Shown in pieces: positions 1 to 64,000 of a stretch of DNA of 64,000 nucleotides; the stretch's first letter is position 1, and each line of letters opens with the position of its first letter. The notes beneath the pieces are model-generated. The model was not told the DNA's origin. It ran no database searches and saw only the letters and a list, made by a program, of their open reading frames with translations. Location of the stretch: NCBI GenBank assembly GCA_937925685.1, contig CALAMI010000005.1:62001-126000 (forward strand), in the 5' to 3' direction. The DNA is from Candidatus Binatia bacterium. GTDB taxonomy: Bacteria > Desulfobacterota > Binatia > HRBIN30. A program made the translations under genes and the position numbers.

Positions 1-1
1 C

Positions 2-490
2 TTTGACATTTGGGTCACGTTAGCAGCCCTTCCCATGCGGCTGCGCTTTGTGGCGAAGGAGGAGTTGCTTCGGATTCCTTTTTTCGGAACGGCCCTGCGG
101 ATGAGCGACCACATCGTGATCGACCGATCAAAGCCCGATGACGCGGTGGCTCGAATCAATGCGCGCGTAGCCGCGCAGGCCAAAGCAGGTAAACCGTTCT
201 GTATCTTGTTTTTTGCTGAGGGCACTCGAAGTCCCGATGGCCGCGTACATGCGTTTAAAAAAGGAGGCGTCACCCTAGCGTTACGTACCGGGCTGCCTAT
301 TGTTCCGTTATCCATCAGCGGCACTGCGAAGCTGCTCCCTAAAAATGCCTACCTGATTCGCCCCAGGGGACGCGTCAAGCTCGTGCTCGCCACGCCCATC
401 GAAACTGCGGGCATGAGCTTGGATGAGCGCGATGCCCTGAACGAGCGGGTGCGGGCCATCGTCGTTTCGAACTTCGATCCTGACTTTTAA
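2..490 (+). CDS. plsC: 1-acyl-sn-glycerol-3-phosphate acyltransferase (PlsC family), 5' end missing
   Basis: The reading frame is open to the left edge, so the start lies outside the window; an internal ATG at 35 is not the true start. The visible part begins FDIW, probably the end of the family's catalytic HxxxxD motif with the His outside. It then has the acceptor-binding motif FAEGTRSPDG and a typical PlsC C-terminus with LPIVPLSISGT and a basic tail. The family moves an acyl group from acyl-CoA or acyl-ACP to lysophosphatidic acid at the inner membrane, making phosphatidic acid for phospholipids. A small gap separates it from the downstream nuclease gene on the same strand; no functional link is evident. 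The family is secure, the exact acceptor is not. Confidence 0.85.
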   Translation, partial: FDIWVTLAALPMRLRFVAKEELLRIPFFGTALRMSDHIVIDRSKPDDAVARINARVAAQAKAGKPFCILFFAEGTRSPDGRVHAFKKGGVTLALRTGLPIVPLSISGTAKLLPKNAYLIRPRGRVKLVLATPIETAGMSLDERDALNERVRAIVVSNFDPDF

Positions 491-520
491 GGCGCAGCGA
501 ATTTTCGCCTGGAATCTTTC

Positions 521-2572
521 ATGACGGTCACTCAATGCGTGTACGCTGCCATCCAGTGGCTGCGCGAGCAGCTTGAAACACGGGCTCCGAAACCCTGGTG
601 GGTTCTCGTGCCTAAGCCCGTACCGTACGTTCCTTTGCTCGTCCAGCGGATCGACGTGTGCATACGGCAGCCCTTGTCCGTTTTTATTGCCTGCGGGATG
701 CCGTTTGCGGGAAGCCCGGCTCTAGCGCGCCTACGGAAGTTGAACGGGGCGCTGTGCAGGAATTTGTCCGCTCATGCGGTGGCTGCTCTCGCCCCGTACT
801 TGCGAAGAGGAGTAGCTGACGGTGGTAAGAGCCCGAGTTCGTGGCTTCCGCGGGTGTCTCCTGAGCGGGCACTTCTCCTCTTGCAGGCCAGCGGAGCATG
901 TGCCGAGCCAAGCGGGCCTCATCGATGGCACGAGCGGATGGCATCGCTGCTGGAACGGACGACGAAGGGTGTGGCTGCGGCAAAGCAGTCAACCGATATG
1001 TCGGAGCGCCGCCAGACAGCGATACGCCGACAGGAATTAGAGCGGCTCGCTAGGGAGGTGCGCGTATTGTTACCGTCGCTGCGGGATCTCGACGATCTCG
1101 CGGAACGATTCGCAAGAGGGGGCACCCGCCAGGAGCTACTCGAACACTACTGGAGGTTTGTCGACCGCTGGCTTGTGATGCCCATGACTCCTCCTCTGCA
1201 GGAATCGGTCGTACGCCTGTGTTTTACGTCTGCTGCCGCTTCGAAAGAGCGTAGGAGCGAAAGCGCCGAAGAGTTTGTTTCTTGGTTAGAGGGAACGTTG
1301 CAGTCTTTGGTTCTCGATGTTCCCCATTGCGCTGCGCCCGACATTACCATCGCGTTACAAAGGCCCATCGAGCGAAGTGGATCCGTGTTCAGGATGCGGG
1401 AAGGCAGCGACGAGGCACACTTTACAAGCTCGAGCCCTACAGGGGTCCCGCTTCCACCGGCCGCAGCGACCAGTATTGCGTTCGACAGGGCAGTGGCGCA
1501 CCCCTGGGTTGCGGGGCAAAGAAACTTGAGGGACGTGGTGGAAAGGGTTTCCGCGGGGTCGGAAGAAGCAGGGGTGTGTTTCGTCGGACCCCCAGGCAGC
1601 GTGAGGTGGGGTTTGGAACCAGGGCGGCCCCTGTCAGCAACGGCACTTGCGCTTTTGTTGACTTGCCCATACCGCTTTCTGCTCGAGCGGGTCGCTCACG
1701 TTCATCCTCTCCAGCGGAAAGCCAGCACGAAACATTTCGAGGCTAGTGCCTTTGGGACACTCGTCCACGAGGCTTTTGCGGCGTTCCTGAAATGGCATGG
1801 GGCAGCGTTTTTTGCCCGGAATGGAACTCTTCGTGATTGGCTAGAGTGCGTCCGCGCGCTTGTAGTAGAGCACTTCGAAGCTCGTTTGCGGACCTACCCG
1901 CTTTGGGGAGAAACGAATCAAGCTGAAGAACTGCTGCGCCTTCAGGCATCCTTGGAGCGGCTCGTCGCCGCTGAGTGGAAACAGCCACCGCGTGAGTTCC
2001 TGGCGGTAGAATACCGTTTTGGGGAGCCGAGCGGTGTGCGACTGCGGGGATCACGAACCCCGTTGTACGTACGTGGCTCGATCGACTGGCTAGACCGAAC
2101 GGCAAGAGGGTTGACGGTGGGTGAGTTAAAAACTGTAGCCATTACGGTTGCCGAGCCCACGCGTTTGGACTTTCGCCGATACTTACAGCTTGGCGTATAC
2201 GTCTTGGCGATCGAGAGCGGCGCATTAGGTAACGCTGAGACAGTGAGCGATGCGGCCGTCGTGATGGTCAACCCCAGTGACGTGCGGCGGTGGCAGGCCA
2301 ATGGAAGAAGCTTGCAGCAAGTAAGGGAGCGCACGGCCGAGGCGGTCGAGGTCGCTACCGTTTTGCTCCAATCGGCAAAATTTCCGCGGACCCCGGCTGT
2401 CAGCGACTGTATGTATTGTCCCTTTTTCACCTACTGCGGAGAGGCCGCCGCCTCAGATGCCGTGCGAGCCTCTTTGGAGACAGCCGACGAGGAGCTGCAG
2501 GCATTTTACACCTGGCGCGGGGTCTACAGAGAAGGATTACGAACCCGTGACCAGCGGTGGGTCTCTGGATGA
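521..2572 (+). CDS. AddB/RecB-type PD-(D/E)XK nuclease with probable Fe-S cluster cysteines
   Basis: This is a 683-residue protein. The C-terminal 300 residues carry a RecB/AddB-type nuclease: a Cys in TCPYRFLLE near residue 380, LVHEAF near 410, the Asp of GSIDWLD near 518 and the GELKT (ExK) motif near 534. A C-x2-C-x5-C run (CMYCPFFTYC) follows near 630. One upstream Cys plus three downstream is the pattern that holds a 4Fe-4S cluster in AddB nucleases. The N-terminal 300 residues are not recognisable to me and show no Walker motifs. The family processes double-strand DNA ends with helicase subunits. The stop overlaps the next gene by 16 bases, suggesting translational coupling. No clear ribosome-binding site precedes ATG 521, so the start is uncertain. 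Confidence 0.75.
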   Translation: MTVTQCVYAAIQWLREQLETRAPKPWWVLVPKPVPYVPLLVQRIDVCIRQPLSVFIACGMPFAGSPALARLRKLNGALCRNLSAHAVAALAPYLRRGVADGGKSPSSWLPRVSPERALLLLQASGACAEPSGPHRWHERMASLLERTTKGVAAAKQSTDMSERRQTAIRRQELERLAREVRVLLPSLRDLDDLAERFARGGTRQELLEHYWRFVDRWLVMPMTPPLQESVVRLCFTSAAASKERRSESAEEFVSWLEGTLQSLVLDVPHCAAPDITIALQRPIERSGSVFRMREGSDEAHFTSSSPTGVPLPPAAATSIAFDRAVAHPWVAGQRNLRDVVERVSAGSEEAGVCFVGPPGSVRWGLEPGRPLSATALALLLTCPYRFLLERVAHVHPLQRKASTKHFEASAFGTLVHEAFAAFLKWHGAAFFARNGTLRDWLECVRALVVEHFEARLRTYPLWGETNQAEELLRLQASLERLVAAEWKQPPREFLAVEYRFGEPSGVRLRGSRTPLYVRGSIDWLDRTARGLTVGELKTVAITVAEPTRLDFRRYLQLGVYVLAIESGALGNAETVSDAAVVMVNPSDVRRWQANGRSLQQVRERTAEAVEVATVLLQSAKFPRTPAVSDCMYCPFFTYCGEAAASDAVRASLETADEELQAFYTWRGVYREGLRTRDQRWVSG

Positions 2573-3465
2573 ACGTCTTCCGATACTCGGGCGAAGATCA
2601 GGCGCATCTTGTGGCTGCGCTGGCGGAGGTGATGGCCGAGGCCGAGCAGCAGCTGGTCAGGGTGTTAGTCTGCGCGGAGTCCGCATCCGTGTCGCGGATT
2701 CTGCCGCTCCTGCAGAAGTTTAAGATTCCATACGTAGCTGGCAGCCGCTGGCTGTTTGTTGCTCATCCTTGGATACGCCTGTTCCTCTTAGGCTTGCGTG
2801 GCCTGGCAGACGACGACCCGCTGGGCCAAGCCTGCTTGCTCGGACGACCGTTCTTCCCCCTTGGCTTGGAGCAGCGGGTGCAACGGGTGCTCGGGCAACG
2901 TCAAATGCCGTCTGGCGTTTCACAGGCGTGGGAGCGCGCAAAAGAGACCATACGAGAGCTCCGGGTGCGCGCAAGTCGCGGAGGGCCGGGCTCCGCTGCG
3001 TTGGCACTGGCGGAGGAAACGGCCTTCCTATCGCACCCCAGCTTCTTTGGTGCGAACTGCGAGACCGAGCGCCAGCTGTTTTGGATGTTGCTGAGCGCAA
3101 TTGAGCGCGAGTCATGGATCGCGAGCAGTGATCTAGTCGGTTTTGCGTCGACGCTGCACGATTGGTTGAACGCCCCGGGTGTGCTTGCGCAGAAACTCCA
3201 GCGTTCCGAACGCGGGAAAGAATTGCGGCTGTTGGCTTTTGAAGAGTTACAGTCCGGCGATGCTGTGGACCTGCTCGCTGTGATGGCCGAAGGACATGGG
3301 CCCTCGCAAATTCATTGGAGTTTGGCGAGCGAGGGCCACGTGCGCCTAGAGACCACTGACCGTCGTATCGGTGTTGATCTCCAGGTGGCAAGCACATTGA
3401 TCGTGCCCGATGCCGGGCCAGCGACAGCGGGCTCAATCTCCCACGTTCCCCGTGGGGGTGGATAA
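2557..3465 (+). CDS. UvrD/RecB-helicase-like fragment, partner of the upstream nuclease
   Basis: A 302-residue protein overlapping the nuclease gene by 16 bases. Residues 20-100 look like the 2A domain of UvrD/AddA helicases: a VLVCAESASVSRILPLL-type strand-helix, then KIPYVAGSRWLF and a leucine-rich helix with LADDDPLGQACLLGRPFF, like the segment that follows gIP in these enzymes. No Walker A or B motif is present, and the usual late helicase motif (TIHKAKGLEF type) is absent or degenerate near the C-terminus. It is therefore a helicase-derived structural piece or a decayed subunit rather than an active motor. The internal ATG of MNVFRYSG at 2569 is an alternative start. Its stop lies 2 bases from the stop of the convergent neighbour. 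Confidence 0.45.
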   Translation: MGLWMNVFRYSGEDQAHLVAALAEVMAEAEQQLVRVLVCAESASVSRILPLLQKFKIPYVAGSRWLFVAHPWIRLFLLGLRGLADDDPLGQACLLGRPFFPLGLEQRVQRVLGQRQMPSGVSQAWERAKETIRELRVRASRGGPGSAALALAEETAFLSHPSFFGANCETERQLFWMLLSAIERESWIASSDLVGFASTLHDWLNAPGVLAQKLQRSERGKELRLLAFEELQSGDAVDLLAVMAEGHGPSQIHWSLASEGHVRLETTDRRIGVDLQVASTLIVPDAGPATAGSISHVPRGGG

Positions 3466-3467
3466 AG

Positions 3468-5477
3468 CTACTGTTTCGAGGGTGGCTCTCCCGCGGCAAA
3501 ACGCTCAATGGCGTCCAGTGGCACGCCCAGCACATGGGCAACCACCAGCGCCGCGCGGAGTGCGTACAACTCGCTTTCTCCCACGAACTCTCGCCGCAAG
3601 GAAATTTCCGTTCCCTCGATGACCACGGTGGTTTCGCCGTTTGGCGCGTTGCCAGAACTGCTCGACACAAGATACGTGGCAGTCGGCAGGTCTAGGGAGG
3701 TGCACAAAGGGTCGTCTTGGCAGGCAACAACGGCGGTCCCTTTTTGCCTTGCGGCCTGCAGGAGTGCGGCCAGCTCGTCGCGCAACGTGGCGGAAGAAGG
3801 CCCGTCGTAGGTGACGCCGCCGGTCGGTGTCAGCACGAGGATGTCGGGCGCTACGACCCGAAGCAGCTCGTGCGCATCGCCGGCTTGGCGCACTCCATAC
3901 TCGAGCACGAGCACACGGCTCCGTTCAGGGTGCACGGAACGATAGAGTGCCTGGAGCAGACTTTTAAGCAAAGCGTGGGGTTGATGGATTTCTAGACGAA
4001 CACCGAGGACCGCCAGAGGCAGTCCAATTTCTGTGTTGTACGAGAGCGGATTTGCGCGGACGCGCATATAGGGGCTAAGGGCTTCGACCAGCACCCGTTT
4101 GACGACGGTTTTTCCCCTTCCGCCAGCGATGCCGATCACAACGGGGCGATGGATCTTGAGGCTCCATCGGGCGAGTTGGGAAAATGCTTTCACTGCGAAG
4201 CGGCGACGCCAATTGACTCGAATGCCCGAAGCCGATCCTTTCTCCCTTGTCCTCAGTGAGTGCCGTGGCCGAAGTGGTGATGCGGGCAGCCGGAAGAACC
4301 GGCGCATTCGCTCGAAGGCCAGGTCGATGTCCGCGATGTTCCGCGCAAAACACAGCCGTAGGTGCCCCTCGCCCGTCGGGCCAAAGGCGACGCCCGGAAC
4401 GACAGCCACCCTGGCCGTATAAAGCAAGGCATGGGCGAGTGCACGTGAGTCGCGGGCAAATGGAATGGTATCTTTTACCCGTGGAAAGACAAAGTAGGCA
4501 GCATCGGGTTTCTGGTAGTCGAAGACTTCAGGCAGGGCATCGAGATGTTCGATGATCCGCTCCCGCCGTACCCGAAATTGTTCGCGGAATGGTGCCACAA
4601 TGGCTTCGGAGTGTTCGAGCGCTGCCATGGCGGCGTACTGGGAAATGACCGGCGCACAGGTGACAAGCGTGTCGTGTACCTTGAGGATACGTGCAGCGAG
4701 TGGGCGGTCGCAATGGACAAAGCCGACGCGCCAGCCCGTCATTGCGTAAGCTTTGGAGAAGGAGCAGACGCGCACGGTGCGTTGCCGGTGTGCGACAAAT
4801 GCGGCTGGACTTGTCACCGGCTCCGCAGTGTACACGAATTCTTTGTAAACCTCGTCGGAAAGCACGATCGCGCCGTGGTGAGCTGCCAGTTGCAACACTA
4901 ATTCGATCGTTGCCCGAGGGAAGATGGTTCCTGTGGGGTTGTTGGGTTGGGCAAGGAGGATGGCTTTCGTTTTGCGTGTGAAAGATCGCGCCAAAAGATC
5001 CGGATCGAGGTCAAAGCCAAGGTCTTCCACGAGGGGCACGAACTTGGGGATGGCACCTGCCAGCCGGATCGCGTTGCTGTATGAGGTGTAAGTCGGAGAG
5101 GTCAGAAGCACTTCCGATCCCTCTGGGACAAGCGCGAGCAAGCTTGCGGCGATGGCTTCAATAGAACCGCAGGTGACGATGATTTCGGACTCTGGGTCGT
5201 ATTGCATTCCCTCAGCTCGAAGGTGTTCGCTGATGAGTTCGCGCAACGCTGGCAGGCCTGGTGACAGGCTATACTTTGCACAAGCGCCTTCCTCGAGCTT
5301 TTGTTTCACATAGGCTTTGATCGGTGGAGGCGTGTCGAAGCTTGGAATACCTTGCGCCAGCGACACCACATCGGGCATTTGCGCCGCCTCGAGCTCGATT
5401 GCCTTGATGGCAGAGAGTTCGAGCTCGTCCCAAGGAGGCACTTGCGTCAAGGCTTGGGAAAAGCGCTGGCTAGCCAT
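3468..5477 (-). CDS. Fusion: class I/II PLP aminotransferase plus truncated MurF-like Mur ligase module
   Basis: One uninterrupted 669-residue frame. Residues 1-395 form a complete fold-type I aminotransferase: SLAQGIPSFDTPPP, the QPNNPTG loop, SDEVYKEFVY and the PLP lysine in SFSKAYAMTGWRVGF near residue 239. After a basic linker, residues 440-669 resemble the N-terminal and central part of MurF: a P-loop-like GIAGGRGKTVVK near 449, then NPLSYNTEIGLPLAVL, then LEYGVRQAGD. It ends where the Mur C-terminal (amino-acid-binding) domain should begin, so that domain is missing. Amino-acid chemistry and ATP-dependent ligation appear joined, but substrates are unknown. It is the last gene of a five-gene operon, 3 bases after the phosphatase. 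A frame error joining two genes is possible but nothing shows it. Confidence 0.75.
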   Translation of the reverse strand: MASQRFSQALTQVPPWDELELSAIKAIELEAAQMPDVVSLAQGIPSFDTPPPIKAYVKQKLEEGACAKYSLSPGLPALRELISEHLRAEGMQYDPESEIIVTCGSIEAIAASLLALVPEGSEVLLTSPTYTSYSNAIRLAGAIPKFVPLVEDLGFDLDPDLLARSFTRKTKAILLAQPNNPTGTIFPRATIELVLQLAAHHGAIVLSDEVYKEFVYTAEPVTSPAAFVAHRQRTVRVCSFSKAYAMTGWRVGFVHCDRPLAARILKVHDTLVTCAPVISQYAAMAALEHSEAIVAPFREQFRVRRERIIEHLDALPEVFDYQKPDAAYFVFPRVKDTIPFARDSRALAHALLYTARVAVVPGVAFGPTGEGHLRLCFARNIADIDLAFERMRRFFRLPASPLRPRHSLRTREKGSASGIRVNWRRRFAVKAFSQLARWSLKIHRPVVIGIAGGRGKTVVKRVLVEALSPYMRVRANPLSYNTEIGLPLAVLGVRLEIHQPHALLKSLLQALYRSVHPERSRVLVLEYGVRQAGDAHELLRVVAPDILVLTPTGGVTYDGPSSATLRDELAALLQAARQKGTAVVACQDDPLCTSLDLPTATYLVSSSSGNAPNGETTVVIEGTEISLRREFVGESELYALRAALVVAHVLGVPLDAIERFAAGEPPSKQ

Positions 5478-5480
5478 GAG

Positions 5481-6152
5481 CTAACGTTGATTGGTCTTAT
5501 AGAGCGCGCTCTGAGAGTCGGCCCCTGAATTCTCAGTGTTTAGTCCACGAAGATGATCAGTGAAATCGAGCAACTCCGCTTGCCACTGCCCACGGGGCGT
5601 TTGGCCAAGTAGGTGCAGACTCCCTAAAGGGATTTGGAGCTTCCGGTTTGCAACCGCATCCTCACCGAGCAATTGGACCAAAATCCAGTGGATGACACCG
5701 CGATGAGCGATTATGAGCACCTCGGGGCCGGGATCGCTCAGCACCTGCGCAAGGGCCGCCTCTACGCGCGCGCGGAATGCGGTTAATGATTCGCCTCCAG
5801 GATAGGAAAACGCGGCGGTCCCGCGTTCCCACTCCATGGACTCCTTGGGAAATGCAGAGGCGATTTCCTGTCGTGTAAGACCCTCCCAGTAACCAAAGTG
5901 GATCTCGTTTAAGGCTGCTAGGGGGACACTGGGAACGTTCGGGGCAACGAGCGCTGCCGCTTCGCGTGTGCGGCACAAGTGGCTGGTGTAAACACAGCGG
6001 AGGTGGTGGTTAGCGACGATCGTAGCGGCTAGAGCCATCTGAATCCGCCCTTTAGGGCTCAAGGGAACATCGGTGGCGCCCCAGTAACGCACGCTCGATT
6101 GCCCCACAGTTTCCCCATGTCGTAACAGCAAAATTCTTTGCAACCCACTCAT
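5481..6152 (-). CDS. Histidine phosphatase family protein (phosphoglycerate mutase/CobC-like)
   Basis: A 223-residue protein of the usual length for this family. It has the phosphohistidine motif LLRHGET at the N-terminus, the second catalytic Arg region YTSHLCRTREAA, the acidic ELN/EIHFGYWEG motif and the second His in IIAHRGVIHW near residue 150. These enzymes remove phosphate from small phosphorylated metabolites; members include alpha-ribazole phosphatase and sugar phosphatases. The substrate cannot be read from sequence. Its place between the DprE2-like gene (10 bases) and the aminotransferase fusion (3 bases) makes a phosphorylated sugar or prenyl intermediate plausible. Mycobacterial arabinose-donor synthesis also needs a phosphatase step before DprE1/DprE2, though that enzyme belongs to another family. 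Confidence 0.85.
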   Translation of the reverse strand: MSGLQRILLLRHGETVGQSSVRYWGATDVPLSPKGRIQMALAATIVANHHLRCVYTSHLCRTREAAALVAPNVPSVPLAALNEIHFGYWEGLTRQEIASAFPKESMEWERGTAAFSYPGGESLTAFRARVEAALAQVLSDPGPEVLIIAHRGVIHWILVQLLGEDAVANRKLQIPLGSLHLLGQTPRGQWQAELLDFTDHLRGLNTENSGADSQSALYKTNQR

Positions 6153-6162
6153 GGCCGGCCAG

Positions 6163-6900
6163 CTAAAAGTTCACCTTGCGCATCACGAAGCGCGGAAGGC
6201 GGCGTACAACGGCCATGATGCAGGCCCAAATTGGCGGTGCGTAAACTACGGTCCGGCCGCGCTCGATCGCATTGACTACAGTTTTTGCTACTCGGTCTGG
6301 CTCTCCCGCAAAGGGCGGAGGCTTCAGACCAATGGTCATGCTCGTTCGTACAAAGCCAGGCTTGACCGTGACCACGCGCAGGCCCTGGGCGTAGTATCGA
6401 TGGTCCAAACCCTCGAGGTAGCGGGTAAGACCACCTTTGGCAGCACCGTAAAGTACCACCGGCTTTCTCCCGCGCTCGCCCGCAACGGAACTAAAGACGC
6501 AAAGCGTTCCCCCGCCGCGGGCAAGCAGTCGGCGGCGCGCCGCCTCGCAAAAGAGAATGGTGTTGGTGAAGTTGACCTGCAACAGCTCAGCGGCGAGCTC
6601 CGCATTCGCTTCAAGCTCCTCCTGTGTTGCGAAAAGCCCAGCGGTGACCACCACGGTGTCGGCACGTGCCAAAGCGGCCTCAGCCGCAGCGAGCGCGCCT
6701 TCGAATAGCTCTGGCTGGCCGAGATCGCAGCGAGCGTAGCCCACCGGTGCCGGGGCTCCATGGAGTTCCAAGTCCCTAGCGCTCTTCTCCAGTTCACGTT
6801 CGCTGCGACCGAGGAGAAATAAGGAGTGGCCGCGGCGAGCAAGCTCACGTGCCAGCGCGCGGCCCATGCCTCGAGTTGCACCGAGAAAAATAACTTTCAC
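6163..6900 (-). CDS. SDR-family oxidoreductase, DprE2-like
   Basis: A 245-residue classical short-chain dehydrogenase. It has the NAD(P)-binding GATRGMGRA motif near residue 7, VVTAGLF in place of the NNAG motif, the catalytic Ser in CVFSSVAGERG and the Tyr-Lys pair in LYGAAKGGL. The C-terminus VVRRLPRFVMRKVNF is like DprE2, the enzyme that reduces the 2-keto intermediate made by DprE1 in the two-step epimerisation of polyprenyl-phosphoryl ribose. The start is GTG within a GTGA overlap with the DprE1-like stop, so the two genes are translationally coupled, as in known DprE1/DprE2 pairs. SDR function is certain. The DprE2 role is inferred mainly from the neighbour and the C-terminus. Confidence 0.8.
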   Translation of the reverse strand: MKVIFLGATRGMGRALARELARRGHSLFLLGRSERELEKSARDLELHGAPAPVGYARCDLGQPELFEGALAAAEAALARADTVVVTAGLFATQEELEANAELAAELLQVNFTNTILFCEAARRRLLARGGGTLCVFSSVAGERGRKPVVLYGAAKGGLTRYLEGLDHRYYAQGLRVVTVKPGFVRTSMTIGLKPPPFAGEPDRVAKTVVNAIERGRTVVYAPPIWACIMAVVRRLPRFVMRKVNF

Positions 6901-8267
6901 GGGTCATCTCCAAATAGCCGTGCAGATAACGCACTGCGAAACCGTAGGGTAGGATCCCACTTCCGCCGGACGGTAAGAAAACGCTCGAGTCGCGGTTCCA
7001 TCGAACGAAAGTGCTCGGGTCGCGTGAGGGCGTCTTTTGCGAGGTAAATGCGGCCACCTCCCTTGACCACAATGTCGTTGAGGTCATCGACAATTTGTTG
7101 GGTACGGTTGGATAGAGGCATGTCGAGTGCGTAAGAGATCCCTGGCCGGGGAAACGACAGGATCCCCCGGCCTTCCTGCCCGCAATCTTTGATCACAGCC
7201 AGGAAAACAGGAGCTTGAAGTTCTAGCAGGCGATCCAACAGCCGCTGGTGGGCTTCAAGCCCTTGTTCGGCCGGAAGAACACATTGATACTGGGTGAAGC
7301 CCCGGGGGCCGTACACTCGGTTCCAATCGAGGACAGCATCGAGGGGATAAAAAAAGCTCTCGGGGTCGACGACTCGGCGCCCCCGCACTCGCTGGGCTCG
7401 GTAAAAATACACCCGGTTGAACCAGCGGATCATCCAAGGCTGCAAAAACCAGTTAGGAAAGACGGCGGGCAGTTTCATGGATTTGGGGGGCTGAGGGAGG
7501 CGTGAGGGTGCTTCATGAGGGAGGGCCCAACGGCCCTTCATCAGAGCACCTCGCCCGAACAATGGCGGAGGATTGAGAAGATCCGCCCAGGCCACCGTGA
7601 AGGGCCAGTGTTGACCCGCCTGGTGAAGGGCGGACAGCAGTGCAGGCACGTTTGGAAAGGTTTCGACTTCCTCGAGGATCCAGGGGGACGGGATCCTCTG
7701 CATGCGAAACGCTACCTCCAGGATGTGTCCTGTGAGCCCCATGCCGCCTAACGTCGCATCGAACAGCTCGGTTTCGTGTTCGGGGGAACATTCGATGCGC
7801 CTCCCGTCGGCGACCTCGAGAAGAACTGAAGTCACATGCTGACCGAACGTTCCCTGAGAGTGGTGCATTTTTCCATGCACATCAGCTGCAACCATACCGC
7901 CAAGGGTGACGAATTTGGTCCCGGGTGTGACTGGCGGGAACCAACCGCGAGGGAGAAACAACTCGATGATCCGCCACAGTGGGCAGCCGGCTTCGGCGCG
8001 CAAAATCCCCGTTTCTGGGTCGAAAGAGAGGAGACGGTCTGCAAGCACCGTGCTCGTTAGAGCGTCGCCTCTCTTGGCAGGGAGCGCGGCATCGCCGTAC
8101 GAGCGGCCGAGGCCACGCGACAGCGATCCATGTGGGGTTACCAGACCGAGATCCTCGTTGGCGCAGAGTCGCGCCTCGCAAACGGGGAAGCGCCCCCAGC
8201 CCGCCACGAGCACTGGGGGAGAGCACCATTGGGGAGAGGTCGCTTGTCGAAGTTCCTCGGTGGTCAT
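6897..8267 (-). CDS. FAD-dependent oxidoreductase, DprE1-like (decaprenylphosphoryl-ribose 2-oxidase family)
   Basis: A 456-residue flavoprotein of the vanillyl-alcohol-oxidase/DprE1 group. The FAD-binding region contains SRGLGRSYGDAALP, then PVTPGTKFVTLGGMVAADVH followed by GKMHHSQGTFGQHV, which closely matches mycobacterial DprE1. Further on are TQYQCVLP and FLAVIKDCGQEGRGILSFP, corresponding to the DprE1 substrate-domain strand. DprE1 oxidises the 2-hydroxyl of polyprenyl-phosphoryl ribose before DprE2 reduces it, giving an arabinose donor for envelope polymers. No arabinosyltransferase is in this window, so the product here is unknown. The gene overlaps both neighbours by 4 bases (ATGA with the kinase, GTGA with the SDR). 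Confidence 0.82.
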   Translation of the reverse strand: MTTEELRQATSPQWCSPPVLVAGWGRFPVCEARLCANEDLGLVTPHGSLSRGLGRSYGDAALPAKRGDALTSTVLADRLLSFDPETGILRAEAGCPLWRIIELFLPRGWFPPVTPGTKFVTLGGMVAADVHGKMHHSQGTFGQHVTSVLLEVADGRRIECSPEHETELFDATLGGMGLTGHILEVAFRMQRIPSPWILEEVETFPNVPALLSALHQAGQHWPFTVAWADLLNPPPLFGRGALMKGRWALPHEAPSRLPQPPKSMKLPAVFPNWFLQPWMIRWFNRVYFYRAQRVRGRRVVDPESFFYPLDAVLDWNRVYGPRGFTQYQCVLPAEQGLEAHQRLLDRLLELQAPVFLAVIKDCGQEGRGILSFPRPGISYALDMPLSNRTQQIVDDLNDIVVKGGGRIYLAKDALTRPEHFRSMEPRLERFLTVRRKWDPTLRFRSALSARLFGDDP

Positions 8268-9217
8268 TTACTCCAACCTTCGGCGAGGTCGAGAGCTTCC
8301 TGCACGGTGGGGATGCCTGGGCGTCCGCCGATCGCCCGGCACTTCAGGGCCGATGCTGCTGCAGCGAACCGCAAGGTCTTTTCCGTCGTCCAACCCAAGA
8401 CGAGCCCGTAAATACAACCAGCGTGAAATACATCCCCTGCCCCTGTGGAGTCCACCGCGTGGACCGGGTACCCACGCACGAAATACTCGCGACCGCGCAC
8501 GTTGGCTAATGCCCCGCCTGGCCCAAGGGTTGCGGCAGTAAACCACGGACCGAATTTGGCGGCGAGCCGTAGGGCGCGAGAGAGGTCTTCTGTGGCGGTT
8601 AAGCGTAGGGGAAACTCCGGTGATGTGATAACGACGTCGCTCAGGGCCAGGAGCTGCTCGATGCCCGACGATGGCTGATCCACATCGAGCACGACCAACG
8701 CACCACCTGCTTTTGCTACTTGTGCAGCAGCGATGGCCAGCCGCAAATCGACTGCGTCGAGAAGCACGGCGGTTGCAACGCGCAAGTGTTCAAGGGTGGG
8801 CGTGTTCAGCTCCTTTAAGGTTAACTCGCCCCCGGGTTGATAGAGCACCGATCGTTCCCCTGTGACCTGGTCGATGAGGATAACCGAAACGGGTTGGGTG
8901 CTGTTTGGGCGAAACTCCGCGGGTGCTAGATCCACGCCCTCTCTAGCCAGGGCCCCCCGGGCGAGATGACCGCCCGGATCGTCTGCAAAGACCCCCGCGT
9001 ACGCAGTCTTCAGACCCCAACGTTGGAGTGCCACGAGGGCTGTGGGTACTTGCCCTCCAGGTTGCACCTCGTAGTGCACCAACGGTTGCTTGCCATCTAA
9101 CCGGGGATGCCGGGCCACGAGACAGAGATGGTCAACGCTACTCGTTCCAATGCCAACGACCAGAGGCGGACGTGCGGGTAGAGCTTTTTCTGGGGATTGG
9201 CGACCACCTCGAGTCAT
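8264..9217 (-). CDS. PfkB-family carbohydrate kinase (ribokinase-like)
   Basis: A 317-residue kinase from ATG 9217, preceded by an AAGG sequence 8 bases away; an upstream in-frame start at 9271 adds a basic tail absent from the family. It has the N-terminal VGIGTSSVDHL strand, the GGQVPTALVALQRWG substrate motif, QPGGE, and the C-terminal anion-hole signature DSTGAGDVFHAG near residue 250 with the catalytic Asp. The family phosphorylates sugars or nucleosides with ATP. The exact sugar is unknown. Ribose would fit a polyprenyl-phosphoryl pentose pathway, but this is inferred only from the DprE1/DprE2 neighbours. It is the first gene of the tight operon and overlaps the next by 4 bases. Confidence 0.85.
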   Translation of the reverse strand: MTRGGRQSPEKALPARPPLVVGIGTSSVDHLCLVARHPRLDGKQPLVHYEVQPGGQVPTALVALQRWGLKTAYAGVFADDPGGHLARGALAREGVDLAPAEFRPNSTQPVSVILIDQVTGERSVLYQPGGELTLKELNTPTLEHLRVATAVLLDAVDLRLAIAAAQVAKAGGALVVLDVDQPSSGIEQLLALSDVVITSPEFPLRLTATEDLSRALRLAAKFGPWFTAATLGPGGALANVRGREYFVRGYPVHAVDSTGAGDVFHAGCIYGLVLGWTTEKTLRFAAAASALKCRAIGGRPGIPTVQEALDLAEGWSK

Positions 9218-9433
9218 TCTTCGTACCTTAATGGGTTCCAAACGCCTACACGATCTGGCGGTGACCGACAACTAGAGTTTGTCTTTGCTTATGCTGAAAG
9301 CCAGTCGCGCTGAGGCTGCCTGCTCGGTCTCCCAGCACCCGGGGGGGCGTGGTGGTGCGCACGGCTCGCGTGGCAGAAGAAAGCTGTACGGGCCCAAACC
9401 CCATGCATGGCCTGGATCCCGAAGTTGGTCTGC

Positions 9434-9880
9434 CTAGAGATGAATTGTGACCGCCGGTTGCTCCGGATCGTTAGAGTAAAGCGTGACAGTTTCTCCCTCA
9501 GCGTCGTCGTGTGCTTGCGTCTTTTTGAACCGCACTTGCAGAACGACCTCATGCCCAGGAGGAATCTCCAGAGGAAAAACACAAGGGGTGCACGGGCCGA
9601 CACATAAGACTAGAGCGTGACACGCGCTCCGTACCTCGTACAAGCGCAGGATAGCCGTGCCCCGATTCCTGATTCGAATGCCCACCGCTGCTTGCCCGGA
9701 GCACACGGAAGGTTGTGATTCAGATTGAGATGCGAACACTTCCGCCCCGATCCTCGGCGCTCGAAGAGGAAGGAGGTTGCGCGCTGTGTCCATGAGGAGC
9801 TGCAGCCCCATCGCTGCAGCTACCGCCCCCGCCAGGTACTTCCCTAAGGTCCGTATTGGTTCCACCGTCCGAGCCGCCAT
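9434..9880 (-). CDS. DUF1573-like exported or membrane-anchored protein
   Basis: A 148-residue protein. Residues 12-32 form one hydrophobic segment that would anchor it in the membrane or act as a signal sequence. The rest resembles the Ig-like DUF1573 fold: VGIRIRNRGTAILRLYEV, then three cysteines in the segment that in this family reads sCgC, a PPGHEV turn, and the ending VTLYSNDPEQPAVTIHL typical of the domain. The function of the family is not known; members are periplasmic and often found near cell-envelope genes. The gene is separated by 216 bases from the kinase operon downstream and 43 bases from the cyclase gene upstream. Confidence 0.6.
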   Translation of the reverse strand: MAARTVEPIRTLGKYLAGAVAAAMGLQLLMDTARNLLPLRAPRIGAEVFASQSESQPSVCSGQAAVGIRIRNRGTAILRLYEVRSACHALVLCVGPCTPCVFPLEIPPGHEVVLQVRFKKTQAHDDAEGETVTLYSNDPEQPAVTIHL

Positions 9881-9923
9881 GATGACCGAAAACGAAGCCT
9901 GCCGTCGGGATACCTAGGAGTTA

Positions 9924-10742
9924 CTAGGGCTCGGGCAAAATGGCGATGATTCTCGCCGGGCCTCCTGTGCCGCCACGGATTTTCATGGGCAACGCCACGA
10001 TGGTCGCCCCAATGGGGGGTAGTAAGTGGAGATTGGCCACGTTCTCGAAGGCGGGTTTGTTCGCTCCGTTAAAAACGCGGTGGGCCAGGAATTCGCGCGA
10101 CGGACCAGGGTCAATGCTCGCTGTGTCAATCGCGACCGCTGCGATGGCACGGTGCGCTACTAGAAACTCGGCGGCGGCGGCCGAAAACCCAGGGAAGTGG
10201 AGATTGCGGATGTCTTCCGGCAGGTCAGTGCCTAAATACGCACGCTTGTCTCCCCAAAACCGCCCCCACCCAGTAAAAATTGCGACGATCGCTCCGGCGG
10301 GTAGCCGACCATGGGCGCGCTCCCAAGCGAGAATGTCTGCCACCTGGACCTCATAGTCTGGGTTGGTTGACGCCGCAGCCCGTACGTCAATCACGGCCGC
10401 TGGCCCAATAAGCGAACTCAAAGGAACGGCCTCAGCTGTCCAGCCACCTTCGGCAAAGTGGATTGGAGCATCCATATGGGTACCACCGTGTTCTGCCAAG
10501 CAAAGGTTGTTGGCAGCGTACCAGTAACCTTCGGTCGTCTTTCCCCACGCCACCTTCTCCATGCGGAATGACTCACCAGTAGGCCAGTAAATGGTGTCGG
10601 GACCGAATTCGTAGGTCAGATCGACAACGCGACCAGCGTCAATCATGCCTTTGGCCTTGAGCTGAGTTCGTGCCACAGTGCAACTAACGGTAGCGAGGCT
10701 CCAGCTAAAGACTGCCGCGAGCAGAACAAGGTTTCGACTCAC
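9924..10742 (-). CDS. Exported cyclase-family hydrolase (kynurenine-formamidase-like)
   Basis: A 272-residue metal hydrolase of the PF04199 cyclase family. The signature HGGTHMDAPIHF (HxGTHxDxPxHF) near residue 82 supplies metal ligands, and IDTASIDPGPS near 200 is the second conserved block. The family hydrolyses amide or lactone bonds, for example N-formylkynurenine or isatin. An N-terminal hydrophobic stretch ending SLATVSC looks like a signal peptide, possibly a lipoprotein signal with a poor lipobox, so the enzyme is probably periplasmic. The GTG start at 10742 is the only one that gives the signal peptide. The substrate cannot be assigned and no kynurenine gene is nearby. Confidence 0.82.
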   Translation of the reverse strand: MSRNLVLLAAVFSWSLATVSCTVARTQLKAKGMIDAGRVVDLTYEFGPDTIYWPTGESFRMEKVAWGKTTEGYWYAANNLCLAEHGGTHMDAPIHFAEGGWTAEAVPLSSLIGPAAVIDVRAAASTNPDYEVQVADILAWERAHGRLPAGAIVAIFTGWGRFWGDKRAYLGTDLPEDIRNLHFPGFSAAAAEFLVAHRAIAAVAIDTASIDPGPSREFLAHRVFNGANKPAFENVANLHLLPPIGATIVALPMKIRGGTGGPARIIAILPEP

Positions 10743-10845
10743 GATGGGTTACCTCGACGACGTGCGAGGGTATGAAATGCAGAAGAGGCAGTCAACTGAC
10801 CTCGCGTCTGAAGGAGGCCAGTGTCAACCATGGCCTGTCTGCTCC

Positions 10846-10874
10846 TTGACTAGGGGAGCTAGCCGACGCAAATT
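10846..10874 (+). promoter_or_regulatory. Possible sigma-70 promoter for the sigma-factor gene
   Basis: TTGACT (10846-10851) is followed after 17 bases by CAAATT (10869-10874), which would be a good -35 and a poor -10. It would give a leader of about 120 bases before the ATG at 11000. The 257-base divergent gap to the cyclase gene otherwise shows nothing clear. Confidence 0.25.
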
Positions 10875-10999
10875 AGGCGGCGATTTCCCAATGGGCATGT
10901 CTGTTCCCGGGGGCGCGTTTCTACGAAGCGGTGAAAGAAAGTATAAATTGGACTGGACCTTCGGTGAATTTTCGCCCAGAATATCCGTCGGAATTGACT

Positions 11000-12172
11000 A
11001 TGTTTGACATGGATTACACTAACGATAACAACGTTTTGGAAAGGGAAGACGAGCTTCGCGCTGACGAGGCTATGGAACTCAGCGAAACCTCGCCCGAGGA
11101 CCTTAGCGAGTTGGAGGCGCGCGACGTCGAGTCGTTGTTTTCTGCCGATTTGGCGACGACTTCGGTGTTAAGCCGAGCAGAGGAAGAGGCTTTGGCGCGG
11201 AGGATTGCCAAAGCACGCGGCCGCATTTTGCGAGTTTTGAGACAGGCGAAAACCCTAAGCCGGGTTGCGTTGGAGGACGCCGGGCGTGGGGTCATTCTTC
11301 CAGAGGAAGACTTCCGAGAGCGGGAGACGGTAACCATCCTCCGTTATGCGGAAGCAGCCTTGCAGAATCGGAAGTTGCTGAAGCAGATCCGTTTCAAAAA
11401 CGTGGCTCGGTTGCGCAGGTTTGTGAGAGACCTGACGCGGGCATTGGACGAATACCGGGTGTTGCGCGATGAAATGATGCGCGCCAACTTGCGCCTCGTC
11501 AATCTCTTTGCACGCCGGTACCGTCATCCTGTACTGACCTCGCTGGATCTTTTCCAAGAGGGTACGATTGGACTGTTGCGCGCGATCGAGAAGTACGACC
11601 CGCAGCGCAACATCAAGTTTAGCACTTACGCAACTTGGTGGATTTGGCAGCAACTCAGCCGGGCAGCGGACATGCAAGGCTCGTTGATTCGCTTGCCAGT
11701 ACACTGGAATCAGTTCCGGCGTCGTATCGGTCGAGATGCGCGCGAGCTGGCAATGGAGAACGAGGGGCCGGTGTCGCGCGAGGAGATTGCGGCCTCGCAC
11801 GGCTTGGATCCCGAGCGTTTCGAGGCCATGGCTCAAAGTTTTCAGTTTCTCTCGACCGATGCGCCGATCGGTGACGAGGATGACCGTACACTTGAGAGCA
11901 CGCTGGCGGCAGAAACGCCTGAGCCTGACGAGGTGGCTGAGCACGTCTCGCTTCGTGAACGGTTGGAGGAGGCGCTAAAAAAGTTGCCGCCTCGAGAGAG
12001 TAAAATCTTGCGCCGTCGCTTTGGGCTGGATGACGACGAGACAGAGACGCTGGAACAACTTGGTAAGGAGTTCGGTGTAAGTCGCGAGCGAATTCGCCAG
12101 CTCGAAGCCAGAGGCTTGAAGATGCTTCGTCAAATTTGCGCCGAGCAAGGTCTGCAGGATTATCTGCTGTAA
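11000..12172 (+). CDS. RNA polymerase sigma-70 family factor (RpoD/RpoS-like alternative)
   Basis: A 390-residue sigma factor from ATG 11000; an upstream GTG at 10931 would add 23 unconserved residues. An acidic N-terminus is followed by region 1.2 (ATTSVLSRAEEEALARRI), region 2 (ANLRLVNLFARRY, DLFQEGTIGLLRAIEKYD, FSTYATWWIW), region 3 and region 4 (LPPRESKILRRRFGL, then a helix-turn-helix in SRERIRQLEARGL). It lacks the long region 1.1/NCR of a housekeeping RpoD, so it is a group 2-type alternative factor. In region 2.4 the usual WWIRQAITRA reads WWIWQQLSRA. The Gln that reads the -10 element in E. coli sigma-70 is kept, but the preceding Arg is Trp and the Thr is Ser. Targets are unknown. 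Confidence 0.88.
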   Translation: MFDMDYTNDNNVLEREDELRADEAMELSETSPEDLSELEARDVESLFSADLATTSVLSRAEEEALARRIAKARGRILRVLRQAKTLSRVALEDAGRGVILPEEDFRERETVTILRYAEAALQNRKLLKQIRFKNVARLRRFVRDLTRALDEYRVLRDEMMRANLRLVNLFARRYRHPVLTSLDLFQEGTIGLLRAIEKYDPQRNIKFSTYATWWIWQQLSRAADMQGSLIRLPVHWNQFRRRIGRDARELAMENEGPVSREEIAASHGLDPERFEAMAQSFQFLSTDAPIGDEDDRTLESTLAAETPEPDEVAEHVSLRERLEEALKKLPPRESKILRRRFGLDDDETETLEQLGKEFGVSRERIRQLEARGLKMLRQICAEQGLQDYLL

Positions 12173-12203
12173 GACAGCGCGGTGCCGCATGAAATAGCCC
12201 AGT

Positions 12204-12228
12204 GGTGGGGGGGAACGGTCCCCTCACC
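12204..12228. terminator. Hairpin between convergent genes
   Basis: A 9-base-pair stem (12204-12212 with 12220-12228, one G-T pair) with a 7-base loop lies between the stops of the sigma-factor gene and the convergent regulator gene. It could end transcription from both sides. There is no strong T-run. Confidence 0.45.
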
Positions 12229-12243
12229 GCGGGCATTCGCATT

Positions 12244-12537
12244 TTAGGGCTTGGGGCGGACACAATAGCGGGGCGGAGCGAGGTGCGTGCCGTGGCAACG
12301 AGGGCAGCGCGTTGGCCGCGAAAGACGTTTTCGCTCGTGGAAGGTGTAACGGCAGTCCAAGCAGGAGGCGGGAAGGATAACCAGCTGCTCCGGGGAGTGG
12401 ACAAGCGAGCGTTCGACATGGTAGAGGTGCTCGATGACGTCTCGCTCAGGAATCCGTAGCGCTTGGGATAGCCCTCTTGCGCTGTGAGGTTCGCCACGCA
12501 AAAGCTCGAGCAAAGTTTGTCGAATTGTCCGACTCAT
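12244..12537 (-). CDS. Small HTH plus zinc-ribbon predicted transcriptional regulator
   Basis: A 97-residue protein from ATG 12537. Residues 1-60 form a winged-helix HTH (IRQTLLELLRGEPHSARGLS, then ERDVIEHLYHVERSL). Residues 65-97 form a zinc ribbon with CLDC and CPRC pairs. This matches the COG3357-type family (HTH fused to Zn-ribbon) known from deltaproteobacteria and archaea; targets are unknown. The long upstream extension of this frame runs into the divergent pcm gene and is rejected. Its start ATG overlaps the divergent pcm ATG inside a CATG, so any autoregulation would also touch pcm. Confidence 0.72.
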   Translation of the reverse strand: MSRTIRQTLLELLRGEPHSARGLSQALRIPERDVIEHLYHVERSLVHSPEQLVILPASCLDCRYTFHERKRLSRPTRCPRCHGTHLAPPRYCVRPKP

Positions 12538-13306
12538 GGCTCCCTTGGCACCTAGACGTTTCCCCCTCGTCCGTAACTGCGTGGTGGGGCTTTTCGTGTT
12601 CTCCATAATCTGTTTCACTGCCGCCTGCAGAGCAATGCCGTTGGACAATGGTGAAGCCAGCCTGGAACGGGCAAAAAACGGACTATTGGAAGAACTCCAA
12701 GCAGAGGGGGTTACCGACACGCGCGTCATCGAGGCGCTGCGGAAGGTTCCGCGCGAGGAATTCGTTCGGCCGCACGACCGTCATGCCGCCTATGACAATC
12801 GCGCCCTGCCCATTGGAAAGGGGCAGACCATTTCTCAGCCCTTGATTGTCGGCTTGATGACGCAGTTGCTGGGTCTCACGGGCAACGAAAGAGTGTTAGA
12901 GGTAGGCACCGGTTCCGGATACCAGGCCGCGGTGCTGAGTCTGCTTTGCCGGGAGGTGTACTCTATAGAGATCGACCCGGAGCTTGCTGACGAGGCCCGG
13001 CAGCGTTTGGCCCGTCTGGGTTATCGGAATGTCCACGTTAAAGCTGGTGACGGGTTCTTTGGTTGGCCGGAGGTAGCCCCATTTGATGCCGTGATTGTCA
13101 CGGCGGTGGCCCCACGCGTGCCCGAGCCATTGCTAGCTCAACTCAAGGTCGATGGCGTCATGGTGATCCCTTTGGAGGAGGGGTGGGGCGAGACGTTGGT
13201 GCGGGTGCGAAAACTCGAGAACGGAACCACCAAGATGGAACGCTTTGGCGCGGTGGCCTTCGTGCCTATGCGCGGTGCGGTGCGTGCTAACGAGCCGGAG
13301 CATTGA
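12536..13306 (+). CDS. pcm: Protein-L-isoaspartate O-methyltransferase, apparently exported
   Basis: A 256-residue protein. Residues 45-250 are a complete PIMT: IEALRKVPREEFVRP, IGKGQTISQPLIVGLMTQLL, the SAM-binding VLEVGTGSGYQAAVL near residue 122, and VTAVAPRVPEPLLAQLKVDG. PIMT uses SAM to methylate isoaspartyl residues in damaged proteins and is normally cytoplasmic. Here ATG 12536 adds a basic and strongly hydrophobic segment ending FTAAC, like a lipoprotein signal peptide. If translation began at ATG 12635 instead, the protein would be an ordinary cytoplasmic PIMT of about 223 residues. Neither start has a good Shine-Dalgarno sequence, so location is unresolved. The family call itself is secure. 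Confidence 0.88.
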   Translation: MAPLAPRRFPLVRNCVVGLFVFSIICFTAACRAMPLDNGEASLERAKNGLLEELQAEGVTDTRVIEALRKVPREEFVRPHDRHAAYDNRALPIGKGQTISQPLIVGLMTQLLGLTGNERVLEVGTGSGYQAAVLSLLCREVYSIEIDPELADEARQRLARLGYRNVHVKAGDGFFGWPEVAPFDAVIVTAVAPRVPEPLLAQLKVDGVMVIPLEEGWGETLVRVRKLENGTTKMERFGAVAFVPMRGAVRANEPEH

Positions 13307-13570
13307 CGCTGCCGCTTTGATTGCTTTGGGCAACTCTCGGCCAGCGATAGCCTTGGCGGGCAGTGCCGGTTCCTCTCGCGCTCGTCCGTGTCAAAGGGGG
13401 AGAGGTCGCTCCATGACCGTGTTGCCGTGCAGCACACTGTGAGCTGAGAAATGTAATGTTACGGTTGCTGCGCCGCGGCGTCTCTTGGCAACGATTCGGT
13501 TCTGGGGTACTCGGAAGGTGAAACTGGCTGCCGCCATTTGGGCGGAGGCCGCTACGGGAGGAGGGAGCCG

Positions 13571-13984
13571 ATGAAGCAGTGGCGAATGTGGTTTGGGATC
13601 GTTCCGCTAGCAGGCATGATCCTGTCATCTCCGATCGTCTCGGCCAAGGAGCCAATTCCTCCAGCAAAGCAAGCATACCTCCGTTACTGTTCTGCTTGCC
13701 ATGGTGAGAGTGGGAAAGGGGACGGTGTGGTCTCGCACCTGATGAATCCGCGCCCAGCCGATCTTACGCAGTTGGCCAAAAAGAACAAGGGAGAGTTCCC
13801 CTTTATGCGAGTGATTCGCATCATCGATGGCCGTGAGACCATGAGGGCTCATGGAGACCCGGATATGCCGGTTTGGGGCGAAATCTTCGCCCCGGAAGTG
13901 CCAGGGGCCATGCACAAAGAGGCCAATATTCGGGGGAAGGTGCTTTTGATCACTGAGTACCTAGCTTCGATCCAAGAACAATAA
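13571..13984 (+). CDS. Exported monoheme c-type cytochrome
   Basis: A 137-residue protein from ATG 13571 with a GGAGG sequence about 7 bases upstream. An N-terminal signal peptide (FGIVPLAGMILSSPIVSA) is followed by the heme-binding CSACH in YCSACHGESGKGDG near residue 38, and a distal Met is available in MPVWGEIF. It is a class I periplasmic electron carrier, similar in layout to small cytochromes c that serve oxidases or dehydrogenases. It stands alone, 264 bases after pcm, and its redox partners are not evident here. Confidence 0.85.
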   Translation: MKQWRMWFGIVPLAGMILSSPIVSAKEPIPPAKQAYLRYCSACHGESGKGDGVVSHLMNPRPADLTQLAKKNKGEFPFMRVIRIIDGRETMRAHGDPDMPVWGEIFAPEVPGAMHKEANIRGKVLLITEYLASIQEQ

Positions 13985-14014
13985 CCGTCTCTGGACGGTC
14001 GCCGCAGCGAACGG

Positions 14015-15520
14015 TTAGAAACCGAAGCTAATGAGATCGCTTCGGCTGCGTGCATAGTCGAGAGCAAAAGAAAGCTGGGCCTCGCTTTGGGCGTGAATCT
14101 CGAAGAGAGGTTCACCCTGCCGAACCACGTCACCAACGGTTCGCAGAAGGCGAACTCCTGCGCTCACATTGGCAGGTGCGCCAGCGTGCTTAGCCACACG
14201 CGCCATGTGCCAGCAATGGATTGCACGGATCCTGCCGTCGGCCGGGGAAGGAAACTCAGCACGGAATGGTGCCTGGGGAGGGAAAGGCTGCGGACCTTGA
14301 GCCTCCAGAATTTTCTGAAACGTTTCCCACGCGCGACCGGAATCGAGCGCCTCAGCAGCAGTTCTGTAGCCATAGCCCACTGCTACCCTACCAGTTAGCT
14401 CGAGGATTCGCGCGGCGAGGTAAAGAGACTTTTCTCTGAGGTCGGCAGGCGCTTCGGGTAGGCGCTGCAACACCGCAAGGACGTCCAGCGCCTCTAGGCG
14501 CGGGCCGATTCCCCAGCCAATGGGTGCGTGGGCATCGGAAATTGCCACCTCGAGTCGGAGATCGATGGCGCGTGCCACAGCCTCAAACAGGCCAGCGAGG
14601 CGCTGAGCGTGTTCGAGGCTACGTACCTTCGCACTGGGACCGACCGGAATGTCCAACAGGACGTGCGTGGCGCCCGCGGTTTTCTTTTTGGAAAGGATTG
14701 ATGCGACCATCTGCGCCTCGGTGTCGACTTCCATTGGCCGTTCCACTGTGATGAGGATGTCATCGGCCGGGGCGAGACCAAGTGCCCCACCCCAGGCGAT
14801 GCAAGCTCCAGTGCGTTCGATAATCCGATAGAGCTGCGCTGGATCGAAGGCGACATTGGCAAGCACCGCCATCGTATCCGCGGTACCAGCGGGGCTGGTG
14901 ATCGCTCGCGACGAGGTTTTCGGTACGGTTAGGCCAAGCGCGGCGAGAATGGGTACCACGACCATCGTGGTGCGATTACCAGGGATGCCGCCGATACAGT
15001 GTTTGTCCGCAATGGGTGCGTGAGAAAAGCGCAACGCAGTGCCGGTTTGGATCATGGCTTTGGTCAAGGCCACGAGTTCTTCGAGTTGCATGGGTCTTAA
15101 GGCGCAAGCGAGAACAAACATCGACAGCTCAACTTTTGAGTACCGGTGTTCCACGACGTCCTGCAGAATCTCCAGGAACGCTGCCTCGTCGAGTGCATTC
15201 CCCCAAAGCTTACTGCGAACCAAGTCGACGCTTTTCGGCGCCGGCGCGTGGGTTGCCACGACCGACGTTCCCTCTGGCAAACCGAGGTCCCGGAAGGCGA
15301 CCTCGGAAAGGCCAATCTCATTGGCTTTGACAAGCTGGTTGGTGCAGAAGTTCAGGACGCCAATGATCTCATGAATTTTTTCGTCTCCGGGGCTCTGGCC
15401 CCAGACCCGAACTCGGTCCAAGGGGCGAAAACCTAAGTTGCCGTTTACCACGGCTTGTTCGTGAATGAACACCACGTGCTCGCTGAGAGTGTCGACGCCG
15501 ACGCGCCGGAGCTGGAACAT
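14015..15520 (-). CDS. Nucleoside/AMP phosphorylase of the thymidine phosphorylase family
   Basis: A 501-residue protein. The start at ATG 15520 was chosen because AAGGAGG lies upstream and the family N-terminus (FQLRRVGVDTLSEHVVFI) begins there; longer readings run into the divergent gene. It has the extra 85-residue N-terminal domain of the archaeal AMP-phosphorylase/long thymidine-phosphorylase group, then the catalytic part: ADKHCIGGIPGNRTTMVVVP, KTSSRAITSPAGTADTM and a C-terminal domain with RVAKHAGAP. The family breaks N-glycosidic bonds of nucleosides or nucleotides with phosphate. In archaea the long form feeds AMP into a ribose-1,5-bisphosphate/RuBisCO route, but no RuBisCO or isomerase gene is seen in this window. 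It is divergent from hydantoinase B. Confidence 0.82.
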   Translation of the reverse strand: MFQLRRVGVDTLSEHVVFIHEQAVVNGNLGFRPLDRVRVWGQSPGDEKIHEIIGVLNFCTNQLVKANEIGLSEVAFRDLGLPEGTSVVATHAPAPKSVDLVRSKLWGNALDEAAFLEILQDVVEHRYSKVELSMFVLACALRPMQLEELVALTKAMIQTGTALRFSHAPIADKHCIGGIPGNRTTMVVVPILAALGLTVPKTSSRAITSPAGTADTMAVLANVAFDPAQLYRIIERTGACIAWGGALGLAPADDILITVERPMEVDTEAQMVASILSKKKTAGATHVLLDIPVGPSAKVRSLEHAQRLAGLFEAVARAIDLRLEVAISDAHAPIGWGIGPRLEALDVLAVLQRLPEAPADLREKSLYLAARILELTGRVAVGYGYRTAAEALDSGRAWETFQKILEAQGPQPFPPQAPFRAEFPSPADGRIRAIHCWHMARVAKHAGAPANVSAGVRLLRTVGDVVRQGEPLFEIHAQSEAQLSFALDYARSRSDLISFGF

Positions 15521-15619
15521 AACCGTTCGCTTGCCTCCTTCTTTGCAGGGCTCAAAGGATATCGTACTGGAGTGCACCTTTACATGGGCCACCGCAGCCA
15601 TATACAGGCCGTGGCTGTG

Positions 15620-17254
15620 ATGCTCGCCCTGAAAGAGAAAGCGCGCGGAGCTGAGTTGAGCCCGGTCGAGATCGAGGTCTTCCGCCACCGGTTGGCTGCG
15701 GTTGCAGAAGAAATGGGTGTCGTGCTGCGCCGCAGCGGGTTTTCCGCCAACGTGAAGGAACGCCGCGACTACTCCTGTGCCTTGTTCGACCCGAACGGTC
15801 AATTGGTCGCACAAGCGGCTCACATTCCCGTGCACCTGGGATCGATGCAGCTTGCCGTGGATGCAGCTCTGTCGCAGCATGAACTTGCTCCGGGTGACGT
15901 CGTCGCCCTCAATGATCCGTTCGCTGGCGGTACGCACTTGCCCGACCTCACCCTGGTTGCACCCGTTTATCGTGCCCGTGCTCGACAACCGGTGGCCTTC
16001 GTTGCCGCGCGGGCGCATCATGCAGACGTGGGCGGGAGCTTCCCTGGCTCCATGGGACTGGCTGAGGAAATCTACCAAGAAGGCCTTCGCCTTCCTCCGG
16101 TGCGTCTCGTTCGCGCTGGCCGGCTATGTGAGGACGTCTGGAGGTTGTTCGAAGCGAACACGCGGGTCGCGCACGAGCGCAGAGGCGATTTATTTGCGCA
16201 GCTCGCTGCCCTGCGTATCGGTGCGACCAGGTTGCGAGCGCTAGCCGCGAGGGTCGGAACGCCGCAACTACACGCAGCGATGGCCAGTTTGCAAGATTAC
16301 TCAGAGCGGCGTCTACGTGCCGTGATCCGTCACCTGCCGGACGGCGTGTTCCGCGCTTGCGATTACCTGGACGACGATGGCATGGGCAACGTTGATCTGC
16401 CCATTGCCGTGGCCGTGATCGTCAGCGGAGACGAGATTACGTTTGACTTTTCCCATTCAGCGCCGCAGACGCGCGGCGGCGTCAATGCCAACTTGGCTGT
16501 TACATGGGCCGCGGTGTTATACTGCCTCCAGTTGCTGGGACAGGGGGAAATTCCGCCCAATGCGGGGCTCATGCGCCCGGTTCAGCTTATCGCCCCAGAG
16601 GGAACCATAGTTCATGCTCGCTTTCCTGCAGCGGTCGCGGCCGGAAACGTGGAGACCTCGCAGCGGATCGTGGACGTCATCTTACGCGCCCTCGCTCAAG
16701 CCGCCCCTGGTATTGTGCCCGCGGCCAGCTGTGGGTCGATGAACAATGTCACCGTTGGCGGCGTCGTGCCCGGAACGGCAGTTCAGTTTGCCTACTACGA
16801 AACGATTGGCGGAGGTGCGGGTGGAGGGCCGCGGCGAGCAGGGGCTTCTGGTCTCCACACGCATATGACCAACACCATGAACACGCCCGTAGAAGCTTTG
16901 GAGGCACACTTCCCTTTGCGTGTCACCCGGTATGCCATGCGGCACGGCTCTGGTGGATCGGGATACCATCCAGGGGGAGACGGCATCGTACGGGAGATCG
17001 AGGCGCTGGTGCCGGTTACTGCAACGCTTCTCTCCGAAAGACGTCGGCACCGGCCTTGGGGTCTCTGGGGCGGCAGGGGAGGTCAACCGGGGCGGAACTG
17101 GTTGCGCCGCTACAAGGCGCGGGGCAAAGCTCAAGAACTACCGCTCCCGTCGAAGGTAACGGTGAACTTGATGCCGGGCGATCGCTTACGCGTGGAAACG
17201 CCCGGAGGCGGGGGTTGGGGGAAACCTCGAGGGAAGGGAGCACGAGGGAGGTAG
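15620..17254 (+). CDS. Hydantoinase B / oxoprolinase family protein (HyuB-like)
   Basis: A 544-residue protein of usual HyuB length. It begins with the family's SPVEIEVFRHRLAAVAEEMG, then RRSGFSANVKERRDYSCALFD, GDVVALNDPFAGGTHLPDLT, ARAHHADVGGSFPGSM and, at the C-terminus, HMTNTMNTPVEALE, GSGGSGYHPGGDGIVREIE and VETPGGGGWGKP. HyuB works with HyuA in ATP-dependent opening of hydantoins, 5-oxoproline or related rings. No HyuA gene is present next to it, which is unusual. ATG 15620 is chosen to match the family start; ATG 15584 is an alternative. It is divergent from the phosphorylase gene with about 100 bases between starts. Confidence 0.85.
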   Translation: MLALKEKARGAELSPVEIEVFRHRLAAVAEEMGVVLRRSGFSANVKERRDYSCALFDPNGQLVAQAAHIPVHLGSMQLAVDAALSQHELAPGDVVALNDPFAGGTHLPDLTLVAPVYRARARQPVAFVAARAHHADVGGSFPGSMGLAEEIYQEGLRLPPVRLVRAGRLCEDVWRLFEANTRVAHERRGDLFAQLAALRIGATRLRALAARVGTPQLHAAMASLQDYSERRLRAVIRHLPDGVFRACDYLDDDGMGNVDLPIAVAVIVSGDEITFDFSHSAPQTRGGVNANLAVTWAAVLYCLQLLGQGEIPPNAGLMRPVQLIAPEGTIVHARFPAAVAAGNVETSQRIVDVILRALAQAAPGIVPAASCGSMNNVTVGGVVPGTAVQFAYYETIGGGAGGGPRRAGASGLHTHMTNTMNTPVEALEAHFPLRVTRYAMRHGSGGSGYHPGGDGIVREIEALVPVTATLLSERRRHRPWGLWGGRGGQPGRNWLRRYKARGKAQELPLPSKVTVNLMPGDRLRVETPGGGGWGKPRGKGARGR

Positions 17255-17256
17255 CC

Positions 17257-17285
17257 CGAGGGGTCGTGCGGAGCCACCCCCCTCG
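17257..17285. terminator. Possible hairpin between convergent genes
   Basis: A 7-base stem (CGAGGGG 17257-17263 with CCCCTCG 17279-17285) with a 15-base loop sits between the stops of hydantoinase B and the convergent phasin-like gene. The stem is weak and no T-run follows. Confidence 0.25.
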
Positions 17286-17322
17286 TGCGGGGTCGGGAGG
17301 GAAGGGAGGGGTCAGGAAACTT

Positions 17323-17829
17323 TTACGCGGGCGGTGGAACGCTAGTGGGCGCCGGACGCGTCTCTTTTTCTTTTCTCTGCTTCACGATTCGTTGGAGCTG
17401 CTTTTCCAGCGCTGCCACCCGAAGCCGCAACTGCTCCACCTCTTTGCGTGGCGCAACCTCAAACTGGCGAACCAACACCCGATGTGCTTCGCGGCGAGCA
17501 GATTTTCCGAGCTGTTCGCTGCGCTTACGCAAGGCTCCCGCTACCTCTTGCGCGTTTTTCTCCAGCGGCCGGATCCACGGCTGCGCTTGGCTTCGCACTT
17601 GTTGAACTCGCCAGCGAAGCTGCTTTTGTACGTCACGAGAGAACGCCTTACTCTGCCGCCGAAGTCCACTAGCCAGCCGCTGCCACCGTTCGCGCAAGGT
17701 CTTCCAGATGCGAGATGCCTCTTTGTTCAAGTCTGCCGGAAACTGCACGCGCTCCAGAATCGCACCGGCCTCAGAGACCCACCCATGCCCATTGTGCGAT
17801 GCCCGCTTGACTGCCGGTTTGTTTGCCAT
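17323..17829 (-). CDS. Phasin-like coiled-coil protein
   Basis: A 168-residue, very basic and helical protein. The middle (residues 35-115) is amphipathic helix rich in Arg, Lys and Gln. Residues 122-148 (FEVAPRKEVEQLRLRVAALE and following) form a leucine-zipper coiled coil behind a VAPRKEV turn, the arrangement seen at the end of poly(hydroxyalkanoate) granule-associated proteins of the PhaF/PhaI type. The tail is Pro-rich. Such proteins coat storage granules, but no PHA synthase is in the window, so the role is inferred from general shape. A simple coiled-coil protein of other function is possible. Confidence 0.55.
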   Translation of the reverse strand: MANKPAVKRASHNGHGWVSEAGAILERVQFPADLNKEASRIWKTLRERWQRLASGLRRQSKAFSRDVQKQLRWRVQQVRSQAQPWIRPLEKNAQEVAGALRKRSEQLGKSARREAHRVLVRQFEVAPRKEVEQLRLRVAALEKQLQRIVKQRKEKETRPAPTSVPPPA

Positions 17830-18163
17830 GAGCTGTCCTCCTGCGGCACCTTTTAACGCTATGCGTCATCATTGTCAATGCGGTGCGTCACACCGGGCCG
17901 GGGAGCAGCCGGGGACGTCAAACGGATACGGGGGTTCGAACGGGGTCGTACGGTGGCAAGCCCCGACGGAGCACGCAACCCAACGGGGAGAACATCGACG
18001 GGGGCGCGCCTCGCTCGGGTCCAAGCGCGCAATCGACATACGGGCCGCCGGTTCGTTCACGAGGGTCTACAGGCTGACCGCGTGTGCGCCGGGCTTGCGG
18101 CCGAAGCCCGTGCCGTGTAAGCAGCAAGCTGAGGTGCGAGGGAAATTTCGTCCCTCGAAGGCG
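17830..18163. other. No gene seen (17830-18163)
   Basis: Short frames occur on both strands but none has a plausible start, family motif or Shine-Dalgarno sequence. The stretch leads into a broken methyltransferase gene and may hold remains of its 5' region. Confidence 0.5.
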
Positions 18164-18931
18164 ATGCGTGCCCTGGGTTACGCCAGGTTCGTGGCCAACT
18201 GGCGTGACGTGTGTCGTGCGTATTTGCGCGACGCCGATGTGCAACATCTGGTGTTGCGCAACGGTGTGGAATTCCGCGCACGGTAATGTGCCTTTGATGG
18301 GCCTGTACAACGAGGTTTGGCGCCACGACTGCTATCGCCTTTGCCAACCGCCGCTGCGGCCCGGTGGCACCATCGTCGATATCGGAGCGAAGGTGGGAAT
18401 GTTTGCCCCATACGTCGCGAGAGAGTTCTCGCCGCAACGAGTGTATTGCTCCGAGCCCAGTCCGATGGCGGTGGCGGATCTGCAGCAGAATGTCTATGCA
18501 AATGGGTTCGGTGACACTATCCGGATCTTCCAGTCGCTGTGGCGGAGAGCGACGGGGAGAAACAGCTGCTGGTCGCCTCGACGCCAACGTTGAAACACTC
18601 GCTCGTCGGTACCGGCGACGAAGTGGGGAACGCGATTCGAGTGGGGTGCACGACCCTCGGCCAGATCTTGGTGCAAAACAGCATCGAGTCTTGCGACTTC
18701 CTGAAGATCGATTGCGAGGACGCCGAGTACGAAATGATCCTGACGACGCCCGATGTATTCTTGCGACGCGTAAGCCGGATGGCCATCGAGTGGCATGCGG
18801 TGCCGGGGCACACCGTGAATGAGCTCGTGAAAAGGCTTCGCAGTGCCGGCTACCGAGTGCAGAGGAGCGGTGAGCAGGACTCGACGGTAGGTTATGTTTA
18901 CGCGAGCTTGGCCGACGGCAGCCCATCCTAA
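18164..18931 (+). pseudogene. FkbM-family SAM-dependent methyltransferase, broken by two frameshifts
   Basis: Parts of one FkbM methyltransferase follow one another in different frames. From ATG 18164 comes ALGYARFVANWRDV to LVLRNGVEFRAR, ending at a stop at 18284. The frame then moves near 18270-18290 and continues MGLYNEVWRHDCYRL, TIVDIGAKVGMFAPYVAREF (SAM-binding) and EPSPMAVADLQQNVYANGF. Near 18535 it moves again and gives VAESDGEKQLLV, the FkbM signature DFLKIDCEDAEYEMI and a normal C-terminus ending at 18931. The family methylates sugar or antibiotic hydroxyls. The motifs are well kept, so the break is recent or is an assembly error. Confidence 0.75.
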
Positions 18932-19970
18932 ATAATGCTGGGAATGCTCGCGGGGACGAGCAGTCTTCGGGACGATGCCGCCCAGGGTTTTGCTACTGGT
19001 GAGGCAAGGACAGCGGCTGATATCTGCGGGCGCCCTTCGTCGCGCGGAACTGTGCCGCTCGGCGCTTCGAAAAACACCCTGCCTCGCGAGTCTTGATTGC
19101 ACCACGGCATCAGAAACCGGCGAGGGAGCGCCCGAGGAGATGCAATTGACCAAACTTCAGTGGTGTCGAACTCTCGCCACGTGCTGCTGAAGCGCGCTGC
19201 CTTGCCCAGGGATGGTAAGCTTGTTCGGCGAACGCCCTTTGTGCGCCTTTGGCCCGTTCACGGAAAATCCCGCTTGCACCGCTTCCATCGCGGTGTTGAC
19301 TCCGAGGAGCCGCCTTGACCGTCGGTGCGACTACGGTTCGCCGCTCTCGGGCTTGGGGTTTCCCCGCGAGCAATTGTTGGGTCTCGTCTAGGGCTGCATT
19401 TTGAGCCGCTGGATGAACAGAATGGCTGACTGTGGGGTCTCGACAATCACACTGGCAGGAAGCGGGCAAGTCGACCGCAATCGTCACCACTGGCTCCCTC
19501 ACCGAGCTTGGGCGTTAGCCCGCTCCCAGCCCGCCGTGAGAACGCAGGTCGGGAAACTCTTTGCATGCTGGCGAGCTGGGTGTTGGTGAAAGCGGAGCGT
19601 TGCGCGTGGCAGTGGCGCGGACGCAAAACTCGGAGCGTGCGCTCAGAGATCTGTGGTTTCGAAGCAAGTACCTTCGTTGGCAAATTGGGCGACATCGTTG
19701 CGGGGGGCACGCGTAGGGAGGGTGTCCGGATCTCGGTGAGTTTGCAAAAGGGTAGGGACGTTGGCGCGGGGTGCGGGCGGCTGACATAACTGACCACTTC
19801 CCTCGACGGCCGGGGATCGGGGTGAGAGCGGGAATCTCCCCTGCGGCACCGGGCCACGAAGGCGGGAATGCACAGCAATACAAAGCTCGCAATCGTAAGA
19901 TCGGGGTTCCGAACTGCCATCGTTCACGTTGTGCTGGCCGAGGAGCTTCGGTGGCAGCAGGATGCCGTGG
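18932..19970. other. No credible gene in about 1 kb
   Basis: Frames of up to about 150 codons on both strands give low-complexity, Arg/Pro/Ser-rich translations with no recognisable motif and no ribosome-binding site. I could not find a tRNA, riboswitch or repeat. Together with the broken gene before it, this looks like a decaying stretch. Confidence 0.5.
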
Positions 19971-20597
19971 TTAGTTGCCGCTTCGCCTGACAAGGCTACT
20001 CTGCCAGATGTAGAACCCGAAAAAAAACACGTGGGCAAGGTTCACCGAAGCTGGTCCGATGATCTGCCTGAGATGTGTTGGTAGCAACTCTGCAAAGAGA
20101 ACGATCATGAGCGTGAGCGCTAGTGGATTCGCGGCCCGCTCTCGCCAGCTCCGGCACAGCCGCCACTCGGCGAAGGTCGCTACCAAAAAAACGAGCGACG
20201 CGGTGGCCCAAAGGCTTAAAAGTACTGGCCCGGATTGCAAAATGCCCTGATAGGGATCGACCCCTCGCCCCCGAGTCGGATCGAGCGACAGAAACAGGCC
20301 CGTTGCTGCGTGCACCGCGCAACCGAGAGCGGCAAAGAAGCTCCCCCCGTGGGAAACCACGACTCGCCATCTGCTGTCGTTGCCCGCTGTAAGCGCTACC
20401 CTCGCACGATAACCGTGAGCGTACAACGGGATCCCCACGACACCGAGAAGCGTGCCAGCAAGGAGGATGTTTCGAAGCAGTGTTTCGCTGCCGTGAAGAC
20501 TCTCAGTAGCGATGACTAGCTGCAGCACGTCACCAATGGTTGCCGCAATCCCACCGATAAGCGCCACCCGTAGCGCTGCCGGAACGTTCGACTCCAT
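19971..20597 (-). CDS. Hypothetical multi-pass membrane protein
   Basis: A 208-residue protein with about six hydrophobic segments (near residues 9-29, 38-58, 84-105, 122-146, 158-172 and 182-202), each of membrane-spanning length. The first contains a Gly-rich VALIGGIAATIGDVLQLVIA stretch. A conserved-looking HGGSFFAALGCAVHAATGLF lies in the third segment. I do not recognise the family. It stands alone between two non-coding stretches. The regular helix pattern on this strand only supports a real gene. Confidence 0.6.
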   Translation of the reverse strand: MESNVPAALRVALIGGIAATIGDVLQLVIATESLHGSETLLRNILLAGTLLGVVGIPLYAHGYRARVALTAGNDSRWRVVVSHGGSFFAALGCAVHAATGLFLSLDPTRGRGVDPYQGILQSGPVLLSLWATASLVFLVATFAEWRLCRSWRERAANPLALTLMIVLFAELLPTHLRQIIGPASVNLAHVFFFGFYIWQSSLVRRSGN

Positions 20598-21671
20598 CTA
20601 ACACCCTCTATCGTGCCCGATCGCATGAGCTCAAGGCGATAGAGGTTCGGGAAATCGTCGGCAGAGAACAGCAATGGCTGGGTCCCTGTCAGGTGGATCG
20701 TTTTGCGGTGGTAGTTCGAGAGCTCTGGTGAGCTTCCTTAAGTTGCCGATCGCGTGATGTTCCGATTGCGGGTACGTTCAACCAGTGGCCTGTGTAAAGC
20801 GTGGAGGTGGAGTTGTGGTCCGGAGCGCGTGCACAGAGGAGAGCTAGCAAGGAGCTGTCGGTTGTGCCGAATTTGCTTGCTGTTCGGTGGAGTTTGGGGG
20901 TGGTCTGCAGATGGGTGCAGGTCCGCTGGCTCATCGCTGAGCCAATGGGGCTTGAAGGCGACCGTGGCAGGAGTCCATTGTCCGTGTGACTTTGGATGAG
21001 GATGCTAGCGAACGTCTTAATCGCAGCAGGAAATTTGCTGGAATCTATTTGTATCGATCTCTTATTCCCCGCGACGGAAGCTTGTACGATCCTTAGGACG
21101 ACGTGGTCCTCTCCCGTAGAGAAGCCCGGGGGCACCTGATGGGGCCGTGTCGACTCCTGCTTCGTGTGCGCTGGGGCACTGCGCCAACGCACCGGGGCAG
21201 CTTCGTCAGGCAGTAGCTTCGACATTAACGTGAGTTCCGCTTGGTTCGCGGTAATTCTGGATTGGCACTCTCGTGCTCTGTGTCGTGTCCAAGCGTACGA
21301 GGGTGTCTCCTATGTCCAAGAGCCGGGATACTGAGCGTCGGTGTGCGAAGAACGAGTGGCGCGTGATGCCTTTCTGTCAGCCCGCCCTCTCCCGGCAAAG
21401 GGGTCCGCAGACCGGTGTTGAGTTGATGATGGATTGGCCATGGCGCCAGAGAACACTTGCTGCTCGCGGCTGAGGCTCGGACCTCACAGTCATAAAGCCT
21501 GTGTGCAGCATTCCGAGTTTGGTATGTGTGGGCTTAGGCGTCGCCCCGCACCGGCCGAGCTGAGCGATTTGCGCCGAGCTGTGCTATTCGATCCCCAAAG
21601 CGACCAGAGAACGCCTCTTCCGTGGTTGCGGCCTACTGTTGATTGTGCCTAGATAGCGACGGGCTTGTCTG
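20598..21671. other. No credible gene in about 1.07 kb
   Basis: The longest frame (178 codons, minus strand, 20689-21225) is Ser/Thr/Pro-rich with no family motif, hydrophobic segment or Shine-Dalgarno sequence, so I do not call it. No RNA gene or repeat was recognised. Confidence 0.5.
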
Positions 21672-22907
21672 ATGCGGAAACTTTTCATCCTCGCCACGGC
21701 TTCCATAGGGTTCGTTTTGGTCGCGTTCTTCTGGTTACGTCAGCCAGATTCGCGGGGGAGGCCAAAACTGATTGTTTTTGCCATCGATGCGCTGGACAGT
21801 CGCATTGTGGCTCGACTCATTGCCGAGGGAGAGACGCCAACGCTGCGCGCCTTGTACGAAAAGGGGGCAGTGGGAACTATCAGAACGTCGGAGCTCGGCC
21901 TGCCCCCGGTGTCGCCCGCCATCTGGACAACGTTCGCGACAGGTGTGTTGCCCGACGTGCATCGGATTCGCGGTTTCGTGTTCAAAGCAGACCAAGGCTG
22001 GGAACTATTTCGATCGATCGACCGGACGGTTCCCGCATTTTGGGAAATCGTGTCCCAAGCGGGCAACTCCGTGGGTGTCGTGAACTGGTGGTTCTCGTAC
22101 CCGCCTGAACAGATCCGCGGCTTTCTCGTGACGGATCGTTACTTCGAGGCCGAGTTGGCGGGTTTGTCGAAAGTTACTCTTGGTCAAGCAACAGGTAACG
22201 ATGCTCCAGTAACGTACCCTCCTGAGCTAGTAAGGCAGCTGAGGATCCCCCGCCAGCTTGTGTTACCAAAGGTCATTTCTGCAAAGGAAGCTGATCAACT
22301 TGATGGGACCATGTTGGAACTCGCGTTCCAGGCTGCGGGCCACATACCGGTCGAAATATTAGTGATTTACCTCAATGGCCTGGACCGGGTTTCCCACGTG
22401 TCTTGGGATGCTCGAGACCCCGATGGGATGGGCGGTGTCGAGGTTCGCAAGCATATGCACAACCTCGACCGCTTGCTGGCGAAAGTTTTGCGCTGGGCTG
22501 GTACCGATAAGCAGGTGGTCATCTTGTCCGACCACGGGTTCGAGGCGGCTCCACCAGGACAGAAGTTTCGCGGAATCCACGAAAGCAAGGAGGCAGCAGA
22601 CGCCGCCTTCATCCTGCTCGCCGGTCCTGGCATCAAAGGCGGCACGGATCTCGGTGTGGTCAGCCCTCTGGATATATTGCCTACGCTCTTGGCTCTCGCG
22701 GGGGTGCCATTACCAGAGGAGATTCCCGGATCCATCTTGCGTCAGGCTTTTCAGCCCGGAGCGTGCGACTTCGCTGCTTTAGAGAAGCGGCAGAGATACG
22801 CGCGGCTACCTGCAGTTGAGGGTCAATCGCGCCCTAGGGGAGTGGCGGACGATGCGGTGGATCAAGCGACGAAGGAACGACTGCGCGCCCTAGGCTACAT
22901 TGACTGA
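21672..22907 (+). CDS. Alkaline-phosphatase-superfamily phosphodiesterase/nucleotide pyrophosphatase, membrane-anchored
   Basis: A 411-residue protein. Residues 4-22 are a hydrophobic signal or anchor, so the enzyme faces the periplasm. The metal and nucleophile set of the type I phosphodiesterase/PglZ-like family is present: VFAIDALD near residue 36, the Thr nucleophile in PPVSPAIWTTFATG, then GLDRVSHVSWD, ILSDHGF and GIHES. It ends with SPLDILPTLLALAGVPLPEE, typical of these phosphomutase-fold hydrolases. They cleave phosphodiester or pyrophosphate bonds; the substrate is unknown. It stands alone after a long non-coding stretch and is convergent with the giant repeat-protein gene. Confidence 0.82.
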   Translation: MRKLFILATASIGFVLVAFFWLRQPDSRGRPKLIVFAIDALDSRIVARLIAEGETPTLRALYEKGAVGTIRTSELGLPPVSPAIWTTFATGVLPDVHRIRGFVFKADQGWELFRSIDRTVPAFWEIVSQAGNSVGVVNWWFSYPPEQIRGFLVTDRYFEAELAGLSKVTLGQATGNDAPVTYPPELVRQLRIPRQLVLPKVISAKEADQLDGTMLELAFQAAGHIPVEILVIYLNGLDRVSHVSWDARDPDGMGGVEVRKHMHNLDRLLAKVLRWAGTDKQVVILSDHGFEAAPPGQKFRGIHESKEAADAAFILLAGPGIKGGTDLGVVSPLDILPTLLALAGVPLPEEIPGSILRQAFQPGACDFAALEKRQRYARLPAVEGQSRPRGVADDAVDQATKERLRALGYID

Positions 22908-23079
22908 ACTTTAACCTCGAAAATCAGCGCTTGGGCCCGCCGCGTCACCGAAATTTGGCGGCGATCTTCCCCGTCTCTCTCGGGGGAGAGGGCGAGCAGC
23001 GTTTGGCTGTGCGCCTGTGAGAACACCGATCTCTGCGGGATCCCGAGGACAACGGGCCCCGTGCGCAGCGTTTCGCCAG

Positions 23080-23123
23080 GAGCGTGAAAGCAGCAGGCGA
23101 GTGGTTCTGCTGCCTTCACGCTC
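23080..23123 (-). terminator. Long stem-loop after the giant repeat-protein gene
   Basis: A 17-base arm (23080-23096) pairs with 23107-23123 with a single A-C mismatch and a 10-base loop, starting 27 bases after the stop of the giant gene. It is very stable and well placed to terminate the minus-strand transcript or protect its 3' end. No T-run follows. Confidence 0.6.
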
Positions 23124-23150
23124 GGGAGCAATGTGCGACGGATCACCGTT

Positions 23151-26100
23151 TTACTGGTTGGGCGTGCGAACCTCGGTCACCTGCTGCGAGTTGACGACAG
23201 TGCCCGTGGCATCCGTTAACGTCATGCCCGCTGTTATCAACGTTCCGGGCGCCAAAGCGCCGACCCGCACCTTGATTTTTACCTGGCCAGCCGGCGGGGG
23301 CAGGTTTTCGAACAACAAGTTATTGCCGTCGCGCTGTACGGGAGCGGGCTCTGTGCTCACCAACTCCACTTCCGGCGGGAGAACAACCGTCATGTGGATC
23401 GGTTCCACGGCGTTCCGGTAACGCGCGCCATAAACCATGGTTGCTTTGGGGAAGATCTTGGTATTCGCCTTGATTGCCCCGAACAGTCGTTGCGGACGTT
23501 TCACCACCGATTCGTGTGTGCAGCGGCCCACTTCGGCAGCGCCACCACTGTCCGTCACTTCGGCAATCGCGGGCAAGAGCAGCCCATCGGGTGCGTCAAG
23601 CGCCACCTTCGTCGTAATTCTCACTTTACCGGCAGTGGGTGGGAGTCCATCCCAGATATACAAGTTTCCGTCGACGTGTGTCGGGGCAGGATAAATCGAT
23701 TGCACTTCTAGCCAATTGGGAAGCTCCAAGGAAACGCGGCGCATACCCGGGTCGAAACTCCAGTAACGCGTCGTGTAGGTGATATAGCGCCCGGGCGCAC
23801 TGTACCGTTGAGCCCGCAGGAAGCACCGCTTGCGAGTGGTCAGTAATCCACGGACACGCGCCGCGTCGGTTACGGAATATCGGCGGCCATACACGTCTTC
23901 GATGAGGGCAGTGTTCTCCAACCTGGTGCCGCTGGCTGTCGTCGGTTTTACCCGCACCCGGATGGTTGCCATTTGTGCGGGACCGGGGGGTAAGCTGGGA
24001 ATGCGAATCGTGACCGTTTGCCCTGTCACCGTTATGGTTCCGTCGCTGGCTGTGGCACTGACGAATTCGACTTCAGGTGGAAGCGAGTCGGTGAGAATCA
24101 AGTCGACCAGCGGTTCTGGACAGTTCGTCGTCCAGGTCAGCGTGTACGTGAACTCGGCTCCCGGCTCGATTGTGCCAGTGTGGCTCTTGCGCAGATCCAC
24201 CCCACAGTCGGGCGGGGATCCCGATGCTGCGAGCCGGATCAAGGTTGCATCCGATGCTGTGTTGTTGGCGCTGTTCGCATCTCCTGCAGTTTGCACCTTG
24301 GCTACGTTGGTAACGGTGGGATAAGCCGCACTGCCCACTGCGACTTCGATGGCAATGGTACGGCTTTGCCCAGGAGGTAAACTCGCGCCGTGAGTACAAG
24401 TGACCATCTGGCCACTGACGCTGCACGACCAACCAGCACCGCTGGCGGAAACGTAGGTCAGCCCGTTTGGCAGATTGTCCGTTACCGTGATCGGGGCAGT
24501 TGTCGGCAGCATGCCTACATTGCGCACGACGATCGTGTAGGTGCCGTTTTCTCCTACTCGGAACACCGTCGAGTGCGATTTTTCGATTGCGACGTCAATG
24601 AAAGGTGTTTGCACCGTAAAACTTGCGGAGTCAGAAGCATTGTCGCCCTCGGCGTCTCTCGCTGTAGCCGTGTTCGTGACCACGGTTCCGGCAGCTACAG
24701 AACCGACCGTCATCAAATAACGGACGATGGCCACACCACCTGGATTGAGGGTACCGACGTTGACCAAAAGAGGATTCTCGCTGACCACCGCTCCCTGGCT
24801 GGTGGTGACACTACCAGGGACCAAAGTAATTGCGGTGGCAAACGTGTCGTCCACCCGCACGTCGGTTGCTGCATTGGATCCGCGGTTTACCACAGTTAAC
24901 GTGTACTCCAAAATCTCCCCGGGATTGATGCCTCCGCTGAGGTTGGTGTCGGAAACGAGCCGAAAGGACTTGTCCATGACCAACTCAGGTTCTCCGCTTT
25001 GCTCGGCTGGCACGGCATTGAGACAAGTAGGTTGGGCTCCATCGAGGGGGTTGCCGTTCTCATCCGTGGTGACCGAACTCGGCTGACGAGCCTGAACGAG
25101 TCCCTGATTGCAGATCAATCCGTCGCCGTTGACCGTGCCGGTAATCGTGATGGTTACGGATGCATTCGGGGGAATCGAACCGATGTCCGGGATCGCGATG
25201 TTGTTCGAGGGAGGAGGCGCCGTACCCTGGGTCGTACTGATACCCGTGACGAGGACTCCAGGAGGACCGAGCGGTACCACGTCGGTGAAACTCACCTGTT
25301 CCACGGTCACTGGCCCATCGTTGAATAAAGTGACCACGTAGCGAATCGTGTCTCCGGTATTGATAGTGCCAGAGGGCGGCACGGAATCAATCAGCAATCC
25401 CACGGTCTTGGTGGCACGCAGCCTCCCCCGGGCGCTGTTTTTGACAATGACCACGGTAGGCTGGTCGCCATTGGTGTCGTCGCCGTCCCAGTCGGTTGGT
25501 TCCGGGCTCGTTTGGTCCGAGTCGACGATGCCTTGATTGGCGATCACGGTTCCTTTGGGTGTTCCGGGATTGACAACCACGCGGAAGGTGATGGTCACGG
25601 TCTGCCCTGGCAATAGACTCGAAACCGTTACCGTAACGGTCCCGCCGCCGAACGAGGCCGTCCCGGTAGTGGTTGCGAGCGTGCCGGCGACATACGTGAC
25701 GTAGGCCGGCAGAACATCGGTGAATACGACATGGTCTACGGGTTCCGGCCCGTTGATCAGCTGCACGGTATACTCGAGCACGTCGTTCGGTAGGACTTCA
25801 CCGCCGTTCAGATCGGCAACGGTTTTCACCGCCTCGATGAAGGCCGTGCCCCCTACGGTCACAGGAGCGGAGTCGCTGGAGACGTAATCGTTCACACCGC
25901 CGCTGCCGTCACGCCCGCTGTCGGAGGCTCCGGTGGCGCCCGGTAAGCTCGTCCACGTCATGACCGCATTGTTGAAGAGTTGATCACCCACCACCGCATA
26001 GGGTTCCACTCGTGCTCGATACGTGAAGCTTGTCGAGCCAGCGATGACCGTGAGCGAGGAAATGCGGAACGTGAGAGTTTGTCCGGAAACCGTCACGTCC

Positions 26101-29100
26101 CCCGGTGGTAGGGTGGTGGACCCGGAAACGTAGGAAAGCCCTGTCGGAAGCGTGTCTTGGATGACGATGTCATAGGCGGTCGATGTGCTGCTACCGAGGT
26201 GGCGCACGGTGACGGTGTATGTGACCTCGTCTCCCAGCGACTGGTTGGACGGACTAACCGTCTTGTCCACTTCCAGCTCGGGCTCGACGACGGTAATTGG
26301 GACGCCTTGGATTCCGGGCGTACCCGCATCGTGGTCAAAGGTGATCGTGGTCGGTGTTCCGGTGCCGTACTGTACGGTTACGCTGGAGCCTTCAGCTTGC
26401 TCGCCGTTGCGCAAGACCGTCCCATTCTGATTGGCAGCGACGTTGTCGACGCGGGCCCTGATCTGGACCTCGATGAAGTCATCCGTGTTGCTGCCGTTGG
26501 CTGGGTTGACCACATCGCCGAACTGGAATTGTACCGTTTGCCCTGTACCGAGGCGCGTGTTGTACGTGGGATTGCTGACCGTCATCCCCATGTGGCCGAA
26601 GGCGATCGTGTGTGCCGTGTAAGTCAATCCGGCTGGCAGCACATCGGTGAGCACGAGATTCGGAATCGTGCCCTCAATTACGTCGATGCGAATGGTGTAC
26701 TGAACCTCATCGCCGATCGTGTAAGTTGGGGCTCCCACGTTCTTGTCCAGTGCAACTTGCGACGCCACGGTGACGGCCTGACTGGCTGACTCTTCGTAGT
26801 TGTTCAGTACCGAGTCGTCGTCATCATCGACGTTGCCCGGGTCGCTAGAGTTGTCGCGCCCACCACTGACGAGGCTCGTGTAGCTGACACGGGTAGCGTT
26901 GTTGAGAACTTGGCCGGGGGTAACTGTGTTCATCAACACCGAGTCGAATTCAACTTCCAGCGATGCTCCCGGGTGGATTTCCAGCGGAGGAAGGGAGATG
27001 GTGTCGTTTGTATTCGTCGTGGTGCTGATGTTCACGTGAGCGGCGCTCACCGTCGTTGTGGTCCCATTCAGGAACACGTTGCCGCCGCTCGGGGTAACCG
27101 TGACGTTGCTGATTTGGTACAGCCCGTTTGGCAGGGTGTCACGCCAATCGAGCTGGTACGCCGTGGTATGCCCCACGTTGTCGATGCGTACGCGCCAACG
27201 TACGGTATCGCCAGCATCCGCACCCACTCCGCCGGCTACAACCGTCTTCGTCATGTTGACGTTGGGTTCGCCCACGCGCACAGGGTCCGGCGTGGACACA
27301 GGCCCGACGGTTACCGTGCCGATCGTATTGGGGTCGGTATAGCTCATGACCACTGAATTCCCGAGCAACGTGCCATCTTGGTTTGTCGGGACGTTTCCGA
27401 CCCTCACGTCGTAGGTAATTTCGATATTTCCTGGGTTCGGCGCCGACAGAGTGCCAAAGTTGAATTGGAGGCTAGACCCCGACTGCGAGAAGAAGGACGC
27501 ATTGCTGTCTACGAGGGGTGCGTTGGAGGCCGTTGCACCTGCCGGGAGGGTGACAGAGAGGGACCCAGCTACATACTCCAAGCCACTGGCCATTGTATCG
27601 GTGACGATCAAGTTACTCGTTGTCCCGACGGGGACTCCGGCGATAATCCGGAATGTGGCCACCCCGTCCACAGGAACGTAGCTCGCCGGGTTGACCGTGT
27701 GCTTCGACAGGACTGGGCCTCGCACCGTAACCTGGGCGTTATCGGAGGCAGCGAGGTCGTTGACCCCGCCAGTGCCTGTACGCTCTCCAGTGGCCGAACC
27801 GGGTGCGCCAGGTGTTGCACCGCCGGTCCCATTGGTTCCGGGCAAACTGGTGGCCACTCCAGTAGCCGTGTTCGTGATGACGAGATTGAAGCTCACCGAT
27901 GGATCGACGATGGCGGTGTAAATGATCGTGACCGCTTCGCTCGGATCGAGCTGATCGATCGTGACGGTAAGAGTGTTCCCCATGAACCCGGCACCTACCG
28001 TCGCTCCGGATCCACCCGTGTTGACCGAACTCACCGAGGGCGAGATGTATTGAGAGGGCAGTGCGTCGGTAACCGTCCAGTCGAAGGCGCTTGCCGCATT
28101 GGTCCCAGAAGCGGCGTTGCTGATCACGAGGGTAAACGTAACGGTATCGCCACCCTGAACGCTCGTGGGATTCGCCGACTTGGTGATTTGGATGACAGGC
28201 TCTGCAATGTGCACGGTCCGCGTGTTCGTGTTCACCTGTTGCACCGCGTTACTGAAGTTCAAAAAGCGAATTCGGCCAATGTTCACCAAGCTCGTGCCTG
28301 CGTTGTTAGCCGGAACGTTTTCCACGACCGCGCTCAGCGTGAGCGTGTACTGTTCGGGCGTGGTGTTGTCGGTGTCGCTGTTACTTACGTCGCCCAGGTC
28401 GAGCGTAATCTCTCCAGAAGTCCCTGTCATCGTCACCGGAACTGGGACTCCCGGAGGGGCCGCATTGATTCCACCGGGATCGGCTGCGCTGACCAGCGAA
28501 AGGCTGTTGCGAGATAGGTATGCCGTCCCCGGAATGTGTTGCAGCCCAGCAGGGAGGGCATCGACGAGGGTCACTGAACGTGTGGTCCCTTCCGGTAAGG
28601 TAAAATTCAGCCGGAAAGTAACGACTTCGCCAATCGCAACGGGTGGATTTACGTTCGCGTTCGCGTCACCGGGATCCGTGCTCGGCTCCGAAGTCGAGAG
28701 GATGTCCTTGTTCGCTGTCGTGGCTGGCACAGAAGCGCTGGCAGTGGCAGTTGCCGTGGTTGTGCGCTCCTCGGGTACGGTGCCTGCCTGGGAGTCTCCC
28801 GAAACACTGGCACCGTTCACGTACGTGGAGCCTGTTACCACGTCACTGCGAACGCGTGCAGTAAAGGTGAAGGTCCGAACACCGCCAGGCGGAATGGGCC
28901 CTCCCGTGTAAGTTACCGTGGGGGGCGTGTAGGCGTAGACAAAGCCCGGCGGTGTGGTTCCCTCGTTGACCGACGCGAGTGGAGTCGTGTCGAAAAGATC
29001 CGAGGGTAGAGTGTCAGTCAGGAAGACGTCGTGAGCCCGTGAAGTTCCCGTATTGGAGACCGTCAACGTGATCGTGACGACGTCTCCGGCGTCGGGGTTG

Positions 29101-32100
29101 GAGGGACTCATACTTTTGCTCAGGGTCAATCTTGGTTCACGGAACGTTGTGCTCACGCTTGCTTGAATTGCCCCACCCGGATTTCCGGAGAAATTCAAAT
29201 CTACACGGTTGGTTTTTGTTTGAGGACTCGAGGCAGCGGAATTTTGAGAGACGTTGCGCACTAAAGCCGCCAAGGTCACTTGGAAGGTGTTATTCGTGGA
29301 ATCGTTATCTGCGTTGACCAGCACATCACCGAAGCTCAGAGTTACGATTTGTCCTGTGGCAACGCTGCCTGAGGTGGTCACCGACGGTGAAGTGGTCACA
29401 GAACCGTTGAAGGTCCCGGGGATGACGGTGACGGAAGCCGCCACGTATTCGAACCCTGCGGGCAAACGATCGGCGAGGGTCAACCCAGGGGTTCGTCCCT
29501 CCGGTAAGGTGACATTGATTGCATAGGTAATCACATCACCCGCAGTGACGCTCGACGCACCCGTGCCGTTCGGCACGATAGATTGAATGAGCTTTTGCAC
29601 CGCTGGGGAAGAAATCGTCGCCGCAGCGCTGTCATCCGAATCGGTTAGTGTGTGGTCCGGGCCAGCTTCTGCCCCAGCGTAGTTAAAAAGGGTTGCCGTA
29701 TTCAGCAAAGTTTGTCGGGGAGTCACGGGGCTGGGATCGCCCGGACCATCCAGCAGTAAATCGAACGTAACGATCGCGATATTCCTTCCGCTCGTAGGAT
29801 CGTAAGGATCGAGCGCTCCGTCGGGCGTCGCTGTTGGTCCGGGATCTAGCAGCTCGATGCCACCAGCCGGGTCGAAAAGGCCTGTGCCGATGCTCACGTA
29901 AGGCATGGGTGCACCGGTTCCATCGGTCACGCACAGATTGGGCCCGCCGGGAGGGATAGAGAAGCCCGGTGGAAGCGTGTCGCGTAAGCGCACGTCGAAG
30001 GCGCCGTTCAAGCCTGTTCCCCGGTTTTCGACGACGATCGCAAAGGTCACGAGATCGCCGGCATCTACATTGGCAACGTCGCTGCGGATGGGATTCGAAG
30101 CGAGTCCAGTGGAATGGATCGTCCCCGAGAACCGGGGACAACCGCTGCCGGGTGTGGTGAAAGAGACGGGTCCGATAGGAGAAGGATTGAACGTGGCCAA
30201 GGGGTTCGAACTAGCCACCACACCTTTAATGTTCGACCAAGAGATGACCGGCTGGGTGAGCTGAAACTGGACGATGGCGTCTGCATTCGTAGCTTCGAGA
30301 AAGGTGTTTTGCTCAAAGGCTCGAGCTTGGTTGGTGAGAAACAGACCATCTGTGAAGGGCTGAGCCGTCACGGTCACCGTGAACAAAATGTCCACGGTTG
30401 CTGGTGTATTCGCCGAGTTTGCAAAGGTACCGTAGTTGAACTCGATGGAATTCGCGGTTGCATCCGTGGATAGGGTGGGGACGATGCCCGACAATGCTCG
30501 GAAGGTGTCGGCTGGGCCGAAATGGGCCGCGCCCGCTAAGGGTGGCGTGGAGGAGACAACGTCATTCAGCGTGGTCACTTCGGTGGCAACGAGCACGGGA
30601 AGGGGTAACCAGTCCACGAGCCGCAAGGTTTCCACGTCGCCCGTTGGAATTTGGTATTGCAATCGGAAAGTCACCGTATCGCCAGGGGCCACTTGGGTTA
30701 CTGGACCTACGACACCGTTACGGGCGTAAAGCGACTTGGTAATCGACCCGATCGCGATCGTGAAGCCGGCACCACTGCCGTCGTCTTCCGTGAAACCTGT
30801 TGGTGTCAAGGTTGCGTTGTCCAACACATCTCCGACGATGCGAACGCTGTTCGAGATGCTGTCGCTGCTGTTCAAGCTGGGATCCCCGGACGGAAAATTG
30901 TCCGAGTATTGGTCCAAGATGTATGCTCGATAGCGGATGGTACCCCTAGTCGGGCCATCGTTGGTCGTGCCACCATCGGGGACCAAGCCCCCCAGAAGCA
31001 TTCCAGAGAACCCACGGGTGACGAGTTCGCCAGAGATGTCGAAGAAGATGTCGGAGGTACCGGTACCTGGACTGTTGACCGTTACGGAGTAGTTGCTCGG
31101 GTCGAAGGGTCCCGAGGTCGTAGAGCCGTTTTCAGTGACGGAGAGGATTGGCACAAAAGTCGTATCGAAGCGTTGGCCGTCGGAGAGCTCGTCGTATTCG
31201 ATCCGAAGATTGGCAAACGCGAAGAAGTCGGAAATTTGGAAATTCAGCGTGTACTCGATAACGTCACCAGGAGAAGGACCTGCAGGGCCACTGTCGACGA
31301 CGATCGACCCCGACTTTTGGATGGCAACCGACCGATCGTCGAGAATGTGTTCTGGGCCAGGCGGATCAACGATTACATGTGTCGTCGGATCCCGACTGTC
31401 GATGGGAACCCAGTCCGCTTCTGCACGCGCTTGGTTTGCCGACACAGCGTCGTCGCCCGTCGCTGGATTGATCACAGGATTGCCGTTGGCGTCCAACTGG
31501 GGGACGAAAAATTCGAACACCACCGTCGCATCCGCTCCCGGCCCTCCAACGACCGAGGGGAAGCGCACGAGTAGTTCGTTATTCGGTGGATTCGAAGCGA
31601 CACCGCTTGGCGGAGAGAGGAGTACGCTGCCCGAGCCTGGGTTGATCGACACGACAGAAAGGAAAGCGACATTGGGGGGAAGAAAGTCGCGCACGTCTAA
31701 GTTGGAAATGGTTTGACCATCTGCAATGTCCACCGTTATCGTGTAGCGTCGCGGAAAGTTCGGTCCCGTCGCCGTTTCGTTTTCAGGCCCGTCGTAGGAC
31801 TTGGACAACGTGATGAGCGTGGGAGTGAGGTTCGCACTTTGCGTCGTTCCGACGATGGGCGGGTCGGAGCCTGGATTGTCCAGGGGATCGGCACCGAATC
31901 GGAAACCCGGGGTAGCGCGAATCGTCAAGGGCACACCTAGGTCCGCCAGATTGCTGAGCGAGGCGTTGACAGTGATCAACGCTGGCGGCTGGTTGTTCGT
32001 GAAGCTTCCAAATGGAAGCTCCATGACCACGTACTGGTTCCCCGCGGTGCAACTCACCGGTAAACCCGTGTACGGATGAGCGGCGACGGGGCAAGTGAGC

Positions 32101-32417
32101 ACTTGGACTGTAACGGGAAAGGTGAGGTACGTTGCGGACACAAATGTGACGCCGTCGTCCGTGGCCGGCCCAGCGCCGTCAGCACCAATCGTCGGTAGTT
32201 CCAAATCGATGTACGGCCCGTAACCAACGTCGGTAGGAGACGTGTTGTCGAACGAGACGGTGAACGAGAATGACTCGCCGATTGCCACTTCTGTGGGAAC
32301 AGAAAGCGACACGGTGGGAACCGGCGCTGCCGCTGCCCCCACGGCGACAGCAAAAGAAGTCAATCCGAGGATCCAGCAGCTAGTGAGACGCACAAAAGCT
32401 TGTTTCCGAAAATTCAC
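23151..32417 (-). CDS. Giant secreted DUF11-type repeat protein (about 3,088 residues)
   Basis: An uninterrupted 9.3-kb gene. GTG 32417 is preferred because GGAGG lies 7 bases before it; the ATG at 32423 is only 1 base after that GGAGG. A signal peptide (ILGLTSFAVAVGAAAA) is followed by about 17 units of the DUF11 type, each reading roughly xKS..P...GDxVTYT..V.N.G...V.xTDxLPxGLxYV, then two more divergent units at the C-terminus. Such beta-sandwich repeats build cell-surface stalks and adhesins in many bacteria. I see no sortase signal, PEP-CTERM or C-terminal membrane helix, so how it is held is unknown. The sequence is acidic, Thr/Ser-rich and nearly Cys-free until the C-terminal 500 residues. 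Confidence 0.85.
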   Translation of the reverse strand: MNFRKQAFVRLTSCWILGLTSFAVAVGAAAAPVPTVSLSVPTEVAIGESFSFTVSFDNTSPTDVGYGPYIDLELPTIGADGAGPATDDGVTFVSATYLTFPVTVQVLTCPVAAHPYTGLPVSCTAGNQYVVMELPFGSFTNNQPPALITVNASLSNLADLGVPLTIRATPGFRFGADPLDNPGSDPPIVGTTQSANLTPTLITLSKSYDGPENETATGPNFPRRYTITVDIADGQTISNLDVRDFLPPNVAFLSVVSINPGSGSVLLSPPSGVASNPPNNELLVRFPSVVGGPGADATVVFEFFVPQLDANGNPVINPATGDDAVSANQARAEADWVPIDSRDPTTHVIVDPPGPEHILDDRSVAIQKSGSIVVDSGPAGPSPGDVIEYTLNFQISDFFAFANLRIEYDELSDGQRFDTTFVPILSVTENGSTTSGPFDPSNYSVTVNSPGTGTSDIFFDISGELVTRGFSGMLLGGLVPDGGTTNDGPTRGTIRYRAYILDQYSDNFPSGDPSLNSSDSISNSVRIVGDVLDNATLTPTGFTEDDGSGAGFTIAIGSITKSLYARNGVVGPVTQVAPGDTVTFRLQYQIPTGDVETLRLVDWLPLPVLVATEVTTLNDVVSSTPPLAGAAHFGPADTFRALSGIVPTLSTDATANSIEFNYGTFANSANTPATVDILFTVTVTAQPFTDGLFLTNQARAFEQNTFLEATNADAIVQFQLTQPVISWSNIKGVVASSNPLATFNPSPIGPVSFTTPGSGCPRFSGTIHSTGLASNPIRSDVANVDAGDLVTFAIVVENRGTGLNGAFDVRLRDTLPPGFSIPPGGPNLCVTDGTGAPMPYVSIGTGLFDPAGGIELLDPGPTATPDGALDPYDPTSGRNIAIVTFDLLLDGPGDPSPVTPRQTLLNTATLFNYAGAEAGPDHTLTDSDDSAAATISSPAVQKLIQSIVPNGTGASSVTAGDVITYAINVTLPEGRTPGLTLADRLPAGFEYVAASVTVIPGTFNGSVTTSPSVTTSGSVATGQIVTLSFGDVLVNADNDSTNNTFQVTLAALVRNVSQNSAASSPQTKTNRVDLNFSGNPGGAIQASVSTTFREPRLTLSKSMSPSNPDAGDVVTITLTVSNTGTSRAHDVFLTDTLPSDLFDTTPLASVNEGTTPPGFVYAYTPPTVTYTGGPIPPGGVRTFTFTARVRSDVVTGSTYVNGASVSGDSQAGTVPEERTTTATATASASVPATTANKDILSTSEPSTDPGDANANVNPPVAIGEVVTFRLNFTLPEGTTRSVTLVDALPAGLQHIPGTAYLSRNSLSLVSAADPGGINAAPPGVPVPVTMTGTSGEITLDLGDVSNSDTDNTTPEQYTLTLSAVVENVPANNAGTSLVNIGRIRFLNFSNAVQQVNTNTRTVHIAEPVIQITKSANPTSVQGGDTVTFTLVISNAASGTNAASAFDWTVTDALPSQYISPSVSSVNTGGSGATVGAGFMGNTLTVTIDQLDPSEAVTIIYTAIVDPSVSFNLVITNTATGVATSLPGTNGTGGATPGAPGSATGERTGTGGVNDLAASDNAQVTVRGPVLSKHTVNPASYVPVDGVATFRIIAGVPVGTTSNLIVTDTMASGLEYVAGSLSVTLPAGATASNAPLVDSNASFFSQSGSSLQFNFGTLSAPNPGNIEITYDVRVGNVPTNQDGTLLGNSVVMSYTDPNTIGTVTVGPVSTPDPVRVGEPNVNMTKTVVAGGVGADAGDTVRWRVRIDNVGHTTAYQLDWRDTLPNGLYQISNVTVTPSGGNVFLNGTTTTVSAAHVNISTTTNTNDTISLPPLEIHPGASLEVEFDSVLMNTVTPGQVLNNATRVSYTSLVSGGRDNSSDPGNVDDDDDSVLNNYEESASQAVTVASQVALDKNVGAPTYTIGDEVQYTIRIDVIEGTIPNLVLTDVLPAGLTYTAHTIAFGHMGMTVSNPTYNTRLGTGQTVQFQFGDVVNPANGSNTDDFIEVQIRARVDNVAANQNGTVLRNGEQAEGSSVTVQYGTGTPTTITFDHDAGTPGIQGVPITVVEPELEVDKTVSPSNQSLGDEVTYTVTVRHLGSSTSTAYDIVIQDTLPTGLSYVSGSTTLPPGDVTVSGQTLTFRISSLTVIAGSTSFTYRARVEPYAVVGDQLFNNAVMTWTSLPGATGASDSGRDGSGGVNDYVSSDSAPVTVGGTAFIEAVKTVADLNGGEVLPNDVLEYTVQLINGPEPVDHVVFTDVLPAYVTYVAGTLATTTGTASFGGGTVTVTVSSLLPGQTVTITFRVVVNPGTPKGTVIANQGIVDSDQTSPEPTDWDGDDTNGDQPTVVIVKNSARGRLRATKTVGLLIDSVPPSGTINTGDTIRYVVTLFNDGPVTVEQVSFTDVVPLGPPGVLVTGISTTQGTAPPPSNNIAIPDIGSIPPNASVTITITGTVNGDGLICNQGLVQARQPSSVTTDENGNPLDGAQPTCLNAVPAEQSGEPELVMDKSFRLVSDTNLSGGINPGEILEYTLTVVNRGSNAATDVRVDDTFATAITLVPGSVTTSQGAVVSENPLLVNVGTLNPGGVAIVRYLMTVGSVAAGTVVTNTATARDAEGDNASDSASFTVQTPFIDVAIEKSHSTVFRVGENGTYTIVVRNVGMLPTTAPITVTDNLPNGLTYVSASGAGWSCSVSGQMVTCTHGASLPPGQSRTIAIEVAVGSAAYPTVTNVAKVQTAGDANSANNTASDATLIRLAASGSPPDCGVDLRKSHTGTIEPGAEFTYTLTWTTNCPEPLVDLILTDSLPPEVEFVSATASDGTITVTGQTVTIRIPSLPPGPAQMATIRVRVKPTTASGTRLENTALIEDVYGRRYSVTDAARVRGLLTTRKRCFLRAQRYSAPGRYITYTTRYWSFDPGMRRVSLELPNWLEVQSIYPAPTHVDGNLYIWDGLPPTAGKVRITTKVALDAPDGLLLPAIAEVTDSGGAAEVGRCTHESVVKRPQRLFGAIKANTKIFPKATMVYGARYRNAVEPIHMTVVLPPEVELVSTEPAPVQRDGNNLLFENLPPPAGQVKIKVRVGALAPGTLITAGMTLTDATGTVVNSQQVTEVRTPNQ
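25830..29600 (-). repeat. Alternating A/B super-repeat inside the DUF11 protein
   Basis: Two kinds of DUF11 unit alternate here. A-units start at about 29,595, 28,700, 27,715 and 26,755 and carry a PEGTTPNLTLTDxLPAG-like core, then a FGDV..NTDD segment and xRVxNVxxNQxGT. B-units start at about 29,130, 28,200, 27,262 and 26,275 and carry NTGxSTAYDVxxTDTLP. One A+B pair is roughly 300-330 residues. The copies are diverged at the DNA level, so this is old protein-level duplication rather than a recent tandem repeat. Confidence 0.6.
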
Positions 32418-32869
32418 GGCCATGCCTCCGATCGTTGGTTCTTACGCTCGAGGGGCGTTGGCGCAAGAAACGACGAAATTTTCTGTCACGTTAAGGTGTG
32501 GGCCGGAGACGATCAAGCGAAATTTGTCAACCTTAGGGATAAGATCGATTGTTACTTTCACCCCCAAGCTACGCGGTTCCTGCCCCAGCGCAGCTAGCGG
32601 ACCCGTTCGCCGCCGCCTCGCCCTTCAACGGGGCGGAGAATCAGCCAAAGGATCGGCTCGAACCCGCACGTGCTATCCAAGGAATCTGGCGGTCGTGACC
32701 GGTGGCGATGGCTCGTTAGGCACCTGCTTTGCCAATGTCACTGGCGCGGTGCGCCAGCGGCCGTTTGGTACGGATGAACCAGAGCCCGCAAGGCGTGGCA
32801 GTAGCGGATGCGCTCACTTGATTGATCGAGTCGGGCGACGGCGAGGGCACCGAAGGCTTTGAGCGACCC
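32418..32869. other. Intergenic stretch upstream of the giant gene
   Basis: About 450 bases separate the giant gene's start from the stop of the dockerin-like gene on the same strand. No gene or RNA was recognised. It presumably carries the promoter of the giant gene, but I could not pick one with confidence. Confidence 0.4.
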
Positions 32870-33835
32870 TCACGTTCGAGGTGGCAACACTGGACGAACG
32901 CATTGAGGAGAAGTGGCACAAGAACAACCCGCCAAAGCCAGGTTCACGGCGCCGATAATTTCATCAATGGTCACCAGGCCATCACCGTTTCGGTCTGCAC
33001 GGGGGCAGTCATTTAAGCTGGTGTTGCCCAGAGCGATGTTGACAATGGAAACGATGTCTTCAATGGCAACCTCGCCATCACCATCGCAGTCACCGAGGCA
33101 CTGGGCCGTTGCAGGCGTTTGTGTCGGTGAGGCGCTGGCCGTAGTCGTGGCCGTTGCCGAGGGTTGGATCGCTGTAGGTGTCAAAGATGGCAACAGAGTA
33201 GTGGTCGGAGTGATCGACGGCGTAGGGCTGGCCAAATTGGTAGGAGTCGGGGTCGGGATCGAGCTAGGTGTGGCGCTCGGGCTGGCGGTGGGCGTCGGCG
33301 AAGCCAAGGTCTTTGCCTCGTAGACAATTTCCACTCGATACACCTCAGAAGGGCTGTAATTGCGATCGGTAGTGGCGAGGCGAAACTGAAGTGACGCACG
33401 TCCTTCTTGCCCTTCGGGCAGGGTCAGTTGCCAAGACGGGTGAACATGGAGCCCGGGTCCGCGGCCTAGCAGCGCCCGCTCGCCGGCTTGCTTCAAAACG
33501 CTACTACCCACGCGAATGGATGCGCCCGGCCCGGTGGCTACGATTTCAAGGTACACAGGCACGGTACTCCGTAAGGCGAAGGCGCTGCGCGCCGCATCGT
33601 CGTGGGGAAGTCCCGCGAAGCCTGGATCGACAGCAGAAAGGAGACAGGTGCCACCCGAGCACAAAGCAGGGGAGACGGGAATGTATCGAGGCTCCTGGTA
33701 ATCGACGACCATAAGCCGCCCTCCGCCCGGTTGAGAGGATGCCACGACCAGGTCTCCTTCGTGGACTTGGCCAGAAGCGTACTTCACACCAACAACAGCC
33801 ATGCAAACAACCCAGAAAAGCAAGCCGTTGAGCAT
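32870..33835 (-). CDS. Secreted protein: DPGF/LHxHP domain, Thr/Pro linker, C-terminal dockerin-like pair
   Basis: A 321-residue exported protein from ATG 33835, with GGAGG upstream. A signal peptide (residues 1-22) precedes a domain of about 150 residues with motifs GDLVVASSQPGGGRL, DPGFAGL, a VPVYLEIV strand, GPGASIRVG, GERALLGRGPGLHVHPSW and NYSPSEVYRVEIVYE. A Thr/Pro/Ser-rich linker (residues 175-240) leads to two Ca-binding-like repeats, CLGDCDGDGEVAIEDIV and DRNGDGLVTIDEII, flanked by cysteines, as in dockerin type I modules. The N-terminal domain is shared with the next two exported genes. The function of that domain is unknown to me. Dockerins bind cohesins, but no cohesin is visible here. 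Confidence 0.75.
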   Translation of the reverse strand: MLNGLLFWVVCMAVVGVKYASGQVHEGDLVVASSQPGGGRLMVVDYQEPRYIPVSPALCSGGTCLLSAVDPGFAGLPHDDAARSAFALRSTVPVYLEIVATGPGASIRVGSSVLKQAGERALLGRGPGLHVHPSWQLTLPEGQEGRASLQFRLATTDRNYSPSEVYRVEIVYEAKTLASPTPTASPSATPSSIPTPTPTNLASPTPSITPTTTLLPSLTPTAIQPSATATTTASASPTQTPATAQCLGDCDGDGEVAIEDIVSIVNIALGNTSLNDCPRADRNGDGLVTIDEIIGAVNLALAGCSCATSPQCVRPVLPPRT

Positions 33836-33883
33836 ACTTTCCTCCTGGAATCCGACCTGAGCAGGTCCCCTGAAATCGGGGGC

Positions 33884-33917
33884 GGAGGAGGAAACCCTGT
33901 TGAGGGTTTCCTCCTCC
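33884..33917 (-). terminator. Perfect 14-bp hairpin after the second DPGF-family gene
   Basis: The arm 33884-33897 pairs perfectly with 33904-33917 around a 6-base loop, 8 bases after the stop of the gene at 33926-35017 and about 50 bases before the next start. It should stop or attenuate read-through into the dockerin-like gene, so the paralogs may be separate transcripts. Confidence 0.65.
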
Positions 33918-33925
33918 GGTTTCGA

Positions 33926-35017
33926 TCAGTGCCCGTGAGCCATGGTCTTCAGGCAGCGCAAGTACTCTGGTAGGGGGTCGCCCCCTTGGCTCGGGCGGGC
34001 CACAAACGACTCGAGGTCGTGAAGTACAGCAGGGTATCCAGCCCCGAGCAGCTCTTCAGCGCGACAACGGATCATCCCGAAATGAGTGCGAAGGGAGGTT
34101 TGGTCCCAGTCATTGGACGCCGTGCTCGGAATCGTGCGGCCGTCCATTGTGGGGTTGCCAGGCTGCCCACACTTCATTTGTACATCGGAGACGATCTTCT
34201 CTTCCAGCGTAGCTAGCCTGCCGAGGAGCGTCCGGGCATCCGGGCCGGTTCCAGATGCGTCGCTGCAAGCCTTCTCCGCTCGGACGAGGGCGGCCGGAGC
34301 GGATGGATGCCCAGCTGCATCGCGTGCTTTCCAGTCAACCACCCGATCGAGGCATTTGCGCAGCTCGGCCTGTACTTTAGAAAAATATTTTTGCTGCGCT
34401 CTTCCAAGGAATTTCTGGCAAGTGACGCTTGCTCCGTCGACCGAGGGACCCGTGCCATAGTCAGGCTCTGCTAGATAGCCATTGCTCAACTGAAGGACGT
34501 ATGTTTGGGATGGCGAGTAGCCGTTCGAAGTCGAGCCTTCGATGATTCGGAATACCACCACTCCTTCACCAAAGAAGTACGCCGTGGGAGTACTCAGAAG
34601 GAGGCGAAATGAGGGGTGTTGGTGGAGGTCGGAGTTATCGATGTTCGGCCCGGTCTGGTCATGGGTGCCAATAAGATATGAGCCCGGTGCCGTGATTGGT
34701 ACGGAGCGAAGCTCCAAGCTTACCCCAGGGTCGAGATGAAAAACCTCGATTTTAATTTCGGTGCCCAGAAGCAACTCGTAGATGTTTGGCACCTCTGTTT
34801 CTGCGGGAACGAAGCCCGGATCGGTTGCCTCAAACAACGTTGAAAAGCCCGTGTAGGAAAGGCCAACCACCGCGCGATCGAACTCGTACTCGATCTTGAG
34901 GGCCCCACCGCCGCTCGAGTCGGAACCAATGGCGAGGTCCCCCGTGTCGCTGTAAGCGGTGACTGAACTCCATAAAGCCAAACTGCTGACTAAGGCGATA
35001 CGCAAAAACGTACCCAT
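33926..35017 (-). CDS. Secreted DPGF/LHxHP-domain protein with helical Cys-containing C-terminal domain
   Basis: A 363-residue protein from ATG 35017, preceded by GAGGAGGAG; the longer reading to 35107 adds an unconserved basic tail. A signal peptide ends near TAYS. Residues 25-190 match the neighbours' domain: GDLAIGSDSSGGGALKIEYE, TDPGFVP, LLGTEIKIEVF, LDPGVSLEL, GSYLIGTHD, DLHQHPSFRLLL and NGYSPSQTYVLQLSNG. The C-terminal 160 residues form a mostly helical domain with spaced cysteines (VTCQKFLGRAQQKYFSKV, ELRKCLDRV, AEKACSDA, VQMKCGQP, MIRCRAEELL), a type I have met as a tail on secreted proteins of related bacteria. No enzymatic motif is seen. Confidence 0.72.
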   Translation of the reverse strand: MGTFLRIALVSSLALWSSVTAYSDTGDLAIGSDSSGGGALKIEYEFDRAVVGLSYTGFSTLFEATDPGFVPAETEVPNIYELLLGTEIKIEVFHLDPGVSLELRSVPITAPGSYLIGTHDQTGPNIDNSDLHQHPSFRLLLSTPTAYFFGEGVVVFRIIEGSTSNGYSPSQTYVLQLSNGYLAEPDYGTGPSVDGASVTCQKFLGRAQQKYFSKVQAELRKCLDRVVDWKARDAAGHPSAPAALVRAEKACSDASGTGPDARTLLGRLATLEEKIVSDVQMKCGQPGNPTMDGRTIPSTASNDWDQTSLRTHFGMIRCRAEELLGAGYPAVLHDLESFVARPSQGGDPLPEYLRCLKTMAHGH

Positions 35018-35075
35018 GGAAATACTCCTCCTCTTGTTAAATCGGGTTCGTGTTTTCTTTTTACTGCAGGTTGAT

Positions 35076-35381
35076 TCACGATCCTGGCTTTGACGACGGA
35101 GGAGCACGTGGACCTTTTATGCTTACGAACGGACTGGGAACCCGAGCAGCCGTGTCGTGCGACTCGAGCGCCCGCACGACAGGGGGCGGCGAGTCAGTGT
35201 GGTGAGTTTCGAGAACCGGCGCCTCGACGACCCAGTGGCCCCAACAGAGCGCGCACGCAGCGTGCGCAGGTACGACATGGGCAATGTGTTGACCGGGTTC
35301 GCTGGCTGCAGAGAGAAAGGTTGCAACCAGAACGGCGCACGCAACGCGATGCTTCAACGTTGTGTAGACGATAGCTTTCAC
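35076..35381 (-). CDS. Small exported His/Cys protein
   Basis: A 101-residue protein with GTG start at 35381. Residues 8-26 form a hydrophobic signal-like segment (VACAVLVATFLSAAS). It is followed by GQHIAHVVPAHAACALCWGH, where several His precede a C-x2-C pair. The rest is Pro/Ser-rich and probably disordered. The His-then-CxxC layout recalls small DUF2946-like periplasmic metal-linked proteins, but similarity is too weak for a family call. It lies between two paralogous secreted-protein genes on the same strand, only 15 bases after the end of the 35397 gene, so co-transcription is likely. A similar small protein lies at 36136-36447. Confidence 0.5.
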   Translation of the reverse strand: MKAIVYTTLKHRVACAVLVATFLSAASEPGQHIAHVVPAHAACALCWGHWVVEAPVLETHHTDSPPPVVRALESHDTAARVPSPFVSIKGPRAPPSSKPGS

Positions 35382-35396
35382 GGTTTTCGTACTTGC

Positions 35397-35945
35397 CTAC
35401 CGGGTGGAGCGCGATAGCCTGAATAGGATTCGGAAGGTTGGCGAGGGTTGATAACGCGGCTGAGCGCTAGCGTCGCTCAGGCGAAACTCACCGACAACCT
35501 CCGGAGGCATTTGCCCGCCGACGAATTGCCATTCCACGTGGGCGTGCAGCTCGGGACTTTTCCCAAGTAAAACACGCTCTCCTGGCTGAGACGCACTGAC
35601 CCCGCCTGCAGCAATGCGAATGCCGGGGCCGGGGTCGACAATCTCCAGGGCCACAAGAACGCCAGGCAGGAGAGGGAACAAGCCATTGCTGTCGCTTTCG
35701 AGACCCGCAAACCCGGGGGCGGAACTACTGCAGAAGACCAAGCCTTCAAGATTCTGACAAGGCAATTCCACCCGTGCTGCAAAGTCAAACCAAGCGATCA
35801 ACTCGCCACCGCCCCGCTCAGTCGAGGCCACGATTACGTCAACGTGGGGAACAAAAGAATCGAAGCCCTCTGGTTTCTCGGGGCCACAACTGCTGAGGAA
35901 CGCAAAAAGAGCACCGACAACAACGCATGTGATATTTCGCCGCAT
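35397..35945 (-). CDS. Lipoprotein with DPGF/LHxHP-type domain
   Basis: A 182-residue protein. The signal peptide ends in a lipobox (FLSSC at residues 16-20), so it is likely a lipoprotein. The mature part is the same domain as in the two exported genes downstream: VDVIVASTERGGGELIAWFD, APGFAGLESDSNG, a LPGVLVALEIV strand, GPGIRIAAGG, GERVLLGKSPELHAHVEW and YQPSPTFRILFRL. It lacks any linker or extra domain and so shows the domain's natural limits (about 150 residues). No catalytic motif is visible; the conserved His in LHAH and Gly-rich GGGEL are candidate ligand sites. Function unknown. Confidence 0.68.
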   Translation of the reverse strand: MRRNITCVVVGALFAFLSSCGPEKPEGFDSFVPHVDVIVASTERGGGELIAWFDFAARVELPCQNLEGLVFCSSSAPGFAGLESDSNGLFPLLPGVLVALEIVDPGPGIRIAAGGVSASQPGERVLLGKSPELHAHVEWQFVGGQMPPEVVGEFRLSDASAQPRYQPSPTFRILFRLSRSTR

Positions 35946-36135
35946 AGTACGCAGACCTTTGTGCCAATCGATTTTCCCTCGGAAAAAGTCGCGAAGGGAA
36001 AAAACCGCCTAACGGAGTCGGTCGTAGCCGTGGGTACGATGGTTTCGCCGTCCTCCTAGCCGGAGGGGAAGCTTTCGTGCCGAGCCGCACGATAGACTGC
36101 ACGCCCCTTCGGCGACAGCGAAGCCGTCGCCGCAC

Positions 36136-36447
36136 CTAGGCAACCTTGACAACGAACTCGATTGGGGGTCCGCGAACAAGGGGTGGCGCGAGCGGGTTTG
36201 GAAGCTGGACAAGACTCTGTTGCGCTGGCGCCTCTTCGAAGAAAGGGCAAAGCGCCAGCGATAACGTTCGCTCCACTGGAACCACGCGAAGGTTCTTCGC
36301 AACCGAGCACAACCAACAAGCGTCGGTGCCCGAGGCAACCAGCCCCACGGGGTGCGAGTGCCGCGCCGCAACTCCAACGCAGACGAACATGGCAACGGTG
36401 CAGACAAGCACTATCGGCAAGCACCCGCGTGTGAGCTGTTTGAGCAC
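36136..36447 (-). CDS. Small exported His/Cys protein, second copy of the type
   Basis: A 103-residue protein. I chose GTG 36447, which has an AAAGGG sequence about 6 bases upstream and places a signal peptide (LPIVLVCTVAMFVCVGVA) at the N-terminus; the frame could start as far up as 36597. After the signal come ARHSHPVG and DACWLCSVAKN: a His-x-His motif followed by C-x2-C, the same order as in the small protein at 35076-35381. A Pro-rich tail follows. The family is unknown to me. It lies about 190 bases upstream of the lipoprotein gene on the same strand and may be the first gene of that group. Confidence 0.5.
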   Translation of the reverse strand: MLKQLTRGCLPIVLVCTVAMFVCVGVAARHSHPVGLVASGTDACWLCSVAKNLRVVPVERTLSLALCPFFEEAPAQQSLVQLPNPLAPPLVRGPPIEFVVKVA

Positions 36448-37503
36448 GTGCCCTTTGTAGGTCGAGCATGGACCCCAGTCAAGACATCGCGCGCCGACGA
36501 CAATGCCGGCCGAGCCGGTGGCTACACTGCTGATCGATGCGCGCGGGTATGCGTGCCAATTGCGTTGTACCGGACATCGGCCTAGACGCTTTGTCACATT
36601 GCTCGCCAGAATCGATAGCGGATCTGTGGCGTTGTGTTGGAGATGAATGCAGGACCCGACTGCAGCCTTCTTGGTCTTGGAGACGCGGCTGGAGCACCGA
36701 GTTCTGAACGGGCCGGTTGATGAACGAACTCACGAGCCCTGTTTCTCCTGCATAGGTGCTCAGCGTTGGTGGGGTGCCACCCGGAGTGAAGCGCAGGACG
36801 TGCCTTTGCAGTCCCACGGTACCGTCGACCAAAGGCGATCGGTCGGTCCAGCGGGTTCCTTCCGAGGGGAACGATCGGCTCTCTCTTTAGATTCGGCCCC
36901 TGTCGCTTCTGAGGGGAGTGTCTTCAATCAACTAACGTCTCACCATATGCTGCCAGGTCACGGTGAGTCGTTGCGTGCGAGCTGGCCAAGTTGATTCGAA
37001 GATGTAGCGCGATCCCGGCGAAGGGTCGGCAAGCGGACACAGCGAGACCGTGTTGGTCGAACTTCTGGTTTCGCGACCGTTGTTTCTGCTCATGTGTAGG
37101 GAGGGCACAGCACGAGCGCAGGGCTGATGCAACGTGTCAATGACATCGCCCCGTACGCGTGGCTTTCAGTGCTCAGTAGCTGCTGCAAACAGAGAGGCAC
37201 AGATCGATGGGACGCTTTGTGTGGCCGCAGCAATTCCCTAGAATGCGCAGAGCCGCGGTTCTGCGTCGGCGTGTTGGCTGGAGGTGCTGTTCTCGGGTCA
37301 CGACTGCAGATCTCGTGCGCTCGTTCTCCGAACCGGCTGTCATCGCCCCAACAAGCAGAACCGGCTCCATCCTGCTGCGGTTGTCTGAGGGCATGATTGC
37401 TGAGCAGGTATGTTCGAGTTTGCCGTTTATCCGTTCTCGGCTCCGTCAACGCCAGCGAACACAACAAACTCCCGCAGGTGCCTCGTCACATCGAATCGAA
37501 CAG
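36448..37503. other. No credible gene in about 1 kb
   Basis: Frames up to about 125 codons exist on both strands but lack motifs and ribosome-binding sites. The part next to 37503 borders the tRNA gene. No repeats or attachment-site duplications of the tRNA end were noticed. Confidence 0.5.
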
Positions 37504-37577
37504 TGGTCGCACGTGGACTCGAACCACGGACCTCCTGCATGTGAGGCAGGCGCTCTAACCAACTGAGCTATGCGACC
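37504..37577 (-). tRNA. tRNA-Val (anticodon CAC)
   Basis: The minus strand folds into a complete cloverleaf of 74 bases: a 7-bp acceptor stem GGTCGCA/TGCGACC with discriminator A, GCTC/GAGC D-stem, anticodon stem CCTGC/GCAGG with loop CTCACAT (anticodon CAC, T before it), a 5-base variable loop and a CGTGG/CCACG T-stem with TTCGAGT loop. The CCA end is not encoded. It reads GUG codons. Confidence 0.97.
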
Positions 37578-37891
37578 GAACCGCGCCGCAACCGGCTAAC
37601 ACAGGCGCGAGAGGGGCGCAAGCAGCCGGCACGGACGTTGGATTCAGTGGTCAAAAGACCTCGTGGACGTGACCGCCGCGCAAGGGGACGGCGGAGTTCT
37701 CGGGTGGGAGAACGATAACGTCCAGGGTAGACAGCGATCCAGATCGAGCCAGGTCGCGACATGGCGGGAAACGGTACGAGCGTTAGCGACAGCCGCTGCG
37801 CGAATCGTGGCACGGAGGTTTGGCAGCACTGAAAGCTCGAGGCGCTTGCCCCCGCGAGCAAATGGGGTACTGTACGGTCAGGAGAACAGTC
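37578..37891. other. Short intergenic stretch, nothing seen
   Basis: About 310 bases between the tRNA gene and the prenyltransferase gene, which point away from each other. Promoters for both should lie here, but I could not identify boxes with confidence. Confidence 0.4.
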
Positions 37892-38896
37892 ATGCCGAAC
37901 GTAGCCATGTGGGCGCGAGCCGTGCGCGTGATTCCGCGCATTTCGACAGACGAGTGGCAGGGGCTCGACGTCGTTTCTCGTTGGCTCATCGCCGTCCGCG
38001 CTGCCGTCCTGATGATGACCTTTGTCTCTTCCGCACTGGCTGGGTTATTGGCTTGGCGCGATGCTCGCTTTCACTTCGGCGGTTGGTTGATTCTTACGGT
38101 TGGGTTGTTGCTCGCTCATGCCACGAACAATCTGCTCAACGATTTGACGGATTATTGGAAGGGTGTCGATCGCGACAATTACTTTCGCGCCCAATATGGT
38201 CCGCAGCCGCTCGAACACGGGCTCCTTACGTCGAGCGAAATGCTGGCCTACATTGGCGTCACTGGTGCCCTCGCCTTGGTTGCCGGTTTGACCTTGGTGT
38301 TTTGGCGTGGCGAGGTGGTGCTGTGGCTATTGCTCGCAGGAGCATTTTTCGTGCTGTTTTACACGTGGCCACTGAAGTACGTGGGTTTAGGGGAGTTGGC
38401 CGTGTTGTTGGTGTGGGGACCACTGATGGTTGGGGGTGGATACTACGTCATCGCGGGCCAAATCGACGTTCGCGTCTTGTGGGCGAGCTTGCCGGTGGCA
38501 CTGACGGCAACGACGGTTCTTTTCGGTAAGCACATCGACAAGCTGGAAGCCGACCGGGCGAAAAAAATCCGCACCTTACCGGTGATTCTCGGGGAGCCCA
38601 GGGCACGGCGTGCAGCGCTGGTCCTCTGTAGCGCCGCGTACGCGGTTACCCTTGGCTTGGTTCTTTCTGGTGCATTGGGCTGGCCGCTGTTGATCGCGTT
38701 TGGCGCTGCTTCCTGGTATCGGCTCCTGTTTCATGTATTTCGGCAGCCTCGCCCTGCTGCTCCACCAGAAGGGTTTCCGCCCAACATATGGCCGCTTTGG
38801 TACTCCGCATTTGCTTTCCAGCATGCCCGCCGTTTTGGTGCTCTCTACTTGGCAGGAGTGCTGATCGATGGCATTTGGATTCGCTGGATAGCGTAA
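37892..38896 (+). CDS. UbiA-family prenyltransferase (MenA-like)
   Basis: A 334-residue integral membrane protein from ATG 37892, with GGAGAA 7 bases upstream. It has both Asp-rich motifs that bind Mg-prenyl diphosphate: NNLLNDLTDYWKGVD (NxxxDxxxD) near residue 75 and GKHIDKLEADRAKKIRTLPV near 215. About eight to nine hydrophobic helices match the family. UbiA enzymes attach prenyl chains to aromatic or other acceptors; the long hydrophilic spacing and KKIRTLPV loop are MenA-like (dihydroxynaphthoate polyprenyltransferase). No other menaquinone gene is close. The P450 gene follows after 23 bases on the same strand, so a prenylated product modified by oxidation is possible but unproven. Confidence 0.85.
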   Translation: MPNVAMWARAVRVIPRISTDEWQGLDVVSRWLIAVRAAVLMMTFVSSALAGLLAWRDARFHFGGWLILTVGLLLAHATNNLLNDLTDYWKGVDRDNYFRAQYGPQPLEHGLLTSSEMLAYIGVTGALALVAGLTLVFWRGEVVLWLLLAGAFFVLFYTWPLKYVGLGELAVLLVWGPLMVGGGYYVIAGQIDVRVLWASLPVALTATTVLFGKHIDKLEADRAKKIRTLPVILGEPRARRAALVLCSAAYAVTLGLVLSGALGWPLLIAFGAASWYRLLFHVFRQPRPAAPPEGFPPNIWPLWYSAFAFQHARRFGALYLAGVLIDGIWIRWIA

Positions 38897-38919
38897 GCGA
38901 CAGCTGAGGTTTGGTGGAA

Positions 38920-40203
38920 ATGACGGAGCAAGATGTAGCATCGGTCCCGGTAGAGCAGCTCGACGTCATCAGTGCCCGTATTTACGGCGAACGCGGTTAC
39001 CCCCATGCTGCTTGGGCCCGCCTCCGCCGTGAGGCACCTGTGTGCTTCATGCAACCTCCCGGTTATCGGCCCTTTTGGGCTGTAACGAAACATGCCGACA
39101 TCATCGAAGTGTCCACTCAGCCAGACAAGTTTCGTAGCGCTGGGCGGTTCATCTTGTTCCCGGACGCAGAGATGCCTGGGCCCAAACTAGAAGAGGACCC
39201 GCCCTTGCGGATGCTGGTGAACATGGATCCTCCGGAGCACCGGGTTTACCGTAAGTTAGTGAGTGGTTGGTTCACTCCCCGGGCGATCGCGCGGCTGGAA
39301 AATCGCCTCGTAGAGCTGACGAATGAAATCTTCACGTCTTTGGGGCCAGCTGGAGAGTGGATCGAATGTGACTTCGTGCGCGACGTGGCTGCCTTGCAAC
39401 CTTTGCGCATGATTACCGAGATCCTTGGAATCCCACGGGAGCGGGAACAGTTTGTCTTGCGGGTGACCAATGAGAACTTTGGAATCGAGGACCCAGAGTT
39501 TCAACGTCCTGGCGACACACGTGAAGATCGCCTTGGATTTCTCTACGAAGCGTTCTCGTATTTAGAGGAGATCACTGAAGAGCGGCGCAGAAACCCCAAG
39601 GAAGATCTCTCGACAGTTCTGGCGTTGGCCACGATCGACGGGAAGCCTGTACCGCAGTTCGAGCTGTTTTCCCTGTATTTCCTGGTTATGGTTGCTGGCC
39701 ACGACACCACGCGAAACTCGATTTCGGGTGGCTTGCTCGCGTTGTTAGAGCACCCCGATGAGTTCGCCAAATTGCGAGCCAATCCAGGGCTCGTCGAGAC
39801 GGGGGCCGATGAAATTGTGCGCTGGACAACGCCGGTCATCCATTTTTCGCGAACCGCGACTGTCGATTACGAGCTGCGTGGTCAACGAATCCGCAAGGGT
39901 GATTCCGTAGCTCTCTTCTACCCATCGGCTAACCGCGATGAAGAGGTCTTCCCTGACCCGTTTGTCTTTCGGCTCGATCGCGAGCCTAACCCTCACTTGG
40001 GTTTTGGCGTCGGCGAGCACTTTTGCTTAGGTGCGCACCTGGCGCGCCTGGACATCAAGGTTTTTTTCCGTGAGTTTGCGCGGCGCATCGATGCGGTGGA
40101 GCTGGCGGGGCCAGTAGAACGGTTGCACGCGTCCTTCGTCGGTGGACCGAAACGGATGCCCGTACGTTTACGATTCAAGCCTGACCGCAGCCTCGCGAGC
40201 TAG
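38920..40203 (+). CDS. Cytochrome P450
   Basis: A 427-residue soluble bacterial P450 from ATG 38920 (TTG 38911 is possible). It has the oxygen-binding I-helix motif AGHDTTRN near residue 250, the K-helix ExxR in DEIVRWTTPV, the PERF-like FPDPFVFRLDREPNPHLGFG and the heme-ligand loop FGVGEHFCLGAHLAR with the axial Cys near residue 370. An N-terminal membrane helix is absent. The layout is typical of CYPs acting on steroids, terpenoids or alkyl chains that receive electrons from ferredoxin, but no ferredoxin gene is adjacent. It probably shares a transcript with the UbiA gene. It ends just before a strong hairpin. The exact CYP family and substrate are unknown. Confidence 0.93.
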   Translation: MTEQDVASVPVEQLDVISARIYGERGYPHAAWARLRREAPVCFMQPPGYRPFWAVTKHADIIEVSTQPDKFRSAGRFILFPDAEMPGPKLEEDPPLRMLVNMDPPEHRVYRKLVSGWFTPRAIARLENRLVELTNEIFTSLGPAGEWIECDFVRDVAALQPLRMITEILGIPREREQFVLRVTNENFGIEDPEFQRPGDTREDRLGFLYEAFSYLEEITEERRRNPKEDLSTVLALATIDGKPVPQFELFSLYFLVMVAGHDTTRNSISGGLLALLEHPDEFAKLRANPGLVETGADEIVRWTTPVIHFSRTATVDYELRGQRIRKGDSVALFYPSANRDEEVFPDPFVFRLDREPNPHLGFGVGEHFCLGAHLARLDIKVFFREFARRIDAVELAGPVERLHASFVGGPKRMPVRLRFKPDRSLAS

Positions 40204-40245
40204 CTGGCGCCCCTTACCACAGAGCAAGCCTGCCCAAGGTTCAAA

Positions 40246-40271
40246 GTGGGGAGCCCTCCCGGGCTCCCCAC
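40246..40271. terminator. Perfect 11-bp bidirectional terminator hairpin
   Basis: 40246-40256 and 40261-40271 are perfect reverse complements around a TCCC loop. It sits between the P450 stop (40203) and the stop of the convergent fusion gene (40277), so it can serve both; a short TTT follows on the minus strand. Confidence 0.75.
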
Positions 40272-40276
40272 GCGTT

Positions 40277-43200
40277 TCATCGGCAAGCAATGCTGTTGTT
40301 GGTCGCGGAAAGGGCACAGCGCGGCCGCACGCCGGTGCTCGGCCCAAAAGCGTAGCCTGCGCACTGCCCGAGCAAAGCCCGGCTTTGGTCGCCTAGAACA
40401 ATGGTGAAGCTAAGCGGCAATTGATGGGGGGCCACGGCAAAGTTGCCCGTCTTGCCCGTGATAGTGACGGTGAATAGGCCCGGAGTGCGCCGCGAACTCG
40501 AGACCACCACCTTCTTGATATCTCCCTGCAAGCCGTCGGGGTCGAGGTACTTTGCAACGTGACCATCCACACTCAGCGTCCAACCTGGGCTGGAGCGCGA
40601 TAGCTTGGCTCCCCCGGGAACTAGTCGCTGGAAGATGAGCGAGCCAAGCGAATCGTACACGGCAAACCGGATCCCTTCGGCCACGGGATTGGGTGGTGGC
40701 GTGGATGGGGTCAATAACCAAGCTCCACTCAAGACCAGATTGTCGTCACCAGGCGGCGTGGAAAGCTTGGTGATCTTGAGCCGCGGATTTGCAGGCTGGC
40801 TGGTGCCGTTGCAGAAAACGTCCGGCATCGCAGTTGGGGTGGAGGTGGGTTCGGGCGTAAAAGTTTCGGTTGGCGCGGGTGTGGGGGTTTCTGTGTGCGT
40901 GGGGGTAAAAGAGGGTGTCGAGGTGCGCGACTCGGTTGGAGTGGCAGTTGGCGACGGCGTATGGGTCGGAGTGAGCGTGGGCCCGCCTGGGGTAATAGTG
41001 TGGGTTGGAGTCAGGGTGGGGGAATGTGTCGGTGTGTGGGTGGGAGTGAACGATGGTGTGAACGTCGCCGTCGGTACCGGCGTGTTTGTCGGTGTGTGCG
41101 TCGACGTCGGTGTCAGAGTTGGGGTTTTTGTGGGTGTCGACGTCGGTGTCCGAGTAAAGGTGGGCGTCGGGCTGGGAGTTGCGGTCGACGTGGACGTCGG
41201 CGTCGCCGTTGGCGTTGTAGAGCCGCCGGGCGTACTGTTGGGATCAGCAGGATCTGATCCCGCATCGAGCTCGTCGCGATCGAAGAAGGTATCTTCGTCG
41301 CGGTCGACACCGAGGCGCACCGCCGAGCCGAGAGGCACCGCTGTGTACGTGAGCTCTTGCCCAGGGGTGGCGGCTACGGTGCGTAGGGCACTGTCGGTCC
41401 AGGCTGCTTCGCCCGCTCGGTCTGGTTGGAAGGTGCCGGCCGCGGTTCGATACCAGCCGCGGAGCTGGCCGTTGTAGCGGCCTTTGACAACCAGGTCGGT
41501 TTCGCCCGCAGCAGCTCGCTGAATGAGCAAGTCGATGCGTGGGTTCACTTGCGCTGCGTTAGTGCTTGTCAGGGTCACCTGCTGACCGACGATCGGGTAG
41601 AGGTCCGTGTCAAAGGCCAAGAGGAACTGTTCCACGTCACGACGCTGCTGATCCCCACCGTCGAACCCGACGCCATTCTGGTTGTTGAACACGGTGGCGT
41701 TCAAGAATCGAAACAAGGTGTCTACGCTACCGTCGTGGAGGAAGCCAAAGCCGCGAATTTGGTCGCCCTTGTGCCCGTTGTCGCCCGCATTGAAGAACGG
41801 CACTGCGGCCATGCCGAACATGCCCACTTTCTGATAGAGGTTACGAAGATGAGCAATCTTAATCACTTGCGGCTCGTTTTCGAAGCTTGCTTTGCCATCG
41901 GTCCCGAAAAACCCTTGGGAACGGTTGGTCACGTGACAACCGTTACATGTGTGTCCCAGAGCATTGTCTGCTCCGTCCGCCCCAAAGTTTATGCCATCGG
42001 AGCGCCTCGGGCCAAAGAAAAAGCTGTGGCCATTTTGCTGCGATGGCGTCAGTGAATTGTCCAGATTGCGGATGGGGTTGGGCGGCAGCTTCACTTGTAA
42101 GATGAAGTCGGTAAACGCTTGCATCTCGGCAGGGGTGAGTTGACTGGTTCGACCCAGCAACCCCGGAAACGCCCCATTGAATGCCTTGAACGCAAGATCT
42201 GCACTAAAAGGCTGGGAACTGCCACCATTGCGGTCACCTCGCCAGTGCATGGCTCCATGATTGGCCAAGCCGCGAAGCGTCTGCGTGGTCATGGGACCTT
42301 TCATGGGGTGAAAATCTCGAAACGTCCCGGAGGGAATGAAAGCCGCGAGCTTGACCGGTAGCGGGTTGGTTTGGGTCTCGTCGTCGGGGTTTCCCAGGTC
42401 CCAGGCCAGGCTATCGAGGTCAGCGAAGATGTGGCAACTGGCGCACGCTGCCTCGCCGTTGCTGGAAGTGTAAAAGGCATCGTAAAGAAACCGTCGGCCG
42501 TTAACCACACTCGGAGGTTCGGGATTGTAAAGGGAAACGTGGTCGACCTCGGTCCGCGTGCTCGTGTCCACAATGGCGATGCCATTGTCGAAGCGAGTGA
42601 GCACGTACAGACGTTGCAGACCCTCGTGCAAAGCGAGGCCAGCAGGCCCGCCCCCACTCACGCTGATGTAGTTCGCCTGGTTCGGCACGAAAGTGTCGTT
42701 TTCCAGCGCCGCAGTGTTGAACACGCCGACCTTGCTCGATCCGAATGCCGCCACGTACAGTGTTTGGCCGTCACTGGTAATCGCGAGGTCCAATGGGGTG
42801 GCCAAACTGTGGTCCTTCACCCCAGGTGGTGCCGGGCGTACATCGTAATCGATATGTTTGTTCAAGTGCCGAGGAAGAACATTGCTTCCCGCCAGCACCG
42901 TGATGCGCGACTCGGCAAGGTGTCCTTGCACCGTGGTACCACCAAATTGTGCAGCGTAAATGCCAGGCCCCTCGAAGCGGAACTCGTTGCGCGACTCGAA
43001 GTTGCTTACGTACACTTTGCCGTTCGCTGGGTTTACTGCCATGTTAAACAGAATCGTTCCGACGCCGGTGTAAAAGCCCGCACTGCCGGCGAGCTGAGCT
43101 GGAGGATTGGCCATGGCGTCGATGACAAACACGTCTTGGTCCGGCAAACTGAATCTGACGGCATTGTTCCAGTTTCGCCCGCACACGCTGCCGGGGCAGT

Positions 43201-44089
43201 CTGCATCTGTTTTGCAGCTCCATCCGTACTTGGAACCACCAGCGCAAGCTTTGTCGGCCCAGTAGGAACCATTCCACTTAACGATAAGCCCGACCTCGGG
43301 TGCCGCTGCTCCGGTGTGATCTGTGGTCGGAAGTGGCAAGCCCCCGGGTACGGTTGTCCCCGATACCGTGCACGGCCCGGCAACGATCGTGTCGGTCTTG
43401 TTGCTGTCATTGCAAACCAGGCCCTCGTTGATCACGGTCGTTTGATTGCCACTGTGAAAGACGGCAGCATAGACACGCGTGCCGTCGGGCGTAGCGGCTA
43501 AGGCACGTGGGGTGTCGCCGAATAAAGTCAAAATCGTCAAGGGTGTTCCACCGAGCGTATTCCCGAGGTTGCTGGCGTCGAACACCCACACGTCGGCACG
43601 GCCGACTCCGGCGGTAGTGAGCTCCGGAGGGTTGGGGTTGTTTTGGCCACGGTGGGCGCAAGTGATGAATGCTCGATTTTTCCCCGGGCCAGCGAACACG
43701 ATGTCCCGCGGTTCGTCGCCCACAAGAAGGGTGCGAACCACCCGGGCCGGCGAACTGGAGAGGTCGACGATGCTCACACTGTCCGAGAGGTGGTTGACCA
43801 CCCACACCTCTGTGTTCGTTCGTGCAGCGACGGCAACGGGTTCGAGTCCGACCGGAACGGACTCGAGATGCGTCAATCCCCCATTGGCCCCAATGGAAAA
43901 AATTTCCAAACGGCTATCAGGAACGTTGGCCGCGAAAAGTTTCGTTCCATCGGGCGACAACGCCAGCGGCCTTACGGGACCGCTTTCGAACAAAGTGTAG
44001 GAGCCGGCCCAACTCACCCGCGTAACGACCCATGGGCTGGCCAGGGTACACACCCCCACCAGGGCGACCCACGCGAGCAATTTTTTCAC
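40277..44089 (-). CDS. Exported beta-propeller / di-heme peroxidase-like / Thr-Pro-linker fusion protein
   Basis: A 1,270-residue protein. GTG 44089 is preferred since GGAGGG lies 9 bases before it; ATG 44098 directly touches that sequence. A signal peptide ([17 protein letters not shown]) is followed by YncE-like propeller repeats ([60 protein letters not shown]), then a module with two c-type heme sites, CASCH and [25 protein letters not shown] and [14 protein letters not shown], as in MauG/cytochrome c peroxidases. A Ca-site-like [19 protein letters not shown], a Thr/Pro linker of about 125 residues and a C-terminal beta domain follow. It is probably a surface or periplasmic redox protein; substrate unknown. 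Confidence 0.8.
40830..41225 (-). repeat. Thr/Pro-rich low-complexity linker coding region
   Basis: About 130 codons reading mostly T-P-T, S-P-T and T-x-T-P units, with degenerate GT-rich DNA on the plus strand. Similar linkers occur in the genes at 32870 and 61192. They look like flexible spacers, possibly glycosylated; this is a protein-level repeat, not a CRISPR or tandem DNA array. Confidence 0.8.
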
Positions 44090-44353
44090 GATTGTCATCC
44101 CTCCCTCGGTGCGCATGTCTACAATGAATCTGGGCGATTTGGCAACCGCAATCCTGTTTTTCTTTGCGGCCGTCACCGGACTCGGCGCGGGAGATACGAA
44201 TTGGGGTCCTCTGGCCAGGGAGGCATCTCCTGTTCTTCACAGGTTGCGGGTCGACAAGCACGGGAGCGGGCTGTTTCCCCGGGGAGGGGCGGAATGCGAA
44301 GCCAAGCAGAGATGGTGTTTACCTACAGGGTCGCACGCATGGCGTTTCACGCG

Positions 44354-44383
44354 CCAGCCCCCGCACCGATCCTCGGGGGCTGG
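44354..44383. other. Perfect 10-bp stem-loop upstream of the ECF operon
   Basis: 44354-44363 pairs perfectly with 44374-44383 around a 10-base loop, GC-rich. It lies about 60 bases before the possible ECF promoter and 265 bases upstream of the fusion-gene start. It could be a terminator insulating the operon, or a leader structure. Confidence 0.4.
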
Positions 44384-44444
44384 GGTTGCCGTGGCAGCAC
44401 TTACCAACGGCGAGAGGCTCAGTGCAGGGCTGAGCATGGTGTTT

Positions 44445-44473
44445 GGGAATAAACGTCACGGTTCATTCGTTGT
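44445..44473 (+). promoter_or_regulatory. Possible autoregulated ECF promoter
   Basis: GGGAAT (44445-44450) and CGTTGT (44468-44473) are separated by 17 bases and lie 37 bases before the sigma-factor start. This resembles ECF promoters (GGAA-type -35, CGT-type -10), which often drive their own operon. No second copy was found elsewhere in the window. Confidence 0.3.
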
Positions 44474-44509
44474 TATACAGAGAAATTCGAAGAGCGAGGT
44501 TGAGTCACG

Positions 44510-45079
44510 GTGCGGTGGCGACGGAAACAAACGGACCTGACAACGAAGCTCTTGCCGCATCTTCCGGCGCTTTACAATTTTGCCCTCTCTTTGGCTGGCC
44601 CCAGCGATGCCGAAGACCTGGTGCAAGCTACGATGTTGAAAGCTGTTGAGTGGTGGAAGCAGCTCGAGGGGCGCTGCGATGTGCGGACATGGCTATTTGT
44701 CGTGCTGCGCAACGCTTGGATCGACTTAAGCCGGCAGCGTGCCCGCGGTACTCAGTTACTCCCCGAGGTGGCGGACGCTGGTGATGGGGAACGTATGTTC
44801 GATCCTGAAAAGGTCACGGTGGAGCGCGAGTGGGCGAGTCAAGTGCAGCGGGCGCTCTGCACCCTTCCAGAGGCGTATCGTACCCCCTTGTACCTGCGAG
44901 ACGTGGAGGGGTTCGCTTACAAAGAAATAGCCGAGATTCTCCGTTGCCCTCTCGGTACCGTGATGTCGCGACTGGCCCGTGCGCGTTCCTTGTTGCGGGC
45001 TCAACTGCTCGAACAACTGGAAGAGCGTGGTTGGCAAGGGAGTCGTAAACAGCGGAGCAATGGCCACCATGACCTGTAA
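44510..45079 (+). CDS. ECF-type RNA polymerase sigma factor
   Basis: A 189-residue sigma factor with GTG start at 44510 and GAGG about 12 bases upstream. Region 2 contains PALYNFALSLAGPSDAEDLV followed by ATMLKAVEWW and the DVRTWLFVVLRNAWIDLSRQ helix. Region 4 contains LPEAYRTPLYLRDVEGFAYK, EIAEILRCPLGTVMSRLARA and RSLLRAQL, the promoter -35 reading helix-turn-helix. There is no region 1 or 3, as expected for ECF factors. The next gene, its anti-sigma factor, overlaps by 20 bases. Together they should form a signal-controlled switch. The downstream peroxidase and cytochrome genes are the most likely targets, by position. Confidence 0.92.
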   Translation: MRWRRKQTDLTTKLLPHLPALYNFALSLAGPSDAEDLVQATMLKAVEWWKQLEGRCDVRTWLFVVLRNAWIDLSRQRARGTQLLPEVADAGDGERMFDPEKVTVEREWASQVQRALCTLPEAYRTPLYLRDVEGFAYKEIAEILRCPLGTVMSRLARARSLLRAQLLEQLEERGWQGSRKQRSNGHHDL

Positions 45080-45881
45080 CGAATTTCGCAAGTACATTTC
45101 CGCCTACGTCGATCACGAGATTAGCGTCGAGCGCGCCATGCAGCTCGAAGAACATGTGCAGGCATGCAGTGCTTGCAGTCGGCTGCTGCAGGCGGAGCAG
45201 TGGGTGGCCGAGTCGGTGCGCCAGTTCTATCCCCGAGTTGCTTGCCCGCCGGCGCTCGAAGAGCGGATCCGCAACGCGGTGGTCGACCGCGGTGCGCTGA
45301 CGCGGTCGCTTCGACTGCTGCCAGCAGCGGCGGGCTTGGCAGTGATCCTCCTATTGGTGTGGGCGTTAGCGCGAACGCCTGCCCCCGATCGATCGCTACC
45401 ACCTCGGGTGGCGCTCGCTGCCCAACTGTACAAGGAGCTTTTAAAGGACCAATTGCCCCTTTCCGTCCGCAGTCACGACGTCGCGGTGTTAGACCAGTGG
45501 CTCGCCGAACACCTCGGGTTTTACCCACGCGGTACACTGCGGTCGCCCGATGGCTTGCTCGCGGAGGGTGCGGGCGTGGTTCATGCTCACGGGGAGATGC
45601 TGGGGGCAGTGGCATATCAGTCACCCCGAGGCGCCGCGTTACTCCTAATTGGTGTGGCCGAGCGGGGGCCAGGTGGCGGGACGACGGTGGCCGCGAAGGA
45701 AACAGCGTTTCGGACGTTCATCCAAGGCCGCCGGAAGTTTGTCGCCTGGAAGCATGGAAAACTGTCGTATGTTTTGGTCAGCGAAGGCGAGCAGGACGGA
45801 GCGCGCGCCTGCAGCAGCTGCCATACCGGTGTGACGAGCGATCGTTTGGCGGATTTCCCAGGGGTCACCGGGCAACTTTAG
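45060..45881 (+). CDS. Membrane anti-sigma factor with periplasmic C-terminal heme-c motif
   Basis: A 273-residue protein from ATG 45060 (45069 also possible). The N-terminus is a zinc anti-sigma domain: CNEFRKYISAYVDHE and the H-x3-C-x2-C set of EEHVQACSACSRLL (His32, Cys36, Cys39). A transmembrane helix at about residues 83-103 (LLPAAAGLAVILLLVWALA) is followed by a periplasmic domain of the RsiW/ChrR-neighbour type with VLDQWLAEHLGFYPRG, LGAVAYQSPRGAALLLIGV and KFVAWKHGKLSYVLVSE. Unusually, residues 251-255 read CSSCH, a c-type heme attachment site, in the compartment where cytochrome c is matured. Heme could serve as a redox, oxygen or NO sensor that frees the sigma factor. That role is inferred. 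Confidence 0.85.
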   Translation: MATMTCNEFRKYISAYVDHEISVERAMQLEEHVQACSACSRLLQAEQWVAESVRQFYPRVACPPALEERIRNAVVDRGALTRSLRLLPAAAGLAVILLLVWALARTPAPDRSLPPRVALAAQLYKELLKDQLPLSVRSHDVAVLDQWLAEHLGFYPRGTLRSPDGLLAEGAGVVHAHGEMLGAVAYQSPRGAALLLIGVAERGPGGGTTVAAKETAFRTFIQGRRKFVAWKHGKLSYVLVSEGEQDGARACSSCHTGVTSDRLADFPGVTGQL

Positions 45882-45894
45882 TGGAGGCCAGACA

Positions 45895-47034
45895 ATGGGT
45901 ATGGGGAGAACTTGGAGGAAGTCCATTGCGACGCTGCTGGGTGCGTTTGCCCTGTACTTGCCCAAGGGAGTGCTGGAGCCCGAAATCCCGGAAAACAATC
46001 CTTTGACCGTAGAAAAAGTCGCCTTGGGCAAAAAACTGTATTTCGATAAGAGATTGTCCGCTGACGGTACGGTTTCGTGCGCTTCCTGCCACGACCCGTT
46101 GCACGGCTTCGCCGACGGGAAAGTGGTTGCCACCGGTATTCGCGGACAAGCTGGGGCGCGAAACTCACCCACGGTACTCTACACGGGCTTCAGCGAAGTG
46201 CAATTCTGGGACGGACGTGCTCCTACGTTGGAAGAACAGGCCAAGCAGCCACTAGTTAATCCCGTGGAGATGGGTCAACCGTCCCACGATGCAGTAGTCC
46301 AAGCGGTGCTCCGCGCTCCAGATTATCCGCCGTTATTCGAAAAGGCATTTGGCTCGTCGCAAGTGACCATCGATCGCATCGTGCAAGCCATTGCCTCGTT
46401 CGAACGCACCCTGGCCCCGTTCTCTTCCCCCTTCGATCGCTTTCTTGCTGGCGACAAGAACGCACTGAGTGACGCGGCCAAGCGCGGCTTTCAACTTTTT
46501 CAAGGGAAAGCCCGTTGTGTCACCTGCCACGAGTTCAACACCTCCTTTCCGTACTTCACCGACAACAAGTTCCACAACATTGGCGTGGCGATGAAGGGAA
46601 ATTTCGAACAGCTTGCACGCCAAGCGCAGGCTATCCAGGCCCGAGGCGACAAGGAGGCGGAGTCCAGCCTTGCACACAAGCCGGGCGTCGAAGCTCTAGG
46701 CCGCTGGCTCGTGACGCGCGCACCGAGAGACATCGGCGCCTTCAAGACCCCCGGGCTTCGCAACGTGGCTCTGACTGCGCCGTACATGCACGATGGCAGT
46801 CTCAAGACATTGGAGGAAGTGATGGACTTCTATAACCGCGGTGGCGAGCCCAACCCGAACCTCGATGGGGGGATGCGACCGCTCAATCTCAGTCAAGAGG
46901 AGATCGCCGATATGATCGAGTTCATGAAATCCCTCACGGACGACAGCGGCGGGAAGAATTTCGATTGGGAGGAATTGAGGGAACTGTCGCGCAAAACGCG
47001 AGCCGGGGAGCTGGTGGCCGCTCCAGCCCCCTGA
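45895..47034 (+). CDS. Di-heme cytochrome c peroxidase (MauG/CcpA family)
   Basis: A 379-residue protein with GGAGG about 8 bases before ATG 45895. After a signal-like N-terminus it has both heme sites: CASCHDPLHGFADG near residue 61 and CVTCHEFNTSF near 205, plus RNSPTVLYTGFSEVQFWDGR, LPAF-type NPVEMG and the C-terminal FKTPGLRNVALTAPYMHDGS, all typical of bacterial cytochrome c peroxidases that reduce hydrogen peroxide in the periplasm with electrons from cytochrome c. It begins 13 bases after the anti-sigma gene and is likely part of the same transcript. MauG-like cofactor-forming activity is an alternative. Confidence 0.92.
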   Translation: MGMGRTWRKSIATLLGAFALYLPKGVLEPEIPENNPLTVEKVALGKKLYFDKRLSADGTVSCASCHDPLHGFADGKVVATGIRGQAGARNSPTVLYTGFSEVQFWDGRAPTLEEQAKQPLVNPVEMGQPSHDAVVQAVLRAPDYPPLFEKAFGSSQVTIDRIVQAIASFERTLAPFSSPFDRFLAGDKNALSDAAKRGFQLFQGKARCVTCHEFNTSFPYFTDNKFHNIGVAMKGNFEQLARQAQAIQARGDKEAESSLAHKPGVEALGRWLVTRAPRDIGAFKTPGLRNVALTAPYMHDGSLKTLEEVMDFYNRGGEPNPNLDGGMRPLNLSQEEIADMIEFMKSLTDDSGGKNFDWEELRELSRKTRAGELVAAPAP

Positions 47035-47063
47035 AAGAAGGTGCGGCAAAAGGAGGGAAGAAC

Positions 47064-48212
47064 ATGGTCAAGTACATGCTTCCTCGGGAACGCAAGAGGC
47101 AACAGTACCTGACTGAACGGGAGCGCTTTTTTGCGGAGCTTCCAAAGCTGAGTCGCCGCGACTTCTTCAAGACAGCGGCCAAAGCAGCCGCAGTCGCCAC
47201 CGCGTATTGGAAGGGTTTTCCCCCACACTCGTTCCAACTCGTTCGCGTCGCAGAAGCGAGGGAAACGCAACCAAAGTTCACGTTCGCGTACATTTCCGAC
47301 ACTCACATTTTGGATAAAGGCTTGAACCACCGTTTCGTAAAAGCCTGCCAGAAGGCGGTCGAAGACGTCAATGCCCTCGATCCCCAGCCTGACTTTGTGC
47401 TCTTTGGGGGCGACCTGGCCCAGCTCGGCAAAGCCGAAGAACTGTCCATCGGCAAACAGTTGCTGGATCAGCTCAAAGCTCCGGTGCGCATGATGGTGGG
47501 TGAGCACGACTGGTATCTCGACATGGGGGAAAAGTGGCAGGAGATGTTTGGCAAGCCCACCTACTCCTTCGATCACAAAGGTGTGCACTTCGTCGTGCTC
47601 AATTCGGTGATTGTGGAAGACTACTGGACCGAGCCGAAAATGACCCCGATGGAGCGGATGTTGGCCATGGCGCAGCTCGACAACCCCAACGGCCGCCCCT
47701 TCATGGTGGGCGAAGAACAACGCGACTGGCTCCGTAAGGACTTAGCCCAGGTCGACAAGAAAACCCCAGTGGTCATCTTCTCCCATTCGCCCCTGTACAA
47801 GTACTACCGCCCATGGAACTTTTGGACGGAAGACGCCGAAGAAGTCCACAAAATCCTCGCGCCCTTCGAAGTTGTAACAGTGATTCACGCGCACACGCAC
47901 CAGGTGCTTACGCATCGGCTGCGTAACATCACCTTCCACGGCGTACTTTCCACCGCGTGGCCATGGCCCTACGCGCCTCGAGGGATTCCCGAGCTTACCG
48001 TGCAGATGGTCCGAGCGGATCCGTTCAACCAGTTCGATGGTTGCGGCTGGGGCAGTGTGGCCATGCGCTCGGATGGTCAGGCCGACAAGCATTACGTTTT
48101 GTGGGATCGCAATCCCATGACGGTGACGTTCGACCACGTTCGCCGTGGCAAGGAGGGCATGGCCGAGTTTGCCAAACCTCTTCACGGTAAGGTCGACTGG
48201 CCGTCCTACTGA
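47064..48212 (+). CDS. Tat-exported calcineurin-like metallophosphoesterase
   Basis: A 382-residue protein from ATG 47064, with AGGAGG upstream. The twin-arginine signal is LSRRDFFKTAAKAAAVATAY at residues 29-48, so the folded protein is exported. The metallophosphoesterase motifs follow: FAYISDTHI (D-x-H), VLFGGDLAQ, the third motif as VGEHDWY where most members have GNHD/E, then FSHSPLYKYY and IHAHTHQVL. Two metal ions are expected. The natural substrate is unknown. It lies 29 bases after the peroxidase gene. The ligand change Asn to Glu in motif three is seen in some exported members but I cannot say how common it is. Confidence 0.87.
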   Translation: MVKYMLPRERKRQQYLTERERFFAELPKLSRRDFFKTAAKAAAVATAYWKGFPPHSFQLVRVAEARETQPKFTFAYISDTHILDKGLNHRFVKACQKAVEDVNALDPQPDFVLFGGDLAQLGKAEELSIGKQLLDQLKAPVRMMVGEHDWYLDMGEKWQEMFGKPTYSFDHKGVHFVVLNSVIVEDYWTEPKMTPMERMLAMAQLDNPNGRPFMVGEEQRDWLRKDLAQVDKKTPVVIFSHSPLYKYYRPWNFWTEDAEEVHKILAPFEVVTVIHAHTHQVLTHRLRNITFHGVLSTAWPWPYAPRGIPELTVQMVRADPFNQFDGCGWGSVAMRSDGQADKHYVLWDRNPMTVTFDHVRRGKEGMAEFAKPLHGKVDWPSY

Positions 48213-48256
48213 TGTAGAGCCCACATGCAGCGGTAGGCACTAGGGAGGACAGTACG

Positions 48257-48868
48257 ATGATCAACCGTCGAGTTGGCTTGGTTGTGGTGGCGATCGGAGC
48301 AATGTATGCGCCGTTGTTTAGCTGCCCGGCCTCTGCGCAAGAACCTGGGAGACACGAGCTCCCACCTCCTCCGGATGGCAGGAGCAAAGTCATCGGTTTG
48401 TGCGACGGCCAAACCACGGTCGTCGTGCCTGGCCTTGCCCCTGGAGAACGAATGTCTCCGGGCCAGGCGCGCGAAGTGGCGGAGGAACTGATGCGGCAGT
48501 ACCAAGGAAAAACTTTGCTGGCGCATGGGGGCGCAGGCCACACGGAAAGAGAAACGCGCGTTTGGGAGGCGGAACTCAAACGTACGATCGACGAAGGCTA
48601 CAAACTCTTTCACTCGCCGGAACTGGGAACCAATGGGATCTCGTGCGACATGTGCCACCCCGACGCCAGCAACACCCACCCAGAGACTTACCCGAAATTT
48701 CAGACGCAACTCAAGCGCATTGCCCTGCTGCGCGACATGATCAACTGGTGCATCGAAAATCCCATGGAAGGACCACGGCTTGCGGACGATGACGAGAAGA
48801 TGAAGGCCTTGGAGGCTTACATCCTGTCTACCAGAAAAGGCGTGCCGTTGGCACCCGGTAAGCACTGA
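48257..48868 (+). CDS. Exported SoxA-like monoheme cytochrome c
   Basis: A 203-residue protein with GGAGGA upstream of ATG 48257 and a clear signal peptide (VGLVVVAIGAMYAPLFSCPA). The heme motif CDMCH is in GISCDMCHPDASNTHPETYP near residue 133. It continues with LRDMINWCIENPMEGPRLAD and EKMKALEAYILSTRKGVPLA, the layout of the SoxA C-terminal heme domain, where a Cys after IN is also present. SoxA acts in thiosulfate oxidation, but no SoxX, SoxYZ or SoxB is seen, so a general redox role is more likely. It follows the metallophosphoesterase gene after 44 bases. Confidence 0.8.
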   Translation: MINRRVGLVVVAIGAMYAPLFSCPASAQEPGRHELPPPPDGRSKVIGLCDGQTTVVVPGLAPGERMSPGQAREVAEELMRQYQGKTLLAHGGAGHTERETRVWEAELKRTIDEGYKLFHSPELGTNGISCDMCHPDASNTHPETYPKFQTQLKRIALLRDMINWCIENPMEGPRLADDDEKMKALEAYILSTRKGVPLAPGKH

Positions 48869-48900
48869 AAACGATGCTGGGCGCACGTCAGGGTGAAAAC

Positions 48901-49272
48901 GTGCGATTTGCGCAGCTTCTTGTAGCTTTGCTGGCGATCGCTTCAGGCGCCCGGGGAACTGCGGGCGAGCCGGAAGAACCATCGTGGCTGGCGGCTGTGT
49001 TCCTGCAACACCGTGAATTCTTGCAGCTGTCGGCCGAACAGCGGAACCAGTTGGAATTTGTATTCCGGCGTGCGGAAGCGACGTGGCAAGCCTTGACGCA
49101 ACGAATGATGGCCGCCGAACGCGACACCACGGCGAGGGGCCGTAGCGACTGGTTCCTCCTCGCTCGAGAGCGTGGACAGCTCCGCGTCTTTGCCGATCGC
49201 GACGCGCTGCGGGTGCTCGATCCACACCAGCGGGCCCGTTGGCGCGAGTTGACCTCTGTTAGGAAAGAATAG
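48901..49272 (+). CDS. Spy/CpxP-like small periplasmic protein
   Basis: A 123-residue protein from GTG 48901, with AGGGTGA about 8 bases upstream; an ATG at 48874 adds nine residues. A signal peptide ([17 protein letters not shown]) leads to an all-helical protein with two LTxxQ-like motifs: [19 protein letters not shown] and [13 protein letters not shown]. These repeats are typical of Spy/CpxP/ZraP proteins, which act as chaperones or stress sensors in the periplasm. It closes the run of exported redox genes 33 bases after the cytochrome gene, and this would fit an envelope-stress role. The similarity is short. Confidence 0.6.
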
Positions 49273-49597
49273 CGCCCTGCTTTCGAAATGCGCTTGCGCG
49301 CGATCACTGCAGCGGAGCGAAAGGGGAACCCGTTCGTCGTCTTACTCGCCTTTTTGTCTGAGTTTCGGGGATCAGTGGGTAGTCGGGTCCGAGGCGTCGT
49401 CCCGAGCGCCCACGAGCCGATTCACGGTCTCCGTATTTCGTAGCTCCATCCGACCATCGCTTCTCTGCCGCGGTGGTTCTGCTGGGATCCGTGACGCCAG
49501 CGTAAAACTACCGAGAAATTTTCTACTAGGATGCGGCGAGCCTATTGCGGGTTCGCTCGTTTTGCGCCACCAATGGGCGTGCACGAGGTCAGTTACG
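49273..49597. other. Intergenic, no gene seen
   Basis: About 325 bases. A T-rich run near 49345-49375 is not preceded by a good hairpin. Promoter for the downstream phosphoesterase presumably lies here. Confidence 0.4.
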
Positions 49598-51076
49598 GTG
49601 GCACGGGAACACAAAGGGCGTGGGAAGAAGTACAAGAAGAGGAACGGATCTTCCGGCTCGGCGATTTCGCGACGCCAGGCGCTAAAAGCCCTTGGCGTTG
49701 CGGCGGGAGCGGTGGCGTTTACTCCTTGGATTTCCAGTTGCGGCGATGACGGCGAAGGCGGTTTGGGGGGAGGCGGTAAACCGCTGTCTCCGGAAGAGCT
49801 CAAGATCGACACCGTGGTGTTGGTCATGATGGAAAACCGTACCTTCGACCACTACTTTGGTGCCTTGTCTCTTGTCGAAGGCCGGCCCGTGGATGGCTTG
49901 AAGGCGACGTTTGCCAACCCTCGGCCCGATGGAACGATGGTGCCTGTGTTCCCGATGGGAGACCGCTGTCTCGAAGATCCGCCGCACGGTTGGGAAGCGA
50001 GTTTCCGCCAGGTCAACGATGGCCGCATGGACGGTTTTGTGCGCGAACACTGGGCAGCCGTGGGCTCGGCCCACGGCGACCAGGTCATGGGCTACTACCA
50101 GCGCCAACAGCTACCGATTTACTACGCGCTGGCAGACGAGTTCGTGCTTTGCCAGCGTTGGTTTTGCTCGGTACGCGGCCCCACGTGGCCGAATCGAATG
50201 TACCTACTTGCCGCGCAGTCCGACGGTCGAAAGGGCAACGACTTTCCCAATCCCCCGGGGTTCCGATTTCGCACCATTTACGACGTTCTCAACGAAGCAG
50301 GGATCGACTGGAAGTATTATTACACGGATTTGCCTTTCCTGGCTTTGTGGGCGAGCTTGCGCAACCAAAGGGATCGGCTGTTGCCGCTACAAGCGTTCTT
50401 CGAAGACGCACGTGCTGGAACCCTTCCCCGCGTGTGCCTCGTAGAACCGGGCTTCGCTATCAACGACGACCATCCCCCGCACGACATCCAGCTTGGTCAA
50501 GCTTTCGTGGCTGCAGTGGTGCGCGCACTGGGGGCGAGTCCCCAGTGGCCACGAAGTTTGTTCATCCTCACCTACGACGAGCACGGCGGCTTCTTTGATC
50601 ATGTGCCACCGCCAACGGTGCCCGATGAACGCGCCTCGGAAGGCTTTGGCGCCCTTGGCCCGCGGGTGCCAGCGCTCATCGTGTCGCCTTGGGCTCGCCG
50701 CAGCTTTGTCTCTTCCACGTTGTACGAGCACAGCTCGTACCCCGCCTTCCTCGAGTTCCTTTTTCGCTTACCTCCGCTCACCATACGCGATCGGCAGGCG
50801 AACATTTTCATCGATGCTTTCGATCGCGTGCGCCTCGAAACCAACAACCCGCGACCCTTGCCGGAGCTGCCCGTCCTGACCGTTGACCGCCAGGCCCCGC
50901 CTGAGTGCGTGGCCCTGGGGGTGACAAACCGCGACGTACCAGGGTTACAGGACATCGAGCGCTTTGCCAATGCGGGTGGAATTCCCCGTGCTCTCGATCG
51001 CCGCCGCGACGCCGTACAAACCTTGTACGATCTTCATGCTGAGCTCGTACGCTTAGGGGGCGCGCGCTGGCGCTGA
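49598..51076 (+). CDS. Tat-exported phosphoesterase (phospholipase C / acid phosphatase AcpA family)
   Basis: A 492-residue protein; GTG 49598 has GAGGT upstream and keeps the Tat signal [18 protein letters not shown], which ends in a lipobox-like ISSC, so a lipoprotein is likely. The PF04185 signature [16 protein letters not shown] is near residue 80, with further conserved blocks [48 protein letters not shown] and [17 protein letters not shown]. The family cleaves phosphocholine/phosphoethanolamine lipids or phosphate esters outside the cytoplasm. The exact substrate cannot be told. The gene is monocistronic as far as I can see. Confidence 0.9.
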
Positions 51077-51261
51077 ACGTTTGCTAGCGCGGATGCCATA
51101 GCGCCTGAGGTGGCGCGCGGCAGCAGCCCGGATGCATTTTGGCGCTTGTGCGGGAACGTCATCCAGGTGACGGTTGAGAATCGGCCTGCAAAACGCCCTA
51201 CATCCTAAAGGAGATTTGGCACGGGAGTCGCACGAGTCCTCTCAGCAACGGAGGACACACC

Positions 51262-53298
51262 ATGCACTTCCGCGTACTCTCGCTGATGTTTGTGTCGAGC
51301 TTTCTTTCTCTAGCTACCGAAGCCACCACATTCCTTGTTGCCCACGAGCAGCAGCTTTCCCAACAGGCGGACACTATCGTGGTCGGTGAGGTTGCGGCGG
51401 TCACGCCGCAATACGATCGGGCTTCGCGGACGGTGTCGACGGTCGTTCGGCTGCGGATTTCGGAGGTTTTGAAAGGCGAGGCGCTACCCTCGCTGGATTT
51501 GGTGGAATGGGGGGGGAACACGGAGGAAATTGCCGCCCAGTTCTTCGGCGTGCCGGTTTATTGGCCAGGGGAAAAAGTGGTCGTCTTCGCCAGCCGCCGT
51601 CCGGATGGAACATGGGCGACGACCAGTTTGGCCTTGGGCAAGTATACCATCGTGGAGGGAGGCCGCCGATCGATCGCGCTACGAGATTTAGGACCTGGCA
51701 CCTTGGCGCTCGAGTGGGATGGCCGAGCGTTGCGCCCTACGGAGACGAGGGCTGCATACGATTGGTCGGCATTTCGCCGTTCCATCCTCGATGCCGTCTC
51801 CGGACGATCTGCTCCGCGAGCTATGCCGCTGAAATTGGATGCAACGGATCCGGAAGAGACGAAAGCCTTGTACGTTGCTCCCTTCGCCCTGATGAGTTCG
51901 CCCGGGCGATGGTTCGAGGCTGACCGGGGAGAGCCGGTGGGCTACTTTGTCGACCCGTCTGGCGATGCCACCATTGGGCCCGAAGAAACAAGAGCAGCAA
52001 TTGACGCCGCTATGGCTGCTTGGTCGACGCCACCCATTGCTACCCTGAGGCTGCAGAGGGCTGGTGAGGCAGCCCCAGGTAAGTTGGATTGCAGCGGTCC
52101 GACGCAAATTATGTTCAACGATCCGCAAGAGGTGCTTTCGGATCCTTGGTTTTGTTCGGGGATTTTGGCCGTTGGCGGGTTTTGTGCGGAAAAGTCGAGC
52201 ACTACGACGGTCAATGGGGTGACGTTTCCCCGAATTACCACGGCCAAGATTCTCTTTAACAATGGCTGGGGCCAGTGCCCGTTTTGGAATACCTGCAACG
52301 TGGCCGAGGTGGTGACGCACGAACTTGGCCACACGATTGGATTTGGCCATTCCGGCGATAGCCGAGCAACCATGTTTGCCTATGCCCACTTCGACGGACG
52401 CTGTGCGGCGCTGCGCGCCGACGATTTGGCCGCGTTGAGCTTCGTTTACCCGGCCTCTGCGAACCTGCACGATGTCGTAGTGGTGCCGCCCGCGCGGGCG
52501 AGAGCGCGCATTCGCCGGGGCAAGCCCGAGGTCTACCTCCCTCTCACTCTCACAGTACGTCACGCGGATACTTGGGGGGATCGAGCAAGATTTCGTTTGG
52601 TCAGCAACGACGGTACGTGCCCCGTAGGTACGGTCGGTGCAGCCAATTTCGGCATGTTTCCCGATGCTCCTGCCGAGGTCGAGCTGGCCCCAGGGGCTCA
52701 GGCAAAGGCAACAGTTTGGCTTAACGTGCGCGCTACTGCCTTTTCCACCAGCGATCCAGGCGATCCCGTTAGGTGCGAGCTGCAGTTCCGAGCGGAAGCG
52801 CTCGCGCAAGACAACATCGACCCGGTTCCCGGCAACGAGAGCGTGGTTGTGTCTCTCGATGTCATCGACGAGAATGACGTTGCCGGTCGCCAAGCCTTGC
52901 CCAGGTTAGTGCTCGAGCAAACCAAGCCCGTTTCGCTGCGGTTGCCCCGGGGCAAGCAGGAGATCGCCAAGTCCGTCGGCCTCAAGATCAGAACGGGCTC
53001 CTTGGCAGACACGGTATCGGTAATGGTGGATCCTGGAGACTGTCCCAGTGGGCTCGTGCAACCAGCACAAGCGCCCCGGGTACAACGCGTGTTCATAGGT
53101 GTAGCAATGGCAAGTAATCAAAAGGCTACCGCGCACGTTCCGCTGGTGTTCAACGCAAATTCAGTCTCCTCGGTCTTTCCCGGCTCCCCAACGCGATGCA
53201 CGGCTCGCGTGCAGGTTTCTGGCGAGAACACCGATACCAACCTTGGCAACAATTCCTTGCCGTTGGTGATCGATCTCCGTGACGACAACGATTTGTAA
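51262..53298 (+). CDS. Secreted matrixin-type zinc metalloprotease with C-terminal Ig-like domains
   Basis: A 678-residue protein with GGAGG upstream of ATG 51262 and a signal peptide (SLMFVSSFLSLATEA). An N-terminal domain of about 150 residues (ADTIVVGEVAAVTP, VVRLRISEVLKGE) precedes the catalytic part: the zinc site HELGHTIGFGHS near residue 353 followed by the Met-turn in SRATMFAYAHF, and a dispersed pair of Cys. The C-terminal 280 residues look like two beta-sandwich domains. The family cleaves extracellular proteins. It is convergent with the histidine kinase gene and no inhibitor is nearby. Confidence 0.88.
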   Translation: MHFRVLSLMFVSSFLSLATEATTFLVAHEQQLSQQADTIVVGEVAAVTPQYDRASRTVSTVVRLRISEVLKGEALPSLDLVEWGGNTEEIAAQFFGVPVYWPGEKVVVFASRRPDGTWATTSLALGKYTIVEGGRRSIALRDLGPGTLALEWDGRALRPTETRAAYDWSAFRRSILDAVSGRSAPRAMPLKLDATDPEETKALYVAPFALMSSPGRWFEADRGEPVGYFVDPSGDATIGPEETRAAIDAAMAAWSTPPIATLRLQRAGEAAPGKLDCSGPTQIMFNDPQEVLSDPWFCSGILAVGGFCAEKSSTTTVNGVTFPRITTAKILFNNGWGQCPFWNTCNVAEVVTHELGHTIGFGHSGDSRATMFAYAHFDGRCAALRADDLAALSFVYPASANLHDVVVVPPARARARIRRGKPEVYLPLTLTVRHADTWGDRARFRLVSNDGTCPVGTVGAANFGMFPDAPAEVELAPGAQAKATVWLNVRATAFSTSDPGDPVRCELQFRAEALAQDNIDPVPGNESVVVSLDVIDENDVAGRQALPRLVLEQTKPVSLRLPRGKQEIAKSVGLKIRTGSLADTVSVMVDPGDCPSGLVQPAQAPRVQRVFIGVAMASNQKATAHVPLVFNANSVSSVFPGSPTRCTARVQVSGENTDTNLGNNSLPLVIDLRDDNDL

Positions 53299-53317
53299 AA
53301 ATCGACGCACGGTTGTG

Positions 53318-53332
53318 GGAGGCTTCGCCTCC
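53318..53332. terminator. Short hairpin between convergent genes
   Basis: GGAGGC (53318-53323) and GCCTCC (53327-53332) form a 6-bp stem with a 3-base loop, right after the protease stop and just before the histidine kinase stop. Confidence 0.45.
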
Positions 53333-53338
53333 GCGCAA

Positions 53339-55558
53339 TTACGCGCCGGCGGTTGGTTGCGGTTGAATTGGCAAACGGACCGTGAAGAGAGTTCCCCGAC
53401 CGGGCTGGCTGTCTACTGAAATGTCACCGCCGAAGGCGTCAACTAGGCGTCGGACGATATAGAGCCCTAGCCCTACGCCACCGTGCCCCCGGTGGACCGG
53501 CACCGCAAGTTGCCGGAAGGCCTCGAAAATCAGGTCTTGCTGACCCGGCGGGATACCAATTCCTGTGTCCGACACTCGGAGAACGAGTTTGCCCGGCTCC
53601 AACTGCCCATCGATCAACACCCAACCCGATGGCGTAAACTTGACCGCGTTAGCGAGGAGGTTTTTGACGATGACCTTGAGCTTCACCGCATCCGTAGGCA
53701 CGGGTGGTAAAGTTGGAGGTACAATACACCAGATGTCGAGACCTTCGGGGCGTAGCTGCTCTACGGCTTCACGTACGGTTTGCGCGACGACTTCGGCCAC
53801 CGGTGTTGGCCGCACGTCGAGTGGAACTTTGCCGGATTCGAGCCTGGTCACGTCCAGCGTGGCATTGATAAGATCCAAAAGTTGCAACGCATTGGCGCGT
53901 AGACGACCGATTGCTTCCAGTTGGTCTTGGGTTAAGGCTCCGAGAGCACCCTCCACCAACAAGCCACTGTAGCCGATGATCACGTTGAGCGGCGTGCGCA
54001 GCTCATGCGACATTGTCGCCATGAACTCGGACTTTAGCCGGCTGGCGCGCTCGACTTCCTGCAATAAACGAGCATTGTCCAACGTGAGGGAGGCAAGCAA
54101 GGACAAACCTTGGGCGATGCGCTGCAAAGCGGGCGTTAGCAGGGGCGTTTCCGGGTTTAACCCGACAACGAGGGCACCGGACAGGTGCATGCCCCGCCAC
54201 AATGGGATCACCACTGCGCCGAAAAAATCCTGGGCGAGACGCATAAGCGCCTCGGGGACCCACTGCGCGGCGCTGTCACGGGTGAGAAACACGATTTCGC
54301 GGGCCTCTGCCCGCTGCCACAACGTGGCGACCATGGATTTGTTGACCTCGACCACCTGTATTGCCTGCCAAATCTCAGGGGGAGCGAGGTGCTGCGCGGT
54401 AGGAACGATCCGATCGGATGATTCGTCGGCCCCCCACAATTGCGCCCATGACCCACCCAGGGCCCAAGTTGCTACCCGGCAAAGCGTTTCCGGAAGGTGA
54501 GGGCAGTTCAGAGCCGCAATGATTTCCTCCGCAGCACGTGATAACGTGGAGGCTATCAGCACTTCTTCCCGCAACTGGGTCTGAAAAGCACGCTGCTCGG
54601 TGATGTCCATGGCGACCCCAAGAACCTGCTCCGGTTTGCCTGCGGAGGATAACAGCGGACGCTTGATGGTTCGCAGCCACCGCACTTGGCCGTTGGCATC
54701 CGTGATGCGTTCCTCGGGAATGACTCTTTCCTCTCCGGAGTCGAGAACCTCCAGGTCAATCTTGCGGAAGAAGGCAACCTCTTCCTCGTGCGGATTGAAG
54801 TCAGCATCGGTTTTGCCGATGAGTTCCTCGACGGTCGTTCCATAAACTTCGGCTACAGCCTGGTTCACCAACGTAAACCGCCCCTGCCGGTCTTTGGCAA
54901 AGATGAGGTGGGGATTGATGTCGATGACGGCCCGCAGGAAACCTCGCTGACGCTCGATCTCTTTTTCGCGCTCGAGTCGCCGCTGAAGTTCGTCAGCAGC
55001 CCGTAGCCGGTTGGTCTCGAGTTCCCGGGCAATGTACACCGAAGCGCCCAGAATCACTAGCAAGCCCAGGTATTCACGCAGACGGAACGGACTCAAACCT
55101 CCCTCCGCGGCGTACATCACCACGGGAAAGAGCACTGCCAAAGTGAGCGCGATGATTGTTTGGGGCCGAATGCCCCAAGGTACGAGCGCCGCGCTGCCCA
55201 TGGCGAGCGCCACGAAGATGAACGAGGACGTGTTGGCATCGCCCGTGAAAGCAGCGACTGCTGCACTCACCAAGGCTGCGGTCATCACAGCGGCCACTGC
55301 AGCGGCGACCCACACGGCGCGCGTCGAGTTCCGGCGGTAGAGAGGCACCATGAGAGCACTCAAGAACCCGAGGCCGACCAGGTGTGCGGCTGTCACTGGA
55401 GGTTTTTCCCCAGGTCGAACGATGAGCTCAGCGATGGCGAACCCCGAGAGCGCTACGATCAACAGCCAACCGGCCGTACGTGCACGAGCGACGAGCTGGT
55501 TCAGAGCCTCCTGCCCCAGTTCACCTGCGGCCAGGCTGTTCGGCTGCCTCCCTTCCAT
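53339..55558 (-). CDS. Orphan sensor histidine kinase (membrane, PAS, GAF, HisKA, HATPase)
   Basis: A 739-residue sensor from ATG 55558. Six or so membrane helices occupy residues 25-190. A coiled coil leads to a PAS domain at 205-330 (INPHLIFAKDRQGRFTLVNQ, DITEQRAF), then a GAF-like domain at 345-495 (AQLWGADESSDRIVPTA, VVIPLWRGMHLSGALVVGL). The kinase core has the phosphorylated His in MATMSHELRTPLNVIIGYS, the N box LLANAVKFTPSG, G1 DTGIGIPPG and G2 GGVGLGLYIVRR. No response regulator is adjacent, so the partner is unknown. The signal may be membrane-related or a small molecule bound by GAF/PAS. Confidence 0.92.
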   Translation of the reverse strand: MEGRQPNSLAAGELGQEALNQLVARARTAGWLLIVALSGFAIAELIVRPGEKPPVTAAHLVGLGFLSALMVPLYRRNSTRAVWVAAAVAAVMTAALVSAAVAAFTGDANTSSFIFVALAMGSAALVPWGIRPQTIIALTLAVLFPVVMYAAEGGLSPFRLREYLGLLVILGASVYIARELETNRLRAADELQRRLEREKEIERQRGFLRAVIDINPHLIFAKDRQGRFTLVNQAVAEVYGTTVEELIGKTDADFNPHEEEVAFFRKIDLEVLDSGEERVIPEERITDANGQVRWLRTIKRPLLSSAGKPEQVLGVAMDITEQRAFQTQLREEVLIASTLSRAAEEIIAALNCPHLPETLCRVATWALGGSWAQLWGADESSDRIVPTAQHLAPPEIWQAIQVVEVNKSMVATLWQRAEAREIVFLTRDSAAQWVPEALMRLAQDFFGAVVIPLWRGMHLSGALVVGLNPETPLLTPALQRIAQGLSLLASLTLDNARLLQEVERASRLKSEFMATMSHELRTPLNVIIGYSGLLVEGALGALTQDQLEAIGRLRANALQLLDLINATLDVTRLESGKVPLDVRPTPVAEVVAQTVREAVEQLRPEGLDIWCIVPPTLPPVPTDAVKLKVIVKNLLANAVKFTPSGWVLIDGQLEPGKLVLRVSDTGIGIPPGQQDLIFEAFRQLAVPVHRGHGGVGLGLYIVRRLVDAFGGDISVDSQPGRGTLFTVRLPIQPQPTAGA

Positions 55559-55712
55559 GGTGGTCTTTTTTTGATGGCACGAATTGGTCCAGGCGCGCAA
55601 GCGCTAATTGTTGTGCTGCTGGAGGCAGTGTTTGGTGACTTCATCGGACAAAATTGCGAGAAGACGCCTGTGGTACCTTTGCACGCCGGTTCGCTTGCGT
55701 TTTAATTTGGCC

Positions 55713-56498
55713 ATGGCTCGGAACCGGTGCTGTGCGCGAAGTGCGAGGGTGTTAGCCCTCAGCATGGCTTTGGCCCTAGCGGGCTGTGCGGGAAGGTATG
55801 TGCGCATCGAGGAAAAAGGCATGACTTGCGCAGAAGCCCAGCAGCTTGCCATCGGCGCGGTGCAACGGCTCGGGTACGCGATCGCCGAGGTGACCAAAGC
55901 GGAGCCAGGGAGCCCAGGCGTCGTAATTGGGAGAAGGGAAGAGCCGGGCCGCACTGCTCGCGTGCTCGTACAGGTATTTTGCACGACCATAGGGGCCGAA
56001 ATCGAGGCTAAGGCGGAAGGGCAGGGGCTCGAGGCACTCGACTTCGCCGGCCAGTTCGAGAAAACCTTTTCCGCCATGGCGGCAGCGCGGCCAACGCCCC
56101 GGCCGCTGGCCGAGGTGGGCGTGGATGTGGCGGTTGTAGTCGAACGGCCGACGGCGTCTGGCCTAGGAGTAGACCTAAGCGGGCTAGGTGTGGCGCCGGT
56201 ACACATACGAATTGCCAACCGAACTACGCGGCAATACCGTTTCGAGGGCGCAGCGGTTCAGTTGCAAACCCCCGACGGTCGGCGGGTGGCGCCGCTGCCG
56301 AGCGAAGGCGTACTTGCCAAGGTGCCCGACGAACAGCGGGAAAGCTTCTCCCGGAAGCTCTTGCGCGATCGGACAATTAGCCCCGGAGACACCGTAGAAG
56401 GGTATCTGTTTGTGCCCTTTGGACCATACCGTCGCGCTCGGGTTACGCTCACGGATCTCGAGAACGAAGAGAGCGAAGGATTCTCCATCGAATTCTAA
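55713..56498 (+). CDS. Lipoprotein of unknown function
   Basis: A 261-residue protein from ATG 55713. It has a signal peptide with lipobox LALAGC near residue 25. The first mature half (MTCAEAQQLAIGAVQRLGY, VVIGRREEPGRTARVLVQVF) resembles small outer-membrane lipoproteins. The second half (residues 160-261) has a beta-rich part with VHIRIANRTTRQYRFEGAAV and ISPGDTVEGYLFVPFG, typical of domains that present a surface or bind envelope components. No enzymatic motif. Its stop overlaps the convergent DsbD stop by 4 bases. Confidence 0.6.
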   Translation: MARNRCCARSARVLALSMALALAGCAGRYVRIEEKGMTCAEAQQLAIGAVQRLGYAIAEVTKAEPGSPGVVIGRREEPGRTARVLVQVFCTTIGAEIEAKAEGQGLEALDFAGQFEKTFSAMAAARPTPRPLAEVGVDVAVVVERPTASGLGVDLSGLGVAPVHIRIANRTTRQYRFEGAAVQLQTPDGRRVAPLPSEGVLAKVPDEQRESFSRKLLRDRTISPGDTVEGYLFVPFGPYRRARVTLTDLENEESEGFSIEF

Positions 56499-58225
56499 CT
56501 CGGCTCGGGAAAACCGCGACTGAGCTGGGAGACGAGTTTTCCCATGGCCAAGGCCAGTTCCTCTGCGCCAACGTAACCCACCAGCCGTTGGACCTCGCGC
56601 CCATGAGCGTCGAGAAGCACAATGGTAGGCACGCCGCGAACTTCGAAGCGCTCCGTCACTGCTTTGGTTTGCTCGTTCTCGAGGGTAAGGTCGGCTCGCA
56701 GCATGACAAAGGTTTGAGCAAAGTGGCTGACGCGCTGGTCGGCAAACGTCGTTGCTTCCATCTCGTGACACGGGATGCACCAGTCGGCCACGAAGTCGAT
56801 GAGCACGGGCCGACCCTCGTTGCGCGCACGTTCGAGAGCTCCCTCCGAGTACGCTTCCCAGCGAATCGTCCCTCCCCGCGCGGGAGGCAAGACGAGCCAG
56901 GTGCCAAGGAGGACCAGTGCCACTCCAACCATCTGTTGAAACACGCGGAATGCGCGGCTGACCGACGCTGTGCGCGGAAACCATCCCAGTACGATCGCGG
57001 CTGCAAAAGCTACCGCCGCGTACGCAAACGATACGCCGCGACGCGGCAGCAGTGGGGCAACGAAGTACACCGCGAGCGTCAGCAGTACGAATCCGAATAA
57101 TCGTTCTACCCAAAGCAGCCACTCACCGGAACGCGGAAGTGCACGAAGCGAACTGGCGACCAGGGCGAGCGCGAAATAAGGAAGCCCTAGTCCGATACCA
57201 AGCGCCGTGAACAGTTGTACCCCAAGCCATGGGTCACCCTTTTGCCCGACAAAAAGGAGGAGCCCCACGACCACGGGGCCCACGCAGGGGGCCGCCACCA
57301 CTCCCATACTGGCCCCCATGGCAAACGCACCAAGAACACCAGGCATCGCGCTCCCGAGGTGGCGGCTAAAGAACCCTGGCAGCCGAAATTGGTACAACCC
57401 GAACGCACTCATCGCGAGCAGCACCATGAGCGCTGCCAGAGCAAGCAGGATCCACGGTTGCTGTAGCCATGCCCCAAACATCCCTCCGGAAAGCGCGGCG
57501 GCAACCCCCAAGGTGACAAAACTTACGACGATGCCGATGACGTAAGCGAGCGCCAATAGCGCGCGGCGAAAGGCCGTGCTCTGCGATTGCCGGCCGAAGT
57601 ACGCCAGGGTCACGGAAATCAGGGGATAGACGCATGGAGTGAAGTTGAGACCGAGCCCAAGCAGCGCGATAAACAAAAGAGTCGCTAGTTGTCCCCGCTC
57701 GATCCACCAAACCGTAAGATCGGGCCCATCGATCGGAGCGATTGACGGCAGTTGCGTCACCCCAGCCTCGGCTCGGTCAGCCACGGGTAGCACGAGGTGC
57801 GCCGTAGCGGTGCGAGGCGGTGCACAGGTCGTATCGGTGCACGCTTGGTATCGCAGGTGCGCACTCACCGAAACTTCGGACCCGGCGAAATCTTTATCCA
57901 CGGTCAGTGTTGTCGTGATGCGAACGTTCCCTTGGTAGACTTTTAAAACCTTGTTGGGGGCGAAGGCGAAGCTCCGGCCCTCGGCCGGTGGGTACTGGGG
58001 AGCACCGGCGCGCACGCCTTCCGGAAGTTCGAAAGCAAGTTCGGTCGGAATCAGGAACGGCTCGTCGGGCTCGTTCCCATGGATGTGCCATCCCGGTAAG
58101 ATCCGCACCTGCGCCTCGATCGGAATACTGCCACCACGGATCGCGCTCGGCGCTACCGAGCGGACCGTGACTTCGACAACTTCCGAAGGGCCTGCCGCGA
58201 TGCTGAGCAGCGCAGCAAGGAGCAT
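56495..58225 (-). CDS. dsbD: Thiol:disulfide interchange protein DsbD
   Basis: A 576-residue inner-membrane protein from ATG 58225 (a GTG at 58240 is equally possible). It has an N-terminal periplasmic domain with the DsbD-alpha Cys pair in YQACTDTTCAPP, an eight-helix membrane part with the key cysteines in NFTPCVYPLI and AAPCVGPVVVG, and a C-terminal thioredoxin domain with the ADWCIPCHEME active site. DsbD carries electrons from cytoplasmic thioredoxin to the periplasm, which fits a cell making many c-type cytochromes. It is convergent with the lipoprotein gene and divergent from the outer-membrane protein gene. Confidence 0.92.
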   Translation of the reverse strand: MLLAALLSIAAGPSEVVEVTVRSVAPSAIRGGSIPIEAQVRILPGWHIHGNEPDEPFLIPTELAFELPEGVRAGAPQYPPAEGRSFAFAPNKVLKVYQGNVRITTTLTVDKDFAGSEVSVSAHLRYQACTDTTCAPPRTATAHLVLPVADRAEAGVTQLPSIAPIDGPDLTVWWIERGQLATLLFIALLGLGLNFTPCVYPLISVTLAYFGRQSQSTAFRRALLALAYVIGIVVSFVTLGVAAALSGGMFGAWLQQPWILLALAALMVLLAMSAFGLYQFRLPGFFSRHLGSAMPGVLGAFAMGASMGVVAAPCVGPVVVGLLLFVGQKGDPWLGVQLFTALGIGLGLPYFALALVASSLRALPRSGEWLLWVERLFGFVLLTLAVYFVAPLLPRRGVSFAYAAVAFAAAIVLGWFPRTASVSRAFRVFQQMVGVALVLLGTWLVLPPARGGTIRWEAYSEGALERARNEGRPVLIDFVADWCIPCHEMEATTFADQRVSHFAQTFVMLRADLTLENEQTKAVTERFEVRGVPTIVLLDAHGREVQRLVGYVGAEELALAMGKLVSQLSRGFPEPS

Positions 58226-58339
58226 CTGCACCGTGCGCACGTGTTGGGTGCAAGCACAGTCCCCCGTGGCTTGCAATTGCCCGCTGGGTTGAGGATAGGC
58301 ACTGGCGTAAGGCCGAAACGCTTCCCTGAAGGAGGTCCA

Positions 58340-59215
58340 ATGCTGCAGCAGTGGCGGTGGATGTGTGCGGCGGTAGCGTGGGTGCCCACGGCGGCGCTGT
58401 GTCAGGGCATGTCTCTGCAACCCTTATCCACGCATGACGCGCGGGTGTTGTCGGACGGTCGTGCCGAGGTGGCGCTGTCCGTTGCCTATCAGCGCAACGA
58501 GCGTTTCCCGTTTTTTACCGCGCCCGGGACCTTGCGCTTCCAAAACCGTTGGCACCTACCGCGGCTTGGCTTTCGCGCTGGCGCGGCAGACTGGGTAGAA
58601 ATCGAAGCGGAATACGAAACGATCTACCTAGAGGAGGAGACCGTACGCGGCGAAGCGAACTGGCAATACGGTTCGGGAGATGCACGCTTGCACACGAAGG
58701 TGCGCGTGCGGGACGACATGGATCCTTGGCCAGCCATCGCGGTACGCTTTGGCTCTAAGCTGCCGAATGCCAATAGAGATGACCGGCTGGGCACTGATGA
58801 GACCGACTTCGACATCTTGGCGCTGGTGTCGAAAGACGTGGGGTGGTGGCGTCTCCACGCAAACTTGGGCATCTTGCTGTTAGGTAATCCCGGCCAAATG
58901 CTCGGCCAGCGCTTTGGACCTGGCGGGCAAGACGACCTGTTCGTCTACGCGCTGGCCGTGGAAGGACCACCGTGGGAATTGGTGAGAGCAGATGCGGTAC
59001 AACTGCGCTTGCTCGCTGAGGTGTCCGGCCTTTCCGGGTCACGATTTGGCAACGACCGCGCACGTTTTTCTTCCGGAATTCGTCTCCTGCACGGCGTCAC
59101 CGCCATGTTTTTGGGTGCGAGCGTGGGACTCGACCGTGCCAGCGAGGACTTCGGCCTCCGCTTCGGCATGACCTATGAGTGGGACTTGAGTGCTTGGGTC
59201 GAAAAAATTCAGTGA
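58340..59215 (+). CDS. Outer-membrane beta-barrel-like protein
   Basis: A 291-residue protein from ATG 58340, with GGAGG upstream. A signal peptide (MCAAVAWVPTAALC) precedes alternating, aromatic-rich strands with conserved-looking segments RLGFRAGAADWVEIEAEYET, RLHTKVRVRDD, PAIAVRFGSKLPNANRDDRL and FGLRFGMTYEWDLSAWV at the C-terminus. Repeated short beta strands with aromatic girdles suggest an outer-membrane barrel of about 12-14 strands. No specific family is clear; it may be a channel or a phenol-degradation-type transporter. It is divergent from dsbD with 114 bases between starts. Confidence 0.6.
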   Translation: MLQQWRWMCAAVAWVPTAALCQGMSLQPLSTHDARVLSDGRAEVALSVAYQRNERFPFFTAPGTLRFQNRWHLPRLGFRAGAADWVEIEAEYETIYLEEETVRGEANWQYGSGDARLHTKVRVRDDMDPWPAIAVRFGSKLPNANRDDRLGTDETDFDILALVSKDVGWWRLHANLGILLLGNPGQMLGQRFGPGGQDDLFVYALAVEGPPWELVRADAVQLRLLAEVSGLSGSRFGNDRARFSSGIRLLHGVTAMFLGASVGLDRASEDFGLRFGMTYEWDLSAWVEKIQ

Positions 59216-59287
59216 ATGACACATTGTGCGTGCCGCGCCGCCGGCAAGCCGGAAAACGCAAAGAACCCGCCACGGAATCTTCTGCCG

Positions 59288-60508
59288 TTACCTCCCACTG
59301 CGGCGGCTGGGTGACTTTGGCGGGCGAAGTTGTCGGGGGGACTCGCTGGCCTTACCCGTAGGCACCGGGATCGGTACGCACTCCACGATTTCCAGTCCAT
59401 AGCCAGGTAAACTCACCAGATGCCGTGGGTAGTTGCTGAGTAAACGGATTTTGCGGACGCCGACGTCGCGCAAGATTTGTGCACCGATTCCGTAGTCGCG
59501 AAAAGCACGTTGGCGGGTTTCCGGGTCGGTACTCGGGTTGCGAGCCATTTGCTTCTGAAGGTGAGCGAGTTCTGCTCCGCGTCCCTCCCGCCGCAAGTAC
59601 ACGATGACGCCCTTGCCAGCCTCGCCAATCATGCGCATGGATTCTTGCAACAATGCCGCCGTATTTTGCTCGGCCATGTTGAACACGTCCCCGGGAAGGA
59701 ATTCCGCATGGGCACGCACGAGCACGGGCTGGTCGGGAGAGATGTCTCCTTTCACCAAGGCGACGTGTTCGCCACTGTCGACATCGGTGTGGTACACGAA
59801 GATCTTGAACTCGCCGCCGTAGCGGCTGTCGAGCCTGGCTTCGGCCACGCGGTGAACCAAAGAGTCATGGCGCAATCGGTACTGTACGAGGTCGGCAATG
59901 GTACAGATTTTCACGTTGTGGGTGGCAGCAAAGCGCTCGAGGTCCGGAAGGCGAGCCATCGTGCCGTCATCTTTCATGATTTCGCAAATGACTGCCGCGG
60001 GCCGCAATCCAGCGAGACGGGCGAGGTCGACCGAACCTTCGGTTTGGCCGGTGCGTACCAATACACCCCCACGTCGGGCCATCAGCGGGAACACATGGCC
60101 TGGGGTGACCAGGTCACTGGGGCGTGTTCCTTCGCGCACCGCCACCCGGATCGTGTGGGCTCGGTCCGCAGCACTGACGCCGGTGGTGATGCCATGCCGC
60201 GCGTCGATCGACACGGTAAAGGCTGTGCCCAGGGGAGCGCGGTTCTCAGCCACCATCATAGGTAGGCCGAGTTCCCGGACACGCTCCTCGGTGAGGGCGA
60301 GGCAAATAAGCCCGCGGCCATACTTGCTCATGAAGTTGATGGCTTCGGGGGTGACCTTCTCGGCCGCGAGGCAAAGGTCGCCCTCGTTCTCGCGGTTTTC
60401 GTCGTCCATGAGGATGACCATCTTGCCGGCACGGAAGTCGGCGAGGCACTCTTCGACGGAGTGTACCCGCGGGGAGCGTCTAGCCGGTAAGCGTACAGCG
60501 GTGAACAT
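59288..60508 (-). CDS. ribBA: RibBA: DHBP synthase with GTP-cyclohydrolase-II-like domain lacking Zn cysteines
   Basis: A 406-residue protein from ATG 60508 (TTG 60514 possible). Residues 1-205 are DHBP synthase with [41 protein letters not shown] and [16 protein letters not shown]. Two points are odd. The motif usually GHTEA reads GQTEG, so a His metal ligand is Gln. In the C-terminal GTP cyclohydrolase II part the segment that normally carries three zinc-binding cysteines reads [18 protein letters not shown] with no Cys, so GTP cyclohydrolase activity is doubtful. Related bacterial RibBA proteins with a lost cyclohydrolase are known. The rest of the domain, including [22 protein letters not shown] and LLSNYP, is well kept. 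Confidence 0.85.
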
Positions 60509-61191
60509 GTGCAAGGCATATAGCTCACGTGCACCGCTTGGGGCTAGACGCCCTCCTTCGATGCTGACAATCGGAGGCCAGCACCGTGTCCTTGCCAGAG
60601 CCCCTCTTGTTTGTAGCGTTTGGCTGCAGACAGGAAACGGCTCGCAACTGGATGGCGCGGAGGGGCGCCGAAGGCTCGATGGACGCGCAGTGTCCTCGCA
60701 TGCCCCGCGGAGGCGACGGCCGCTGGTTGCTTGAGTCCAGCTGGAAGGGAAGCAGGTGGGAGCACGAGTTCCTACAGGGCCTTGTTCCTTCTAGTGGCGC
60801 TGGCGTTGTCGGATGCGTGGCAGTTCTCAAGCGCATAGCACCCCTGGTAGTGGACGAGTCCGCAGGGCACGGGGACCGGGCCGGCTGTCTCGGCCCGCTT
60901 CTTCCCGGTGGGTGTGCTTGGCTGCCAGGCTATCGTGGTGCTTCCTCGAGGTGTGCGATGACACGAGGGCACACGATTCCCGTGCGGAGCGAGCCAGCGA
61001 GTAAGGCTTTCCTTACCGTAGGGGAGACGACCACCTGTTTACGTTGATGGCCTCGGGAAAACATCGCCAGGAAATAATTCTTGCCCTGTGATTGCGCTGG
61101 CGGGAGCGGCGGTGTACCACGGAAGTCGAGCTCTTGCTCCCCTAGCCGCGGGCGTGAAAAATCGCGGCCTTTTTGGAAAGGAGCCCCCTAC
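60509..61191. other. Intergenic, no gene seen
   Basis: About 680 bases between divergent ribBA and the dockerin-like gene. The longest frame (60586-61047, plus) has no motif. I looked for an FMN riboswitch upstream of ribBA on the minus strand and did not recognise one. Confidence 0.45.
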
Positions 61192-63555
61192 ATGATGCAG
61201 GCGAGACTAGCTCCGCAGTCACTGACGAACCACACTGGCCGGACGCAGCGACTTCGGTGGCTCGCTAAACTGAGCGTATTTGTGTTGTGCCTGGTGCCGT
61301 ATCGACCTTCGCTGGTTGGCGCCGCTGAGTGCCCTGGGGATTGCGGAGGAGACGGCACGGTGACGGTAAACGAGGTGGTGATCCTGGTGCGCATTGCCCT
61401 GCAGCAAACGCACGTGACGCAGTGCCAAGCCGGGGACCTGAACGGCGATGGCCAGATCACGGTGGATGAAATCGTACAAGCTGTCCGCGCCGTGCTCGTC
61501 GGCTGTCGGCTGCCGACGCCGCCGATGAATGGAGCGACGCCCACCCCCACGCTCGCTCCCAGTTTCACGCCAACGCAGAGCCGTACGGCAACCAGGACCG
61601 CGCCGCCAACGGCGACCGCTACGGTAACGCGTACCACTACGGCCACGCGCACCGTGACCCCCACTTCTTTGATCTCGCCAACCCACACAGCCACGCGAAC
61701 CTCGACACCGATCGTCACGGTTACCCCTAGCCCAACGGCTTCTCCCAGCCGTACCGTCAGCGGCACAGCGAGCGCGACGGCCACGGTCGCATTGCTGACG
61801 CCGACAGCGACGCCCACATGCGTTGGCCTTCCCACGGGTGCAGTGGCTTGGTGGCCGCTCGATGACCCGGGCGGGGCGACGTTAGTGGTCGACATTGGCG
61901 GGTCGGCTCACCACGGTGCACCGACGCCGGGCCCGGTTTCTTCCTCGTTCGGTGGCGGCCCGGTGACAGTTCCCGGTCAGATGCTCACGGCGCTCTACTT
62001 CTTTTCCGGCAGCGAGCTGGTGGAGGTGGCACCCGCGCCGCAGTTCGATTTGGCACAAGCCAGCTACACGATCGATGCTTGGTTTGCCGCATACCTCCCC
62101 GGTACTCCAGGCTTCGGTGGATTGCCGAACTGGTTCGCCGGGCAGGCGATCGACTATGCCATCGTCGACAAAGTGGATCCGAATACGAACAGCGGTATTG
62201 CCTTTACCGTGCGAACGGACGCCAATCCGGCCTTGCCCCCCAATGCACCGACAGGTTTTACGGTCAGCGTGGAGGCGAAGCTTTGCTTGCACGAGGGGAC
62301 GGCGTCGTCGTGTGTCCCCTTGTACCAAGGCACTGCCGTCTGGGATGCAGCGACATTATCTTTCCAGCCCCTGAACCCTCCCTGGCCGTACAGTGGGCAA
62401 TGGCTGCACGTGGCCGTGGCGGTCGACCGCGCCACCAACAGCGTGCAGTTTTTCTTGAACGGAGCCTCTTTGGGTGCTCCCTTGGTGCCTGCAGCCGGCG
62501 TGAGCAACAATACCTTGCCGCTGTGGATCGGCAGATCGCGCTTGCAACCGAGCGGGTTCGAGTTCGCCTTGGACGAGATCGAGATCTTCGATCGGGCGCT
62601 GTCCCCTTCGGAGATTGCAAGCCTGGCGGGCCTTGGTGGCAAGTGCAAGACCCCGACTCCCTCGCCAACGAAATCCGCTGCGACCCCAACGGCGACGTTC
62701 GAGGGGGAGTGTCGTTTTGTGGGGCCGAGGATGTGTGGCGGAAGCTGCCCCAACCCCAACGAGGTGTGCATGCCGAAGCCGGACGACTCGGGATGCCAGT
62801 GCGTCCCAGTGGAGCCAATCACTCCAACGGCGACGAGAAGCCCTGAATGTCCGGGTGCGATTTGCACGCCCACTCCAAGCCGCACCGCCACCCGTACCCC
62901 GACGTTGACTCCGCGCCCGAGCCATTCGCCGACGCGAACTCTCACGCCGTCTCTCTCACCCACGCGCACGTCAACTTCGATCCTTTCACCGACGCCCACT
63001 CGCACAGTAACCTCAACGCCGCCGCCGAGTTACACTCCTACGGCGCGGCCGACAGTCACAGGAACGCGCACGCCAACCCCAAGATCCACGGCTACCTTCA
63101 CTGTGGCTTCCACGGCGAGCGCTACGCGCTCGCCCACTGCGACGCCTACGCCATGTTTTGGCGAGGTCTGTGTCACCAAGTTCTGGGATCTCAATGGCAA
63201 TGGCCAAAACGACAACGAGCCGGGCCTGGCCGGTTGGACCTTTCAGTTCTTCGATCAGAACAATGCGCTTGTGACCACGGTGGTGACGGGCCCGAGCGGT
63301 ACGATGTGTACGGGAATCCCTGGCGCAGCGGCGTACTCGGTGCACGAGGTTTTACAGGGGAGCTGCGTGCAAACGTATCCTCCGCCGCCGGGCACGCACG
63401 CCATTTTTGTGGAGTGCGGTCAGCTTTTGCACCTTCAGTTTGGCAACCGCTGTCCGCAGCCGACCTTCAGTGTGACGCCGTCGCCGACACGTACCTTGAC
63501 GCCGACACGCACACCGACCCGCACCCCCACCTCGTTCGGGGGACCCATTGACTGA
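61192..63555 (+). CDS. Secreted dockerin-like / LamG / Thr-Pro-linker / SdrD-B-like protein
   Basis: A 787-residue protein from ATG 61192, with AAGGAG upstream. A signal peptide precedes a Cys-flanked dockerin-like pair (CPGDCGGDGTVTVNEVV, then DLNGDGQITVDEIV) at residues 48-105. A Thr/Pro/Ser linker follows, then a LamG/concanavalin-like domain (residues 215-480) with GAVAWWPLDDP, YTIDAWFAAYLPG and LDEIEIFDRALSPSEI. A small Cys-rich module (MCGGSCPNPNEVC) sits between two more Thr/Pro linkers. A final SdrD-B/SpaA-like domain (VCVTKFWDLNGNGQNDNEPG) and a Thr/Pro tail end it. It is an extracellular modular protein, probably carbohydrate-binding or surface-attached; no catalytic domain is seen. 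Confidence 0.78.
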   Translation: MMQARLAPQSLTNHTGRTQRLRWLAKLSVFVLCLVPYRPSLVGAAECPGDCGGDGTVTVNEVVILVRIALQQTHVTQCQAGDLNGDGQITVDEIVQAVRAVLVGCRLPTPPMNGATPTPTLAPSFTPTQSRTATRTAPPTATATVTRTTTATRTVTPTSLISPTHTATRTSTPIVTVTPSPTASPSRTVSGTASATATVALLTPTATPTCVGLPTGAVAWWPLDDPGGATLVVDIGGSAHHGAPTPGPVSSSFGGGPVTVPGQMLTALYFFSGSELVEVAPAPQFDLAQASYTIDAWFAAYLPGTPGFGGLPNWFAGQAIDYAIVDKVDPNTNSGIAFTVRTDANPALPPNAPTGFTVSVEAKLCLHEGTASSCVPLYQGTAVWDAATLSFQPLNPPWPYSGQWLHVAVAVDRATNSVQFFLNGASLGAPLVPAAGVSNNTLPLWIGRSRLQPSGFEFALDEIEIFDRALSPSEIASLAGLGGKCKTPTPSPTKSAATPTATFEGECRFVGPRMCGGSCPNPNEVCMPKPDDSGCQCVPVEPITPTATRSPECPGAICTPTPSRTATRTPTLTPRPSHSPTRTLTPSLSPTRTSTSILSPTPTRTVTSTPPPSYTPTARPTVTGTRTPTPRSTATFTVASTASATRSPTATPTPCFGEVCVTKFWDLNGNGQNDNEPGLAGWTFQFFDQNNALVTTVVTGPSGTMCTGIPGAAAYSVHEVLQGSCVQTYPPPPGTHAIFVECGQLLHLQFGNRCPQPTFSVTPSPTRTLTPTRTPTRTPTSFGGPID

Positions 63556-63817
63556 GCGAGCTGGAACAGTCCGAAACATTTCTTGGGTTGTCCCTGAACC
63601 GGTAGTCTAAAGCCCGACGCCTGGGCGGCGGGTGCCAAGGGGTCGTTTCGCTCTCGGAGTGCGCGGCGCAGTGTTTCGGGCAGTCTCCCGCTCGGCTCGC
63701 CTCCGAATCGGCACCCAAGACGGCACTCGGCTCACCTCTTCCGGGCGCCTTGACTTGCTCCTGCCCATGAGGCAAGCAAGTGCTTTAATCACTTGATTGA
63801 ATTGGAAGTGTCCGTCG

Positions 63818-64000
63818 ATGGTGGAGTTGCGCGGAAAGTATGCGATTGCCGGAGTGGGGCTTTCGCGGTTCGGCAAAGTTCCGGGTACGAGTACGATGGG
63901 CTTTACACTGGAGGCGAGCAAGCGTGCCGTGGAGGATGCCGGTGTGCCGATGAGCGAGGTCGATGGGGTGCTCGTGCTCATGCCTGCGGTGATGGGAGAG
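63818..64000 (+). CDS. Thiolase / lipid-transfer-protein-type acetyltransferase, 3' end missing
   Basis: The window ends 61 codons into this gene, which starts at ATG 63818. The N-terminus AIAGVGLSRFGKVPG, followed by LEASKRAVEDAGVPMSEVDG, is the start of the thiolase-like lipid-transfer protein family (SCP-2/thiolase). The nucleophile Cys and the His of the C-terminus are outside. Such proteins act in side-chain degradation of steroids or in acyl-CoA metabolism. The family is fairly secure, the substrate is not. Confidence 0.75.
   Translation, partial: MVELRGKYAIAGVGLSRFGKVPGTSTMGFTLEASKRAVEDAGVPMSEVDGVLVLMPAVMGE

Follow-up and report, generated by a model that had tools for sequence, protein, structure and literature searches.

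The window analysed here, a stretch of 64,000 nucleotides from a Candidatus Binatia bacterium, encodes an anti-sigma factor whose probable role is to sense peroxide or redox state, and searches of the open-licence literature turned up no account of such a sensor. Somewhat better than even chances are given to a reading in which this protein is a membrane-bound class I zinc anti-sigma factor whose putative periplasmic heme c would sense peroxide or redox state and thereby free the partner sigma factor. The wider proposal, for which the chances are judged to be evenly balanced, is that of an ECF anti-sigma family of several phyla in which a periplasmic covalent heme c, gained in a single event by an older domain that may be RseB-like, would sense peroxide and induce periplasmic peroxide-using enzymes. 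If true, ECF signalling would have a direct periplasmic heme sensor, reading peroxide or redox state before the cytoplasm is reached. The family is present in cultured Acidobacteria (Edaphobacter, Granulicella and Silvibacterium), which makes it amenable now to spectra, mutants and a promoter reporter, and a candidate promoter motif is available for part of it.

Architecture of the window anti-sigma factor

44510..45079, + strand: ECF sigma factor gene (Sigma70_r2 E 2.4e-14, Sigma70_r4_2 E 2e-16)
45060..45881, + strand: ECF anti-sigma factor with CxxCH (273-aa ORF; likely start 45069)
45075..45176, + strand: zinc anti-sigma domain (residues 6-39, Pfam zf-HC2)
45303..45371, + strand: membrane helix (residues 82-104; AlphaFold2 model and sequence)
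45372..45878, + strand: periplasmic domain (two helices, seven strands and a C-terminal helix; predicted models)
45753..45755, + strand: His232, candidate second heme ligand in the window's clade (His in 4/54 heme-type rows)
45810..45824, + strand: CSSCH, presumed heme c attachment site (residues 251-255)

The preliminary description of this DNA had proposed an anti-sigma factor with an H-x3-C-x2-C zinc domain, one transmembrane helix and CSSCH near the C-terminus, encoded just downstream of its ECF sigma factor, and each of these elements was located: the 273-aa ORF contains the zinc motif (H32, C36 and C39), one model helix at residues 82-104 and CSSCH at residues 251-255 (45810-45824), and the sigma ORF (44510-45079) lies directly upstream, overlapping the anti-sigma start. 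Residue numbers are counted from the start used in that description (45060) and not from Met4 (45069), which is probably the true start, as MxxC is where the majority of aligned relatives begin. A search of anti-sigma families returned Pfam zf-HC2 on residues 6-39 (E 8.9e-10), and profile search matched the same domain at E up to 0.1 in 34 of 39 aligned members, a set of 39 sequences that does not cover every locus. Against the RsrA equivalog TIGR03988 the window protein scored 37.7 bits, below the curated cut-off of 62.5. Its zinc domain and adjacent ECF sigma gene are those of a class I anti-sigma factor, for which sigma binding and inhibition would be predicted. The solved structures closest to the sigma factor are named SigH and the one closest to the anti-sigma factor is RsrA, a likeness of sequence only. 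SigH and RsrA are thiol-stress systems.

The CSSCH domain lies across the membrane helix from the zinc domain, with the orientation taken from the family, in agreement with the periplasmic location proposed earlier. A conserved CxxCH in a domain that the membrane helix suggests to be exported fits a c-type heme protein, and the source genome matches the cytochrome c assembly family PF01578 three times, each time above cut-off. Class I cytochrome c (PF00034) was matched by neither the window protein nor any of the 39 aligned members at E up to 0.1, and the sCache_heme profile PF11845 (Tll0287) matched at best 1/39 members (E 0.028, not significant). No Rfam match was found in 40000-52000 of the window.

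Conservation, distribution and descent of the CxxCH domain

Relatives were collected with a DNA pattern for Phe, Trp, [ST]Y-x-L-[AV]S and CxxCH at fixed spacing, which, run against 84,980 species genomes, returned 45 stretches, all with the same domain and CxxCH, the latter being required by the pattern. H-x3-C-x2-C was also present at 41 of these loci, the remaining four being incomplete stretches, and the 45 are a lower bound on family size. Most records are supplied by Acidobacteriota (Edaphobacter lichenicola, E. aggregans, Granulicella mallensis, Silvibacterium bohemicum and strain KBS 89); the other labels are Deltaproteobacteria, Candidatus Binatia, Tectomicrobia, Nitrospirae and Myxococcaceae, the last three with one metagenome-derived genome each. 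The nearest named-locus relative of the window is Bacterium HR30 (L040), with 63% identity over the anti-sigma factor. When the single window protein was used as query against genome contigs, no relatives were found. Terriglobia relatives L042, L045, L055 and L065 have a longer N-terminus, a second Cys/His motif and a different sigma type upstream.

CxxCH arose by chance in 0.33% of 100,000 shuffles of the window anti-sigma factor; conservation in a search with a tail-free profile is a better test of the motif than shuffling. Such a profile matched 56 of 396 Acidobacteriota genomes, and CxxCH ended all 19 strong matches (E below 1e-30), which answers the question raised in the preliminary description of whether the motif is kept in close homologs. 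Seven of the 19 are in genomes already known through the CxxCH pattern, six of those being in the profile itself; the 12 from genomes new to the search all have CxxCH (12/12), and the tails of four of them (L111, L114, L115 and L116) would miss the DNA pattern. CxxCH was absent from nine weaker Acidobacteriota matches with a readable ORF (L117-L125). At family level, five of seven genomes were matched, including the source genome, and three full relatives from other genomes (62, 50 and 30% identity) all retain CxxCH; the match in G006 covers the N-terminal part only and has no CxxCH. At class level, where the profile included the tail, 13 of 148 genomes were matched, with CxxCH in nine matches at E 7.3e-17 or better; three weak matches that were read lack it, and a fourth (L018) has no proper ORF. 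In 19 genomes found through the DNA pattern, two additional strong copies (L094 and L095) have CxxCH, and eight weak copies that were read do not. No proper ORF was present at L100, L126 or L127. The middle pair of the motif varies (ten different pairs in 38 rows), and C, C and H are invariant.

Plain homologs have the same domain but an ordinary helix at its end instead of CxxCH. In a tail-free tree, from which seven fragments or duplicates were omitted (L046, L047, L054, L059, L067, L073 and L074), one branch split 54 heme-type from 20 plain proteins with SH-aLRT 90, which is under the starred level. The split is compatible with a single origin of the heme-type proteins, without proving it, and the putative covalent heme c site was probably gained once by the periplasmic domain. 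In the alignment, column 218 is His in 50/54 heme-type and 0/16 plain rows; the heme-type rows of both tree and alignment come mostly from the 45 loci selected for CxxCH. The window protein and L024 have Arg at 218 and His at 232, L040 and L064 have His at both, and L069 and L116 at neither. His232 is confined to the window's clade (4/54 heme-type rows). No His or Met column is invariant save the His of CxxCH. A bis-His heme is a reasonable guess for the heme-type domain; a plain ligand swap between 218 and 232 is disfavoured because simple strand pairing in the model would place them on opposite sheet faces.

These columns bear on the alternative that CxxCH is a thiol/disulfide or metal site and carries no heme. 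Such a site would suit the missing cytochrome c domain match, heme attachment being a prediction, but the invariant His, the variable middle residues and the co-occurring second His argue against it, as do export to the compartment of heme c and the cytochrome assembly proteins of the genome, and it is considered improbable.

Two predicted models (mean pLDDT 84.0 and 85.2) concur on a fold of two helices, seven strands and a C-terminal helix bearing CxxC. From that helix onward pLDDT is about 50-65, the CxxCH stretch being the least certain part of both models. When model residues of about 146-256 were compared with known structures, the C-terminal domains of RseB/MucB headed the structural list (Z 7.1-8.0, borderline per the tool), superposing over 88-91 residues with rmsd 2.2-3.3 and ~10% identity. 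Foldseek returned no match at E 0.001 or better for the second model, and a profile of the periplasmic domain returned none among PDB sequences at E up to 1.

Linked genes and promoter motifs

40277-44176, - strand: ORF of 1299 aa, divergent to sigma, with beta-propeller repeats, a region resembling MauG (two CxxCH) and a long tail rich in Thr/Pro
44446..44474, + strand: possible promoter block GGAATAAACG...CGTTGTT upstream of the sigma gene, common to window and HR30
45895..47034, + strand: MauG / di-heme cytochrome c peroxidase family enzyme with two CxxCH (CCP_MauG E 4e-61)
47064..48212, + strand: metallophosphoesterase (Metallophos E 1.5e-17) whose start resembles a twin-arginine signal (TAT_signal below cut-off)
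48257..48868, + strand: SoxA/TsdA-type cytochrome c (PF21342 E 2.1e-12)
48874-49272: small protein (sub-threshold Metal_resist match)
49562-51076: phospholipase C-type phosphoesterase with a twin-arginine-type start

The cassette at 45895-48868 (MauG-type enzyme, metallophosphoesterase and SoxA-type cytochrome) recurs beside the sigma pair in several groups. Neighbouring genes were surveyed by tblastn (E 1e-8) at 55 loci, 54 of them scripted and one added by hand (L140, the upstream part of the L031 locus, which ends before the anti-sigma gene). A MauG-type gene was found at 19/55 loci and KatG at 2/55, giving 21/55 with either, and the phosphoesterase and SoxA-type cytochrome without MauG at 4/55. 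None of the linked genes was found at 30/55 loci by tblastn, including Terriglobia with 4-6 kb of upstream DNA and L142, L145, L146, L151, L158 and L060 with 5-7 kb; this hint at the target is absent at most Terriglobia loci. An upstream sigma-like ORF was present in 40/47 loci, in two clusters, some loci being incomplete; six duplicates (L034, L040, L046, L056, L064 and L073) were dropped before these counts. For promoter and neighbour counts the same six were dropped and eleven loci were replaced by longer copies. Neighbourhoods were fetched for nine of 12 strong matches in new Acidobacteriota genomes, and L059 had no usable ORF in one locus survey.

Among solved structures the window MauG-type enzyme is closest to a di-heme enzyme and a di-heme peroxidase, and it scores below NCBIfam cut-offs. 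CCP_MauG was confirmed by profile for the enzymes of the window, L143 and L157. The products of the divergent genes L043:2624-4048 and L152:4471-5928 match no Pfam family, the N-terminal half included, and have a MauG likeness that is C-terminal only, a kind that the MauG-type genes of L052 and L062 resemble. In the window's group (5) the MauG-type gene follows the pair on the same strand; at 13 loci it is divergent, and in Myxococcaceae (1) it lies upstream of the pair, again on the same strand. The KatG of L155 scored 1267 bits (cut-off 981) and begins with an apparent signal peptide. An ORF of the 1299-aa type is also divergent in L028 and L029, with a propeller gene at the same place in L147, and the MauG-less cassettes of L021, L022, L023 and L147 contain a putative cupredoxin-like gene.

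The MauG-type enzyme, whose gene adjoins the pair at 19/55 loci, might use the anti-sigma factor as a substrate or exchange electrons with it, and Trp230 is present in 54/54 heme-type rows. Trp230 is, however, also present in 13/16 plain homologs, and CxxCH is kept at loci without visible MauG, leaving this reading very improbable.

In Blastocatellia-type loci, GGAATW-N14-GTGTTA lies between the sigma gene and the divergent gene, often in both directions. The strict motif had 9 matches in five of seven whole genomes (about 42 Mb), 8 of them at the locus, and the reversed pattern had 1; since the motif was derived from these loci, the count shows rarity elsewhere and not independence. A looser motif was found both ways in 9/54 loci, seven of which have a MauG-type gene on the divergent side, one KatG and one a GSDH-type gene; of the 49 matches to this motif, 27 fall inside a 550-base band around the sigma start. 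Eleven loci were fetched after the motif had been set: it was present both ways in five (L144, L152, L155, L156 and L157), toward sigma only in two (L143 and L151) and absent from four (L153, L154, L158 and L159), of which L153 and L154 nonetheless have a divergent MauG. A still looser genome search was noisier: across seven genomes it found 41 matches, and the reversed control found 16. Of the 41, 12 fall around the sigma start and one directly after the anti-sigma gene; four non-locus matches were read, and these precede a vanadium bromoperoxidase homolog ~380 bases downstream, a GSDH protein and a DUF3455 protein or, in one case, lie within a long ORF. At the window locus the Acidobacteriota motif has no match. 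The block preceding sigma in the window and HR30 is related to that motif and is not recognisable at the locus in G002, G004 and G098, the window and HR30 being the only two of five genomes checked that have it. L061 and L071 have another sigma-like ORF after the anti-sigma gene, again with a GGAATW-N14-GTGTTA-type motif in front of it.

Gene order in 25/55 loci, together with paired promoters in part of Acidobacteriota, suggests that the sigma factor serves a peroxide-linked operon. CCP, MauG and KatG use peroxide, and peroxide is favoured as the signal because the neighbouring enzymes use it; MauG-family enzymes are not all peroxide scavengers. It is unlikely, though less so than the other alternatives, that a real heme senses NO or general respiratory redox state, with the neighbours as parts of a c-type electron chain. 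The available part of PMC12889525 describes a heme c Cache sensor that binds NO tightly. The cassette moreover includes other c-type cytochromes and many loci are without a peroxidase, but KatG replaces the MauG operon at two loci, both with the same paired promoter motif. The c-type cytochromes of the linked cassette would also suit a tail that reports cytochrome c maturation or heme supply, sigma being freed when the heme-less domain is unstable; against this, the KatG loci and the bromoperoxidase homolog behind one motif match are not c-type, and the reading is quite improbable.

Proposed mechanism and comparison with known systems

In the favoured peroxide or redox mechanism, the cytoplasmic zinc domain would hold the ECF sigma factor at rest, as in the family at large, and the cytochrome c maturation system would attach heme at CxxCH of the C-terminal helix. 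The other heme ligand may be a second His, at column 218 in most relatives and at 232 in the window's clade. Periplasmic peroxide or an oxidised electron pool would shift the heme in its redox state or ligation and alter the domain, and sigma would then be released, perhaps via proteolysis. Freed sigma would transcribe its own operon and the peroxide-linked one, which is either KatG or the MauG-type/phosphoesterase/SoxA-type cytochrome cassette.

The heme reading is supported, at the level of sequence, by conservation of CxxCH with its variable middle pair, His218, the tree branch, the three PF01578 matches, the linked genes and the paired motif. Counted against it are the 30/55 loci without linked genes, the derivation of the motif from some of the same loci and its lack in the window, the four proteins without His218 (L024, L069, L116 and the window's), the low-confidence model of CxxCH and the MauG enzyme scoring below NCBIfam cut-offs. 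Of the earlier interpretation, the conserved CxxCH and the domain beyond the helix stood, and its list of signals (redox, oxygen, NO or peroxide) was narrowed towards peroxide or redox by the neighbouring and divergently promoted genes.

Among the matches listed in open-licence PMC literature (titles and abstracts), there was no anti-sigma factor with covalent heme, and in a paper on class I anti-sigma factors (PMC7406223) a term search of the main text found neither 'heme' nor 'cytochrome'. The class I zinc anti-sigma factors RsrA, RsiW and ChrR likewise have an N-terminal zinc domain and a partner ECF gene upstream, and a profile search among solved structures matched RsrA with E 2.1e-8, RsiW with 3e-7 and ChrR with a weak 0.014; unlike these, the window protein adds a periplasmic CxxCH domain. 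In contrast to RseB/MucB, the domain here belongs to the anti-sigma factor itself and has CxxCH. The sCache_heme sensors (DUF3365/Tll0287, GSU0582 and GSU0935) are likewise periplasmic sensors with a conserved CxxCH on an existing scaffold, a CxxCH fragment having been added to Cache sensors, the tight NO binder among them, as far as the available part of PMC12889525 describes; here the Tll0287 profile gave no significant match and the output is an anti-sigma domain. HasS/HxuR heme uptake also uses ECF/anti-sigma pairs with heme as the signal, but there, according to the available part of PMC12670364, it is free heme bound by an outer-membrane receptor, unlike the window system.
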